A DNA stretch of 64,000 nt from contig OX638369.1 of NCBI GenBank assembly GCA_951812925.1, positions 19,931,329-19,995,328 of the forward strand, in the 5' to 3' direction. Below the pieces are notes generated by a model. That model was given only the letters and a program-made list of their open reading frames with translations, made no database searches and had not been told where the DNA came from. Shown one piece after another: positions 1 through 64,000 of this stretch (within the stretch, counting starts at the first letter, position 1; each line of letters opens with the position of its first letter). The position numbers and the translations under genes were made by a program. The stretch is from Calliopum simillimum (Eukaryota; Arthropoda; Insecta; Diptera; Lauxaniidae).

Positions 1-998
1 AATCGTTTTGAAGTATGTATGTAGTTTATGTACTATCAATAAACAAATACCAATCCTTCAGATAAATCGTTGGTCCATTTATGCCACTTTTCTTACAACT
101 ATAAAACATCATCAATCAACAGTTTCGTTTTAATATGAAAACTCAACAGTTTTAATATTTTCACTAATATATGTATTCCTGTCACTATTTTTAGATGACA
201 ACGAAATTATTATTCTAACAAATTCAAATACTTCAAAGAACTCTTTGTGTCATCACCTCTAACTAGTACTTCTGTCAATAAAACACCACTGGAAGTATGC
301 TTCAAAAATAAGTACAGAGTCTAAGCTAAGTTTTACAGCACTTAATGCACTACTCATCATCAAGTGGAGACTTTTGGGTTTTCCAAAAATTTCAACAACA
401 CCAGCAGCAGCAGCTTTAGCAAATTCAACATCATTCCAAATATCATGACGGCAACATCATCATCATCATCATCTTCAACCCTTTCATATGTTCTCATTTT
501 GTTGGTGGTTCAATTTATTATCCTCCTTACGTTTTGTTTTATTAGCAAAGGGTTGCAAGAGTCATCACTCCCAAAGTATTCCTTTGCTCCTTTACTTTTC
601 TGCACTGCATTTTCATTCTGTTTGTCTTGTCAACGTTGTTTGGAATCTCTTCGTCTGTCCACCGATTGCGCTACTACTACAACTGTGTTTCCTTGTACCT
701 ACATGTTTGCATTTGTGACTTGTGCTTGTTCTTTGGTTAAATTATGTCCCATGCAGACAAACAAATTTTCCGTCATCAACACAGTAAATGTTGCAGTGAT
801 TCCCTAAGCTGCTGAAATATCGAAGAATCCTCCTATATATAGGTCTTTATGTCTGGAATTGGTCTGGATCAGGTCAAAAGTTTTTTTAATCGGTCTTTGA
901 AGTTTTCTTTGCATGTGTTGAGTCAACACACTAAATTTTACGATCCTTAAGTCTGAGGTATATCATGTCTTGTGAAGACTTATTGAGGATGTTAAGGG
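1..998. other. AT-rich non-coding stretch with CAG/CAT runs
   Basis: No recognisable gene. An open frame of 147 codons runs 364-807 on the plus strand, but its N-terminal third is Ser-rich because it reads through CAG/AGC (402-414) and CAT (454-472) triplet runs. The rest is a hydrophobic/Cys-rich mix matching no family I know. I see no splice context, and a second overlapping frame is open too. I treat it as chance. Confidence 0.6.
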
Positions 999-999
999 A

Positions 1000-1311
1000 A
1001 ATATTTTTAACCCTCATCCCTCACAAATGTGTAATTTTTGACCATTTCTCAAATAGATACAAAAATTACCCCTTAAATGGGGGATAATAGATCAATATGT
1101 AACACAGAAATATTTGCTATAAAATTTTACTAATAGTTGCCGCGAAGCCCAAAAAAATCTTCAATATCAATAAAGATCTCACACATTTCATGATAAATCA
1201 ATTTTTTTAATATTTATAATATTAATTTTTTGTAATATTTTATAGCATTATAACCGGTTTTTTGGGAAAAGGGGTCAAACAGGCCCACAAAAACCGGATG
1301 TATTGGGTTAA
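1000..1311 (-). repeat. Diverged copy of a TTAA-ended interspersed repeat
   Basis: Read on the minus strand from 1311, this begins TTAACCCAATACATCCGG and continues with a GGTTTTTGTGGGCC..TTTGACCCC block. The same opening (TTAACCCATTAC..ACCGGTTTTTATGGGTC) occurs at about 46,796 and a more decayed version at about 3,930. Three related copies indicate an interspersed family. The TTAA start is compatible with a piggyBac-like end, but I cannot define the other terminus here. Confidence 0.4.
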
Positions 1312-2668
1312 TGTTTTTAAGAACTGTTCCTTATTTGGTTTTGTTATGACCTTGGGAGAACCTTTTTTCAAAATGTAGTTTTAAAGGTTTACAGTGGGGT
1401 GCAATTCCGAAAATTCGTGTGAATGAGTTTTCGAAAACTGCTGTAAAACTGAAATTATGGGGCATTGAAGAAGCATCTGCAAATCATTTTTTCAATTTGT
1501 CTTCATCAAAAGTTTTAGCTACACTGACATCCATATAATGCAATTTTGTTATTTTATTTATGTTTTGTTTATTTCATTGTTGTTGTTACTGTTGCTGCTG
1601 CTTCTGTTTCTATTGCTATCTGATTTGGAAGCCCGGCAAATGTCCTTTTAGTCCTTGACAGTTTTCGTTCTATATTTCTTAACAACTACGTATGTACTTA
1701 GTTACTTAGTGCACCCGTATGCCCTCAAACTTCCTATTTAGGTTTTTGTACAACCGCACTTCCCTTTCAGTGTTGCATTGTCCACTACTAATGTTGCATA
1801 AATGCAACATAGGCAACCCAACTCATGTTACCATTCTGTTGATGTTTCTTCTTTTTCGTCTTCCTATTGTTGCCATTGCAAACGGGCAAGGGGACGCGCG
1901 GAAGTAGCAACAATTTTATACTTTAGGCATAATTCCAATGCAAATAGACAAGTTTCGCAGAGAGTTTTCCTTCAAACATGATAAACACAAATATCAGGAA
2001 TGAACCCATTCATGTATGAGTGCATGAATTGAATGAACTCAAACGCATACACACGCACACTTCGAATGTTGAATTATGATTTTCTTCTGCAGCAGCAGCA
2101 GCGAGAGCATCATCATTTTAGGCAATATCCATATTGTGTTCTTGATTATGTTTTGGTTCTTGATATGATTCTGTGTCATATTTGGGTCATTATATATATT
2201 TTACTTTGATGTCAAATTCGAAGAAGGCACTCAATTTGGTTTACATGAAAAATATTACGAATGATGACGATTCAATGGCAGCATTTGTTTTTGGCAATCA
2301 CAGCAAAATTTGAACAGAAATGTAAATTTAATATATTGGGATTTTCAAGAGAATTGTTCATAGGTAAACTAGGAATTGAGTTGAAAATTGTGTAGTATTC
2401 GTTTAAATTATGTTTACTGCCGATATTAATATGTTCAAGGAGCAGCTTCATCTTTATTATCAATAATTTATGCATGTTTTGATTCATATGCGATGTAAAA
2501 TGTCTCGGCATGATATGCTTTCAAGCTCTTTTGCCAAAATATACTTAAACTAAAAGTCTTACTATTAAAGAAAAAGTCTTAAATTTTAATTGTTAAGTTA
2601 ATGATGTTATTAGTTGGTCTCCAAAATATGAATATGCTATCCGCTTTTTTGCATCAGGTCAGATTTAC
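1312..2668. other. Non-coding, short triplet runs only
   Basis: No coding signal. GCTGCTGCTTCTG (about 1,592) and a CAGCAGCAGCAGC run (about 2,090) are the only simple repeats. Open frames at 1719-1907 and 2272-2511 are short and match nothing. Confidence 0.6.
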
Positions 2669-2672
2669 TTAA

Positions 2673-2811
2673 CTCTTTAACGACTAGGTCTAAATATGCG
2701 AAAGAATTTTAAAATAAAAATATGACAAAATCGAAGTAATGGGGGTTTATAAAACTTTTATTCAAGCAAATCGGGTTCTGGCAAACATACTTGCCTTTAG
2801 TAGTTAAAGGA
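2673..2811. mobile_element. piggyBac-like MITE, copy A (139 bp)
   Basis: The element begins CTCTTTAACGACTAGGTC and ends AGTAGTTAAAGGA, an imperfect terminal inverted repeat. It is flanked on both sides by TTAA (2669-2672 and 2812-2815). A second copy of exactly the same length (139 bp) lies at 49,696-49,834, with CCCTTTAACGACCAGGTC at its start. A TTAA duplication and a CCYTT-type terminus are the hallmarks of the piggyBac superfamily. There is no coding capacity, so it is non-autonomous. Confidence 0.75.
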
Positions 2812-2989
2812 TTAAAAAAATTTCTATGTAGTCCAAAAAAGTAAGAGTTATACAAAATTTTCAAAAGTAACTAAAGTACCTAAAACTTTATCTTGGAGCG
2901 TCGCGAAGTTTATGTATAGTCTCGAATCATAAAACGGAAATTAGTTCGAAAATTCTAACGAATTTACTAATAAACAACAATGTCTTGTA

Positions 2990-3640
2990 AGAGAACCATC
3001 CTTCTGGAGTTAATTTGATGGGAGAATTATTATACGGGAGAATGACAAAATGTTACAAAAACAATAATATAAAAATAGCAATTATTTTTAAAAAATGTTG
3101 AAACTCATTGTTTATTGATTTAACTATATAAATATAAGTGAATATAAATGCATTGTAATATAAAAAATACTTACAGGGAGATTGACACACACGTGTGATC
3201 TTTATAAAATTTTTAAAATTTGAAAAAAAACGCACTAACACTTATTATCGAAAAAATCAAAACTGACTGAGCTGCAAAATAACAGATTCTTCTCTTACTC
3301 TTCACTTGCAGTTCTCTTTTGTACTTTTTATTTCAAAAATTTACAGTAAAAATAAGAAAATCTTAGAGGAGATAGTCTTAAATAAGGGACCAAAATCAAT
3401 TTAATATAAAAAACATTTTTCGGGGATTTAACACTGAAAAACAGTAACTGAAATATATATACACACAATATATAAATATGTTTTTTAGAAAATAACATAA
3501 TATGCAATAACGGGCAAATTAACTGCACGAAGTAGCGGTTAGGGACAGTAGGGAGAATGACTTTTTAACACTTCATGTTATGATTTCATACTTAAATAGT
3601 TAGAAGTATTTTTTTTTTTTTTTTTTTTTTTTTTTAAGCT
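2990..3640 (+). repeat. GGAGAATGA-containing interspersed repeat, copy 1
   Basis: About 650 bp that aligns by eye over most of its length with 15,117-15,690. Shared blocks include TTTTAAAAAATGTTGAAACT, TTTAACTATATAA / TTTAGTTATATAA, GACTGAGCT, TTTTTTAGAAAATAAC and GCGGTTAGGGA, followed by ATTCTCC-type words and TTATGTTATGATTTCATA. Both copies end in a long poly-T tract (3,610-3,635 here). The poly-T end may be the A-tail of a minus-strand retroposon, but I see no reading frame and no target duplication. Confidence 0.6.
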
Positions 3641-3924
3641 CATATTAAGTATCTGTATATACACTCAATTGTATATTTTTCGGAGAATCACCCAGTTTTA
3701 GAATTTGACAGTATGCTAAATCCCGGCTGAAAAATGCTGGGAATGAGTCGTGGGATATCCCTTTGATTTAACATCAACCATAAATTGTTTTTTTTTTTGT
3801 TCAGACTCTCAAAAATAAGGAATTTTTGAACTTCCCCCACTGTAAGTTGCCAAAAGTACATTATGTATAAAACTTTTTGTTCCAATGTCATAATGAAATC
3901 ACGAAAGAAACAATTTTTTGCAAC
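3641..3924. other. Non-coding linker
   Basis: It contains another GGAGAATCA word (3,681) of the neighbouring repeat type. No gene is visible; the minus frame 3688-3891 is short and unrecognised. Confidence 0.4.
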
Positions 3925-4400
3925 GTCTTAACCCGTTATATCTTTATTATGGATCTTTTTGACTCCTTTTTCCAAAAACTGGACTCTAATAGGTTAAAGT
4001 AGTCTACAAAAACTTTCTACAAAATATTTCACTAAATTTTACCGAAGTCACGAAACATTTAAAATTTAAGAAAATGCGTTAAAAATCCAACTTTAGATTT
4101 TAAATGATTTTCAAAACGCTATCTGGTGGAATATTATTTTTTTTTTTAACACCTAAGCAAAATCTTCTCATTAATATTTTTCTTACGATCCCCATAAAAA
4201 TCGAAGCACATTTTTGATGTATTTTTTATTTCTAATATCACCGGTTTCGTTATAACTCTTAAGCTGGGTTTACAGAAAACCCGACCTGACGCGTCATCAT
4301 ATTCATGTTGAAGAAATCAGGATGTACTAGTAACACTATTGAAACCACTTTTGGTTGTTTTACTGTTGTACAATGTAAGTAGTATGATATGCGACAAAAT
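3925..4400 (+). repeat. Interspersed repeat shared with 46.8 kb
   Basis: Blocks such as TTTTTCCAAAAACTGGACTC, TAAGAAAATGCGTTAAAAA, ATAAAAATCGAAGC and TTTCTAATATCACCGGTTTC recur in the same order at 46,850-47,070. Similarity starts at a TTAACCCGTTA-like opening and fades at TACTGTTGTACA (about 4,370). The copies are well diverged, so the family is old. No open frame persists across both. Confidence 0.6.
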
Positions 4401-5204
4401 AACTATGTTTATTGCTCAAACATAGGTCCTTATTGCACATTTTGCCGGCACATTTAACATTTTTACACCGCGAATTAGGTGATCGTTAATCATACTACGA
4501 ATTTTGATGTATTTCATGTCTCTCTTGGTCACGGGAGAATGATGGAATCTACTTCAAGAATAGACATAATCTATATGTAAGTACATAAGACAAAAATTTG
4601 TCCTACCTTTCATGCTGTGTTCAGAAATGGAGCACGACTTGAACTTTTGTGTGGAAATGTGCATAAAGTAAAAATTATTTTAATATTTTGCCATTACGCA
4701 AGGTGAAATTTTGTGCAAATTTTTAAATATTAAGAACGACAAAATATGCAGTCACACATAGCTGAAAAGAGGATACAGCACAAAGAGAAAGACAAAAAGC
4801 TGACTGACCATTGGACGATTCAAGTAAACATAATATTGCCTCCAAAATTCGAAGAAAATTAGTTATGTATCAGAAAAAAAAAAAGAAATTGTTAATATTT
4901 TGTTCACTGTTCAAAATTACTTCTTAAATTTTTGTAAATACAACGTCCGCCCAATTTGACAACGTTTTTTGGATTTAAAGTAGACATCGACGAGTCGAAG
5001 AGGCATTTATATAAACGCTCGTATTGTCAGATTTTAATTAAAGCAAAAAGCAATGTGATGAAAATCGATTGGCTGGATTTCACCATGATTATGTTCACGT
5101 ACCATATATGGTACGGTGTGCATATAAGGGTTAAGTCAGTGCCAAAAAATGTACCTAATTAATATAATAACGTAATTTTTTTCCTCAAGTGCATACTGAA
5201 TATT
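4401..5204. other. Non-coding stretch
   Basis: Nothing recognised. The plus open frame 4956-5162 (68 codons) has no family resemblance that I can name. One GGGAGAATGATGG word at 4,543 echoes the repeat at 2,990-3,640. Confidence 0.5.
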
Positions 5205-5425
5205 TGACAACCTTCGCAACCTGTCTATTGGGATACAACTCACTGCTCATTTCGCTTAAATTTTATAAAATTGCCACACCCTGTTGACTGCAGCAGCAGC
5301 TCGCACCTTTCAATTAGCTAATTGAATACGCTCGAGGCCATCATTGTACGCAGGGTAATTAAAATGAAATATTATCACAAACGCGGCCTATTAAGTGCAG
5401 TTCACTGCTTTAGACACCCCAGGGA
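5205..5425. promoter_or_regulatory. Candidate conserved non-coding block with homeodomain-type palindrome
   Basis: This stretch is less repetitive and less AT-biased than its surroundings. It contains a perfect 14-bp palindrome CAATTAGCTAATTG (5,311-5,324) with two TAAT/ATTA homeodomain cores, a further GGGTAATTAAAATG (about 5,353) and a CAGCAGCAGC run. Such clustering suggests, but does not show, a cis-regulatory element. TAAT cores are frequent by chance in AT-rich DNA. Confidence 0.2.
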
Positions 5426-6230
5426 TATGTTGCAACGATAGCAGAAATATTTTGAAAAATTAAAAAAGAAATATAAAAAAATTTTAATGTACTTACAAAA
5501 AAAATTAATAAAATTGAGAAGACTTCATAAATTTTTTTTTTTTTTTTGCATTCTATACATTTTCGGCTAAAAGCGGAAAATGTGCAATTTTTTTTTAAGT
5601 TCCAATTAAAGTTTTAAATGACTCGGTGTTATGTGTTTTGGTATTTAATTTAATTTTTTTTTTTTTAGTTTTTTATTGATATTTTTACAATTTGCTATTA
5701 CTTTAAAGATACTTTTTTTGTTTCTACATTTTGTTTTTTAATCCAATGTACATAATGCAATTTGCAATTTCACCCTTAGGTATTTGTAATAAAATTTCTT
5801 TACAATTTGTTGTGGTTAGGATACATCATAAAAAAAGTACGTGCTTTTGTACTTTTTTGTAAAATTAATGTATTTGAAATTGTAAGCGGTGAACAGACTT
5901 CAGAGTATATATCATTCTTTAATTTCATAGAACTCCTCGGCTTAAAATCTCTTGAAATTTTTTTATGGCAAACACAGAGCTCTGCATTACATCTGCTATA
6001 GATCTAAGTAATAGAGTTATAATTTCAATCGATTTCAATTCGATTTTCTCGATTCTTGGATTTTCTACTCAAACGATATCTGAAATGCAATTTTTGGTTT
6101 ATCAAAGTTCACGCTGTGTCATATTCTCATTACAGTTATAGGCGATGTATAAGACAAGATTCGGCTGGGTTTAAGTAGCGCACGGTTCTTCGGAGCGGGG
6201 CTTTATTGATAATTTGCGGAACTCAGATTA
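5426..6230. other. AT-rich non-coding with poly-T tracts
   Basis: Several T-runs (5,532-5,547, 5,655-5,666) and no coding signal. The plus frame 5807-6001 is not recognised. Confidence 0.5.
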
Positions 6231-6440
6231 TTTTTTTTATACTATATCTTATGGGGTTTTTTGAAAAAAAAAAACGCAACATACCAAATCAGATATAGTC
6301 ACTTTGATGTATTTATCGGTGTTGAATCTGAATTCAGTCGCAGAATTGCTCTATCACATAAGGTTTTTGAGATATTCTAACTTAAAAGATCAAAAACACA
6401 ATTTTTGAGGCTATATAGAGAACGCACGATAATGTTTTTA
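6231..6440 (+). repeat. Fragment of the ATATCTTATGG / AATTGCTCTATC repeat
   Basis: TTTTTTATACTATATCTTATGG at 6,231 matches the start of a repeat at about 63,605. AGAATTGCTCTATC..TTTTTGAGATATT..CTATAT (6,341-6,415) matches the arms of the palindrome at 25,032-25,630. This is a truncated copy of one interspersed family. Confidence 0.5.
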
Positions 6441-6470
6441 ACTTTTTTACAAAATATTATAAATAAATTA

Positions 6471-6605
6471 TGAATTGGTCTTGTTTGATTTTCTCTCAAA
6501 AAGTTATGACAATTTTAAGATGACAAATGATATACGAAAATCGTATGTGGTATCATTTTCAAACGATCATAACTTTTTAAGAAAAAATCTTACAAGACCG
6601 AGCAT
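6471..6605. repeat. Imperfect inverted repeat
   Basis: GGTCTTGTTTGATTTTCTCT..AAAAAGTTATGA (from 6,477) is mirrored by TCATAACTTTTTAAG..CTTACAAGACC (to 6,599). The centre is CGAAAATCG near 6,538. This is either a small foldback element or the end of a larger one. No clear target duplication is seen. Confidence 0.45.
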
Positions 6606-7700
6606 ATAAGAGTTTTATATCTAGCTAGACAACGACAGAATAGATGTTTCAGATTATACTTTTCGTCGTCGGCATACCAGCGACATCTGTAAGCATGATT
6701 ACCTACGAGAAAGTAACCTGTGATAACTCCTACAACAGTTTCACATATTTTAAGAGTTAAAGTGAGAATGTAGTCTGTATTATTTTCACGGGAAGTTGGC
6801 CACAAATGTTTAGTTTTTTCGCTACAACATATTTGAGTTAGTTCATTTTAGATAAGCCTCATAAGGAAGGATTTCTGATAAATTATATAACATCATGGTA
6901 CTGTATAAGAAGTGATATGCATAGCGGTTCCCTTTCCACGAAGATGCCTTCTTTTGCCTGTTCATCAGCAATTTTGTTCCCCTCTATACCGCAGTGACTC
7001 GGTAACTAAATAGTTGAGGAATTTTTCAAGCTTTTAAAAGACTTAAGTTCATTTTCCGTCACCATACTAATCGTTTTCACCTCGACTTGAAAGATGCTAC
7101 AGTCTCATGGCAATTTAGACTTTTATTATAGGTGAGAATGAAACCCCAGCTTTCAGAGCTGCCCGTAAATCCAATGAACACGAAGTTCGTTTAACCCAGA
7201 AATCTCTCGATTCTTTGTTTAAAGAGAACTGCATAGCAAGACGAAATATTGGATTACAATAGTCAGTCGATATTTTAAAGCAGGGCCCGAATTCTCTCCA
7301 GCTAAACCCCGCTTTTTTTTAGTTGGAGTGCAGCTTTAAAGACTATTCCTTCCGCACATACTTAAGTCGGTAGGTAGCATGTTAAGTAATATATTTAATG
7401 ATTCTCTGAATTCTCTGATGTAGTTTTTAGAGCACCCGTAATCCTCAAGTACATATTTCGTTAAACTCTTTCTAATGGAGTTAAGAAAGACTCGTTTTTG
7501 AATGCATTCCACTAGAGAAATATTCCATAAAACAACATAAACCTAACATTGCAGCAGAATGTTTTGTGTGTTATCTTAAATTCTAAGCCCAAACTTTCTT
7601 CAACGTTTTCTTTCCAATGCAGTTTTTAATCTAGAATCACTCCTAGAAACATTGCTATTTTTTGATAAATTTATGGTGATTCCTTTGATATGAATGCAAC
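6590..7700 (-). pseudogene. Decayed LINE (I/Jockey-group) ORF2: RT end, RNase H, C-terminus
   Basis: Minus-strand translation in shifting frames gives successive pieces in the right order for a non-LTR retrotransposon ORF2. An RT C-terminal motif FLGVILD..LHWKENVEE sits at about 7,653-7,600. A stretch like the end of an RNase H core (KSLNCHETVASFKSR, then RLVW) follows at about 7,130-7,060. The RNase H block PSHCGIEGNKIADEQAKEG (about 7,000-6,945) holds the GxxGNxxAD signature. A C-terminal GVITGYFLVGNHAYRCR..YADDE..LKHLFCRC segment lies at about 6,740-6,630. Stops and frameshifts separate the pieces, so no product is made. An RNase H domain points to the I, LOA or R1-type clades rather than RTE. 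Assignment rests on motif recall, not a search. Confidence 0.7.
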
Positions 7701-7989
7701 TGAAAGGTGTTTTTTTATATTTTATGGTAAAAAGTAAAACTTTAGTTTCTGATGGACTTATACTGAGGCCTTATGTGGTGCATCATCTGCTTTAGAATTA
7801 GACTAAACCATCTGAAAGTTTGCGATTGAGAATGAACTACGAGATCGATTTTAAAGGTAAGCAGCGCACGCAACTATTATTCCAAAAGTTTCAATTTGAT
7901 CCATGTACCAAAGATTGTTTTAACCGGAATTCTGTTTGCAGTTTGTAGATTTTCTTGTTTCTCAGTTGACTTTTTTTCGGTGTATGACA

Positions 7990-8105
7990 AATGCAAAACC
8001 AACAGGAAGACTTCGCTGGAAAAGGAAATACAAGAATCGGGAAAGTCGTGGCAACAGATCAAAGTCATCGCAAGGGATCGCAACAAATGAAGACGTTTCA
8101 TATTG
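7990..8105 (+). pseudogene. LINE ORF2 C-terminal tail remnant, copy 1
   Basis: Across two frames the plus strand reads PTGRLRWK followed by LEKEIQESGKSWQQIKVIAR, DRNK, a stop replacing Trp, then RRFI. This is the usual C-terminus of several insect non-LTR retrotransposons (GRPRxRWxDxVExDLxxLGxxxWxxxAxDRxxWRxxI). A frameshift after RWK and a TGA for Trp mark it as dead. A sister fragment with the same wording lies at 42,807-42,918. The decayed LINE at 6,590-7,700 is on the opposite strand, so this is a separate insertion. Confidence 0.7.
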
Positions 8106-9038
8106 GCCCTCCTCCTCCATAAATACATAAATACATAAGACAAATGCATAAAAGTATTTGTAAATTTTACTTGAATATAGATACTTCAATAACTTAAGGT
8201 AAGCAAATTAATGAAATTTCTAAGAAATTAAATGCTAATAAACTGACGAAAGAAATAGTTGGTATTATTTAATATAAAAAACCATATTTTAAAATGATGA
8301 CAAATTCACAAATACATATTGCATCATATATTTTTGAAATTCTCCCACCATTCAATTAAAACGAAAAACAATTTAAAAAAAAAATTTTCTAACTAAAACC
8401 CCCATATCGCGCTGTCTGTCAAACAAACTGATTTCTAATTAAATAAACAAAAGAAACAACAACAACAAAAAATACAAAATATTACGCTCGAGATATTCCA
8501 CTGTATTTTATGTAACACATTTGGTATGAGATAAGGTCGCCAAATTAGAAATTTCCAACACGAATGCAGTGAAATATTACTAAATTTTACATACTATGTA
8601 TGTGTAAAATTTTGTTTGTGTGTATATTTTTTCTATTTTTGTGAATAAATTTATAGAAAATCCGAAAACCAACAGTGATACCCTGACTCTGACAACATTT
8701 CCGTAACAACTAATGATCAAACAGACATTTTTTACATGCTGTCAAATTTGTTGAAATAAAGGGTGAACCAGCAGCTGATTTCATTTTGAAATAGTCAGAA
8801 ATAAACGCACGTACGTAGACAATGACTGCTGCAGTTTTTTTGTATGGCCTTCTGATATATCGCTTTGATTATTCTTCAGCTTATGTTAATGATTTTCTCT
8901 CTTTTCATTTTTCTCATTTGCAACACCCTGTAAATGCATTTATTCATCAGGCATTACGTCTGCTCGTTGTTAAAATAACGAAATAAATGCAACTAACGCA
9001 AAACTGAATTTTTGATAATTTTTATTTTAAAATTGATT
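8106..9038. other. Non-coding stretch
   Basis: No gene or clear repeat boundary. It contains a short CATAAATACATAAATACATAA run (8,119-8,139) and scattered single-copy-looking sequence at 8,680-8,960. Confidence 0.5.
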
Positions 9039-9082
9039 GCATGAAAGTTGGATTGTTTGTGCATGAAAGTTGGATTGTTTGA
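9039..9082 (+). repeat. Exact 22-bp tandem duplication
   Basis: GCATGAAAGTTGGATTGTTTG(T/A) occurs twice head to tail immediately before the palindromic MITE. The two copies are identical except for the last base, so the duplication looks recent. Confidence 0.85.
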
Positions 9083-9246
9083 TTTGGCAATCATTGGCCG
9101 TATTCACGATCTTGTTGCATCGTAGCGAATGTAAAATTATTTGAAAAATTTTTTGAAAAATCAATAGAATTTGTTTTTGCAATTTCAAATAATTTTGCAT
9201 TTGTTACGACGCAACAAGATTGTGAATACGGCTATTGATTGCAAAG
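9083..9246. mobile_element. Palindromic MITE with CCGTATTCACGATCTTGTTG arms
   Basis: TTTGGCAATCATTGGCCGTA..TTCACGATCTTGTTGC is mirrored at the right by GCAACAAGATTGTGAATACGGC..TATTGATTGCAAA, and the arms continue inward as AAAATTATTTG / CAAATAATTTT. Arms are about 65-70 bp with a short loop. No coding capacity. Because the palindrome extends into the flanks, the exact ends and target duplication are unclear. Confidence 0.7.
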
Positions 9247-9249
9247 TTT

Positions 9250-10045
9250 CGTTCAACCATCTGATTTTCTTTGAGTTTAACAAAATCGAAAAGCATACCT
9301 TTCTTCTTAGCTTTTTTAACAACCAACCAAAGAGTTATTTTGTTTTTATAAAAACTAGCATTTCCCGTTGTGCGTCGCTACACCTTCTCTTGTACAAAGG
9401 CCAAGGCATTTCCAATTAAATTAAATCAAAGAATGTAAATTTTCCCAATGCAATTTATTTGCCTGCCAAATATCATCTTTGTGCGTTAAATAGTTTTAGA
9501 GATATGACGTTTTTTAAGGACGTGGAATGCCCATTTTTCCTTTTAACATTATTTGTCCCGATACTCTTAATACATATACTAAATCTCATCCATGTCCGTT
9601 AAATATTTTCAGAGATATAATAAATTATTTATTTTGAATACACAAAAAATACGAAAAAAAAAAATTTATAAATTTTTGTTTCCGACATCCAAGATAGACC
9701 CTTGGAGCAAAAAATTTCTTTCCTCTAAAATACCCTTAAAAGTCATGAAACGTGTAGAAAACACGATAAAAACGATATTAAAAATTTTTTTATATTTTTG
9801 GTTACGCCATCCAAGGGGAGGCCCTTGAGTGAAAAAATTTGTTTGAAATTGATCAATCGACCTAACAGTGCGTGCTCAGTTGAAATTCTTGTAGATAGTT
9901 TTTCTTTGAAGCACTGTGGAGAAAAAATCAAAAAAATCCGTCGGGCCGTTTTTAAAAAATCTCATTTTGAAAATTGTACTAAAATTTCCATTAGTAGGGT
10001 ACTATTTATATTTGGGGAACTGGCAACACTAATAATAATAGTCTA
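9250..10045 (+). repeat. Diverged repeat with a ~121-bp tandem pair
   Basis: AAATCTCATCCATGTCCGTTAAATATTTTCAGAGATAT-type wording is repeat-derived and resembles the neighbouring 9,460-9,510 block (GTGCGTTAAATAGTTTTAGAGATATGACG). The motif GACATCCAAGATAGACCCTTGG (about 9,683) recurs as CGCCATCCAAGGGGAGGCCCTTG (about 9,806), giving a spacing near 121 bp. Overlapping open frames on both strands here are by-products of low complexity. Confidence 0.4.
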
Positions 10046-10356
10046 AGAGCCAGCGCTTAGAAACAACTTTGCGTTTCTAAAAGCTGATTTTTTTACATTT
10101 GGTTACAGTAGGGTAAGGGAGGGAAATATGGACCACCAATCTTTCTTTTTTAAATTAAACTCAAAAAACATAAAACAAAACAATTAATTTTACGTCATTT
10201 GTTAAAGGAAACAATTTACCTTTATTGTGATTCAGTTTTAGTTAAATATCTCATCAGGATAAAGAATAAAAATTAAAAAACTGAAAATACTCAAAATGAA
10301 GATAAAAAAAAAGTGTAGTGTTATATAGACTATGTAGTCCATATTGCCCCACATGT

Positions 10357-10615
10357 TTATTTGGTACAGAAGTTGCATATAAAAATGTCACTTCCACATT
10401 CTGAACATTTTTCACGACTCCAAGAACGCCAGATTACAGATTCAACCCAAAATTCGCCACGGCGATCTTCTAAGTAATGGGTATTACATTATATGCATTT
10501 TTCATCTTCTTTTCCTTTGTAGTTTACCAATTACAAATAATGACCATCAGACTCGTCATGAAAACTGCAGCTAGATTCTCCACTCAGAGAAGATGATAAA
10601 AACATTTGTTTTTGA
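10357..10615 (-). pseudogene. pogo-like transposase C-terminal zinc-finger remnant
   Basis: One minus-strand frame reads SSSLSGESSCSFHDESDGHY, then after a stop LVNYKGKEDEKCI, a further stop, and CNTHYLEDRRGEFWVESVIW, RSWSREKCSECGSDIFICNF, CTK, ending at a TAA (10,357-10,359). The C..C..Y..GE.WV.C..C..W.H..C....C..C layout is the PHD-like finger at the C-terminus of many pogo/jerky-type transposases. Several ligands are mutated (C to stop-adjacent, C to S/W, H to R). GGACCACC..ATATTACCC words on both sides (10,127 and 10,633) may be the element's inverted termini. It is clearly non-functional. Family assignment is from motif memory. Confidence 0.55.
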
Positions 10616-10789
10616 GGCTTTTTTCTTTGGTGGTCCATATTACCCGCAGCACGTTTTGCAGAAATAAATTGGTATTTATCAATAACTCTTGTGGTTAATG
10701 AACTAATTTGTGCTATTCAATTATAAATGGTATTCACTAACTTTATATAATTAATGAAAATTTTTTTCTGAAAAATTTTAAAAAAATAA

Positions 10790-11052
10790 CGTTTTTTACT
10801 CAAGAGGGAGGCATCTTACGAAAAGCTGCACATGGCATAAAATGCTCAGAATCATCCAAAGAACAAGTGTGATTTTTTTTGGAACTTTTTTTTTAAAAAT
10901 TTTTAACGTCATAAATTCTTTAGAAAAAAAAAAAAAAAATTAAAAAAAAAATCACACGTATTCCTTGAACGATTCTAAGCATTTTATGCACACTTTCTTC
11001 GTAAGTTGCCTCCCTCTTGAGTAAAAAAAGCGTTTTTCCTTTCACGGGGCTG
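10790..11052. repeat. Hairpin module shared with the hAT-like foldbacks
   Basis: CGTTTTTTACTCAAGAGGGA..GGCATCTTACGAAAAG..GGCATAAAATGCTCAGAATC is mirrored by GATTCTAAGCATTTTATGC..GTAAGTTGCCTCCCTCTTGAG..CGTTTTTCCTTTCACGGGGC. The same arms, better preserved, sit at 17,397-17,683 and (left arm only) at 42,011-42,120. Its host element here has different outer ends, so the module seems to move or be captured independently. Confidence 0.7.
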
Positions 11053-11319
11053 TTAACCAGCTTTGTTCTAACGTTTAACTGACTGACCGACAAAATTGTT
11101 TTTTATATCCATTATATGTACAATCTGTATAACAATTTTCAGCCTTTAGAAATTGATTGGATCACCATCGAAATCATAACATGTTTGAGACCATATATCA
11201 GCCACCTATTCTACAGTTCGCTTGACTGACCGACAGTTTATGTGTGTACACAATTACTATAACCAACTGTAACAAAACCAGCTTTTAGAAACGCAAAGTG
11301 ATTTTTAAGCGCTGGCTCT

Positions 11320-12723
11320 CCGGCTATATGCTGCTAACCAACATTTCAAAAATCCAATTAACTTTATTTTCTAGTACGTGAAGTAAGTATTTTCTATTCG
11401 AGTCCAGCAGCCATATATACTGTACTTTATTAAAAGTAGAAAATGTTCAGGAGCGACTTTATGATTTTGATGATATACATAGTTTTAGTAGATCGACATT
11501 TGTCCTTTGAAAATTAAAAAAAGTGTATGATTATATATGGAGCAAAATGCGTCATTACTGTACCTATCAAATAAAAGATGAATCCAAATTTTGAAATGAA
11601 CTAGCGTTTTGATTGCCTTCGTAAATGCAGAGATCTAAAAACTACTGCACTGTCTTCAGTCATTTTAATACATAACTAATAATATTACTGTCCCTTTTAT
11701 TGCAGTAAAAAAATGTTTAAAAAATTAGCAACATTTTTTTCATTTCATCGATATTATAAGCAATTATATTTTACAAAAAATTGATTTGTATGAGAAATTT
11801 ATATTTTGTGCTTTAAATCAACCTGCCCAAAATTTAAATTCGTTATTTTAGGTCAGTTGACGGATTTTGCTGCTTCTTAACAACTCAAACGTAAAATGCT
11901 TCCATTCGCTTGCAACATAATTCGCAGACTATCTTATATATTATGCAGAAACACTTTTTAGCATTATGGTCTTTGAAATTAACATCAGCATAACATGAGA
12001 ACTCTTGCTGTAACATTAACATTAAGCTGTAGCAAATGTATGCCAAAGAGCAGCATTAATGTTAAGCTCTTGCTTAGTTTCTCTTAACACGACAACAGTG
12101 TCCTTTGCAGACAAAATACTCATAAAATAAGCGCAAAAAGAGAATAACATTACACTGTTAGTGACAGCGAATTTAAGTGAATTAAACGGAAAAGAGCAAT
12201 AAAACTTTTAAAGAGGATATGGCATAACATAAGACTGTATAAATATTGAGATGGTCAGGATTATGCTGCTGCAAATGTGACACATTTATCAATAGACTGT
12301 GTTTTCTTTTGAGTAAAACTGATGTTTTGGCATCTGGTAAATCATAAATCATTTAACTGTCCGGCAGACAAAGTTCTGAATAGTAAGAATAAATAATTTT
12401 CAAGGCGAATTTTCTCAGAAACATGAAATTTTTGCAGAAGTTCAGCATACTTAACATCTAACAATTCTTTGAGAAAATGGCATAGTATGCTCAAAGTATA
12501 ACTCAAATTAGGACAAGTTTCCTGAATTTAGAGGCATAAGTAACAGGTTGTTATTGTTGTAAAGCATGTACTTATCATACTTTAAGATCGAACTGTAAAT
12601 GCTAAAGAGAGGAATTTTCTAGCAAAAATGCATCGTTTTAGAGGCGGTACGGCGGACTTTTTTTCTATGATACGGTCTACTCCACACACGAATTTGGTAA
12701 GAAACTGTAAAAAAATACTTATA
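11320..12723. other. Non-coding stretch
   Basis: No coding or repeat signal beyond poly-A/T and a few short words such as AGCAGCATTAATGTTAAGC (12,051). Confidence 0.5.
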
Positions 12724-12864
12724 TGTGACCTGGTCTACTAAAAGGGGGCTTAGGTGTCAAAAATTTATTTTCCACTTTTTTGCCGATTTGCATAGAATTG
12801 AACTTTAATAGTTGTTTTCCAGCTGTTTTCTCACGTAAGCCCCCTTTTCACAGACCAGGCCACA
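12724..12864. mobile_element. TA-flanked MITE (141 bp), Tc1/mariner-type
   Basis: TGTGACCTGGTCTACTAAAA..GGGGGCTTA at the left is mirrored by TAAGCCCCC..TTTTCACAGACCAGGCCACA at the right. Both ends abut TA (12,722-12,723 and 12,865-12,866), the target duplication of the Tc1/mariner/pogo supergroup. There is no coding capacity; the loop is unrelated AT-rich sequence. Confidence 0.7.
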
Positions 12865-12866
12865 TA

Positions 12867-15110
12867 TATTTACTTTAACATGGCAAGCTTTGAAAACTGG
12901 AAAACAAAGTCAGCAATCCAATTATGGGTGAATGATAAAGTCTGCACAGATCGCTCAGTAATTATTGAGCAAAAAGCTACGCATGCTTTATATTTTAAAG
13001 GAACTTTTGAAGCGGCCACTGGAAATTATGATTTTGAGCAATATTTTTTGATTGTTATGATTGTATATCGCTCTAGTTAATGTTATATCTGATAATGGGA
13101 TCATTTTCACCATTTTGAGTTTGATAACGTTTTGGGATCTTCTTCATCTTTTTTTTTTTTTTTTTTTTGATATCATTTTAAAGTCATTTTCAGTCAGTTT
13201 CTCACTTTAATCCCTAATTTTAATCCAATACAATTCTCAAAAAGTGAGCAAAATCAGATAAAGCCACGCCTACTTTTCATATATGAAATTCAATTCCTTC
13301 ATGTGTACTGAGTTTTTAGTTTTTTTTTTTTTTTCTTTGGGAAGGCTTGGAGAAAAGATTAAATTTTCCTACAGCATTCGATTTCTTACAAGCCTAGTCA
13401 TCCTCGAACTATCGAGTTTTTACTGAGTGATAAAAGTCTAGCTTGAAAATCATCTTAAAAGCTAAGAGTTTCTTCGTCGCATACAAGAACGAATATCTTA
13501 TAAGTAAATACAATGCATAGATTTTTCAATTTATATTCCAAAAGAAACAATGTTACAATATTGCCAAAGCAAAACATAAGAATAGAAAAAAATCAATCAC
13601 ATCTTAATTTCTTGTTTAAAAATGCATGAGAAATGATAATCATTTACGAGTATCCAAGATATTCTGAATCAGATATTCACCAAAGTGAATTCCAAACTAC
13701 TAAATTCAACACGTTTTTCACCAACCCCCAAAAGACTGTAAATCAATGTAGAAAAATTTGTATTCATTGACTGTAATTGTCTACACACAATTGCACACAC
13801 TCACACCAAGGCACACACACTGACACCCAACTAACCAAGCGCAAAATTAGAGAGATCGTTTTCTTCGTTACCATCACCCACGCATACACTTACATATCCT
13901 ACAGCAGCAGCAGCAGCAGCATGAGCAGCATGCAATAGACCACAACAAACAGAGAAAGAGACGAAAAAAGTTTTGCATCAAACTTCCGCCTCAAAGTCCG
14001 AAATTTGCCGCTACAAACGGAGTTGCGTTCCGCAGTTTTGCCAAGTATGTATGATATTTTACAAAAACAAGAGGAATGCTTTATTTATAAAAGAGGGGGT
14101 GGGGGGAGAGGTAGATAGTTGACTCACGAATACTAAACATAGGCAAAAAGTGAATATATAGCGTCGGATTGATAGGAGAAGACAAGGTCATTAGGCGCAC
14201 GTTTTGTCGTAAAGGTCCTTTTGGAATTATTTGAGATTTATAACCTACGACAATAAATCCTTAGCGAATTATTTAAGCTGCGATATTGTCCATTCCACTT
14301 TATAAATACTTACATACATTGACTATCTGTGTTTTCAAAAATCTCTTCATAAGTATGATGAAAATGTGCACAAATTGAACCATAATATGACATAAATGCA
14401 AAAGGTACATTGAACTTTCTTGAACCGTCGAGATACAGTCACCAGATATTCTTCAAGATCTTCAGCATACAAAGCTTAAAGATATGAAAAATACAGGTTT
14501 CCTTATTCTAAAGAATAATTTTGTTGTAACATGAATGCAAAATGATACTGAACAACAATTTTCGGGTTACCAAAATAGAACCGGACTATTTTTTCTAAAA
14601 ATAATATCTTCTTTTATGGAAAAATATTATTCTCCTTTCTTATGCATGGGTAAATCTCCGAAAAATATATCAAATCATGCCATTTGTGTCTCCACCTATT
14701 TTTTAAGTTTTTTTATTTCTTGAAGGTATCGAATATGATAACCTTAACTTCTAGAACATTTTTAAAAAATTAACATAAACTTTCAGGATTGCCATAGGTT
14801 TTTTTTTCTTTAAGTTTTGCAAGAACAATATAGTTAAAAAATTAAAATAAAATTTAAGTATAAAAACGCTAAAATAATCTTTAGAAAAATCCAACATACA
14901 TTTTTAGGGTTGCCAGATAGAATTTATTTTAAATCTTTCTTTTTTTTACGTTCGCCATTATAATTAAATAGTTTAATATAAACACAGGAAACTTAATCCC
15001 AAGTTAATTTTTCGATATCTACAATGGTCTAGGCTTCGGTCTCAAGGGGTAAAGACTAAATTTTAATTTTTTAAATAAAATGTTTAAGCAAAACTAACAA
15101 AAAAAACCAA
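12867..15110. other. Non-coding with CA/CAG microsatellites
   Basis: Contains poly-T (13,149-13,168), CACACA-rich sequence (13,782-13,830), a (CAG)n run (13,902-13,920) and a G-rich patch GAGGGGGTGGGGGGAGAGG (14,093-14,111). The 66-codon plus frame at 12,880 starts just after the MITE and matches nothing I know. No gene supported. Confidence 0.55.
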
Positions 15111-15116
15111 GTGGAG

Positions 15117-15690
15117 GGATACTTAACGAAAAATTATGAAATGTTGCAAAAAACGACGGAGAGTGATTAAACGGAGAATGACGAAAATTGCAATTTTTTT
15201 AAAAAAAGTTGAAACTGATGGATTGATTTAGTTATATAAAGATAAAATAATGTGTTTAGTAATATAAAAAAAAAAATTACGCAGAGAATGACACACACTT
15301 GCGTTTTTTACAAAATTTTTAAACTTTAAAAAAAAACACACGATCACTCACTATCGGAAAACCAAATCTGACTGAGCTCAAAATATACTGAATATACTCT
15401 TTCTCTTCAATTTCAGTTCTCAAACTACTCAATATTTAAAAAATTTACAGTTAGAATAAGAAAACCTGAGCAGAGATACTCTAAAATGAGGGACCAACTT
15501 TTATGTATGTCAATTCTTATAAAAAACAAAAATTTGTTTGAAGTATGAGTTTTTTTAGAAAATAACGTAATATGCAAAACGGACAAATTAGGTGCATTAA
15601 GAAGCGGTTAGGGAAAGGACGGAGAATGAGTTTTTAACACTTTATGTTATGATTTCATAGTAAAATATTTATTTTTTTTTTTTTTTAAAC
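15117..15690 (+). repeat. GGAGAATGA-containing interspersed repeat, copy 2
   Basis: Second copy of the family at 2,990-3,640, colinear from GGAGAATGACGAAAATTGCA (15,173) through GACTGAGCTCAAAATA, TTTTTTAGAAAATAACG, GCGGTTAGGGA and TTATGTTATGATTTCATAG to a poly-T tract (15,671-15,685). It carries small indels relative to copy 1 and no conserved frame. Confidence 0.6.
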
Positions 15691-16893
15691 AATTCGTATA
15701 GAAGCTCTATTTAAGAATCAGTATTAAATAGGTTTTAGATTTTTGATTCAAACATGATTTTGAGTCCCAGGACATTGAATGGTACATTTTTTGTTGAATT
15801 ACCCACATAGCTCTAAAAAAATGTGCTACAAAAAAGCTGGGAAGTTTTTTTTTCAAGCTACTTATAATTTAGGAGGTATTATAGTTCAAACTATGTTCTG
15901 CTTGCATTTCCATAGCAGAGTATGTATACTCCATCGTCTGTCTTTAAAAAATCAGTACGCAAAGCGTCTGCCTCTTGTATTTTCATGCTCAACGCATTTG
16001 AGAGAATGATTATGCTTAACGGCAGGCACGATGAAATGACCTAATATAGTGATTTTTTTTACATTTTTACAAAATGACATTTTTTTTTTGCAGCAAAATC
16101 GGAATGGCGGAAATGGGTTTTATTACTCCATATGTTGTTATCTTTACAAAAAACTTAGTCAGCCGACGATGAAATCACATAAGCTTAAAGGTCATAAAAA
16201 TTGCAAAAAAAATTAATTACTCAAAACCGCAGCACGAAAAATGTCTGCCGCTAGTATTTACCTTATTTTTTAAGCTTACCCAATTTATTAAAATAAGTGG
16301 CATACCACATCCATTTTTTTTTTTTTTACATATTTGAAGAGCCGCCATTTTGAAAATCAGCAACAAATAATTGCCAGACATGGCTTATTGATTAATTTAT
16401 ACCAATCTTCACAATTCTCATCTTCTGTCGAAGGATTTTCTCATATCATTTTTTATACCACCAGCTCCCTAACTAAAAAGAATCGTGATGATATAAATGC
16501 AATATATGTATGTGGGATTTGGGCAAAACGGAAGAAGACAACTTAGAATTAACCGGCAACATTAGTAGAAAGAAAGGGGAACAACACTAATTGATAAGAC
16601 AAGCAGACAACGTTGGCAATACAAAACTGAACGAACAAATAACGAAACTTAAGATTTGAAAAACGGACGAACAAACAGTTGGCGTAGAAATTTAGAAGTG
16701 AACGGACGTGAGAAAAAGAGGAATTGTTGTAAAATTAAACTCAATAACTGATAATATTAAAATTAAAAGGTTATAAATAAAATTGACTATTTTAATAAAA
16801 CAAAAGTGTCTTTATTGAAATTAAAAAGAAAATAAAGAGTGAACCAACATGTATTCGAATAAACACCAATTTAGTAGTCAAAATTGAGGCATA
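15691..16893. other. Non-coding stretch
   Basis: Open frames at 15,779-16,009 and 16,334-16,546 match no family I recognise. The sequence is AT-rich with several T-runs. Confidence 0.5.
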
Positions 16894-16901
16894 TTAAAGA
16901 C

Positions 16902-18178
16902 TAGGGCTGTTCAAAAAAAAAAAATTTTTCGAATTTCCAAGATATACTTTGGCATCACGATCTACATCATGACAGAATATCCCAAAAAATTTTTCAGATT
17001 TTTAAATTCATATTTAAAGGTGGCTCAAAGCAGAAATATATTTTTATTTTTTTTTTTTTTAGCATTAATTACAAAATGTTGTCAAACAATTTGAAAAATT
17101 TGTTTTAGAGTTATTAAAAAACATTTATTTTGTTTGTTTTTTAATGAACTTTAAAACCTACGTTGTAATTTTGACAAAAAAAAATTTGACACTTCTTAAA
17201 AAATGAAAAACTGCTCTAAGAAGGCGAAATTTTACGGTTTTTCAAAGAAAAAAGTCATCGTGCTTTAAACGAAATGAACATTTTTTAATTTACAAGATTT
17301 CATTCAAAAGAGCTCTTGAAAACCTTCAAGACCAGACATGTTAAGACATTTTTGGGCAAGCAGGCTCGATGACAGAACGTTTGAAACATAGTAATGCAGC
17401 CCTGTGAAAGGCAAAACGCTTTTTACTCAAGAGGGAGGCATCTTACAAAAAAGTGCCCATGGCATAAAATGCTTAAAATCATCCAAGGAACAAGTGTGAG
17501 TTGTTTTTTTTTGAAAGTTTATTAGAAATGACGTTAAAAAAATTTTTTTTCTAAACTTAAGTAAAAAAAAAAAAAACAATTTGCACTTGTTCCTTGGATG
17601 ATTTTAAGCATTTTATGCCATGGGCACTTTTTTGTAAGATTCCTCCCTCTTGAGTAAAAAGCGTTTTGCCTTTCACAGGGCTGCATTACTATGTTTCAAA
17701 CGTTCTGTCATCGAGCCTGCTGGCCCAAAAATGTCTTAACATGTCTGGTCTTGAAGGTTTTTAAGAGCTCTTTTGAATGAAATCTTGTAAATTAAAAAAT
17801 GTTCATTTCGTTTAAAGCACGATGACTTTTTTCTTTGAAAAACCGTAAAATTTCGCCTTATTAGGGCAGTTTTTCGTTTTTTAAGAAGTGTAAAATTTTT
17901 TTTTGTCAAAATTACAACATAGGTTTTAAAGTTCATTAAAAAACAAACAAAATGAATGTTTTTAAATTACTCTAAAACAAATTTTTCAAATTGTTTGACA
18001 ACATTTTGTAATTAATGCTAAAAAAAAAATAATAAAAATATATTTCTGCTTTGAGCCACCTTTAAATATGAATTTAAAAATCTGAAAATTTTTTTGGGAT
18101 ATTCTGTCATGATGTAGATCGTGATGCCAAAGTATATCTTGGAAATTCGAAAAATTTTTTTTTTTTTGAACAGCCCTA
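16902..18178. mobile_element. hAT-like foldback element, copy 1 (1,277 bp)
   Basis: Begins TAGGGCTGTTCAAAAAAA and ends TTTTTTTGAACAGCCCTA. The two halves are long inverted arms (about 16,902-17,520 against 17,580-18,178) around a short spacer. The flanks are a perfect 8-bp duplication TTAAAGAC (16,894-16,901 and 18,179-18,186). An 8-bp duplication and a YARGG-type terminus are diagnostic of the hAT superfamily. No transposase is encoded; open frames on either strand are mirror images of each other. A second copy with its own duplication is at 41,522-42,467. The centre carries the hairpin module also found at 10,790. Confidence 0.85.
17397..17683. repeat. Inner hairpin module of the hAT-like foldback
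   Basis: Starts CAGCCCTGTGAAAGGCAAAA and ends TTTTGCCTTTCACAGGGCTG, enclosing CTCAAGAGGGAGGCATCTTAC arms. The immediate flanks TAGTAATG and CATTACTA are reverse complements rather than direct repeats, so this is not a simple insertion with a target duplication. CAGCCCTG mirrors hAT ends and suggests a nested element captured in the arms. Confidence 0.6.
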
Positions 18179-18414
18179 TTAAAGACGGCCGCACAGTGGA
18201 CCCAAAATGTGTTTTTAATATCAAAATTGTTTGCCCGCTTAGGGACGCACTGTAGAAAGATTTCAAGGATGGGGGCTTATAGGTAACTGAACAAGGAACA
18301 AATTATGCTGCCGGTTTTTGGAAAAGAAATCATTTCGACCTCTTTTCTGTGGGCTCAAACTCGAAAAATCGAAAACGGAAAATTTTCCGAATTCTACTAT
18401 TCGAAGACCAATCA

Positions 18415-18800
18415 TCTGATTTTTATTATTTTTTTTTTTAATGGGTAGATACGTTGTCTGTTGAGGTTTTTGAAAACTTATTTTTTCAAAATTCCTTCGG
18501 TTTCGTCCGGTATATTAAAAACCTTAATAACTCGAGAAGTATTGTTCCGATTTGAGCGATTTTTTTTGTGGATAGGAATGTTGCCTAGTAAAGTTCTGTT
18601 ATGAAATTTTTTCAAAAGTCTTCCGGCAACGTCCAGGACATTAAAATTCTTAATAACTCTGGAAACACTGAACTGATTCGGGTGATTTTTTTGTTAATGG
18701 TTATATACGTTGCCCGGTAAGGTTTTGTAATTTTTTTTTTCAAAAATCCTTCGGCTTCGTTCGGGATGTTAAAAATCTAAATAACTCGAGAAACATTGAA
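18415..18800 (+). repeat. Three ~127-bp tandem units
   Basis: GGGTAGATACGTTGTCTGTT (18,441), GGATAGGAATGTTGCCTAG (18,570) and GGTTATATACGTTGCCCGG (18,699) head three diverged units. Each continues with TTTTTTCAAAA..CCTTCGGCTTCGTCCGG and TTAATAACTCGAGAA..ATTGAACCGA. The units are too diverged for recent homogenisation. Confidence 0.6.
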
Positions 18801-20999
18801 CCGTGAAGTAAAAACTCGAGCTAACTCGCTATAGCTGAAAGCAACGAGAAGGCAGCTTAGAAGGAGGCTATGTAGTTTCGAGATTTAACACGAAGATTCT
18901 ACTATCACAACCCGAATTTTTGCGAACTTGTAACTGTACCACATTACCCATCAATACCATAAAATACTAAATAGTTCACAATGCGTTTATGGCAAAATTT
19001 CTAGTAAAATTATGCAAGCGACAAAAGAGCACACACACACGCATGTGTATGCACATACACCATTACAATGAGATATGTTTGTACGCATAAGCAAACCCTG
19101 CTTTAAAATCCCTAACATTACATTACAAGAGAAAGCAAGCAGGTGGGGGGAGGGGTGTTGTGAGCAAGTTAGCGGAAACCGGATACAATCTTAGCCACAC
19201 ATCCGGTCAATTCGTTGCGGTGAACTGCGCCACTTTTACTATTTTACTCAACTACTACTGTTGCTATTGCTTTTGTTATCATATTTATGCGAATCTTTGT
19301 GTGAGTGTTTTGCGTAATTGTATGTGTATGTGTATGCGCCTGTAAGTATTGGTATGCTGCCTGTGATCATTGGACAACGGGCAGTGCAGAGTGAAATAAA
19401 CCAGGCACAAGGCGCAGAACTTCATGAATAATTCATACATTGGAAATAACGACAACGATTCCTTTTTTTCGAAATATTCGCCCTTTCGCTTGCTCTGTGT
19501 CAATGCGTGTGTATGTGTATGTGTGTGTTTGGATTTTGAAGGACGCTGCATTGTGGTGGGCAACTTTGTAATTTTTGAATTTTGCATTTTCGCATCGATT
19601 GAGATTGTGATTGTTTCTGTTTACTTTCGTATCCAACGTACAAAGGACTAACTTTTGCATGAATAAAGCAAAGCATGTACAAACATAAAAATGTAAATTT
19701 ATCTTTGTATGTGTGTGTGTGTATGTATGAATCTCTAATAGTTGAGTGAGACGATAAGGTGCTAGACTTTTATCCTTATGGCCAGGAAAACAAAAAACTC
19801 AACAAAAAGGCATAACAGACTTTATGCTTATTGTTGGAATTTCTCAGAAAAAAACACAGGCCACAAATCTGCACAGGTAGTAGTGCTATTTTGAGCATAA
19901 GAAGAAAGTGATTGCATCTAAACGAGATTTTCTTAGAAAGTGACATAAGTGACCGCAGGCCAAAAGGTATTGACTTTTGATATATAACGTAAATGTTGAA
20001 TTACTGGCACATGAGGTTACTGGTTTCGATCAGTTAAGCATATTTGAGTTGAAGGATATGCTGCTCATGTTTAGCAATAAACAAAAGTGAGCTGCCTAAG
20101 TTGAATGTAAGGAAAATGTGATTTGAGTTTGTGGAAACAGATCTCAAAAAAAAATCAGAGTCCTTTTTAAAGCAATAATTTCTGATATGCGATTTCCCTT
20201 CTAAGGGTACATAATGAAAGTTTATACAGTAAGAAAATTCATGAATTAAAAACTGACTGTTATTTACATTTTTGTGTAGAAACGTTGAAGTTTATCAAAC
20301 TTTCCCGATATTCACGATTTTTCAAAACTATTCTTAAATTCTACACGAAATACAAAAATTTTTAGATTCTTCTAATACAATAAACTTATGAAGTTAAAAT
20401 TTATAAAAACATAAACTTAAACTAAGTTATATGTGCAAACACTTGTCGTCAATAATCAGCACACACACGCAGTCAATAAAATGTGCACATACGAGTGCAC
20501 ACATACATATTTATGTCGTGGTGTGAATCTTTAAAGTTTTCATCGAGTTATATATTTTTTTTCTTTTTTGTTGGAACTGCTTTTCGCAGAATTGTTGCTT
20601 CACTTATTGTGTTTTTTGTAATGCCAGACTTCATGACTTCAATGCAACAGCAAGCAGTCTATCATTCAGTCACTTTGTCAAATTGTTGATCTTTCCAGCA
20701 ATACCATCAGAAGCAGAAGCAGTTATTGCAACAATAGATAAACTTCTGCAGCTGATAAAGTGTAAAATTCCGAATACCCAGTGAGAAATAAATCAAAGCG
20801 AAAAATTAAATAACATACTTTCGTTGGGTATAAGCAATAAAAAATAAAAGAACATAATATATCGTCATAATGAACAATTTTCAAATTTTTACACAAAATG
20901 ACATATCCTCGCGAAAGGTGCAAAAAGTACAAAGGTTGCAAAAGATTGATTAGATTGCTAAGTGGATTGCGCTTTTCCTATAGAATGTTATGCTTTGTG
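18801..20999. other. Non-coding with CA/GT microsatellites
   Basis: ACACACACACGCATG (19,030), a GTGTGTATGTGTATGTGTGTG stretch (about 19,506-19,528) and GTATGTGTGTGTGTGTATG (19,708-19,726). The 60-100-codon frames at 19,160-19,682 on both strands are produced by these repeats. Nothing else recognised. Confidence 0.6.
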
Positions 21000-21012
21000 A
21001 GAATTTGTTTAA

Positions 21013-21223
21013 TTAAAATGGTTCATGTTGACTATATGAAAATTATACCAATTTTACGAACTTTAAAACAAATTAAATACAACATAAATTGGTCTGAAGA
21101 TGGTTACCATAGCCATGTTTAGTGGTTTTTTTCTCTAATCCTAATTATCATGATTTTCTAAGTTAAAAAATGCATAGAATTTTAGATTCTTGCAAATAAT
21201 GACTAAAAGTTCGTAAAATTAGT
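21013..21223 (+). mobile_element. Hammerhead-family retroelement, copy A (internally deleted)
   Basis: Begins TTAAAATGGTTCATGTTGAC and ends CGTAAAATTAGT. It is flanked by an exact 13-bp direct repeat AGAATTTGTTTAA (21,000-21,012 and 21,224-21,236). The same ends bound copy B at 22,303-22,812. Here the inner part of the left arm and the ribozyme core are missing: AATTGGTCTGAAGATGGTTA runs straight into CCATAGCCATG. A 12-14-bp variable duplication suggests insertion by a retroelement integrase/endonuclease rather than a cut-and-paste transposase. Confidence 0.75.
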
Positions 21224-21260
21224 AGAATTTGTTTAACTTATATTTTTCCAGAAGGACATA

Positions 21261-21806
21261 GAGTAGAACGGGGTAATGTCGTGCAGGGGGTAATGTCGTG
21301 CACTGGCTGTTTAAGCCCAAAAAATTTAATGATTTACCAACTGTTCGTAAGGTAGGGACCTGCTGACCTACTGAGCTTATGCATATAATACTAGCAATTT
21401 TCACCAGTTCGTCTCTACAGAGTAACCTTTTTTTCAAAACGCACGCTTTCGGGACGATAAAAGTATTTTTTTATCGGGTCAGAAAAATAATTTTTCTTCC
21501 GGGAAAATATACCAGGTAAGTGTTTTCTGAAACGAAATATCCTGCCAAAGAAAAGAAGTATTTGGTTTTCGAAAAAAATGTTGGGCTTCACCGAGTTATC
21601 GAAGTTGACCTTTAAAGCGACCATTGGGGTAATGTCGTGCACATTCACTTACACAAACACAATTTCTCGCTACATAAATGTTGTTACACATGGATGTAAC
21701 CAATGAAATTATCTTTCGATCGGATGCTTACTCGTTGCATTCGCTTGGGATGTACGGCTTTACGAGCATGTCAAAGTTGAGTGCATGACATTGCCCCGTT
21801 CTACTC
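21261..21806. mobile_element. TA-flanked inverted-repeat element (546 bp)
   Basis: GAGTAGAACGGGGTAATGTC..GTGCA at the left is mirrored by TGCATGACATTGCCCCGTTC..TACTC at the right. Both ends abut TA (21,259-21,260, 21,807-21,808). The subterminal word GGGGTAATGTCGTGCA is repeated at 21,285 and 21,627. The TA duplication and an AGTA-type terminus fit a pogo/Tc1-like non-autonomous element. The minus frames inside are unrecognised. Confidence 0.65.
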
Positions 21807-22490
21807 TACGTATGAAAACTTTATTTTTGTATATATTTTCAAGTGTTCTGTTCATACTGTGTGCTATTGGAAAATGTTGAAAATTTTTCATTTTGTCTGC
21901 AATTTCATATTTTCTGCACTTGAATTGCGTTTTGTACAAATTTACACTTTTACTGAATGTACGCATACCAAATACGTGTACGTGTACGAGTATGTAGTAC
22001 ACTCATCCGCATAAAATTCATTTGTATTGTCATCGATATATGTAACATAGTATGTTTGTTTATGTTTGCAAATATATTTGAGTTATAAAAATATTTGATC
22101 TTTCAATTTAAAATATAATCATAAACATGAATGTGAATTTATAGAATAGCAAGCATTCAGTAAACATACGAGTATGACAGATCCTACGTTAAACCGAATC
22201 AATTTGCAGGACCACCATCACTTTAATTGATTTGACGAGACACGTACTCGCTACATTTTCCTCGAAACTGTTTCGTCGGAAGTTTTTGATAGGTAGAAAA
22301 TTAAAATGGTTTATGTTGACTATATGAAAATTATACTAATTTTATGAACTTTAGTCATTGTTTTGCAAGAATCGAAAATTCCATGCCAATGGCTGAGCCT
22401 TACCAAACAAACACAACTTAAATGATGACAAAGGAGTATAGAGAATGAAACCACGCTACATGCATATAGGCACTTAAGCTACCAATTTTT

Positions 22491-22578
22491 CCGAGGGCAC
22501 ACAGCGCAGTCCGTTGATAAATGCGCTATGTAGAGAGATTGATTTCGAAAGGTTCATAGATCGATCCCGGTCTCAGAC
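22491..22578 (+). ncRNA. tRNA-like (SINE-type) segment
   Basis: CCGAG (22,491-22,495) can pair four of five bases with CTCAG (22,572-22,576) as an acceptor-like stem. GCGCA..TGCGC (22,505-22,509 / 22,522-22,526) forms a D-arm-like hairpin with an A-box-like GCGCAGTCCG. GGTTCATAGATCGATCCC (22,551-22,568) resembles a B-box with an insertion. It is followed by an A-rich tract (to 22,602). This is the architecture of a tRNA-derived SINE head. There is no valid anticodon arm that I can defend, so it is not called as a tRNA gene. Confidence 0.4.
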
Positions 22579-22653
22579 AAAAAGTTAAAAAAAAAAAAAA
22601 ATTTTTCAATTGTTATTTCATTTAATTTAAATAAAATTAAATAAAACATAAAT

Positions 22654-22699
22654 TGGTCTGATGATGGTTACGTGGCGGTAACCGAAACATATGTCACCA
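22654..22699 (+). ncRNA. Hammerhead ribozyme candidate
   Basis: All three helices and the core can be drawn. Stem I is TGGT (22,654-22,657) with ACCA (22,696-22,699). The core box CTGATGA is at 22,658-22,664. Stem II is GGTTAC (22,666-22,671) with GTAACC (22,678-22,683), loop GTGGCG. The core box GAAA is at 22,684-22,687. Stem III is A-C / G-T closed by the tetraloop ATAT (22,689-22,692), and the cleavage triplet GTC ends at 22,695. The short stem III is typical of hammerheads in Penelope-like elements. One oddity is an extra T (22,665) between CTGATGA and stem II, which may bulge and lower activity. Cleavage would occur after C 22,695. Confidence 0.7.
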
Positions 22700-22826
22700 T
22701 AGCCATGTTCAGTAGTTTTTTCTCGTCTCCTAATTGTCATAATATTCTAAGTTGGAAAATGCATGGAATTTTCGATTCTTGCAAAACAATGACTAAAGTT
22801 CATAAAATTAGTATAGGTAGAAAATT

Positions 22827-23145
22827 GTTGAAAGAGTCCAAAATTTTTGAAAAAGGCGAACTAATTGAAAATATCGAAAATTGTAGGAAAAAATCGAAAA
22901 TTGTTGAAAAAAGTGAAAATATCTGAAAAAAAAAAAACAAAAGTTTTCAAAAATTATATGAGTATTGAAAAGTCGAAAATTGTTAAAATGAGTCCACAAT
23001 TGTTGAAAAAGCTGAAAATTGTTGAAAAAGTCCAAAATTTTTAAAAATGTCCATAAGCATTGAAAGTTGAAAATTGTTAAAATAAGTCCACAATTGTTGA
23101 GAAGTCGGAAATTGTTGAAAAAGTTGAAAATTTTCGAAACTAGCC
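22827..23145 (+). repeat. GAAAATTGTTGAAAAAG minisatellite
   Basis: Loosely tandem units of about 18-20 bp, for example GTCGAAAATTGTTAAAATGA, GTCCACAATTGTTGAAAAAG and CTGAAAATTGTTGAAAAAGT. It starts directly at the right target duplication of copy B. The minus frames here (Phe/Asn/Gln-rich) are repeat translation, not a gene. Confidence 0.75.
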
Positions 23146-23243
23146 CATTCCGCAGAATCATGTCTGAAGATAAACATGAGTGAAATATGCACATATATAA
23201 ATATTATTTTTATATATTTACATATGTACTTATTTATTTTCAT

Positions 23244-23595
23244 ATGGGGGAATCAATGCGAAATTTTTCGACAAAAAATTTTTACCCCGGAAATGTGTTC
23301 TTCAAGAGCTTCCGATGACCCGTTCAAATTTTTACGGCAATCGGTTGCACCAAACCCGATATATCCACTAAACTGTATATTGTGTTGACCGTTTTTAAAG
23401 ATTTTTCAGGTGTGAATAACTCGAAATGACTGAAAATCGGTCAGCACAATAAACTGTTTAGTGAATATATCGGCTTTTCCGCAACCGATTGCCGTAAGAA
23501 TTTGAATGGGTCATCGAAAGCTCTTGAAGAACTCATTTCCGGTGTAAAAACCGATTTTTGTTTTTTCGTCAAAAAATTTCGCATGGATTCCACCA
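23244..23595. mobile_element. Palindromic element (about 350 bp)
   Basis: ATGGGGGAATCAATGCGAAA is mirrored by TTTCGCATGGATTCCACCAT. The arms continue inward with CAAGAGCTTCCGATGACCCG / GGGTCATCGAAAGCTCTTGA and ACGGCAATCGGTTGC / GCAACCGATTGCCGT, to a centre near 23,400. Arms are about 150 bp. No target duplication is obvious, and the element has no coding capacity. Confidence 0.7.
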
Positions 23596-23729
23596 TAAAT
23601 AAATTTTTTTTTTAAAAGTAGGTACTTTAAAGTAAAATTTATTTTATAAGCTTTAAAACGGTATATGACTCAAGATGAGATTCGGGCGCTAAATGAGAAT
23701 TTTTGGCTTTTGAACAACCGCGGTAGACA

Positions 23730-24168
23730 TAGTGATGACCACAATTTACCTTGGTCTTGAATCTTGGTAATATCTCGAGACCAAGACCAAAACGCTGATA
23801 TCATTGCAAGACAAGACCATAGCAGTCTTGGTCTTGGTCTTGCACGCGATAATCGTCAAGACCAAGACTGATTTTCAGGCTTAGTAATTTATAGTTAATT
23901 ATTGTTTCACACCCGTTTCGAGAATAAAATCATGCCCAAAATTTGAAATTTGACATCTACAAAACCTAACTATGTACTTTGGAAAAATAAGGTCTCAAAA
24001 TTTTGAATACCCAATAACCTCTAGATATTTTTTCAAGACCAAGATCAAGACCGTGACTAAGACTTAAAGACCAAGATCAAGACCAAGACTCCGTATCAAA
24101 AACAACACCAAGACTCAATGTGAAAGATCAAGACCAAGACCATAGCAGTCTTGGTTTACTCATCACTA
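23730..24168. mobile_element. hAT-like element rich in CCAAGAC repeats
   Basis: Starts TAGTGATGACC and ends GGTTTACTCATCACTA, matching inverted ends. Subterminal regions are packed with CTTGGTCTTG / CAAGACCAAG words in both orientations. The YARNG-like end suggests hAT, but the flanking 8-mers (GGTAGACA and AGAGGAAG) do not match. A fragment of the same family lies at 27,780-27,960. Repeated CAAGACCAAG could serve as subterminal transposase-binding motifs. Confidence 0.55.
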
Positions 24169-24199
24169 AGAGGAAGGTGTCTAACGAAAAAAATGCACA

Positions 24200-24640
24200 A
24201 TAGACCTATCATATATTATATGGGAAAAAATTAAAATAAGAAAAACCTTGCTCCCAGGAGCTAAAAAGTTTCCAATTGGTGCAAGTATCAAGTATAAAAT
24301 TTTTTATTCCGATCGGATATTATTTGACCGTGCCCCCAGACCGTTGAAGGTCGGAAAAACGCTATTTATATGAAAAAAATGGGGCTTTAATCGAAAAAAT
24401 CATTCCTATATTTGAAATTATTTGCCATAAGTGAGTAAATTGCATCCAATAAAAAAATAAGCGATGATACGCCCCCTCCACCCAAAATTCGTCGTATCTC
24501 TGGAAATATTGGAATCGAAGGAATGACATTCGGTACATACATACGTAATTGGTACTGAGAGAAAAATGTTCAGTAAAAACTGGACGGGGCCACGCCTCCT
24601 CCTTCAAAAAAAAAAAAAAAAAAAATTTGTCGAATCTCTG
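24200..24640 (+). repeat. Interspersed repeat with CCGATCGGA..TTTGACCGTGCCCCCAG
   Basis: CAATAGACCTATC..TTTCCAATTGGTGCAAGTATC..CCGATCGGATATTATTTGACC..GTGCCCCCAGACCGTTG recurs inverted at 36,025-36,145. A shorter piece (CCCGATCGGAACAAATTTGA..CCGTGCTCCCAGGCCG) is at 26,012-26,065. It is followed by GGGGCCACGCCTCC-type sequence and a poly-A tract (24,607-24,627). This is an old family with no frame. Confidence 0.6.
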
Positions 24641-24751
24641 AAACTATTTTACACATGTGAATAAAAATTGTTTCAGGTAAAGTGAAGTGAACAGGATATG
24701 GCAATGTGATAATGTTAAACCCATTTAAGGTACTTAGTTGGTATAGAAGCA

Positions 24752-25970
24752 GCTTTTTTTATACCCTACACCCAGGGTATATTCACTTTGTCCTTCCGTT
24801 TGTAACGCAGAGAAGGAGGCGTGGCAGGTATAGACAAGTATATATATTCTTGATCAGCGTCACCTCCTGAGTCGATATAGCCATGTCCGTCTGTCTGGCT
24901 GGCTGGCTGAGTGGCTGGCTGGCTGGCTGGCTGTGTGTTGAAATACACTTTTTGAGAAAACTGAGCAAGATAATTCAAAGAAGTTTGGTACACTGCTCGG
25001 GGGATTGAAAATGAGCGAAATCGGTCAACGGACATTAAACTAAATTAAAAAAAAAATTAAAATAATCACAATCGATGTGTTTTGCGATGCTAAACGCGAA
25101 TCCAACCACAGAATTGCTCTATCGTGTATAGTTTATGAGATATTGTAACCTAAAGACCAAAAAAGTCGTTTTTTGCCATTTTTTGAAGCTATATAACTAT
25201 GTATCATATCATTTATTCGTCAAATGTGGCTTAAGTACTTGAAAGCCCCAACCTAAAACCTAATTTAAATTATATTTATATCTTCATGCTTCTAAGAGAT
25301 ATCGTAGACCGAAATATTGTCAAAACGGGTTTTTTGCACTTTTGTGTCTTTTTAGGTTAGGATATCTTTGAGGAAAAAAAAGATATCAACATAATTTAAA
25401 TTAGGTTTTAAAGGAAACAATTGGGGCTTTCAAGTATCTAAGCCACATTTGACGAATAAATGATATGATACATAGTTATATAGCTTCAAAAAATGGCAAA
25501 AAACGACTTTTTTTGGTCTTTAGGTTACAATATCTCAAAAACTATACACGATAGAGCAATTCTGAGGTTGGATTCGCGTTTAGCATCGCAAAACACATCG
25601 ATTGTGATTATTTTAATTTTTGTTTAATGTAGTTAAAAAAATTTTTTTTTTTCTTTTTGTATGGGAATATACCCCAATTGGAAAAATCGAGATATTTTCA
25701 AAAAAGGAGCAGCTAAGATTTCAAATAAAGTTGATTTTTACTCAGTGAACGATTACGAATAAAGGGGCATTGTTCGTTTTTTGTGACATTTTCATGCAAC
25801 CTATCGTTTGTTCAGGAGCAGTGTGTATACTGAAGGAGTTTTTTGAGATAATCCAACTAAATTTCACTCTGACACTAAAAACTATACATATAAGCAAAAT
25901 TTTGAAAATACTGCAGTGTAAGGTATTTATTTTTTAGCCAGGCCAAAAGTTACACCCTTACTAGTTTTCT
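24752..25970 (-). mobile_element. DINE-like (Helentron-type) element, copy 1, interrupted
   Basis: Read on the minus strand it starts AACTAGTAAGGGTGTAACTT (about 25,970) and ends CCAGGGTGTAGGGTATAAAA-like (24,755), the same ends as the copy at 29,524-30,608. It carries the GCCA microsatellite (24,895-24,933) and the conserved core CATGGCTATATCGACTCAGG..TGATCAAGAATATATATAC, as in DINE-1/INE-1 and mini-me repeats of flies. The middle is split by the palindrome at 25,032-25,630, which supplies or replaces the central part. No protein is encoded. Confidence 0.7.
25032..25630. repeat. Palindrome of about 600 bp inside the DINE-like copy
   Basis: CATTAAAC..TTAAAATAATCACAATCGAT..GTGTTTTGCGATGC is mirrored by GCATCGCAAAACACATCGAT..TGTGATTATTTTAA..GTTTAATG. 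The arms run about 290 bp to a centre near 25,340. Arm internal words (AGAATTGCTCTATCGTGTAT, ATGATATGATACATAGTTAT) match almost perfectly. Related single arms occur at 6,300-6,415 and about 63,720-63,850. No target duplication was identified. Confidence 0.75.
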
Positions 25971-25974
25971 ATTC

Positions 25975-26065
25975 TTATTTTGGCTTCCTTGGTAAAGAGA
26001 CCAAGCGAAAAAAATTTGGTCCCGATCGGAACAAATTTGACCGTGCTCCCAGGCCGATCCATATA
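25975..26065 (+). repeat. Fragment of the CCGATCGGA..GACCGTG repeat
   Basis: Short piece homologous to 24,290-24,345. It abuts the outer end of the DINE-like copy, implying the DINE inserted into or next to this family. Confidence 0.5.
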
Positions 26066-27613
26066 ATTCAAAAAATGGATTGTTATTTTACACCTTCTTT
26101 TGACTATTCACTATTTTTTGGAAGTGTCAATTTAAAATACTTTCTTATAATATTTCTTATTGTTTTTGAGATATTGCGCATTTAAACTTGAGCTTTTGAA
26201 AGGCGACCAACATTTTTTTAACGTGAAATTCTTTTGACCAAAAAATAATGCTTTAGTCAGTATATTGGAAAAAAAATGCATTTAAAAACTACCCAGTGAG
26301 CGATAGCTAATAACCATATCTTTTAATATTTGTGTGCCGTTGTATATTTTTAATATCAATTGCAAAAGTTCAAGGTTTCACAATTTACTTCCGCCACCAC
26401 CAACCTACATGTACCGTTTTCCTCAATTTCGCACATTCCTTCATAAAACTTTGAACTTCTTAATAAACAAAAAGAATTTCACAATAATTCACAAAAATAA
26501 AAAAGATGAAATAAAAAAATTTGTGTTTGCATGCAAATATCCTCTAGGATAATTCCAAAAAATACAAAAAAAAACAAGGTGCAGGATATATCATCTGCAA
26601 CAATGTTGTACTTGTTTTTGTCATATCGCTGAGTAGCATATTTACGAGTTTTATTTGTTTGTTTGTATTTCTTATTTTTTTTTTTTTTTTTCAACTTAAA
26701 AATGGCTTTAGCATTGTAAACACTCCCCCATACACACACACAAAACACACTTACCACCACACATGACATACACCCACACCACACATGCACATACATATAA
26801 ATTTAATATTGCCATATTATTTATCAATGCAAATATTGCATTAAAAAACTTATTTTTTATGCTGTGGCAAAGATTTCATACTGATGAAAGAAGGATGAGA
26901 AGGATCGCTGTAACGCCATAAAAGAAATCTGCATAAAATGAATGAAAAATCCGTGCAAAGTAAACGCGACAAAAGATGACTCTGGTGACAATGACAGCAA
27001 TATCAACAACAATACGAGAATAATGAAAGAAAAAAACCATTAAAGGATCTGCAAAAAACCCATATACTTTAACACTTGCCATAGCATGAAAGATTCGCAT
27101 TCAAACAAGGAACATTCGATTATGTACCCACTACGTCTTAACATACAATTCGAAGCCAATATTTACGGTTATTTAATGTAAAAAAAAAATGAAAAATATC
27201 AATAACGCTACATAAAAATTATATTGGTATGTCGCCGCCACATTATAATATTGTGCATCTGTATGTGATGTCACTGCGGCATGAAAAACCCAGTAGGAAA
27301 ACAACGTAAGACCGAGTGCAGTTAATATGCAAATAAACTATGTTTTAGAGTACATAATATGAAGAATTTTATCCATCGCAGCTTTTCAAATAAAACCACT
27401 CGATATCTGAAACCTTAATCTCAAGTTTCAATAAACTGTAATTTTAAGTTGAATAATCAGTTTTCTAGATTGTCTCGATAGTTTAGATAATCTTTCCCAA
27501 AAGTGTGTGTAAATACTTAAATATATATATATATTTGAAGACGCTAATTGGATGGCTAAGTACGCGTAGTACCTAACCAAATATGCGAAAATGTTCTGAT
27601 TCGGATAAAACTT
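26066..27613. other. Non-coding with CA microsatellite
   Basis: Poly-T (26,677-26,690) and an ACACACACACAAAACACAC..CACCACAC stretch (26,730-26,790). Open frames here are repeat-driven. Nothing else recognised. Confidence 0.55.
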
Positions 27614-27802
27614 TCAGCTCGGGTAAGAGCGTAGCTCATTCATATGTAAAATTTCGATTGTTCTCTCAATGTATCCGGTTGTTTGTAACTCTTTACGAGC
27701 ATTATAATCAGCAAGTGATCCAGCGGCCAAGTTCTCCAAATTAAGCAAATCAGTGCCTTCAAATGCTCTCTTCACGGTTTTGGTTGATAATGAGCAAACC
27801 AA
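27614..27802 (-). CDS. Unrecognised 62-codon frame, possible coding remnant
   Basis: The minus frame reads in part FEGTDLLNLENLAAGSLADY and NARKELQTTGYIERTIEILH. Its balanced composition (Leu, Asn, Glu, Ala, Thr, Tyr) is more protein-like than the Phe/Lys/Ile-rich frames elsewhere. No start context, no homologue that I recall, and its upstream end merges into the CCAAGAC repeat at 27,780. It could be a decayed transposon frame or chance. Listed only because it stands out in composition. Confidence 0.15.
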   Translation of the reverse strand: MVCSLSTKTVKRAFEGTDLLNLENLAAGSLADYNARKELQTTGYIERTIEILHMNELRSYPS

Positions 27803-27960
27803 GACTATGACTTGGACATTGAGTCTTGGTCTTTCGCATTAAGTCTTAGTCTCGGTCATAAAGAAAATTTCTAAAGATTGTTGAGTAATATAAATTTTCA
27901 AACCTTATTTTTCCAAAGTAGTTGAGTTTTCAAGATGCCAAATTTCGAACCAATATCCAA
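27780..27960 (-). repeat. Truncated copy of the CCAAGAC hAT-like family
   Basis: GATAATGAGCAAACCAAGAC matches the inverted terminus of the element at 23,730-24,168 (GTGATGAGTAAACCAAGAC). It continues with GAGTCTTGGTCTTTCGCATT and CCTTATTTTTCCAAAGTA, also found there in reverse. The far end is missing. Confidence 0.55.
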
Positions 27961-28245
27961 TATAGCCAGCTAATGCAGACTGCTCACCAACGGTGCCTGC
28001 TATAAGGACTCCGATCGATCATCTTAGCTGAACTGCAACTGTTTCAATTCACAGTTAAAATAGGTAAGTACTTTGGCTAATGGAGCAGAAAAGCACTTAT
28101 TGGCTAGATTAAGTACTCAGTGGTCAGGCCACGTACTTATGTGACACATACTACCACCAAAGTCCACTATATGGTATTAACGTCTGGCACCTAGTTATAC
28201 GTTAAATTTCATCAAAATAGCTTGTATAGTTTGCGAAATTTATGG
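27961..28245. other. Non-coding linker
   Basis: No gene or repeat boundary recognised before the satellite array. Confidence 0.4.
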
Positions 28246-29012
28246 AATGTAACAAAAAGTGTCTAAAAATGTGTCGCCAAAAAAGTATCAAAAAATGTTT
28301 CGCCCAAAAATGGTCGAAAAATGTGTCGCCAAAAAGATATCAAAAAATGTGTCGCAAAAAAATAGTATCGAAAAATGTGTCGCCCAAAAAACTGTCGAAA
28401 AATGTGTCATCAAAACGTATCGGATAATGAGTCGCCAACAATAAGTCAGAAACTGTGTCGCCAAAAGGTGTCGAAAAATGTGTCGTTAAAAAAAGTTTCC
28501 AAAAATGTGTCGCCAACAAAAAGTGTCAAAAAATGTGTCGCCCAAAAAACTGTCGAACAATGTGTCTCCAAAGAGTGTACGGTAGCGAGTCGCCAACAAA
28601 AACTGTCCGAAAATAAGTTGGAAACTGTGTCGTCAAAAAGTGTCGAAAAATGTGTCATTAAATATAGTGTCGAAAAATGTGTCGCCAAAAAAGTGTCAAC
28701 AAAAATTGTCGAAAATGTGTCGTAAAAAAAAACTGTCGAAGAATGTATTGCCAAAAAAGTGTCGAAAAATATGTCGCCAAAAAAGTGTCGAAAAATCTGT
28801 TGAAGAAAATGTCGCCAACAAAAAGTGGTGAAAAAAGTGTCGCCCAAAAAACTGTCGAAAAATGTGTCGCCAACAGAAATTGTCGAAAATGTGTGGTTAA
28901 AAAGTTTTTCGGAAAATGTGTAGTTCAAAAAAATTTCGGAAAATGTGTCACCAAAAACGTGTCGAAAATTGTGTCTCCAAAAAAGTTTCGAAAAAAAAGG
29001 CACCAAAAAAGT
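28246..29012 (+). repeat. ~26-bp satellite array, plus orientation
   Basis: About 28-29 tandem units of the form ATGTGTCGCCAAAAAAGTGT plus CGAAAA. Unit starts at 28,269, 28,296, 28,321, 28,347, 28,375 and 28,402 give spacings of 25-28 bp. Units vary in the second half (ACTGTCG, GTATC, GTTTCC). Because the period is not a multiple of three and the unit lacks stop triplets, all frames stay open for long stretches on both strands and give Lys/Cys/Ser-rich or Phe/Thr-rich pseudo-proteins. An inverted array of the same unit is at 32,050-33,500. Confidence 0.9.
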
Positions 29013-29034
29013 ATAGATCTTCATGTGATCCGCA

Positions 29035-29150
29035 GCCACCAACTGAGTATAAGGCCTCTCTTTAGTTGTGATAGCAGCGGCTTCAGTTGGAGCACAAGTT
29101 TGTATTGACTTAATGTTTCTAGCTCTGTTTTCAAATCGACCTAACAATAT
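29035..29150 (-). pseudogene. LINE endonuclease-domain fragment
   Basis: Minus frame: LGRFENRARNIKSIQTCAPT, then EAAAITTKERPYTQLVAADH. This matches the strand before and including the catalytic-fold motif (RxRNISxIQCYAPTE..DKExFYxQL) of the apurinic-like endonuclease of non-LTR retrotransposons. The usual Tyr of YAPTE is Cys. Only about 35 codons survive. The frame runs on into the satellite array, where it becomes meaningless repeat translation. Confidence 0.5.
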
Positions 29151-29523
29151 AAGTGATTTGGTTCAGTTTTGATAGACCCCTTGGCAGTATAGGTCAAGTA
29201 TTAGAATTTATCAGCTAATTGTGAGCTCACCTGCTCAGTTTCATCTTCATGATACTTAACCACCTACTAAGTATATCCCTGATGGCTTACTCCTATCCAT
29301 TTCCACTCTCCAAAGCGTCATAGGATTTGTAGACGTCACATAGTATGTGACATTTTTCAGATCCTACTTGGTACTAAAGCGAGCACACTTAAACGCAAAT
29401 GCATATGTGTTAATGTACGTTTGTATTGAACACGAATACTTTATGCAGGGCAACAACAAACGAAGCCGCGACGATGATAAAGAGCTGGAGAAGCAAAAAA
29501 TGAAAGCAAAGCAGTGAATAAAA
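29151..29523. other. Non-coding linker
   Basis: No gene or clear repeat. Confidence 0.4.
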
Positions 29524-29605
29524 GAAAACTAGTAAGGGTGTAAAATTTGGCCTGGCCAAACATTAAATACCCTACACTGCAGTATTTTTAAAATTTTGCT
29601 CATAT

Positions 29606-30200
29606 GGGAGGCGCTACGCCCTCTTATTCGAGTTCACCCAGTTTTTGTTCAGAGCTTGCATTTATAGTTTTAAATGTCTGAGTGAAAAATGTTTTCAGCA
29701 TAGTGTTTTGAAGCTTTTGCTTATATAGGAGGTGCCACGCCCTCTTGTCCGAGTTCCTCTAGTCTTAGCTTAGAGCGTGCATTTATAGTCTTTAGTATTT
29801 GAGTGAAATTTGTTTGGATTATCTCAAAAAACTCTTTCCGCATGTCATTTTGAAACTTTTGCTCATATGGGAGGTGCTACGCCCCCTTGTCCGATTTCAC
29901 CCAATTTTTGTTGAGAGCTTTCATTTATAGTTCTTAGTGTCTGAGTTAAATTTGGTTCGAATATCTCAAAAATCGCTTTCAGTATAGCGTTTTGAAGCTT
30001 TTGCTTATATGGGAGGTGCCACGCCCCCTTGTCCGATTTCACCCAATTTTTGTCGAGAGCTTTCATTTATAGTTCTTAGTGTCTGAGTTAAATTTGGTTC
30101 GAATATCTCAAAAATCGCTTTCAGTATAGCGTTTTGAAGCTTTTGCTTATATGGGAGGTGCCACGCTCTTTTGTCCGAGTTCGCTCAGTTTTTTCTCAGA
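29606..30200 (+). repeat. Central tandem repeats of the DINE-like element (142 bp)
   Basis: Unit heads GGGAGGCGCTACGCCC (29,606), AGGAGGTGCCACGCCC (29,727), GGGAGGTGCTACGCCC (29,869), GGGAGGTGCCACGCCC (30,011) and GGGAGGTGCCACGCTC (30,153) give spacings of 121, 142, 142 and 142 bp. Units three and four are nearly identical, differing at only a few bases by eye. The first two are clearly diverged, so the inner units were homogenised or duplicated recently. Confidence 0.85.
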
Positions 30201-30431
30201 GCTTGCGCTTACAATTTCTAGTATTTATGTGTATTTTGGTTGCATTGTCGTGAAAAATACTCCTAAAATTGCATTTTGAATATATTTTTTGTATGGGCGG
30301 TAGGCGTGTCCGTTAACCGATTTTGCTCATTTTCAATCCCCCGAGCTATCTTTGATGACGGAGGCAGGGTATCAAATTTCATTGAATTATCTTGCTTAGT
30401 TTTCCCAAAAAGTGTATTTCCACACACATCA

Positions 30432-30475
30432 CCCAGCCAGCCACCCAGCCAGCCAGCCAGCCAGCCAGACAGACG
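30432..30475 (+). repeat. (CCAG)n microsatellite
   Basis: CCAGCCAGCCACCCAGCCAG followed by further CCAG and CAGACAGACGG repeats. It is the proto-microsatellite arm of the DINE/mini-me core; the complementary GGCT version is at 24,895-24,933 and a degenerate GGACAGACAGACAG is at 43,973. Confidence 0.9.
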
Positions 30476-30608
30476 GACATGGCTATATCGACTCAGGAGG
30501 TGACGCTGATCAAGAATATATATACTTTTCTATACCTGCCACGCCTCCTTCTCTGCGTTACAAACGGAAGGACAAAGTGAATATACCCTGGGTGTAGGGT
30601 ATAAAAAT

Positions 30609-32045
30609 TTGCTATTCAACGGTTTTTGTGTGCGTGTGTGTCGCTATGCCGACTCTCAATTCACGCCTTTTCCTATGCGACAACGAGCGACAACAACACT
30701 TTCATTGAGTTGTCATCTTCACACATTCGTGTACACTTCCACATACAAACAATGCGTATGTACATTCACAACAACAACAATCACCAGGCATACTTACACA
30801 CCGATACAATTGGCAATAAAAACACATTTTTCATAAATTTAATTTAAAATTCACTTGGCGCGCCATAAAACCGCCTTCAGCGCAGCAGCAGCAGTCAATG
30901 TCCCCTACCGCAATTGCGTGGGCTACAGAGACACCCCTTATAAAATTGAAAAAAAAAAAAAAATTATGAAATGTGCCAACTAACCCCCTTTCACCCCCAC
31001 TATCACTGAAACTGCCTATGAGTGCTGCTTTTCATATTTTTTGAATTTCAACATAAATCTTTTCTCATTTTTTTCATTTCACATTCAATTTCTTTTCAGT
31101 TACAATTTTCATTTCCCTGGGCTTTTTCCTTTAATTTGTTTTCACTTTTATTCGTTTCTTTTTTGTTTTTGTTATTTGTTGTTTTTGTGTATTTTTATTA
31201 CCAATATTCAATGTTTAGAATACAAAGTGAGTGAAAAAAACTGTGAAATAAAATCGCATTACAAATGAATTAAGACACTTTTTTGTGGTGGCGTTTCAAA
31301 TGTGTTACATTTGGCTATGGTGAGTTTTATGTGAAACCCCCTCCCCCACATTGAATGTTCAATTCAATTCATTTGGGATTAATACAACATTTTATTGGCA
31401 ATGCCATTGGCAACGCTTGTGGGTATTCATCTGTGTGTGAATATTATTGTTAAGTGTTATTTTTTTAAGTATTTCCGTCGGTTATGCTTTTGTTGCCACA
31501 AATAAAATCAAATTATTTATTGGATTGTAAAATGCAAATACATAATAATCGTATTATTTATGTAGAGGAAATTCACCATTACTCCACTCAAGTTGATGTA
31601 ATGAATTGAAAATCAGTAGAGAAAAACCTTTGTGCCAGGGGAATGATACACATAAAAATAGACAAGTCAGAGAATATGTTATGAAGAAAGATATAATTTA
31701 AACTGAAATTGGAACAGACACCTTGTACATTTGGTTTCACAAAAAAATCCTTTCAAATCACCTAAAAAAATGTTTGGCCCCTAGAAGTTAAAAGACAAAT
31801 ACTTTATGTACAAATGTCAAACGATATATTGTTGTTATTTTCTTCTTGAACTTAGCCGATGATTCAATCTTTGAAATTTAAGAGTATAAGCTTAGCTTAT
31901 TATTGTAGCAAGACCACGTCCTCTGCCGCCTTGTGAATTCCACCCAAAGCTGGCAATATTTTGAATGTCATCATGGTCAATTTTAAAAACGATGTATTTT
32001 TAATTAGTTTCCTTTGTTTTGCACTTGTTTTTATAATGGAACTTT
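30609..32045. other. Non-coding, relatively unique sequence
   Basis: Includes CAACAACAAC and CAGCAGCAGCAG runs and a poly-A tract (30,949-30,962). T-rich 31,020-31,200 gives two overlapping Phe-rich frames that I reject. A minus-strand stretch at 31,905-31,985 reads HDDIQNIASFGWNSQGGRGR, which looks protein-like but is too short to name. Confidence 0.5.
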
Positions 32046-32049
32046 TTCG

Positions 32050-33500
32050 ATATTTCGGCACTTTTTTAGTCATACATTGTTCGACATATTTTTGGCAACA
32101 CATTTTGCAACATGTTTTTGATGACATATTTTTTGCAAAATTTTGGAGACACCTTTTTGGCGACACATTTTCGGACACTTTTTTAGCGACCCATTTTGCG
32201 GCATTTTTTTGGAGACACATTTTTGGCGACATTTTTTTAGCGACACAGTTATCGACACTTTTGTGGCAACCCTTTTTGTGACACTTTATTGGAGACACAT
32301 TTTTTGACATGTTTTTGGAGAAACTTTTTTGGTGACATTTTTTTCTACCTTTTTTCTAACAATACTTTTTTGGCAAAGCGTTTTGCGACACTTTTTTGGC
32401 GACTCATTTTACGACACTTATTTGGTGCCACATTTTTCAAAATATTTTTGAAGAAACTTTTTTTTTCGACATTTTTTTTGAAGACACATTTTTCTACACT
32501 TTTTTTGATACTTTTTTTGGTGATTCACTTTTTTGTGATACATTTTTCAAAATATTTTTGGAGAAACTTTTTTGGCGACACAATTTTTGACATATTTTTG
32601 GAGAAACTTTTTTGGTGACATTTTTTTTGGTGGCAAACTTTGCGACACTTTTCTGGTGACACATTTTTCGACATGTTTTAGTGATACATTTTTCAAAAAT
32701 TTTTTGGTCACCCTTTTTTTAGCTACACTTTTTTGGCGACACTTTTTATGTGACATAGTTTTCAACATATTTTTGCAGACACTTTTTTGGCAACATATTA
32801 CACGTATGTGACATGTTTTTGGAGACACATTTTTAAACACTTTTATGGTTATTTTTTTTGGCGACTCATTTTGCGACTCTTTTTTGGTGACACTTTTTTC
32901 GACACTGTTTAGGTGACACAATTTGCGACACTTTTCTGGTGACACATTTCTCGACATATTTTTAGAGAAGCTTTTTGGGCGAGACTTTTTTGGTGACACA
33001 TTTGCGACATATGTATTTTTGGAGAAACTTTTTTTGCGACACTTTTTTTGGTGGCAAACTTTGCGACACTTTTCTGGTGACACATTTTTCGACATGTTTT
33101 AGTGATACATTTTTCAAAATTTTTTTGGTGACACATTTTTTAGCGACACTTTTTTGGCAACCCATTTTGCGACACTTTTTTTGTGACATATTTTTCGACA
33201 CATTTTTCCAGACACTTTTTTGGCAATATATTATGCGACATGTTTTTGGAGATACATTTTTCTACACTTTTTTGGTTATTTTTTTTGGCAACTCATTTTG
33301 CGACTCCTTTTTGGTGACACATTTTTCAACACTTTTTTGATGATACAATTATCGACATTTTTTTTGGGAACGCATTTTTCGTAATTTTTTTGAGGACCCA
33401 TTTTATGACACTTTTTTTGGAGAGACTTTTTTGGTTACACAATTATCGAGCCTTTTTAAGCGACACTTTGTTCGACATTTTTGGAGACAGTTTTCGTTAC
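32050..33500 (-). repeat. ~26-bp satellite array, inverted orientation, with higher-order repeats
   Basis: Reverse complement of the 28.2-kb unit, about 1.45 kb: ACACATTTTTCGACACTTTT plus TTGGCG. A higher-order repeat is visible. GGTGGCAAACTTTGCGACAC occurs at 32,629 and 33,050 (offset 421) and GGTTATTTTTTTTGGC at 32,847 and 33,274 (offset 427), with the same variant units in between. Long frames on both strands are artefacts of the unit composition. Confidence 0.9.
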
Positions 33501-35164
33501 ACGTGCAAACTATTTTGTTGTAATCAAATCAAATTCTTCTCTAGTTAATTTTGTTTTAAAAAATATATTTTTCTGCTACAATTTTTACAAACAAAATGTA
33601 GCATGAATTTTTATTAAAAAAATTTACATAAAACTTTGAATGAATCAAAAAACAGAAAACTCAAATAAAAATCGCAATCACACGGTTCTCCATCACAAGG
33701 ATATGAATCGCAATTGAAAGATAACGTAAAATGTCAATAACAAAAAAAAAGAATGGGAAAAAGAATGGAAAGTGAGAAAAAAACTCAAAAAAAAGGACCT
33801 CCAAATTCATGTTCATCGATATGGATTATGATTTCCATTTGGAAAGGCGTTTGGGCGGAAATTGTTTAGTTGTTGTTATGTGCTTTCATAGGATTTCGCT
33901 ATTGTATCCATTGTTGCAACAGAGAAATATTAAAAAAAAAAAGTAAGAATTCGGACCAATGGCAAGTGCAAATGTACAAGTTTTAATTAAATGAAAAAAC
34001 TTTTTGTATTGCAGATTTCAGTATAAATTAGAATCATGTTGAAAAATCGGAGACTGCAATGTGTTGTTGTGTTTTTCGTAACCAAATCATTCAATTTTGC
34101 TTTTTAAATACAGATTTCTCAGTGGTTTGAAAGAATTTTATGATCGAAAATTCATTTAAATCATCTCAACAATATCGTCATAATGATTTCAAAAGACACT
34201 TACATTACACTACCAAAGTTTTGTAAATACACTCACATGCACTGACACTTGACATACATCTTGCACATAATGAGGCGGCTTATGGCTTTTACACTCATAT
34301 CATTTCCCGCATATATCACAGTTTTAATAGCTTTATTACTTGCGCCGACACCAACCGCACTAACACCCCCCGAACAATGTTATTTACACATGCATGCACT
34401 GACTATATTTATGGATAGATATAGATGGATGTGTTTAAGGTTGGCTTAAAAATAAAATATACATTTTGAACTCAAACCTAAAGATAAAGATTTACTCGTA
34501 GAGACCGTTATTTCAATTGTATATCAGATATAACTTTATGAAATTTTTAAATTCTGAAAGAGCAGGGTTTGTGAGGTTCCATCAAAATATTTTTAAAAAA
34601 TTCCAAAAATTATAATATTAAATCTTACTCGGAAATAGATCCAAACCATTAAAGCGAGAGAGTTTTTAGCAATATATTTTAGAAAATGTTAAGTATTGGT
34701 AGCTTCATCATCAGGATTATCTATGAGAAACTTCCGGTTGCAATTACTTCAATTCAAAAGATTGTGTGCTATTCGATCCATCCAAATGTGCATGTTTGCA
34801 TGTTTTTAATGGCAACAACTTTGAGCATCTTCGTCATCGTAAACTGCGATTTATTTCACATGTTTTAAGTTTAATATGAAATTTTACTTTTATTGTCCTT
34901 TTTGTTTTCGTCTTTTTTAGCGGTTATATACATTAGAATGTGTCCAAAAGAAATGTTATTTAAAATTTCTATAAATACATTTCCGCAATTTGGTTGATTT
35001 TGGAAAAAATAATTAAAGTATAGAAAATATCCTGGAAAAAAATGGATTTTTAAGGTGGCGCCAAAATCCAAATTTTCTAGTCAAAAGTCGAAAAAATTAC
35101 GCTAGAATTTTCAAATGTAATTCTGAATTTCTAAAAATTCTTTAACAATATATGTGTATTCAGA
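33501..35164. other. Non-coding stretch
   Basis: AT-rich, no repeats with clear ends and no gene. Open frames at 34,249-34,449 and 34,686-34,868 are unrecognised. Confidence 0.5.
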
Positions 35165-36145
35165 CGAAATTGACCGACGGACACGCTTACCTGCCATATG
35201 AACCATATATCCTAAATTAATTTTGATCATAATTCTTACATTTTTCATCAGAAATTGTTTGAATTTAGTAAAAGAAGATTATAGAAATGACTAGTAACTT
35301 TCACAAAAAATGGGCGCGGTCTCATTTATATCAAAAAATTTTTAACAAAAAGATGGTTCAAATGACAAAAAAATATTTAGTAATGTAATTCACTGTAATT
35401 AAAGTTATGAACAGAAGAGTTATCTGCAAATTGAGGCGAAGATTAACAGCACCTCAAACTATCGAATTATGATGAAAAAGTGCAGGGATAAAGTGGAGCT
35501 TTTTGTTGACGCTTGAGCTTTCAACATTCTTGATAAAAGTTTTGGATTTCGTAGAAATACGCCACTTTTACGAAAGTAAGTGATACATCAAAATATTCAG
35601 TAAAGAACAGAATTAAAAGTTTAAAGTCGAAAAAATATTTAAAATTGAAAACAAAACTTATTCAAAGCTTTGCATTTGGCACAACTTAACAATTTTCAAT
35701 TAAATTATTCGCATCACTTAATCGAAATCAAAACAGTAGTTTCAGAGATATGATAAGATTGTTTTTTTTTTAGACGGAAGGTGCATGGCCTCACCCATTT
35801 TTTATTGAAAAATTTTTTCCAAGTGCTAGATATGTACATATGTACCGAATCTCATTCCCCTGAATCCAATATATCCAGAGAACATTTTTTTACTATATGC
35901 AATTTAATCAAGTATTTTTTATATACGTACCAAATCTCATTCACTTATGTCAAAAAGTTTCAAAGGTAGGATTAATTCTTTTGATCAAAGCCACAGATTT
36001 TCATATTAATAACGTTTATCCGACATTCAACGGCCTGAGGGCACGGTCAAATATTTTCCGATCAGGGCCAATATTTGTGTGCTTGATACTTACACCAATA
36101 GGAAACTTTCACAGTTTTAATTTTTGCGATAGGTCTAATGCCGCT
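35165..36145 (-). repeat. Diverged DINE-related/CCGATC repeat block
   Basis: GACCGACGGACACGCTTACC (35,171) matches CCGACGGACACGCCTACC at 56,439. GGAAGGTGCATGGCCTCACC (35,775) is a decayed GGCGTGGC-type unit. The right end (36,025-36,145) is an inverted copy of 24,205-24,345 (CAACGGCCTGAGGGCACGGT..TGATACTTACACCAATAGGA). It is a mosaic of old repeats. Confidence 0.5.
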
Positions 36146-37999
36146 TTGTGTGGCGTCTCAAAATATGTATAGAATAGTAAGTGTAAAAATTCAAGGCCTC
36201 GACACTTGTCTTGCGATAACTTTTCTTGACACTTTTCATTTCATCCCGTTACATCGAAAAATATCTAGATCAGTGACATCCAAAATCTATGCGCTTGAGC
36301 TTTTGTTCTTAAAAGCTTTCCACATATGTATTCTTTCACAGAGGAGCGTTCAACTGTGTCTGTTGTTGTGCTGAACTGCGTCACTAGCTTGCAGCTTATG
36401 CAATACATAAAAGCTTTGACTGAGATTTTGTACAATGAGCAGATGTACTAGTATTAAGTTTGGCTATCATTGATCTAGAAATACAAGAGATTAAAGATTT
36501 ATGGCGGATTACGAAGAAGCTTAATTTGATAAATTTCCTCTGAAGGTCTCTAAAGGGAAATTAACTATGGCGGACTTTACGGAGCTTTCAATTGATTCAT
36601 TTTCTGGGACACCCGTGGGTACACAAAGTCTTTGTAATGAAATCAAAAAATATCTGAATATACTTGAGGCATAACGTCCAGGGGGGACATTGAACAAGCT
36701 TTGTTTGATACATTTTCTTGGGCATTCGAAGGTTTCCGAGGCTTCATTGTCAAGGCTTCATTGTCTAGATATTCTAAAGAAACGCATATTTTATTAGTTT
36801 TTGTGGCATTTTTTTAGGCCGTCTACAATAACAAAAAACCATTTTTCACTGGTGTTGTAATTCCGAGAAGTTTGAAAATATTGAAATTTTGTATTTGCTA
36901 TGTGCGAGCCACTTAGTTCTCCTCTAACACCCTTGTTTTAGACCATGCATTAAGTTAAAGAAGACTTCTTAACGATTGGCATGTTAGCCGAGCATCTACC
37001 CATTTACAACATTTTTCGGCAGATATTTTGTCTTGCATTCAAAACAAGACAGTGCGGCTTTTGATGCCTCATTTTAAGATCCTAGGCTGTGTGTTTATGA
37101 TCGGTGTCTTATGGAAACAAGAAATTTTCTTCTGTCGAGCGCATTTTTTCAGCATCGCACACTGGTTTGAAATCCTTAAAAGCTGGCCAAAAGTCAAAAA
37201 AAAAGTTTTTTTAAATTAACTTTTTATGAACCGTATTGTCTAAGAGATATTCATAGACATCAAAAAATTTGTAAGAAAGATCAAGGTATTCCTACAATGC
37301 TCTTGGGATCTCTCCAAAGGTACGCTTCTCAGACACAAAATGAGTTAAAATTAAAAATTAAGTGGTCACTGTAAAAATTATGTGGTTACTGTAAAACTGA
37401 ACCGAATTTAATGTTTTAATATGGAATCTCTCCGCAAAAGGAAATACTATCGAACCTTTATACTCAAAACTTGCAATAATCTATACTTTTACGGAAATTA
37501 TAACTAACTTAAAATAAAATTATTTCACAAAATCAGTATGCAATGGTGAAAAAAGCCCAGAACCAATTTATACCATGTCATACCACCAGGATTTTTTGGA
37601 TTTAAGAAGATTGAAACTGTTGAAGCAGATCGTATTTCTTATAATTTTTCCTTTTTTATTATATTATATTAACGTTTATTACTTGCCTTTTGTATTGAAT
37701 TTTAATGTGTAATTCAATTTCACACTTATATATTCATTTCATTTTTTAATTAATAATCATTACATTAATTATATGCAATTTTGCCCTTAAAGCTTTTTTC
37801 AATAACTTATAAATATTTGTTTTGCCCTTACGGCTAGTAAAAAAAGCAAGCAACACTGATCGCATGAAGTGACATTTGATCGTGTTTGCTTTTCTCATTG
37901 TTCTTTTGATTTTCTATGCAACCGGTCAACTCATTTTATAAAACGTAATTGCAAGTGAATAAAGTCTTTTTTTAATTAATATAAAACTTGTACTACTTT
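36146..37999. other. Non-coding stretch
   Basis: No recognisable gene. Plus frames at 36,138-36,374 and 37,028-37,219 match nothing. Two related short sentences (GGCGGATTACGAAGAAGC at 36,502 and GGCGGACTTTACGGAGC at 36,569) hint at a small old tandem repeat. Confidence 0.45.
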
Positions 38000-38273
38000 A
38001 AAATAACTTATATTTAAATAGTGCGATAAGCAAATAAATTGAAGTTTATATTTGCAAGTGCAAAAAAGACAGTAGTTTCAGTGAAAAGACGCTTCTTAAT
38101 TTCGCAGCATTGTGTGGTGGTTTGCAGTACGCATACAGCAGTGTGTTGGAATTAAATCCATCACGGAAAAAAGGCGTTTTGTTTGCTGATCCAAACTGGA
38201 AGGTATTCACTGGTGGTCAGCGGTTGCTAGTGGTGAACTTTATACAAGCATCTTCGACTTGCTATATTGATTG
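38000..38273 (+). other. Possible non-coding 5' exon with splice donor
   Basis: This stretch has higher complexity than its surroundings. TTTCAGTG at 38,077-38,084 has an initiator-like TCAGT preceded by AT-rich DNA. About 190 bases later ATTGATTG is followed by GTAAGC (38,274), a good splice-donor match. CAAGTG..AGTGAAAAGA..GCAAC-type wording is common in fly 5' UTRs. I see no translation start with a sustained frame, so any transcript would carry a non-coding first exon. The evidence is weak and could be coincidence. Confidence 0.2.
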
Positions 38274-40380
38274 GTAAGCGGTGAAAACTCTTGCCGCAAC
38301 AGAAACCTTTTCTAAAACATATAAAAAAATTGAGGTGCCTTTTTTTGCCCTTTTTCTTTGACGCAATTTTTTCTGAAGCACCCATAGTAAAATTTAATTC
38401 AGCAATATGAGTGTCAATATGTGTTGCTCGCCTGAAATGGAAAAATTTTTATATTATTATACAGCTTATACTCCGTGATTACGGAGTCTAAAACCCATTT
38501 TTTTGTAGATTTATTTACCGTTGCACATAATTCTATCAAAGTTAAAGTTTTGAAATAAATTTTTAAATTAGATAAAAAAATTGTGCACGTGTTATTTTTT
38601 GCCTTTTCGAATCCGCGATTTTGTTTTTTTAAAATATAACACCAGATTCGTTATCAGCGACCTCAAAAACACCCAGTGAAAAAATTTCGTCTCGAAAATG
38701 ATTTCGTCTTTTGGCCAGCTTTTAGGGAATTTGAACCAGTGTGCATCGTCAGCAAATAAGCTGACTTTCACTTAGAGAATTCTGTTGGATTTTTCGTTTT
38801 AATGGCTGTACGGACGATAATTTCCTTGTAGAATCAGATTTAAATTCATGTCTGTGAATGATGCCAGCCAAAAATTTTAGTTTTCTCACTCCACAAGCAG
38901 ACAAACAGGCCCAGACCCACTATCATGTCAAATTGTGGGTCATGACGATGCGAAGTATGTATTATATTTGCGATGGACCTTTTACTTAACATATGTACAT
39001 AAGTAATAGCCATGTTTCTTCGGTCGCGTATTTTACATAAAACTGCTTTGAGTGAACTTTTAAAATTTTTAAATGGTAATAATCATGAAATTGTTTTTAT
39101 ATTTTATTTTTTTTTTTTTTTTTTTTTTTTGAATCAGTCTATTACACACACATATATTAACGCATTTGAACGTTAAAGGCTTCTTCACTTTACAATTCGT
39201 AACAATGTTCAAATTGCTTTTGTTAGTGATTTTCACTGCAGTTGCTGTCCATTTTACTTCTCTTTTTCGTCGAATTTTACTGTTGGCTGTTATCCTTGTG
39301 GTAGAGAGAAAACTTTTAATGTCTCTGAGATGACGCTGTTGTCCTTAATGTGATAAGTTTACCGTTTGTATGAGTGACAACGTGTATTACCCAGTAGAAA
39401 AAATTTTAGTTTTTTATCAGTTGCAACTATCGTGCAAGGTCATTTCTTTTGTATATTGCTATAAGGATAATGGTTTTTATTTGTTTTGCTTCCGCATGTC
39501 CATGGCATTTAAGTGTATACTGCTGCTGCTGCTAACGTGTTTTGTTCAATTTTATTGCAATTTTCGATTTTTTTTTTCTCTCTATGCATTTGTTTTAATT
39601 ACATTTTGATAGCCAGAATTTTGGTTTAACTTTTTCACTTTTGTTGTTTGATTTTAGTTCTTTCTGTTTTTGTTTTGCACTGGCTGTAGAGTTAAAAAAC
39701 ATGAAATTTGACCTTTTCATTATCGTATTAAGGTTGATTTCTAAATCATAAATCATCAGAAAACAAAATAAAGTTTCAAAAATTTGGTTAAAAGTTTCAA
39801 ATATCTCATAGCACATACAATTTAGTTGGTCATAAATAATTTACGGTTTTGACCTTATCATCTATAGCAGTTTATACGGCGGAATTTTCATGTGCGTAAA
39901 CTTTAGTTGCGATACTTACTTTTATATCTTTTTATTTAACTTTCAAAAATGGGTATTTATGTAACAGCGTATTAAAACATGTAGCTCCATAAAAAACAGT
40001 CGTAATAAAATTTAAAGTCAAATCAATCAAAAATCAAATTACAACATACCCTTTATCTAGTAAGATTAAACTTTCAAACAACACAAGAAAAGTTTGCTGT
40101 ATTTTATTAATTTTGGAATGTTCATAGGTGGTTAGTTCAGTGTCCGTCCAATGGAAAAGGTACCGTACCTTCACAAAATAAAAAACTGTTGTTTTGCATT
40201 GTCTAAAATACTTACAATTTTGAATAAAATGATAACTCGATCACTGGAAAATTCCAAAAATTGACTGAGTAATGGTATTTTAAAATCGTGATTTTTTCTG
40301 AATTTGGATTATGTACACAGCAAAAAGTTTGGGGATAAATTATAAACTTGTTCATACTATTTGTTTTTATAAACTTATGT
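38274..40380. other. Non-coding with long poly-T
   Basis: Poly-T at 39,108-39,130 and T-rich sequence to 39,660. Frames here are Phe/Leu-rich and unrecognised. Confidence 0.5.
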
Positions 40381-40388
40381 ATGTATAT

Positions 40389-41275
40389 TAGGGTGGGCCA
40401 AATTGTATGGACGAAATTTTATCGACCTCGGCTACCTCCCTATGTGAAAGTTCATTCAATTCTATGAATATTTGCCCAAGGAACTATACCTCTACGTTCA
40501 ACTTTAGTTCGGCGCATTTTTGATTGAAAATTTTACCTTGCGTTTAATGTTTATTTTTATGCTTAATTTTCAAAATTCTTGTAGAGACAAAAGTAATATC
40601 ATAATATGTTTTGGCTGGTATTCTGTCAGTAATCAATAAAATTGGGTTCTGTTTTTACGAAAAGTTTACTTGATGGTGTTGAATTGATTATATGTATTCC
40701 AAAAAATTATATCGGTCAAATAACCGATTTATTATAAACGATTCATATTTTTACATGGATTTTTGGTATATTGTTCTGTAAAATTAAAAAGGCGGCTAAT
40801 TTATTTCCTAAAACTGCCACTACTCGTAGATGTTGCCCTAGAGAAAAAGGAGTGCCAGATTCGGCATCCTATCATCCAAAAATACTTGGGTTGGTGTTTC
40901 GATTGAAAAAATCCATGTAAAAATATGACTCGTTTATTTTAAAATCGGTTATTTGACCGATATAATTTTTTGGAATACATATAATCAATTCCACGCTATC
41001 AAGTAAACTTTTCGTAAAAACAAAACCCAATTTTATTGATTACTGATAGAATACCAGCCAAATCATATAATGAAATTACTTTTGTCTTTATAAAAATTTT
41101 TAAAATTTAGTATGATAATAAAAAAAATATTAATAAAAGGTAAAATTTTCGATAAAAAATGCGCCGAACTAAAGTTGAACGCAGAGGTATAGTTCCTTGG
41201 ACAAATATTCATAGAATTGAATGAACTTTCACATAGGGGGGTAGCCGAGATCAGTTTTCAAATCGGCCCACCCTA
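40389..41275. mobile_element. hAT-like foldback, TAGGGTGGGCC family (887 bp)
   Basis: Starts TAGGGTGGGCCAAATT and ends AAATCGGCCCACCCTA. It is flanked by a perfect 8-bp duplication ATGTATAT (40,381-40,388 and 41,276-41,283). The arms match for most of their length: GGAACTATACCTCTACGTTC / GAACGCAGAGGTATAGTTCC, and CCAAAAAATTATATCGGTCA / TGACCGATATAATTTTTTGG. The loop is centred near 40,830. The 8-bp duplication and TAGGG end mark it as hAT-type, non-autonomous. It is a different family from TAGGGCTGTTC. Confidence 0.85.
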
Positions 41276-41521
41276 ATGTATATCATTTTTTGATAAATTT
41301 TTTTTTATAAAGTTATTCTATACCAAAATTCTAATAAATTATTAGTACAATGTTCATACCAAAATTGTATAATTTCTATACCAAAATTGTTATGAACTAT
41401 TAATTTTATACCAAAATTGTATAAAATTAGAAAAAACTATTATTTATATTTTTTTATTGTGGAATTTATACTGCGTAAGTATCAATATCATTTTTTGACT
41501 CCGAAATATACATATGTACAT

Positions 41522-42467
41522 TAGGGCTGTTCAAAAAAAAAAAATTTTCGAATTTCCAAGATATAATTTGGCATCACGATCTACATCATGACAGAATATC
41601 CCAAAAAATTTTTCAGATTTTTAAATTCATATTTAAAGGTGGCTCAAAGCAGAAATATATTTTTATATTTTTTTTTAGCATTAATTATAAAATGTTGTCA
41701 AACAATTTGAAAAATTTGTTTTAGAGTAACTTAAAAACATTTATTTTGTTTGTTTTTTAGTGAACTTTAAAACCTACGTTGTAATTTTGACAAAAAAATT
41801 TTACACTTCTTAAAAAACGAAAAACTGCCCTAAGAAGGCGAAATTTTACCGTTTTTCAAAGAAAAAAGTCATCGTGCTTTAAACGAAATGAACATTTTTT
41901 AATTTAAAAGATTTCATTCAAAAGAGCTCTTAAAAACCTTCAAGACAAGACATGTTAAGACTTTTTTGGGCCAGCAGGCTCGATGACATAACGTTTGAAA
42001 CATAGTAATGCAGCCCTGTGAAAGGCAAAACGCTTTTTACTCAAGAGGGAGGCATCTTACAAAAAAGTGCCAATGGCATAAAATGCTTAAAATCATCCAA
42101 GAAATAAGTGTAAATTGTTTGTTTTTGAAAAACCGTAAAATTTCGCCTTCTTAGGGCAGTTTTTCGTTTTTTAAGAAGTGTAAAACTTTTTTTGTCAAAA
42201 TTACAACGTAGGTTTTAAAGTTTATTAAAAAACAAACAAAATGAATGTTTTTAAGTTACTCTAAAATAAATTTTTCAAATTGTTTGACAACATTTTATAA
42301 TTAGTGCTAAAAAAAAAATAATAAAAATATATTTCTGCTTTGAGCCACCTTTAAAAATGCATTTAAAAATCTGAAAAATTTTTTGGGATATTCTGTCATG
42401 ATGTAGATCGTGATGCCAAAGTATATCTTGGAAATTCGAAAAATTTTTTTTTTTTTGAACAGCCCTA
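41522..42467. mobile_element. hAT-like foldback element, copy 2 (946 bp)
   Basis: Same ends as 16,902-18,178 (TAGGGCTGTTC..GAACAGCCCTA), with its own perfect 8-bp duplication ATGTACAT (41,514-41,521 and 42,468-42,475). The left arm includes the CAGCCCTGTGAAAGG hairpin half and GGGAGGCATCTTAC. The right half of that hairpin and the outward sequence are deleted at about 42,125, where GTTTGTTTTTGAAAAACCG jumps directly to the mirror of the left arm. The deletion explains the 331-bp shorter length. Confidence 0.85.
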
Positions 42468-42806
42468 ATGTACATGTTTTTATTCGAAAATTATGTAAAA
42501 TTGGTTTATAAGTGCATGATATAAATTTTATATGAACTTCAATATAAATTTTATACAAAAAAAGTGTTAAAGATTTTAATATAGTGATACTATAAAATTT
42601 AAACTAAAATAGTTTAAATTGTATCAATACTTTATTTGTATAAATTTTATAGACACGAGCATAAACGGTTTGAAAACCAAATTGTAGCTTAGATTTTATA
42701 CCAAATTTATTGTGGATTTGTATTAATTCCAATTTAATTTGAATTTTACTCTGAGACTTTTTATTGTGTAATTATAATAATTATTTTTCCTTGCTATTGA
42801 CATAGA

Positions 42807-42918
42807 CGGAAAAGATTGCTAGAAAAAAGAAATCCAAGAATCGTGAAATTCGTGGCAAGAGATCAAAGTCATCGCAAGGGATCGTTACAAATGGAGACGT
42901 TTCATAGGATTTAAATGA
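42807..42918 (+). pseudogene. LINE ORF2 C-terminal tail remnant, copy 2
   Basis: One plus frame reads DGKDC, stop, KKEIQES, stop, NSWQEIKVIARDRYKWRRFI, GFK, stop. It is colinear with the tail at 7,990-8,105 and keeps the Trp that copy 1 lost. Two in-frame stops make it dead. The final TGA (42,916-42,918) may be the original terminator. No upstream RT remains. Confidence 0.7.
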
Positions 42919-43340
42919 GAATACAATATATAAATACATTGTCATAGACATTTTCTGATAATGCTTTTAGCTCTTGTTGACTGTAGTGTTGATAGTAATT
43001 TAAAAAAAAAAAATACAAATATCTCATGAAACAAAGAAATTTTTTCAACTGAAAACGAAAAAGTACGTGTTTTTCGTGGTCACAACATAATTTAGAGGCT
43101 AAATTTCATATATCAACGTCATAAATCTCCAACACAACAATATATGTATGCTGACTCCAAGAAACTTCCTAATTGAACTATAAAGAAAAAGTCTTACTGC
43201 TTTCTTCTTCTCAAACGTTTAACGCTTTATCACTGCCACTATAAAGCAACTTCCTTCCCATAACATACTTTGTCACTAACTCAAAAACTGAAAATAAATA
43301 ACCAAAAACACATGTGAACACAAAGAATTACAAAAATTAA

Positions 43341-44070
43341 AGAAAACTAGTAATGGTGTTACGTTCGGACTAGCGAACAATTAAATACCCTACACTTCAG
43401 TATTTTGAAAATTTCGCTTGTACGGAAGGTACCACGTCCTTTTGACAGAATTCAACTAGTTTATGCTCAGATCTTGCATTAACTATTCCAAGTATCTATG
43501 CGAAATTTGGTTGCATTACTACAAATAACGCTTGCACTACAGAATTATGTAAATTTTGAATTTAATTTTTTTTTTTTTTTATTAGAGATGCCACGCCCCC
43601 TTGTCCGAATTTATCTTGTTTTTTGCCGAAACTGCTCCTAAGCAAGTGAAATTTAGTGCGATTATCTCAAATAATGCTTTCACCATATGATTTTGGAACT
43701 TTTGCCATACCCCCTTGACCGAATTCATCCTGTTTTTGTTAAGAGCTCTTACTTACTATACTTCATATTTATATATATTTTTGTTGCTTTATCGCGTATA
43801 ATGCTCTTAACATTGCGTTTTGCATACATTTTTTGTATGGGCGGTAGGCGTGTCCGTTAATCGATTTCACTCATTTTCAATCCGACGAGCCTACTTTAAC
43901 GACGGAGGCTGTGTACAAAATTTTATTGAATTATCTTGCTTCCAAAAAATATTAAAATGATTTCAACGAATGGACAGACAGACAGATTGACATGGCCGTA
44001 TAGGTCTACTTCTCTGCGTTACAAACGGATGGACAAAGTGAATATAGCCTGAGTGTAAGGTATAAAAAAA
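43341..44070 (+). mobile_element. DINE-like element, copy 3 (diverged)
   Basis: Starts GAAAACTAGTAATGGTGTTA and ends GAGTGTAAGGTATAAAAAAA. Three decayed central units (GGAAGGTACCACGTCC 43,425; AGAGATGCCACGCCCC 43,585; CCATACCCCCTTGACC 43,705) precede GTATGGGCGGTAGGCGTGTC (43,836). The core is eroded: the TTGATCAG segment is missing, GGACAGACAGACAG is the residual microsatellite, and CTCTGCGTTACAAACGGA follows. Oldest of the three full-length copies by eye. Confidence 0.7.
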
Positions 44071-46789
44071 AAGAAAAAATAAAGAAAAAAGTTGAATTGA
44101 TTTTCAGTCGATGACTTAGCACAACCAAAACCAGCGAGACAATAACAATTACTTGGTGTGTCACTTGCCAAACGCTACCAACACGTCGTCCTCTGTGTTC
44201 ATGGCGGTGGCCCTAGCGCATTCATTTAGCCAGCCAACATATGTTGCCCAAGTTGGTAGTTGGTCCGTTTTAAATGACTGCACATGAATTTAGGTATCCT
44301 GAACTCAACTGATGGCAAGAGGCAAGAGATTGTGGCATCGGTTGCAGTAGCAGCACACTGTTTTTTAATTGAAAATGTGAAAAAAGGATGTTGAAAAAAT
44401 TTATATTCCTTTCTTTAGTGGCAAAAATACAGATGGAGCTAGATTTTTTTTTTTTTTTTTTTTTTTTTTCATCGACTTCATCACTTTGTCTGGCATAGTT
44501 ATGTGCGTTACTACTGCGTGAAGAATTGTGGTTTCCTTTTCCAATTAAGTAAATGAAAAAAAAAAAGGAGAAAATCGATTTTATCTAATGGAAAATATCA
44601 TAATATTGGCAACTGATTTCGAATTTAGTGAGTAATCAATTTGATGATTCGATATTTCCCTTGTTTTTATTAGATATATGGACTGAACTCTTTGCTGAAG
44701 TTAAACGATGAAATCATCGGAACTCAGCGCTGAATTTATATACTCAATTTTTTTTTCAAATCTATGAAAAATTACGTAGATTCAAAGGCTGTTTCATAAG
44801 AACCCTGGTCCTATTTCGAAAAAGGGATCTGATGTCAAAAGTCACTGGAACATCCTTTTCCTAACCTGTCAAAAGCTACTGTGATTTTTAAGTCATCACT
44901 AACCAATACGCTGCAGTGTAAAAAAGAGTTAACTTTCTCTCAAATTCCATACCAAAATCACAACGCTAAGCACATATCATAAACATAATGTTGCTTAATG
45001 TCTTCAATTTGATCAAAAATCGATAACAATGGATACAATGAAAAATTAGCATACTTATCATAATCCACACGCGTAAGGTATTGACAAAACTTTGGCACCA
45101 TCTGTGCAAACAACACATAACAAATGAGAGAAATCTTGACAAGTTTATCAAACAACAACATTTTAGAGAAAACTGAATCAGTTGGACTGATACAGATTCT
45201 TTGTAAAGTATGCTCCAGACTATTTAGTTTACCGCAATAGGTAAAAAATGATATCGACAATTATAGAAAAAATCAGAAGAAATCAATATACGTACGTATA
45301 AGACACATGGAATTGAGAATCATCGAAATTTTCGATAAAGTCGCCGAATGACGGAATATTTGAAACAAAATCGACAAAAATCGCAAGGTATCAAAAGATA
45401 ACAGAAAAAATTTAGATTCTAAAAAGTATCAAAAAATATTAGAGATGAATAATTTATAATAATTTACGAAAATACATTAAAAATTTAAAAACATATTTAA
45501 AAAGACAACGAATAAAATCAAAAAATCAGCAATCATCGAAAAAATCTAAATTTATTGGAAAACTGACAAAAATCTAAAATTATTGCAAACATCGACAATA
45601 ATAATATTATAATCATCAAAATAGTTCATAAAACTACAAATTGGTTGTAACGTTTTCTACATAAATCCAAAAAAAAAAAAAAACCGAAAGTATCGATAAG
45701 AATTTGAAAGGTCGTTTAACATAAAAATCATAAATAATATTGAAAAGTATCGACATTTTCGAAAAATCTTTAAAAGACAAAATACATTGAAAAGTTTCCA
45801 AATATGTCTAAAACCTAACATGGAAAAATCGAAAAAGTATAAATACACAGAAAATCATCAAAATATTTAATAAGTACCACACATCATTGTACTATTGAAA
45901 AACATCTAGAAATTCAATATTATCGAATTTCGAAGAAGTCAGTAACAATCAAACTGTGTCCAACTATCCAAAAGTATCGAAATACTCTGTAAAATGCACA
46001 TAAAGTCAAAAGAATATATCGTTCTGTAATCCTTAGTGGGTACCTTGGGCAAATATAAATCATTTCCAACGATCGCTATCATCTGCGGTTCTTGTACTTA
46101 CTTCTCCAACAACCTTTTTGAAGTGACTTTGGATATACAAATTTCTCTGCTACATCTCTGAGCAAGCGCGAACTTTGATTGGAGTTGTTTTGCTTCTTAG
46201 ATAAATTAATCAATGCCATCGTTTCCCGCCTTAAGAACACTGCACAACGATTTTGACGATTTTGAAAACCGCAAGAGTTTTGAAAGTGGTTTTTGTGTAT
46301 TGTATTTATTTTATCACGAATACGCTATTTGTTTTTTGGGGTCAGGTCAGATTTTCTGTAAAACCGGCTTAGGAGCCGGTGATATTACTTCCCTGCAGGA
46401 CCACGCACTATTCCAAAACTTTTTTGTAAACTACTACATGGGGGCAGCCGACTAGTCCAAATTCTGGTTACATATAAAGTTCTATTTACGTTTTTTATTG
46501 TTTGTCATTAGACGTAGCCAGTTGACCCCTTATGCAATGCATTGAGACCTGAAAAGGGACAATTGTCTCATTAAGCATTACATTCGGATCAGAAAATTGT
46601 CAATTTTTTTTTTTTTTTTATATATAAATTTCAAAGAAATTAATTGAATTAATAAATTTTACACAAAAGCGTCAAAAGGTTTCATACACGAATGTGCTAT
46701 AGACTTTGTTTTATATTCCAACAATAAGATAAAATTTTTTTTTTTTTTTCCAAATTCATAATTAAATAACGAAAGATATAATTTTCTGG
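44071..46789. other. Non-coding; poly-T and AATCGAAAA low complexity
   Basis: Poly-T at 44,448-44,469. From 45,250 to 46,020 the sequence is a loose mosaic of ATCGAAAAA/TCGACAAAAATC words, reminiscent of the minisatellite at 22,827. A 100-codon minus frame (44,958-45,260) is the longest outside repeats; it resembles nothing that I can name and I do not call it. Nothing else recognised. Confidence 0.5.
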
Positions 46790-47215
46790 AAAACATTAAC
46801 CCATTACCTAAAACCGGTTTTTATGGGTCTTTTTCATCACATTTTTCAAAAACTGGACTCATAATGTCTAAAGGAATTCTACAAAAATATTCTACAAAAA
46901 TTTCAATAGGTTTCACCAAGATGAGAAATGCTTAAAACTTAAGAAAATGAGTTAAAAACCCAACCCAATATCTACTCCGTAATGTCTTTCTAACGAGCTA
47001 ATGATGATAAAAATCGAAGCTCTTTTCTTATTTATTTTTGATTTCTAATATCATCGGTTTCCAAATAAATTCTAAGCCGACTATACAGAGAAGCCTGACC
47101 TGTCGCAACAAAACGCATAGCATGTTCGTATTTAGGAGATAAAAGTACGCTAAAAAAATTTCAAAACTCTTTAGGTTATTTAACGGTTGTACAGCGTAAT
47201 CATGTCGTGCCTGGA
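46790..47215 (+). repeat. Interspersed repeat shared with 3.9 kb and 1.3 kb
   Basis: Opens TTAACCCATTACCTAAAACC at 46,798. It continues TTTTTCAAAAACTGGACTCA, ACTTAAGAAAATGAGTTAAA, GATAAAAATCGAAGC and TTTCTAATATCATCGG in the same order as 3,925-4,400, fading after ACGGTTGTACAGCG (47,181). Confidence 0.6.
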
Positions 47216-48574
47216 TTAGATTCGGCTTCATACTTCTAGACTACATATTTGCTTAAAGATTTATCAGACACAGTTTATTTTCGAAATAAAGTTATTTATT
47301 GTCGGACCAAGTACTAAGGCCGCAAAAGAGAAATTTTATTATGCCTTTTCACTGTCAAAAGAAAAATTTTTTTATATTAAATGAATTAATTTTTTCACTT
47401 TCATTTTTAAAGCTCATAATTTTTAGTTATCTGGACCAATTGTTCGTTCAACATCTCGCAGTCTGGGGCCTCCTTTACACTGCTGCCTCCGTACAGTAAA
47501 ACTTTATAGACTTAAAATGCACCTCCATGCCTACGGCCACACAGTCAGGTGAGCGTGTAAGTGAGTGAAGGCTTAAAGTGTGATTACCTATTTGTGTCAC
47601 GTGCAATTTACAAGAGAGAAAACACAGAGCAGCGGAAGAAGCAACATACACGGCTGCTGCTGCTGCCACTGACGCATTTGTGCCGAAACTTCATTGTCAC
47701 ATTTGCAACGAGTAAGTGTTAGGGATTTACTGGCAAAATAGCTATTCCATGCATACATCCTTCATTGTAAGTGAGAGTTTGAATATGTGAATATGCATAC
47801 GAAAATGTGAAATAAACTGGGAATGTGTGAGTAACTGAGTGTGTGCATGCAAGGCATGTTGGCAACATCAAACTGCCTGTGACAGAGTCACATGTACACA
47901 TAGATATGAAGTAGGTGCTTCTTATATGTATGTATAAGTTAAAGAAGAATGAAAGTAGAGATGAGACGTGCAAAACCAAACGGATGTTGCGCGAGACGAA
48001 CGTCGTCGAGCGATGGTAGCGGCGTTGAAGCACAGCCAAACACGCACACAAACGCAGCGCAAACACTCTTGAAAATCTTGAGTTGTGCTTTTTCAGTAAA
48101 TTATATCAACAGAGTAGAAATCATGTCGTCCTTGCTGCTGTTGCTCTTGCAGTCAATCAGGCTGTTCGTTTACTCCAAGTTTTTGCATAAAACGCACGTA
48201 AACGAGAGCTTTTCGGGTGAAAACTTACAAAAACTTGGAGTAAACGAACAAACTGAATGTGTGAGTTAAAGTGACAGTGTGCGCACAGTGTTGTAGATTT
48301 TGCTTAGAGGGAATTGACACTTAAAACACTTTTTAAGTCAAAAATGCAATTGCAAACAAAATGTATGAAATGTTTTTTAAGTATCAAAAACTATGCAAAT
48401 GGAACTTTAACTCGCAATATTTCTTTTCCACCTGAACAAAATGCTTCATGAGGAGCTCTCACAAATTATTTCGACAAAACATCATTTGGTGTAATCTGGT
48501 ATCTGGTTGGTTTTGGTAATCCTGGTACTTGCAATTTCGACGCGCAGATATAAGCATTTGCATTGATAGCGTAT
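47216..48574. other. Non-coding, fairly unique sequence
   Basis: CTGCTGCTGCTGC (47,655) and a CACAAACGCAGCG-type stretch. The plus frame at 47,949 and minus frame at 47,719 overlap and are unrecognised. Confidence 0.5.
48158..48255. repeat. Short foldback (98 bp)
   Basis: CAGGCTGTTCGTTTACTCCA..AGTTTTTG is mirrored by CAAAAACTTGGAGTAAACGA..ACAAACTG. The inner AACGAGAGCTTTTCGGGTG adds little pairing. It is hAT-like in its CAGGCTG terminus, but no duplication is visible. Confidence 0.55.
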
Positions 48575-49100
48575 TATACCATTGGGGGCGTGGCTCCACC
48601 CACTAAAAACTTTATAATCATTTTATCGTTCCTTAGTGCTAACCTTTTGTCCATACCAAATATCATAAAAAACGATGAAGTGGCTTGGGCGATTGGAAAT
48701 TTTTATATATATTTGGGTGTGGCACTACCCACTGAAAAACATAATGGTCATATCATCGTTTTTTAGTACTAACCCTATCTTCATTTCAAATCGATGCAGT
48801 GGCTTAGAAGTAACAGCTTTTTTTACATACAGGGGCGTGGCACCGCCCACTGAAAAACGTAATGGTCATGTTATCGTTATTTAGTGCTAATCCTATCTCC
48901 ATACCAAATTTCATAAAAATCAATGCAGTGCTTTAGACCTGAGTGGTTTTTTCCATTTAGGGCGTGGAACCGCCCACTAAGAAACATATAAGTAATTTTA
49001 TCGTTCTATCTAAAAAAAGTTTCGTAAAAATCGATGCATTGACTTAGCTGTGAGAGCATTTTTTCTATTTAGAGGCGTGGCACTGCCCACTTTAAAAAAA
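48575..49100 (+). repeat. Five ~115-129-bp GGCGTGGC tandem units
   Basis: Heads GGGGGCGTGGCTCCACCC (48,585), TGGGTGTGGCACTACCC (48,714), GGGGCGTGGCACCGCCC (48,832), GGGCGTGGAACCGCCC (48,960) and AGGCGTGGCACTGCCC (49,074). Each is followed by ACTGAAAAACATAATGGTCA..TTATCGTT..TAGTGCTAA and a CCATACCAAATTTCATAAAA block. Each head is itself a small palindrome (GGCGTGG..CCGCCC). Similar arrays at 56,735 and in the DINE-like elements suggest a related central-repeat family. Confidence 0.8.
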
Positions 49101-49691
49101 GTATATATAATCTTATTCACTGGTCCTCCTCACAATCTTTCCAACAAAAAAAAAAGAAAAGACAGATCAGTTGAGATTTAGGTATAGAAACAGGGACTGA
49201 ACCGATTTTGTTTGCGAAAAGTTTCAAAAATATTAAAGTATTGTGGTTGTTGTAGACGCTGCGATTAGCTCAGTGGTTTTGAATCTAGTTACCATCTACT
49301 GGTACGTGTTCCATCTATATTCACCATTTTGCGCAACAAAGCTTTAGTTTCTTCGAGAACATGCTTTCTTTTTAACCTCTTTTAAGCTATTTCTTTTTGA
49401 CTCTACATTATTGTTTCTTCCGAATTCACTAGAATGAAACAGGTCCTATTCATGCTTAGATCAAAATAGGCATGCAATTATCATTTCATCTGCGCTGATT
49501 CCGATCTATGCATCGCAGTTCTCGTACCTGGATATGTATTGGGAGTATTGCCGAAATCATTCCGCTTGTATCTTTAAATAGTGGATAAATTGATCCTGAG
49601 GAAGGTTTTATTTATGGCACCCGATAAAGTCCAACTTAGGAGTCTGAATACATTGCGTGAAACTCTATAATGTGCACCAGTTTCCTGTGTT
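49101..49691. other. Non-coding; contains a tRNA A-box look-alike
   Basis: GCGATTAGCTCAGTGGTTTT (49,260-49,279) resembles the D-arm of a tRNA, but no matching acceptor stem or proper T-arm follows, so no tRNA is called. Nothing else recognised. Confidence 0.45.
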
Positions 49692-49695
49692 TTAG

Positions 49696-49834
49696 CCCTT
49701 TAACGACCAGGTCTAAAAACGCGTAGCAATTATAGAGAAACAATTTGTCAAAATCGATAGAATGGGGCCTAGCAAAACTTCCATGCAAGCAAATGAGATG
49801 TTAGACAACATACTTCCCTTAAGTCGTTAAAGGG
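49696..49834. mobile_element. piggyBac-like MITE, copy B (139 bp)
   Basis: CCCTTTAACGACCAGGTCTA..TTAAGTCGTTAAAGGG. The right flank is TTAA (49,835-49,838) and the left flank is TTAG (49,692-49,695), a one-base decay of the TTAA duplication. Its length is identical to copy A at 2,673. Confidence 0.75.
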
Positions 49835-49838
49835 TTAA

Positions 49839-52464
49839 GAAGCTTATGATTATTTGAAGCAAAATTTTGATCGTTCGAGACTCTAAAAGAAACCAATAAT
49901 TAAAAAACCTCTTAACGCTTGACTTTTCAAACACAGACATTTATACATACCACTGTGCAACATCCCTTTGGGTGACAAACACATACTAAAATACAGTAGT
50001 CGCAGTGACAACAATCTCCAACACTCATGGCGGAAGGCATTATACCCTCAATGTCCCAAAGTTGTGTTGGCAAACAACTAAATCATTTGGTTGCCAAAAT
50101 TAGGTAAAAGGAAATGATGAAGGAGCAGCAGCAGAAGCGCAAGAAGATGAACTGCTTTGTGAACACGTTCGTTCGTTTGTTGGGAACATGATGTACGTAT
50201 TCCTTTACGTAGCCTGGGATTTCGCAAGAAGATTGAACACAATGCAAATGATGCCAAACATAAATTTACGACTACAAGACATTTAAGGTTGGTAGGTAGC
50301 TACTCATACTTCATACTCGTATTCACAAGTATGTTAAGTAGTTTACAAACTTTTGTTTAATGCAACAAAATGTTCAAAATTTTATGTAATTAAAATTTCA
50401 GCAAATACCTTCATCATCTCTGTAAAGTTTTGAATTTTCAGCAAAGTATGGGTAATTGGTCAAAATTGCAATAAAGTTGCCATTGCGTTAAATTGCATCA
50501 CTTCTGTTGTGAATTTGACAAAGCCGTCTATTATGTTGCAATTGGGAAACACATTCGGTATCAATATTGTGTAACGGCTTACTTAATAACGTGATATTGT
50601 CCGTCACACCTGCTTGACCTCAAACGAGGTGTAAACACACGAAACAATTTAATATCCTTGTTTACAGCTAAATGTGTAACGCTCACAAATGTGCAACCGC
50701 AATTAAGTCAGCGGTTCAATAACGATTATTGGCGCGGCCTTTATACGCTCACTTGTTTGGTTATGTCCTGGAGATATGTGAGTGGAGTATCAATTCGTAA
50801 AGCACTCAAATGGTACAGTGGCCCTAGTGTATATTTGCTTATTATGGTTCAGAGTTATATTAAGGTTATTACGAATATAAGTTCTTAAATATTTACATAC
50901 CTTTTACTTAAAGCTATCCATCTGCCTTGATACAGAGCGATTTAAAGAACAAAAACATCACCGGCTGCCACTTTGCAAAGAGATTTTTTAGTCTGATTTT
51001 TTCCAAAATATTTGATTGCATCAATTTTATAATTTAGTTCAAATCTGATTTTGGTTTCACTTTTCTAGCTTAAATTTTATACCCTATGCAGGAGGTTAGG
51101 ACATACTACACCCTAGCTCCGTTGATCCACTGTGACACATTCTTTTGATACACTTAATACCAATAATAACCTAAGCTCGTGTTCTGTGTGCGCGCTTTGA
51201 GAAAAGTTGCGCTCAAAGCAACTCTTTAGCTTTAAAACTGTTTAGAACGATTTGTATGAAAAAAGCGCAATGCGATCATAGTGAAAGCGTTACAATGCTA
51301 GAACTGTAGCGTTATGGAGCTATGGTAGTGCGTAAGCAGAGCCGATAATTTTTTCACATCCTCTTTTTTTGTTCGAAGCATATTTTTGTGTGGAGATCAA
51401 CAGCCAATCAGTGTCAGAGATTTCGGCCTGGTAAACCCTCTAAAAGGCATCGAGAAGGAAGCATACTTTCATACAGAGCACTTTTGAGATGTACATGCCT
51501 TGGTTGCAGTGTCCATGACTCTATTGACCGCAAGTCAAAACTTTTCAGATAACTATAAGATCAAGACATTGCTTTTTCTTTTATTTCAGTCCTCAGCTAA
51601 GCGAAAATAATACTTTTTGATTACTAGAATCGAAAGATTTGGTGAAATAATCTTATCTCCCTAATGATATTTTTTTTTTTTTGATATATTTTTTTCTTAA
51701 CTTTGCTCCTCAAAATAGTACTAACAGCCTAAAGAGAGGATTGAATTCTTTTCCAAGAATATTAACATATTTAACCTCACTCATATTGAAAATATCTATG
51801 AGATCCTTGACGTTAAAATGTAATATTAACTTTAGTGTTTTAAGAAAAAATTACGGAAGGCAAATCGTTCTGTAATCTTTAATGAGATTTATACGGATGT
51901 TAAAAAACAAAGTTTATATTTTTTTAGCTTTCTCGTAAACGCAACGAATCGGAGGGATGGACATGAGGGGTGTATCAAACCGTAGCCTTACTCTTAGAAT
52001 TAAGTCGCTAAGGAGTGTTCCTCGAGGCCGGCCGGCGCGTTGTGCCTGCGAGAATTTTACAAAAACGGTGGTTCAGCGACTGTCGCGCAGAATACTCGAG
52101 GCTTTCGGCACTTAAATGAAGCGCCTAGTATACATCTCTTTCAAAAATGAGTAAAGAAGTTTAAGAAGATTGGTAAAAACTAATAATAGAACAACTAAGA
52201 TCTTCAAGAGTGGCAGAAAACGTGCCAAGTCTTAACCAGTCGAATCGTGACTATCAGAACTTTTCAATTCAGAAGGGCAAAAGTGCTTCAAATGTGCCTA
52301 AATCGTCATTGCACCATATTGTACACAAAGCTGCAACACTATAAGATCCAATTGGTAACGAGTGATCCAATAAGAGCTCTCTACATTGTTTTCTATATAA
52401 AATACATAAAAATCAATGTATTGATGCAAATCTTTATTTGGAATGATAGTTCGGTTTCTACAAC
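49839..52464. other. Non-coding stretch
   Basis: Mostly AT-rich. A GC-richer patch GAGGCCGGCCGGCGCGTTGT (52,024-52,043) lies next to GTGGTTCAGCGACTGTCGCG (52,069), possibly part of an old insertion. The plus frame 52,247-52,579 overlaps the tail of the mariner on the other strand and is not a gene. Confidence 0.45.
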
Positions 52465-53467
52465 TCAATGTTCAAAAATTATTTTGCTTAAATGTTCCCC
52501 ACGACTAGCTCTTAAATGGTTTATTCAGTGGGTACAATTTTCGCCAGCTTTTTCGAGGATATCGGCCGGTATTTCCTGAATAACAAGAGTTATGTTGGTT
52601 TTCAAAGCGTCAATAGTTTCGAGTTTGTCAGCATAAACAAGTGATTTAACATATCCCCAAGAAAAGCAGTCCAGTGGCGTCAAATCACATGATCTTTGTG
52701 GTCAATTAACAGAAGCATTTCTTGGGATGATGTTTTCATCGAATGTTTCCCTCAATAAAGCGATTGTTTCTCCAGCTGTATGGCATATTGCGCCATCCTG
52801 TTGAAACCAGAAGTCGGCTACACTAATATCCTGAATTTTTGGCGATCACTATTGACCGTTACATCCGCATTTTTGAAGAAATACGGTCCGATGATGCCTT
52901 CTGCCCATAAACCACCCCACTACCCCAAACAGTACATTTATCGAGATACATTGGAAGCTCTTGGATTGCTTCTGGTTGTTTATCGGCCCAAATACGGCAA
53001 TTTTGCTTGTTGACGTACACGTTCAACCAGAAATGATCATCGTCGCTAAAAACAATTTTTCGATAAAATAATGGATCAATTTGAAAATTTTGTTAGGCCC
53101 ATAAACCGCAATTAAAACGTACACCAAGATTAGTTGGCTTTGATTCTTTTAAAAACTGTATTTCATAAGCCTTCAAACCAAGATCACGCCTCAAGATACG
53201 CCACAATGATCCATAAGAGATGCACTTAGCCTGAGATTGGCGACGAATGGAATGTTCACGATTTTCACGAACACGCTCTGTTACTGCAGCAATATTTTCT
53301 AAATTACTTCGAAATTTGGTGATGATGTTACGAATAGTGCGCTCAGTTGGACGTTCATAATGACCAAAATGATGTTGAATAACTCTATAACATTCTCTTA
53401 CTGATGACTGATTTTGGTAGAAAGTTTCCACAATTAATAAGCTTTTTTCAGGAGTAAGTCAATTCAT
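52465..53467 (-). pseudogene. Mariner transposase, DD41D (rosa-type), inactivated
   Basis: Nearly full length (about 334 codons). The N-terminal helix-turn-helix region reads LTPEKSLLIVETFYQNQSSV, RECYRVIQHHFGHY and PTERTIRNI. A linker SIRRQSQ..SYGSLWRILRRDLGLKAY follows. The catalytic core gives VFSDDDHFWLNVYVNKQNCR, FWFQQDGAICHTA and CDLTPLDCFSWGYVKSLVYA. The second and third Asp codons are at 52,797-52,795 and 52,671-52,669, that is 41 residues apart in one frame, giving DD41D, first described from a Ceratitis element named rosa. A stop follows the presumed first two codons (ATG AAT TGA). More stops and frameshifts lie near 53,095, 52,900 and 52,710. The final stop is 52,465-52,467. It is dead. 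Terminal inverted repeats were not identified. Confidence 0.85.
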
Positions 53468-53654
53468 GATTGAGTCGTATTGAATACTGAAAACAAACGT
53501 CATATGGACGAACCATTTTGCACATAATAGCTGTCAAAACAACCCAGTTGAAAAAGGGACCTCGTACTGGATCACCATTTACAAGAATTAAAGCCTCAGA
53601 ATGCCAGTCAAGTGCAAGACTTCGTAAACATTGAGCGTTTTTCAACATAAATTG

Positions 53655-53878
53655 GTTCTGATTTAACCTATATGGAGTTTATCCTGTGGAGTTCTCTCAA
53701 ATCTAAAGTTTACGCCAAAAGACCAACTTCTCTGATGTGTTCGAAAGAATATATCGATCACATAATGCCAGTCAATACTGGACTCTGTCGAGCCGTCATA
53801 AGAAATTTTAGTGCTCGAACGAATAAGTGCCATGACTGTGAGGGTTTACTTTTGGACGATAGCATTTTTGAGAAATAA
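53655..53878 (+). pseudogene. Second mariner transposase C-terminus, opposite strand
   Basis: The plus frame reads DLTYMEFILWSSLKSKVYAK, then RPTSL, a diverged stretch, and LCRAVIRNFSARTNKCHDCE followed by GLLLDDSIFEK and a TAA. This is the DLTPxDFFLWGxLKSKVY..RVIxNFxxRVNxCxxxxGGHLxDIIFxK ending of mariner-type transposases. It differs enough from the neighbouring minus-strand copy to be another family. AACATAAATTGGTT just upstream may preserve NINW. TTTATTTTGGGACACC (about 53,966-53,982) downstream may be its terminal repeat. The N-terminal two thirds are missing. Confidence 0.65.
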
Positions 53879-54919
53879 TTTCCTAAATTGCGTACTCTTA
53901 TAAATAATAAACACATTTTCGATAGATTGCTTACTTTTTATTAATTGGTCCACTAAATATAAACTTTATTTTGGGACACCTTGTAGTTTTATTTGGAAAC
54001 CAGCCCAAGTTTTCTCGTGAAATGTTGGTAAGCCAGGGCGTAATACATAAGTCGCGCCAATAATTTCATCCATTTTTGCAGTATTGGACTAGAGATAGTG
54101 GAATCAAATACTCTAGCATATACTTCAAAACGTTATACTGACAGAATTAAACGGAATTTAATAGTTTCGTATGAAATGCATGGTCAGGCTAAAGAGAAGA
54201 CAATCTAACTTTTTTTCTAATTGTTATGCCCAAATTCAGCTTATTTTTGAAATAATAAAAAATTTCATTGCAAGGCCAGTACAAAATAAACATTTTTTAA
54301 AAAATTTTCCCAATTTAAATTCAATTTACTTTTTCGCTATTTACTATAATGGTCCATTGGGTATTCACTGACTACTATGGTAGCAAACCAACTAGCCCAG
54401 TCAATTTTTGTACCCTCCCTGCCTTCTGCCTCCAAATAGCGCGCTAGCAACTTGCTCGCGCATGGGAGCAACACATAAAATTCAGGTCACTTTCAACAAT
54501 GAAAATGCGTTTGTACGACAACGACGACTCAAAGCAGAAATTGATTGAGTAAACAGTGGAAAGTCGTTAGTTTTCTTTTCATTGTATTGAAAACTCAAAA
54601 GGAAACTCCATTGTGCATGTGTGTTTGTACGAAAGCATAGCGTTTTCGCCATTTGCCTTTGACAACTGCGCGTAGTTTCGAAATAAATGGTTTTAAAAAA
54701 AAAAATCAGCCACAACACACACGACACAACTCAAATCACACAACTGGGACGCGTGTATAGCGGAGCATACTGTATAGTAGAGCCAACAGGATACGTTCAA
54801 GTTTTTCCAACAGCAATTTCATGGATATTGCAATGCATGCAGCGCTCAAATGTGACAATTTAGTGGTTATTCCAAATGCAACTGAACATAGAACATTAGT
54901 TGCGTTTAGAAGTTTTTGC
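53879..54919. other. Non-coding stretch
   Basis: No gene. CGTTTGTACGACAACGACGA and AAAAAAAAAATCAGCCACAA are the only notable words. Frames at 54,171, 54,482 and 54,736 are unrecognised. Confidence 0.45.
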
Positions 54920-55180
54920 ATAACTATTGCTGTCAAATTGAAATTCAGGAATTTATGCACCTTCTGAACACATGCCACTTCTCTCCAAATGCGATAAAAA
55001 TCAAAATAACCTATTATTGCTTAAAAATACTTTATTTGAGCACTTTCGGAAGTTGTAAACTCAAAACTGTTGAATAATCGTTATAAAACATCACAACTTC
55101 TGAACGAGACCAATAAGTTTCAGAATTTCGTACAAATTGTAGTTCATGGTGCTATTTTTACTCACTATTCGAAGTAATAA
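54920..55180 (+). repeat. CTTCTGAAC repeat, single copy
   Basis: TTTATGCACCTTCTGAACAC (54,951) and ACAACTTCTGAACGAGACCA..AGTTTCAGAATTTCGTACAA (55,091-55,135) match the array at 58,790-59,400 in order and orientation. Confidence 0.55.
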
Positions 55181-55189
55181 GCGTAATAA

Positions 55190-56380
55190 GACTCTCAAAG
55201 CAATGCGGGGGTTGGAGTAACCCGGCAGGAGGGAGGCAATGGATTGGTCTGGTCCAGCCTTTCTAACCTTGTGTTGTGTAGGGCCGGTTATAAGGGGTGT
55301 CAAAGTTGTGGACTGAATAGTCGCAATGGAGGCGAAAGATGGTGACGCATGGGGTGGTGAAGGATCTAGGTCCTCCTCACCTAGATTGTCGAAAAATGGT
55401 GGACTGGCCCCGACCTACCATCATCAAGTTATTTGGACGGGGGTGGGAGGTCTGATCAGACAATCCGGATCTCCCGCTACCAGAAATCGATGGTAATAGT
55501 TGTATAATCGATGGATCTGAAAGCGCAATCTTGTCTGTAAGGTTTAGAAGATTGATTGGTGATTAAACGTTGGTTAACAGAAGGTTAACGGAAAAGTAAT
55601 GAAACGAAACTTGAGAGGCTGTTGGCTACACATTGTCCCATGTCTGGCCCCAAGCAGCCTGCTGCTTCCCAGCGGCAACCCCTGGTAATGGTGGTTGGCA
55701 ATGGCACTGTTGACAGTAGTGCCGCTGTCGGCTACCAGCTAAAGCAGGAAATCGGAAGGGCGTGACTTTTGGAGAGATGAGGGTTTTTCCCTTTAATCCG
55801 ATTTGTCACGTTGCGCATATGGCAAAGTGGTAAAAAGCAATCCAAGACAGGATTTCGAGGGTTTTCCATAGAAAGTCAAGACGTATATGGTAAAGTGGAC
55901 ATAGCAACCTTGTGTAGGACTACTTCTCCCGAGAAAGTCTTGAGCTTTCTTGAAGGGAAAGATACACCAAGAAATGTTTTCCCACAATCCATGATAAATC
56001 GACATGTAGCGTATTGCTACGAAATCTGTCAAGAAATTATTCTGGTACCACTGGAAATAGTAGCCCTTTGGAGTAGTCGGCTCGCTGAATATTCCAACTG
56101 ACTAGTGGGATGGCCCTTCGCGGAGTTTCGTGGTGGCTGTAGTTTGTACCTAAATCGCAGTATGGAGTTGCATTCTCAACCGGGTGCCATGACCCAAAGA
56201 ATGACAGAGATTGAGATATTCCTTATTTCCTCACCATTAGAAGGAATTGTGTCTGGTCGAATGATTCAAAAATGGAAACCAATCATCGGTATTATGTTGA
56301 TGGAGGCTTGCACCGTCCCACAATGGGAGGGTTTGTATGGAACGGCGGTCATATATAGTAATAATAGAGCTAGGCTATTG
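55190..56380 (+). other. GC-richer island, probable decayed transposon
   Basis: Base composition shifts sharply: GGGGTTGGAGTAACCCGGCA (55,207), GCCGCTGTCGGCTACCAGC (55,720). A short plus frame from 55,641 reads MSGPKQPAASQRQPLVMVVG and NGTVDSSAAVGYQLKQEIGR before a stop. Longer plus frames follow at 55,811-56,101 and 56,105-56,575 (e.g. MTQRMTEIEIFLISSPLEGI). Their protein-like composition and closely spaced order suggest a mobile element, perhaps the ORF1/5' region of a LINE, but I recognise no domain. It is equally possible that it is an old host exon cluster. Confidence 0.35.
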
Positions 56381-56384
56381 AAAT

Positions 56385-57130
56385 TTGGTACAAATGTTTT
56401 TTACATTAAAATAATAAAAATCTGTGAATATGAACAAAATCCGCCGACGGACACGCCTACCTTCCATACAAAGTTGGGGCGTGGTCCGATTTTTTTTTCA
56501 AAATGGGTATCAATTTTCAATAACTTAGCCCCGCTAATTTCAAAAATGTTAAAAATTTTGCGCTATCTCTTATAGTTTTCAAGTTATGAGGAATAAACGA
56601 AAATCTACTTTATAAAAACTAGATTTGGTTTGTTTGTGTATTTGTCCCTTATTAACTCGGAAACTAAGTAACCGATTTTAAAGAGGTTTTTATATTATGC
56701 TAGTATAAAAAAAGGCTAAGCTATATACTAAAAAAATGGGCGGTGCCACGCCCCTCAAAAAATTGACTAACCATATCACCGAAACTCTTTGACGCAGATA
56801 AATGAGATTTGGGAAATGTGTAAAAGTCATCAGGACAAATAATGTTCACCGGACAAGTGGGCGGTACCACGCCTTCAAAAAAAAAAATTCATCATATTTC
56901 TGAAAATATTTGACGAAGATAGATATTATTTGGTACATATGAAAAGACCATCAGAACAAATAATCCGCACTAGAAAAATGGGCAGTGCCACGCCTACCAA
57001 AAAATTAACTTATCAATATCTCCGAAAATCTTTCATGCAGATTGATGATGTTTAGCAAATGTGTTAATGATATTATAACAAATAATGTCCACATAAAAAG
57101 TAGGCGTTTTCACGCCCTTTAAACATTTAA
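56385..57130 (+). repeat. DINE-related block with four ~120-bp tandem units
   Basis: CCGACGGACACGCCTACCTT..CCATACAAAGTTGGGGCGTGG leads into units headed GGGCGGTGCCACGCCCC (56,739), GGGCGGTACCACGCC (56,859), GGGCAGTGCCACGCC (56,979) and GTAGGCGTTTTCACGCCC (57,100). Each is followed by TCATATC..CCGAAA..CTTTGACGCAGAT..ATGAGATTTGG and AGAACAAATAATCCGCACTA-like wording. This is a different sub-family from the 142-bp units at 29.6 kb. Confidence 0.75.
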
Positions 57131-57310
57131 TTTATTATTTTCATAAAAACTATCACAAAAAATAATCTGCACTAGAAACTTTTTCATTGCAATTCTTTTG
57201 GCTCAAATTGGCGATCAAATCAAAAAAAGAGGACACAATCAAGTCGAAACTAATGTATACAATAATAGAAAATGGAAAATATTAAGTTATTTCATTGTTT
57301 TAAATGTATT
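57131..57310. other. Non-coding linker
   Basis: Decaying last tandem unit and AT-rich sequence. No gene. Confidence 0.4.
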
Positions 57311-57650
57311 TTAATCAGTTTTTTCATTTAATTGCAACAGCTCTTGAGCTTCTGGTGATAACTTTTTATATTTTTTATCACGTTTTACTCGGATTTGGCT
57401 AATAATCGGATCAGAAGAGATCAGCATGTAATGCAAAACGTCTTCGTTGTTTGCTACTCTAGAGCACAATCTACTGTTGTGTAACCTAGCGCTTTTAAAA
57501 ACTTGGTTTGATGCTTCCTGAGCTTCTTCGGAAAGACTACTAATTGGTATATGAAGAGCTTGTATGATTTCGCTTCCGTGAATTAAAACTTTATGCACAG
57601 AAGGGGGCATATTATACCAATTATAATGTTTTTTGTATACCTTTCAATAT
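57311..57650 (-). pseudogene. Transposase C-terminal fragment, Transib-like
   Basis: An uninterrupted minus frame starts at or upstream of ATG 57,610 with YKKHYNWYNMPPSVHKVLIH, continues SEIIQALHIPISSLSEEAQE, ASNQVFKSARLHNSRLCSRV, NNEDVLHYMLISSDPIIS, and ends LSPEAQELLQLNEKTD with a stop. The MPPSVHKVLIHG..LPIGxLSEEAxEARNK..TNxDVxxxLLxTSDPxI pattern is one that I associate with the C-terminus of Transib/RAG1-like transposases in arthropods. The family call is from memory. The remaining transposase, including the DDE core, is absent upstream, so this is a fragment, though without internal stops over 99 codons. Confidence 0.55.
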
Positions 57651-57859
57651 GCTCTTGGCTTATTTTAAGAAAGGGTGAGTCCCAAGGGGGATTAAAAGGA
57701 GGTAACATACCCCTTACCTGTCACCCTTCTCTTAAAAATTTTTTTTTTGGAATTTAAGAAGACTGTAAGCTTAAAATTGATAAACATATTGTAAAACGTT
57801 GCAGAATGTAAAGAAATAAAAATATTTTTTTTCTTAAAAACTGCTACAGGAAAAAATTC
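57651..57859. other. Non-coding linker
   Basis: Contains AAGGGTGAGTCCCAAGGGGG (57,671) and a loose partner ACCTGTCACCCTTCTC (57,716), possibly an element end. No gene. Confidence 0.35.
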
Positions 57860-58345
57860 ATAGAAAAAAAAGTTCTCAAAAAAAGCAGTAGGGACTTTGT
57901 ATTTCGATTAAGCATACTTGGTCACATATTATATTGAAAAATAATGAAAATCAGAAAATGTATTTTTTTTTTTTTTAATGTCAAAGTTTGTAAAATTTAT
58001 CGATTTTGGCTTTTTGAGCTTAAATTTTCGAAAAATCACCATAATTCACCTATCATACATAAAAACTCAAACAAATGTTTTTTTAAAAGCTAAATGCTTG
58101 TACTTTATGACAAAATGCTATCTTGATATATTTCGATGCAAACGAATTAAAAATAGCGTTCCAAAAAAGTCAACTTATTTTGTCCAGTCAAAAACCACAA
58201 TATGAAAATGTTTATAAAAAAAAAATTTCTCAAAAAAAGCAGTAGGGACTTTGCATTTCGATTAAGCATACTTGGCCACATATTATATTAAAAAAATAAT
58301 GAAAATCAGAAAATGTATTTTTTTTTTTTTTAATGTCAAAGTTTG
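57860..58345 (+). repeat. Tandem duplication of about 354 bp
   Basis: TTCTCAAAAAAAGCAGTAGG occurs at 57,873 and 58,227, followed in both by GACTTTG(T/C)ATTTCGATTAAGC, ATACTTGG(T/C)CACATATTA and ATGAAAATCAGAAAATGTAT plus poly-T and AATGTCAAAGTTTG. About 130 bp are almost identical, so the duplication is recent. The first unit's remainder (57,990-58,205) contains a 75-codon frame with no known relative. Confidence 0.8.
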
Positions 58346-58789
58346 CAATTTTTCCATTTTTACCATTTTTTTTTTAAACATTTGAAATATCACTATAATT
58401 CACATAAAATCGGCAAAAGAAAAAAAATATATTTTTAACAAAGTAGAAACAATATACTTTCTAATAATATGCTATATTAGTAGATCGGGCTTAAAACAAA
58501 TTAACTAGAGCGTTTATCCAGCAGTTCCTAATTTTAAAAGTTCTGTAGAGCATTTTTTCTGTTTAAAGTCCAACTTTGGGCTCACTGTGTTGCTAAACCA
58601 AAACAAAATTTTAAACTTTTATAGTTTTTTTTTCCGTCCCTAAGTATTATCTGACGATTGGCGTAAAAATTTTTTAAATCCATAGCACTTTCAAATTTTA
58701 CCTATTTATGGCCACAATCTCCCATTGTGCGTCCGTCGTATACTGGACTAGCATAGCAGGTGCTCATGTTAAGCACAAGAGACTTCTGT
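58346..58789. other. Non-coding stretch
   Basis: AT-rich, poly-T runs. Nothing recognised. Confidence 0.45.
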
Positions 58790-59400
58790 CAAAGCAATAC
58801 TTCAAAAATGTGTGCACCTTCTGATTCAACGCCACTTCAACGAAATTCCGCAAAAGTCAAAATAAGGGATTATTGTGATGAAACCCAAGCGTAACAAAAA
58901 AGAATTGCATTTGCAACTTCTGAACGCAACGACTTAGTTTCGGAGTTACACACAAATTGTTGGTCACGGTATTATATTTATAGTTTCTACTCCAAAATGT
59001 CTCAGAACAATGTTAAATCAAAACGACGAAAGTTTGTGCATCTTCTGAATTCAATCATTTCTGTCAAAATTTTAAATAAAACGGCTGAAGCGTTTGAAAA
59101 CCACGCAAAACGCTAAGCAATTATGTTACTTATGGGTCATAGAACTTTTATTTGACCGCTTCAGAAGTTATTCACGCAAAACTGTTTTGTAAGCGTTATG
59201 GAACGTCGAAACTTCTGAACGCAACGCGCTCATTAGTTTAAGAATTTCGTATAAAAGTTAAGTCGCACTATTTTTTTTTTTTTAAGTGGTTTTTTGCAAA
59301 TCAAAACGTGGAAATTTTTTGCTCCTTTTGAACCAACACTTTTTCGATCAAAATTCGACAAAAGTTAAAATCATAAGCGTCTATTTCTATTCTTTAATCT
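58790..59400 (+). repeat. Diverged tandem CTTCTGAAC units
   Basis: TGTGTGCACCTTCTGATTCA (58,810), GTTTGTGCATCTTCTGAATT (59,033) and TTTTTTGCTCCTTTTGAACC (59,316) start three units of about 220-285 bp. Each also contains AACTTCTGAACGCAACG..TTAGTTT..GAGTTACAC / GAATTTCGT and TCGACAAAAGT / CGCAAAAGTCAAAAT. A decayed further piece runs to about 59,910. A single copy is at 54,920. Confidence 0.6.
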
Positions 59401-60675
59401 CAACATATTCGCTTGATTTCTTTTTTTTTTTTTGGAAAGGTTGTGAGGAGGAGCAGTGTACCAAATTTTACTTTTTTTTAAAAGTGGGCATTACCACTCC
59501 CATAAATGAAAAAAACGTTCTCAGGGATAAACCGTTGCATCGATTTCTATGAAATTTCATATAGAGATAGGGTTACCACTAAGAAACCATAATATGTTTT
59601 TAAGTGTCCTGTGCCATGCCCCTAAAGAGGAAATACACAGACATGGTGACTAACAAGAATATGTTTGTTTAGGTTTACAGCTGGGTGGACTTTTTAAAAT
59701 GAAATCGATATAGTCGAATTTCGGCCACAAGGCAAACTTTGAAAAAAAAAATTTAATGCTTTAATTCTTCTAAGCAATTGTATATGTTTCAAAACGTTTC
59801 ATTTGACCGCCTTCAGAGAACGCAAACACAAAACAACTATACAACCGTTGCAAAGCTTCTTTCACTTTCTGAACTTGACCATAAAGTTTTAGCTTTTCGT
59901 TCAAATTTTCGCTTCTTTATACCATTATTTATGGAATATTCCGCTTCTACTTAAATGTGTTGACATATAGCAGGTCAACTTTCATGACAAACGCGGAATT
60001 GTTCATTTTATCTAAGGTCAGAGCATCGTTGTTTGCAGCGCTCATCAATTTGGCAACACAGCAGCCAGCGAACAAATGAAATGAGCTGCGTGTTTGTGGT
60101 TGTGTTTAACTTATTGTGGGTGTGTGTGTGTGTCGCCATATCAACTGTCAGTCGAGTCATCGTATTTGGGTGAAAGTAACGAATTGTTTGAAATTAGTTA
60201 AATTGAATAAAAGTAGTTTTTGATTGAAAGGAAATTTCAGTTTACAATTGAAATTGACAAAGTTATCGGTTTGCTAACGGTGCTAAAAGTTTTCGTTTCC
60301 GTGTGCCAGCGTACGCAATATTTTTATTGGCTTATTGGCAATTCCACATTGGCATTGCGTTTCTGATAAATGACTCTTTTTGACTGTGCGCTGCAGCAAC
60401 GAAATTGCAATTGGAAAGTTTCGCTTTGCTAGAAAACTGAAACTATTGGCCATTACACCAGCTGCACTATCTGAAATAAAACACACATTGAATTAACATT
60501 GAAGGTATTTTTCATTTGTGGTAAATGAAAATTAATTGTAATTTGTCTTCATCAATTTATTCGGAAGGTATTTGGTATATTGCATTTATTGGTTTTAATT
60601 GAAATTAAATTTTTGCACTAAAACAATTTTAAGGAATTTGCGAAATATCTAAAAATTCGTAGAATTTAACAGCCA
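59401..60675. other. Non-coding; decayed GGGCATTACCAC unit and short GT repeat
   Basis: AGTGGGCATTACCACTCCC (59,482) and GTGCCATGCCCCTAAAG (59,611) are eroded GGCGTGGC-type units. GGGTGTGTGTGTGTGTCG (60,118-60,135). 60,000-60,500 looks single-copy, with no gene found. Confidence 0.45.
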
Positions 60676-60677
60676 TA

Positions 60678-60814
60678 CCTAAATTAGAGCGTTAGACCAG
60701 CGTCAGGCGTATTTTATCATCTCTGTCTGTTTCATGCCCATACAATTTATATGGAGCATATCGAAACAGAGACGGTTTAATTACCCTGACGCTCGTCCAA
60801 CTCTCCAATTAGGT
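60678..60814. mobile_element. TA-flanked palindromic MITE (137 bp)
   Basis: CCTAAATTAGAGCGTTAGAC..CAGCGTCAGG is mirrored by CCTGACGCTCGTCCAACTCT..CCAATTAGG. Inner arms are GTCTGTTTCATGCCCATA..TATGGAGCATATCGAAACAGA. TA flanks both ends (60,676-60,677 and 60,815-60,816), consistent with a Tc1/mariner-type non-autonomous element. It is nearly one continuous hairpin, so a transcript could fold like a pre-miRNA. Confidence 0.7.
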
Positions 60815-61363
60815 ATCGCTGCTAGCAACGCGCATCTGTTGATACTCGTGTTGAATTGCTTATAAGTAAAATAGGTGAAATGCATCTAGTGAAATATGTT
60901 GAAAATAGATGGGTTGCTTACACCAGCTAATGCTAGAACCTTCTTGGGACTGCTTTTTGCAAAAGCTTATGTATACTTTATAGCAAAACAAATTTCAATG
61001 CATCCTGTGCCAATAATCGAACAAATTCCGAAGCATATGCACAAACCGAAAAGTTTGTGGTGAATTTCGCATGTAGTGAAGCAGCATCTACTAGAATCAT
61101 AGATAATATTCTCTTGTCACTGAATCAATAAGTTTGACATAGTATATACTTAGTTGAAAAGTAATTGAATCCAGTGCGACAAGCAATGCGCTCTGCTCGG
61201 AAAATCAAAAAAGCTGGCCAAAATTCGAAGAGTTGAAAACGGCAGAGTATGTTGCTTTTCCTTCATTTTAGAGGCCAGAAAGATTTTTACACTAGTTTCA
61301 GTACATATAAAATTCATCTATTCTTTAGAAGTATTTTTTTGTAAATTTAAAGCGCCTCAGTAA

Positions 61364-63427
61364 TGCCCCAGACAGACGACACACACTGCGTTGGCCCATG
61401 GACAAAAATTAAAATTTTTTGTGACTCGAAACCTTACAATATTGGCATCAATCGACAGGTAATTGTCAGTCAAAAAAATAAAAATCAAATATTTAGGGGA
61501 AAGACTCAGTTTTGGCTAAGCTGTGACACTTCAAAGTTGAGATATTTTTCAAAAAAAATCATGTTTTGTTCAATTCGTTTTGGGTTCTCCTAAACAAATA
61601 ATTATCAAAAACTTGTTTCTTGATTAAACTTAACAAAGTAAAGATTTTTATTATAAATAATATTTGAGTAAATAAATAAAATTAAAAAATTTTAGAAAAT
61701 ATATAATTTGATATATATGAAGTGATTTTAATATATGATATTATCAAATGAAAAACTTCAGAAATTGACAGATTTCGATGAAAAAAAAAAACAAATCCTA
61801 TAAAAATAAGTGCCGTTTCTTTTAATCTACTACTATGAATCCTATATAACCAGGAGCTGCAAATAACTGTTCCTACTTCGTCCTACAAAAATTTTATTTT
61901 TTTTTTTTAAATATACTTAAAATGAACAATTTACATACAATATAAAATTGACGTTGAAAAGTTTTTTTGTTTTTATTAACACAAATGGTCTCAAAAGAAA
62001 AAAAAACATTATTTCTACTATGTATATTTCATTTGTTAGATTAAACATTATTTTTTCATTTTATTATCGGGTGAGTACTGTAGTTGAGTATTCGAAACCT
62101 GGTTTTTAGCAAAACTATAAAGTTTACAACAAATTTGAGATCATTTTGGAGCTCAGCGACCCCAAATTAATTATAGTACCAAATTTCATCGATATCCAAA
62201 TACTCCTTCTATTTATGTCCATTGCTTGTATGGGCCCAACGCACTGTGCGACAGCTTAAATCTAGATTATGAACGCAATAATGCGAATCTTTTTATTGCA
62301 TGATTTTATGCATTTTTCATAGACATTGACTAAAAGAAAATTTCCCAATTCTGTGGCCAAAAAATTTTAAAACATCAAAAACAAGATTAATAGTGAGATA
62401 AGCATCAGAAAAGCTAATTAGAATTTTTTGGACCCTGGATTGGGAAATTTTCTTTTAGTCAATGTCTATGAAATATGAATTTAAAAAATGCCTAAAATCA
62501 TGCAATAAAAAGATTCAAATTATTACGTCCATAATCGAAATTTAAGCTGCCGCACAGTGCGTTGAGCCCATACAAGCAATGGTCAAAAATAGAAGGAGTG
62601 GTTGGATATCGATGAAATTTAGTGCTAAAAGTAATTTGGGGTCGCTGAGCTCAAAAATGATCTCAGATATGTTGTAAACTTTATAGTTTTGCTAAAAACT
62701 AGGTATTTAGGACGATTTTCTTAAGGTCCATATATAACGATGATGAAAAAGTAATGTTTAATGTTAACAAATAATGTTTTTTGTACTTGTGAGACCATTT
62801 GTGTTCATAAAAACAAAAAAAAAATTTTCAACATAAATTTTATATTTCATACAAATTTTTCGTTTTAAGCATTTTTTAAAAAAAGAAAAAAAATATTTGT
62901 AGGACGAAGTAGGAAAAGTTATTTGCAGTTCTTGATTACATAGAATTTGAACTAGTAGATTAAGAAAAAAAACGGCACTTATTTTTATAAGATTTGTTTT
63001 TTTTTTTTTCATCGAAATTTGTCAATTTCTGAAGTTTTTCATTTGATAATATCGTGTATTAAAATCACTACAATATACACATCAAATTATATATTTTCCA
63101 AAATTTTTTAGTTTTATTTATTTACTCAAATATTATTTATAATAAAAAACTTTACTTCGCTTAGTTTAATCAAAAGACAAACTTTTGATAATTATTTGTT
63201 TAAGAGAACCCAAAACGAAGTGAATAAAACATGATTTTTTTTGAAAAATATCTCAACTTTGAAGTGTCACAGCGTAGCCAAAACTGAGTTTTTCCCCTAA
63301 ATATTTTGTTTTTATTTTATTGATACAATTACCTGTCGATTGATACCAATATTATTAGGTTTCGAGTCACAAAAAATTTTGATTTTTGCCCACTAGCCAA
63401 CGCAGTGTGTGCCGTCTGTCTGGGGCA
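61364..63427. mobile_element. 2.06-kb palindromic (foldback) element
   Basis: TGCCCCAGACAGACGACACA..CACTGCGTTGGC at the left is mirrored at the right (GCCAACGCAGTGTGTGCCGT..CTGTCTGGGGCA). The arms stay matched almost continuously for about 990 bp, to GAAAATTTCCCAATTC / GATTGGGAAATTTTC around a loop of about 90 bp (62,355-62,440). Flanking TAA trinucleotides (61,361-61,363, 63,428-63,430) may be a 3-bp target duplication as in PIF/Harbinger. The internal GGCCCAACGCACTGTGCGAC (62,234) repeats the subterminal CACTGCGTTGGCCC wording, suggesting a nested or duplicated end. It encodes nothing. Confidence 0.85.
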
Positions 63428-63599
63428 TAAGCAAGTGGTAAACATAATTTCGGTACGTCAGTGGAACATAATGGAATCCCTCAGTGAAAGTTTGTTTAAT
63501 ATCTTTTTTAAATGTGGAGCATTTAATCTAGTTGACAGTTTATATAAATAGGCCACGGTTCTCTTGGATGAGGTTATAAGTTTGAGGAGCCCCTAGTTT

Positions 63600-63860
63600 T
63601 CTTTTTTTTATACAATATCTTATGGTGTTAGCAAGAAAATTTTAACAAATTTTTAAAATCGAAAATAAGTAACTCGCCCTCAAAAAAGGTCGAGCACAAC
63701 AGAACAAAACAAATCAAGTCATTTTGAATGTATTTGGCATACTGAATCCGAATCCGGTCTTACACTTGCTCCACCATATTTGTTTTTTTTTAGATATTCT
63801 ACCCTAAAAGAACAAAAAACTCTATGTTTTAGGTTAGAATGTCTCCAAAACCATATATCG
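63600..63860 (+). repeat. Fragment of the ATATCTTATGG / CTCTATC repeat
   Basis: TTTTTATACAATATCTTATGGTG (63,606) and a diverged GAATCCGAATCCGGTCTTAC..TTTTAGATATTCTACCCTAA block parallel 6,231-6,400 and the arms at 25,080-25,160. Precedes the tandem array at the window end. Confidence 0.5.
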
Positions 63861-63887
63861 CCGGTGCTTACGAAGATAATTTTCCAA

Positions 63888-64000
63888 CCAAAAGTTGCGG
63901 CGAAGAAAATCTTCTTTTTGAAATTGCGGCGAAACAAATCTTTTTTGTAATATGCGGACAAGAAAATCACTTTTTATAAAATGCGGAGAAGAAAATCACT
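63888..64000 (+). repeat. ~29-bp tandem repeat at window edge
   Basis: GCGG(C/A)(G/C)AAGAAAATC..TTTTT units with GCGG at 63,897, 63,926, 63,954 and 63,983, so spacings 29, 28, 29. The array runs off the end of the window, so its length is unknown. Confidence 0.85.

Follow-up and report, generated by a model that had tools for sequence, protein, structure and literature searches.

A minimal hammerhead ribozyme motif with a recurrent inserted T in a probable non-autonomous Penelope-type element of the fly Calliopum simillimum

We analysed a stretch of 64,000 nucleotides of the Calliopum simillimum genome (contig OX638369.1), hereafter called the window. Direct reading confirmed all the letters and coordinates that a first-pass annotation, made from the sequence alone, had assigned to a hammerhead ribozyme (Table 1). 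The motif has the CUGANGA...GAAA core, the three helices, the NUH cleavage triplet and the open stem I of a type I hammerhead, and departs from the textbook core by a single T at 22665. Judged by its letters, the 46-nt segment is a genuine minimal hammerhead sequence, for which self-cleavage is predicted. The exact target duplications that had been reported around the carrier element are also present, as a 14-nt repeat on either side.

Table 1. Coordinates of the hammerhead motif, of the insertion that carries it and of a neighbouring related insertion (positions in the window).
Feature	Position	Strand	Remark
Hammerhead motif, minimal type I	22654–22699	+	predicted cleavage after C22695
Stem I, TGGT / ACCA	22654–22657 / 22696–22699	+	
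Core box CTGATGA	22658–22664	+	
Inserted T between A9 and stem II	22665	+	also in two further hammerheads of the same genome
Stem II, GGTTAC / GTAACC	22666–22671 / 22678–22683	+	
GAA box	22684–22686	+	
Stem III strand, ACATATGT	22687–22694	+	self-complementary
C17	22695	+	
Left target duplication, ATAGGTAGAAAATT	22289–22302		exact 14-nt repeat
29-nt tail, 3' extension of inverted end	22303–22331	-	placed after the arm in tandem units; no tail at the opposite end of this insertion
Inverted 3'-terminal arm, 55 nt	22332–22386	-	100% complementary to 22761–22815
Segment m, inside the 530-bp unit	22387–22483	+	present in tandem copies
Internal segment S, with poly-A run	22484–22599	+	integral to the unit, between m and T in tandem copies; no tRNA match
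A+T-rich segment T	22600–22653	+	directly upstream of the ribozyme; seen in tandem copies
Segment p, ribozyme to 3' arm	22700–22760	+	tandem units
3'-terminal arm without tail	22761–22815	+	inverted-repeat match and tandem units
Right target duplication, ATAGGTAGAAAATT	22813–22826		exact 14-nt repeat; first 3 nt overlap the arm end
Diverged sister insertion	21000–21236	+	1.3 kb upstream of the window copy; 13-nt duplication AGAATTTGTTTAA at 21000–21012 and 21224–21236

The loose pattern CTGATGA...GAAA is unremarkable in this sequence, with five matches in the window against an expectation of 1.22, a number that was reached in 2 of 100 shuffles. The full descriptor (CTGANGA, at most one inserted base, stem II of at least 4 bp, GAA, stem III of at least 2 bp beginning with A-U, a non-G cleavage base and stem I of at least 4 bp) gave this one match only in the window (both strands, 128 kb). 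Two matches to it were found in 126 Mb of simulated sequence (first-order, window composition), corresponding to 0.002 expected per 128 kb, and none of the simulated sequence matched with a stem II of at least 6 bp. This low expectation and the identity of the motif in nearly all copies (see below) support the earlier view that it is not an isolated chance match.

The covariance-model search that the first-pass annotation had proposed as a check came out negative: the Rfam hammerhead models gave zero matches in the window, and the motif was detected neither at the gathering score nor at E ≤ 10. This miss weighs little, because the same models also missed the two other hammerheads that we found in the genome (at loci L009 and L004, see below); Rfam models are an aid to detection, and the definition of a hammerhead does not include matching them. 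With a covariance model built from the L009 and L004 hammerheads alone, the motif was the top match in the window (E = 0.2; the runner-up had 0.58), but this two-sequence model aligned stem I of the motif wrongly and is too weak for proof.

The carrier element is built of repeated units. Locus L013 has three copies of a 300-nt stretch, 100% identical and spaced 530 bp apart, which gives a head-to-tail unit of 530 bp whose segments follow each other in the order m-S-T-ribozyme-p-arm-tail-gap. The window copy is a single, 5'-truncated unit, in which the inverted tail and arm are followed by m to arm. The carrier is best read, in keeping with the first-pass annotation, as a retroelement copy; the correction is that this copy is a single truncated unit, and that the full unit of the family measures 530 bp and is found head to tail. 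By eye, we saw no long reading frame in the window copy, and recognised no reverse transcriptase among the 17 frames of at least 110 aa in the window. The sister insertion has the tail and inverted arm on its left and a right end without tail; its ribozyme has a CTGAAGA box (a permitted change at N7) and the same inserted T, and 26 nt of stems II and III are missing. In contig C307 (locus L009) the ribozyme is found in longer units of 2254 and 2271 bp, where other sequence separates m from S. This contig (106 kb; L009, L010 and L029–L038) holds 22 of the 50 full ribozyme copies in our sample, several of them in satellite-like units of about 2.27 kb.

The window has several other features. An inverted-repeat stretch at 21256–21811 has 30-nt arms, 90% complementary and 496 nt apart, with GGGGTAATGTCGTGCA repeats. 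Long hairpins at 17456–17624, 10844–10980, 6476–6600 and 48154–48259 gave sub-threshold matches to plant microRNAs in Rfam and are possibly palindromic remnants of transposons. Overlapping repetitive open frames with KCVxKK-like repeats occupy both strands at 28366–33340, and a 121-aa open frame at 53093–53458 resembles, we assume, a protein derived from a transposase, in its helix-turn-helix part.

A consistent insertion signature emerged when parts of the unit were mapped on 20 loci, which amount to 19 places because L002 and L014 coincide. Of these, ten are resolved, with two outward-facing 3' ends (L001, which is the window copy, L011, L012, L014, L016, L018, L019, L022, L023 and L025), and the other nine are cut, tandem-only or ambiguous (L013, L015, L017, L020, L021, L024 and L026–L028). 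In all 11 resolved insertions, that is, the ten mapped places and the sister copy, the tail is present at exactly one end. Direct repeats of 13–20 nt flank nine of the 11 (14 nt for the window copy, 13 for the sister copy, 15 for L011, L014 and L022, 20 for L016, 14 for L018, and 13 for L019 and L025), while L023 has only 7 nt and L012 none. The repeat sequences vary from insertion to insertion, and in several cases, including L011, L016 and the window copy, the repeats overlap some element bases. The 3' ends lie 117–120 nt past the predicted cut when tailless and 146–149 nt past it when tailed. Inverted 3' ends with a one-sided tail and short, variable target duplications are what is expected of Penelope-like elements. 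An optional tail, an inverted pseudo-LTR and 5' truncation are described as Penelope traits (PMC11167929, PMC8969392, PMC3846280), and the optional tail of 30–40 nt has been equated with the interval between two start sites of reverse transcription (PMC11167929). The target duplications of the present family exceed the 8–10 bp given for the elements of Adineta (PMC3846280).

We searched the genome (690 Mb) with a 203-nt query (window positions 22613–22815), which gave 1710 first-look candidates. Among the best 40 of these, which were scored, at least 47 matches of 97–100% identity were found, on contigs C1–C5, C307 and C119. The retrieved sequence has matches to the ribozyme region at 54 separate places; 50 of them span all 46 nt, and four, including the sister copy, are partial. 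Counting the window copy, 49 of the 50 full copies are identical over the 46 nt, and the remaining one is altered in loop II. The sample consists of the 40 scored candidates, contig C307 and part of C119, and identity is biased upward by this choice. Other copies could be collected as the first-pass annotation had suggested, but stem II is invariant among those read, so no compensatory change is visible within the family. For 36 copies (loci L009–L028, excluding matches that begin after query position 45 or end before 130), we recorded the positions that differ from the window copy. They number 13 in the flanking 157 nt and zero in the 46 nt of the ribozyme; at one of the 13, position 22725, all 36 copies differ, so that here it is the window copy that stands apart. 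The copies diverge from the window copy by 0.5–2.5% over the 203 nt. Were the 13 differences placed at random, they would spare all 46 nt with a probability of about 0.03, a figure that is simple arithmetic on a biased sample, and we regard the invariance of the motif among these best-scoring copies as supportive but not as decisive.

A scan for more hammerheads in the 40 loci (180 kb, overlapping) and the window, with zero, one or two inserted bases allowed, found two further ones, at L009:1863–1903 and around L004:180–220. The inserted base is exactly one T in all three hammerheads. The T at 22665 had been noted as the one deviation of the window motif; being common to all three hammerheads found in the genome, it is no defect of the window copy. 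An extra A is positioned next to stem II in the chrysanthemum viroid hammerhead. Located in the plus-strand ribozyme, it is a precedent for an extra core nucleotide (PMC3705267). The strands of stem III are self-complementary in all three cases, being ACATATGT (8 nt) in the window and ACGT and ATAT (4 nt each) in the others. When the same descriptor was applied to 550 Mb of simulated sequence, it gave 93 matches, divided 30/25/38 among zero, one and two inserted bases; 25 of the 93 had a stem II of at least 5 bp, and none of these 25 had a palindromic stem III. The L009 and L004 hammerheads with their flanks gave no match to copies of the window family at E ≤ 1e-3. Both sides have changed in three of nine pairs between these two hammerheads, a degree of covariation reached in 64 of 500 shuffles and hence non-significant for two sequences.

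The surroundings of these two hammerheads differ. At L004:180–220 (contig C5), stems I and II have 7 bp each, the stem III strand is ATAT and the T is the same; no element was recognised around it. The other hammerhead belongs to a separate Penelope-like insertion, L009:1478–1976 (C307), which lies between 11-nt direct repeats TAATAAAGTAA; in neighbouring array units this site has TAATAAAGTAA only once. The insertion carries the last part of an open frame with its stop, followed by the hammerhead with its inserted T. We likened the open frame (L009:1390–1698) to a Penelope endonuclease, on our own assumption; Pfam, a protein search among candidates of similar length and tblastn of phage records returned nothing for it.

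The palindromic strands suggest a dimeric ribozyme. The first-pass annotation had read a very short stem III of the form known from Penelope-like elements, and a Penelope-type hammerhead it appears to be, but the 8-nt palindrome is better read as one half of a stem III shared within a dimer than as a 2-bp hairpin. A stem III loop that is palindromic and ribozymes arranged in tandem are given as prerequisites for double hammerheads in the mobile elements of eukaryotes (PMC6466107, which cites Lunse et al. for such double hammerheads in Penelope elements). Both features occur in the family; the window insertion, with its single ribozyme, would have no partner in cis for a double hammerhead. Predicted folding energies give a mixed picture. 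For the window family, the double hammerhead has -26.4 kcal/mol as compared with 2 x -12.1 (-24.2) for the two best-folded monomers, but an alternative two-strand fold, at -29.0 kcal/mol, lies below it. For the other two hammerheads the double form is predicted to be less stable than two monomers (-15.5 vs -22.0 and -19.8 vs -24.2). The most stable predicted fold is not a hammerhead in the monomer, in the 161-nt surrounding stretch or in the two-strand complex.

What the sequence itself shows, namely the motif and its sameness among copies, the tandem unit, a tail on one side only, ends in inverted orientation and flanking direct repeats, supports, as the best reading, the initial proposal of a hammerhead inside a retroelement copy. 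The carrier is, very probably, a non-autonomous, non-coding Penelope-type element with a Penelope-type minimal hammerhead, and its features are best read as those of a retrozyme-like new family of a known kind, young and multi-copy, with what would be a dimer-type hammerhead. A DNA transposon (MITE) with a chance hammerhead-like hairpin might be considered in view of the perfect 55-nt inverted arms of the window copy. We consider it extremely improbable, given that the ends are unequal, tailed versus tailless, in all 11 resolved insertions, that units are arranged head to tail, that the 13–20-nt direct repeats vary in sequence and that the motif is no chance match (0.002 expected per window; 49 of 50 copies identical). 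That segment S is a nested tRNA-type SINE was suggested by the 8-nt duplications AATTTTTC at 22484 and 22600 and by the poly-A run, and was rejected once the tandem units had been read: S is identically placed in complete 530-bp units of L011, L012, L013, L017, L020, L022 and L027, and is missing only from units shortened near T (L012, L019, L022). Moreover, no tRNA was found by Rfam in 22200–22900 or by ARAGORN in the window, and we hold a nested SINE to be very unlikely.

A more serious competitor accepts the same identity of the element but denies the ribozyme a function, regarding it as a leftover from the pseudo-LTR of an autonomous Penelope element that is unchanged merely through the youth of the copies. 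A divergence of 0.5–2.5% over 203 nt indeed means that decay has had little opportunity, 26 nt of the ribozyme are missing from the sister copy, and hammerhead mutants of the Anolis element still insert in vitro (PMC11167929). Against this stand the distribution of differences among the 36 copies (none in 46 nt versus 13 positions in 157, about 0.03 on the biased sample) and the stem III palindrome of the window, which is longer than those at L009 and L004 and undecayed. On balance, we find a functionless leftover rather unlikely.

Under the preferred reading, a non-autonomous Penelope-type element with a minimal hammerhead, we infer a cycle that combines cleavage, use as a dimer, an enzyme acting in trans and a role for cleavage. 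Tandem 530-bp units would be transcribed through, and the ACATATGT strands of two neighbouring ribozymes would pair with each other, so that both share one stem III of 8 bp in a double hammerhead. Each ribozyme would then cleave after C22695 to release RNA of unit length, on which a Penelope-like reverse transcriptase/endonuclease would act in trans. Synthesis of cDNA would start past the cut, either about 120 nt away, giving tailless ends, or about 150 nt away, giving tailed ends, and insertion would leave 13–20-nt direct repeats and outward-facing 3' ends. We consider this cycle, taken as a whole, moderately probable.

Among the matches listed in a search of open-licence literature, no title or abstract start was recognised as describing this family, which is weak evidence of novelty. 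More tentatively, the family may directly connect the retrozymes of animals with Penelope elements, in that it combines a non-coding tandem element, a Penelope insertion signature, a ribozyme suited to dimers and a regular extra U that makes A9-U-G an AUG; we see this as possible and would not press it. If it were true, small ribozyme RNAs, circular or of unit length, would be mobilised in trans by Penelope enzymes, and current hammerhead models would lack a constrained feature, the extra U. The shared extra U may also partly explain the Rfam misses and points to an easy adjustment of search models. Mobilisation of animal retrozymes by Penelope or Terminon enzymes is a proposal, and the role of minimal hammerheads in Penelope elements has been called a "mystery" (PMC7761336). 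In a young, abundant, non-coding family whose insertions bear the Penelope signature and whose dimer-type ribozyme is intact, both questions could be tested in one animal.

Exact-pattern scans found neither tail nor ribozyme in a viral collection, and no match to the tail, the only pattern scanned, in a prokaryote collection. Among known systems, PAc (Poseidon/Penelope, Anolis carolinensis) allows the geometry to be compared. Its cut lies 26 nt into the ORF, and reverse transcription starts 111–118 nt in, or about 85–92 nt past the cut (PMC11167929). In the L009 and L004 hammerheads, 26 nt likewise separate the A of the ATG (A9-T-G) from the cut, a distance that was counted by hand, and the PAc count may start at another base of the codon. 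The window family differs in having 31 nt, with its longer palindrome and stem II hairpin. Despite this PAc-like geometry, we do not claim translation from A9-T-G, as the frame, counted by hand, ends after five codons in both the window family and L009. The Anolis ribozyme is reported to have cleaved only with protein, and RNA ends at the cut site were not seen (PMC11167929), observations that weigh against the preferred reading.

One close counterpart is the group of Penelope-like elements whose type I hammerheads are minimal (Cervera and de la Peña, 2014; Lünse et al., 2017), which have little or no stem III, a palindromic stem III strand and tandem copies. The likeness extends to insertion, with the optional tail of 30–40 nt, the inverted pseudo-LTR, 5' truncation and short duplications. 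The window family departs from them in that its copy has no long frame (by eye) and its stem III palindrome has 8 nt. Metazoan non-LTR retrozymes, known also from insects, are non-autonomous, small tandem repeats with type I hammerheads, for which reliance on Penelope or Terminon enzymes has been suggested (PMC7229834, PMC7761336). The 530-bp unit, a small non-coding tandem unit with a hammerhead, agrees with this description but is larger than the units of about 150–300 bp reported there (PMC7761336). A further difference is that a stable helix III is reported for most invertebrate retrozyme hammerheads (PMC7229834, PMC7761336). The window family also shows a tail and inverted ends of the Penelope type.
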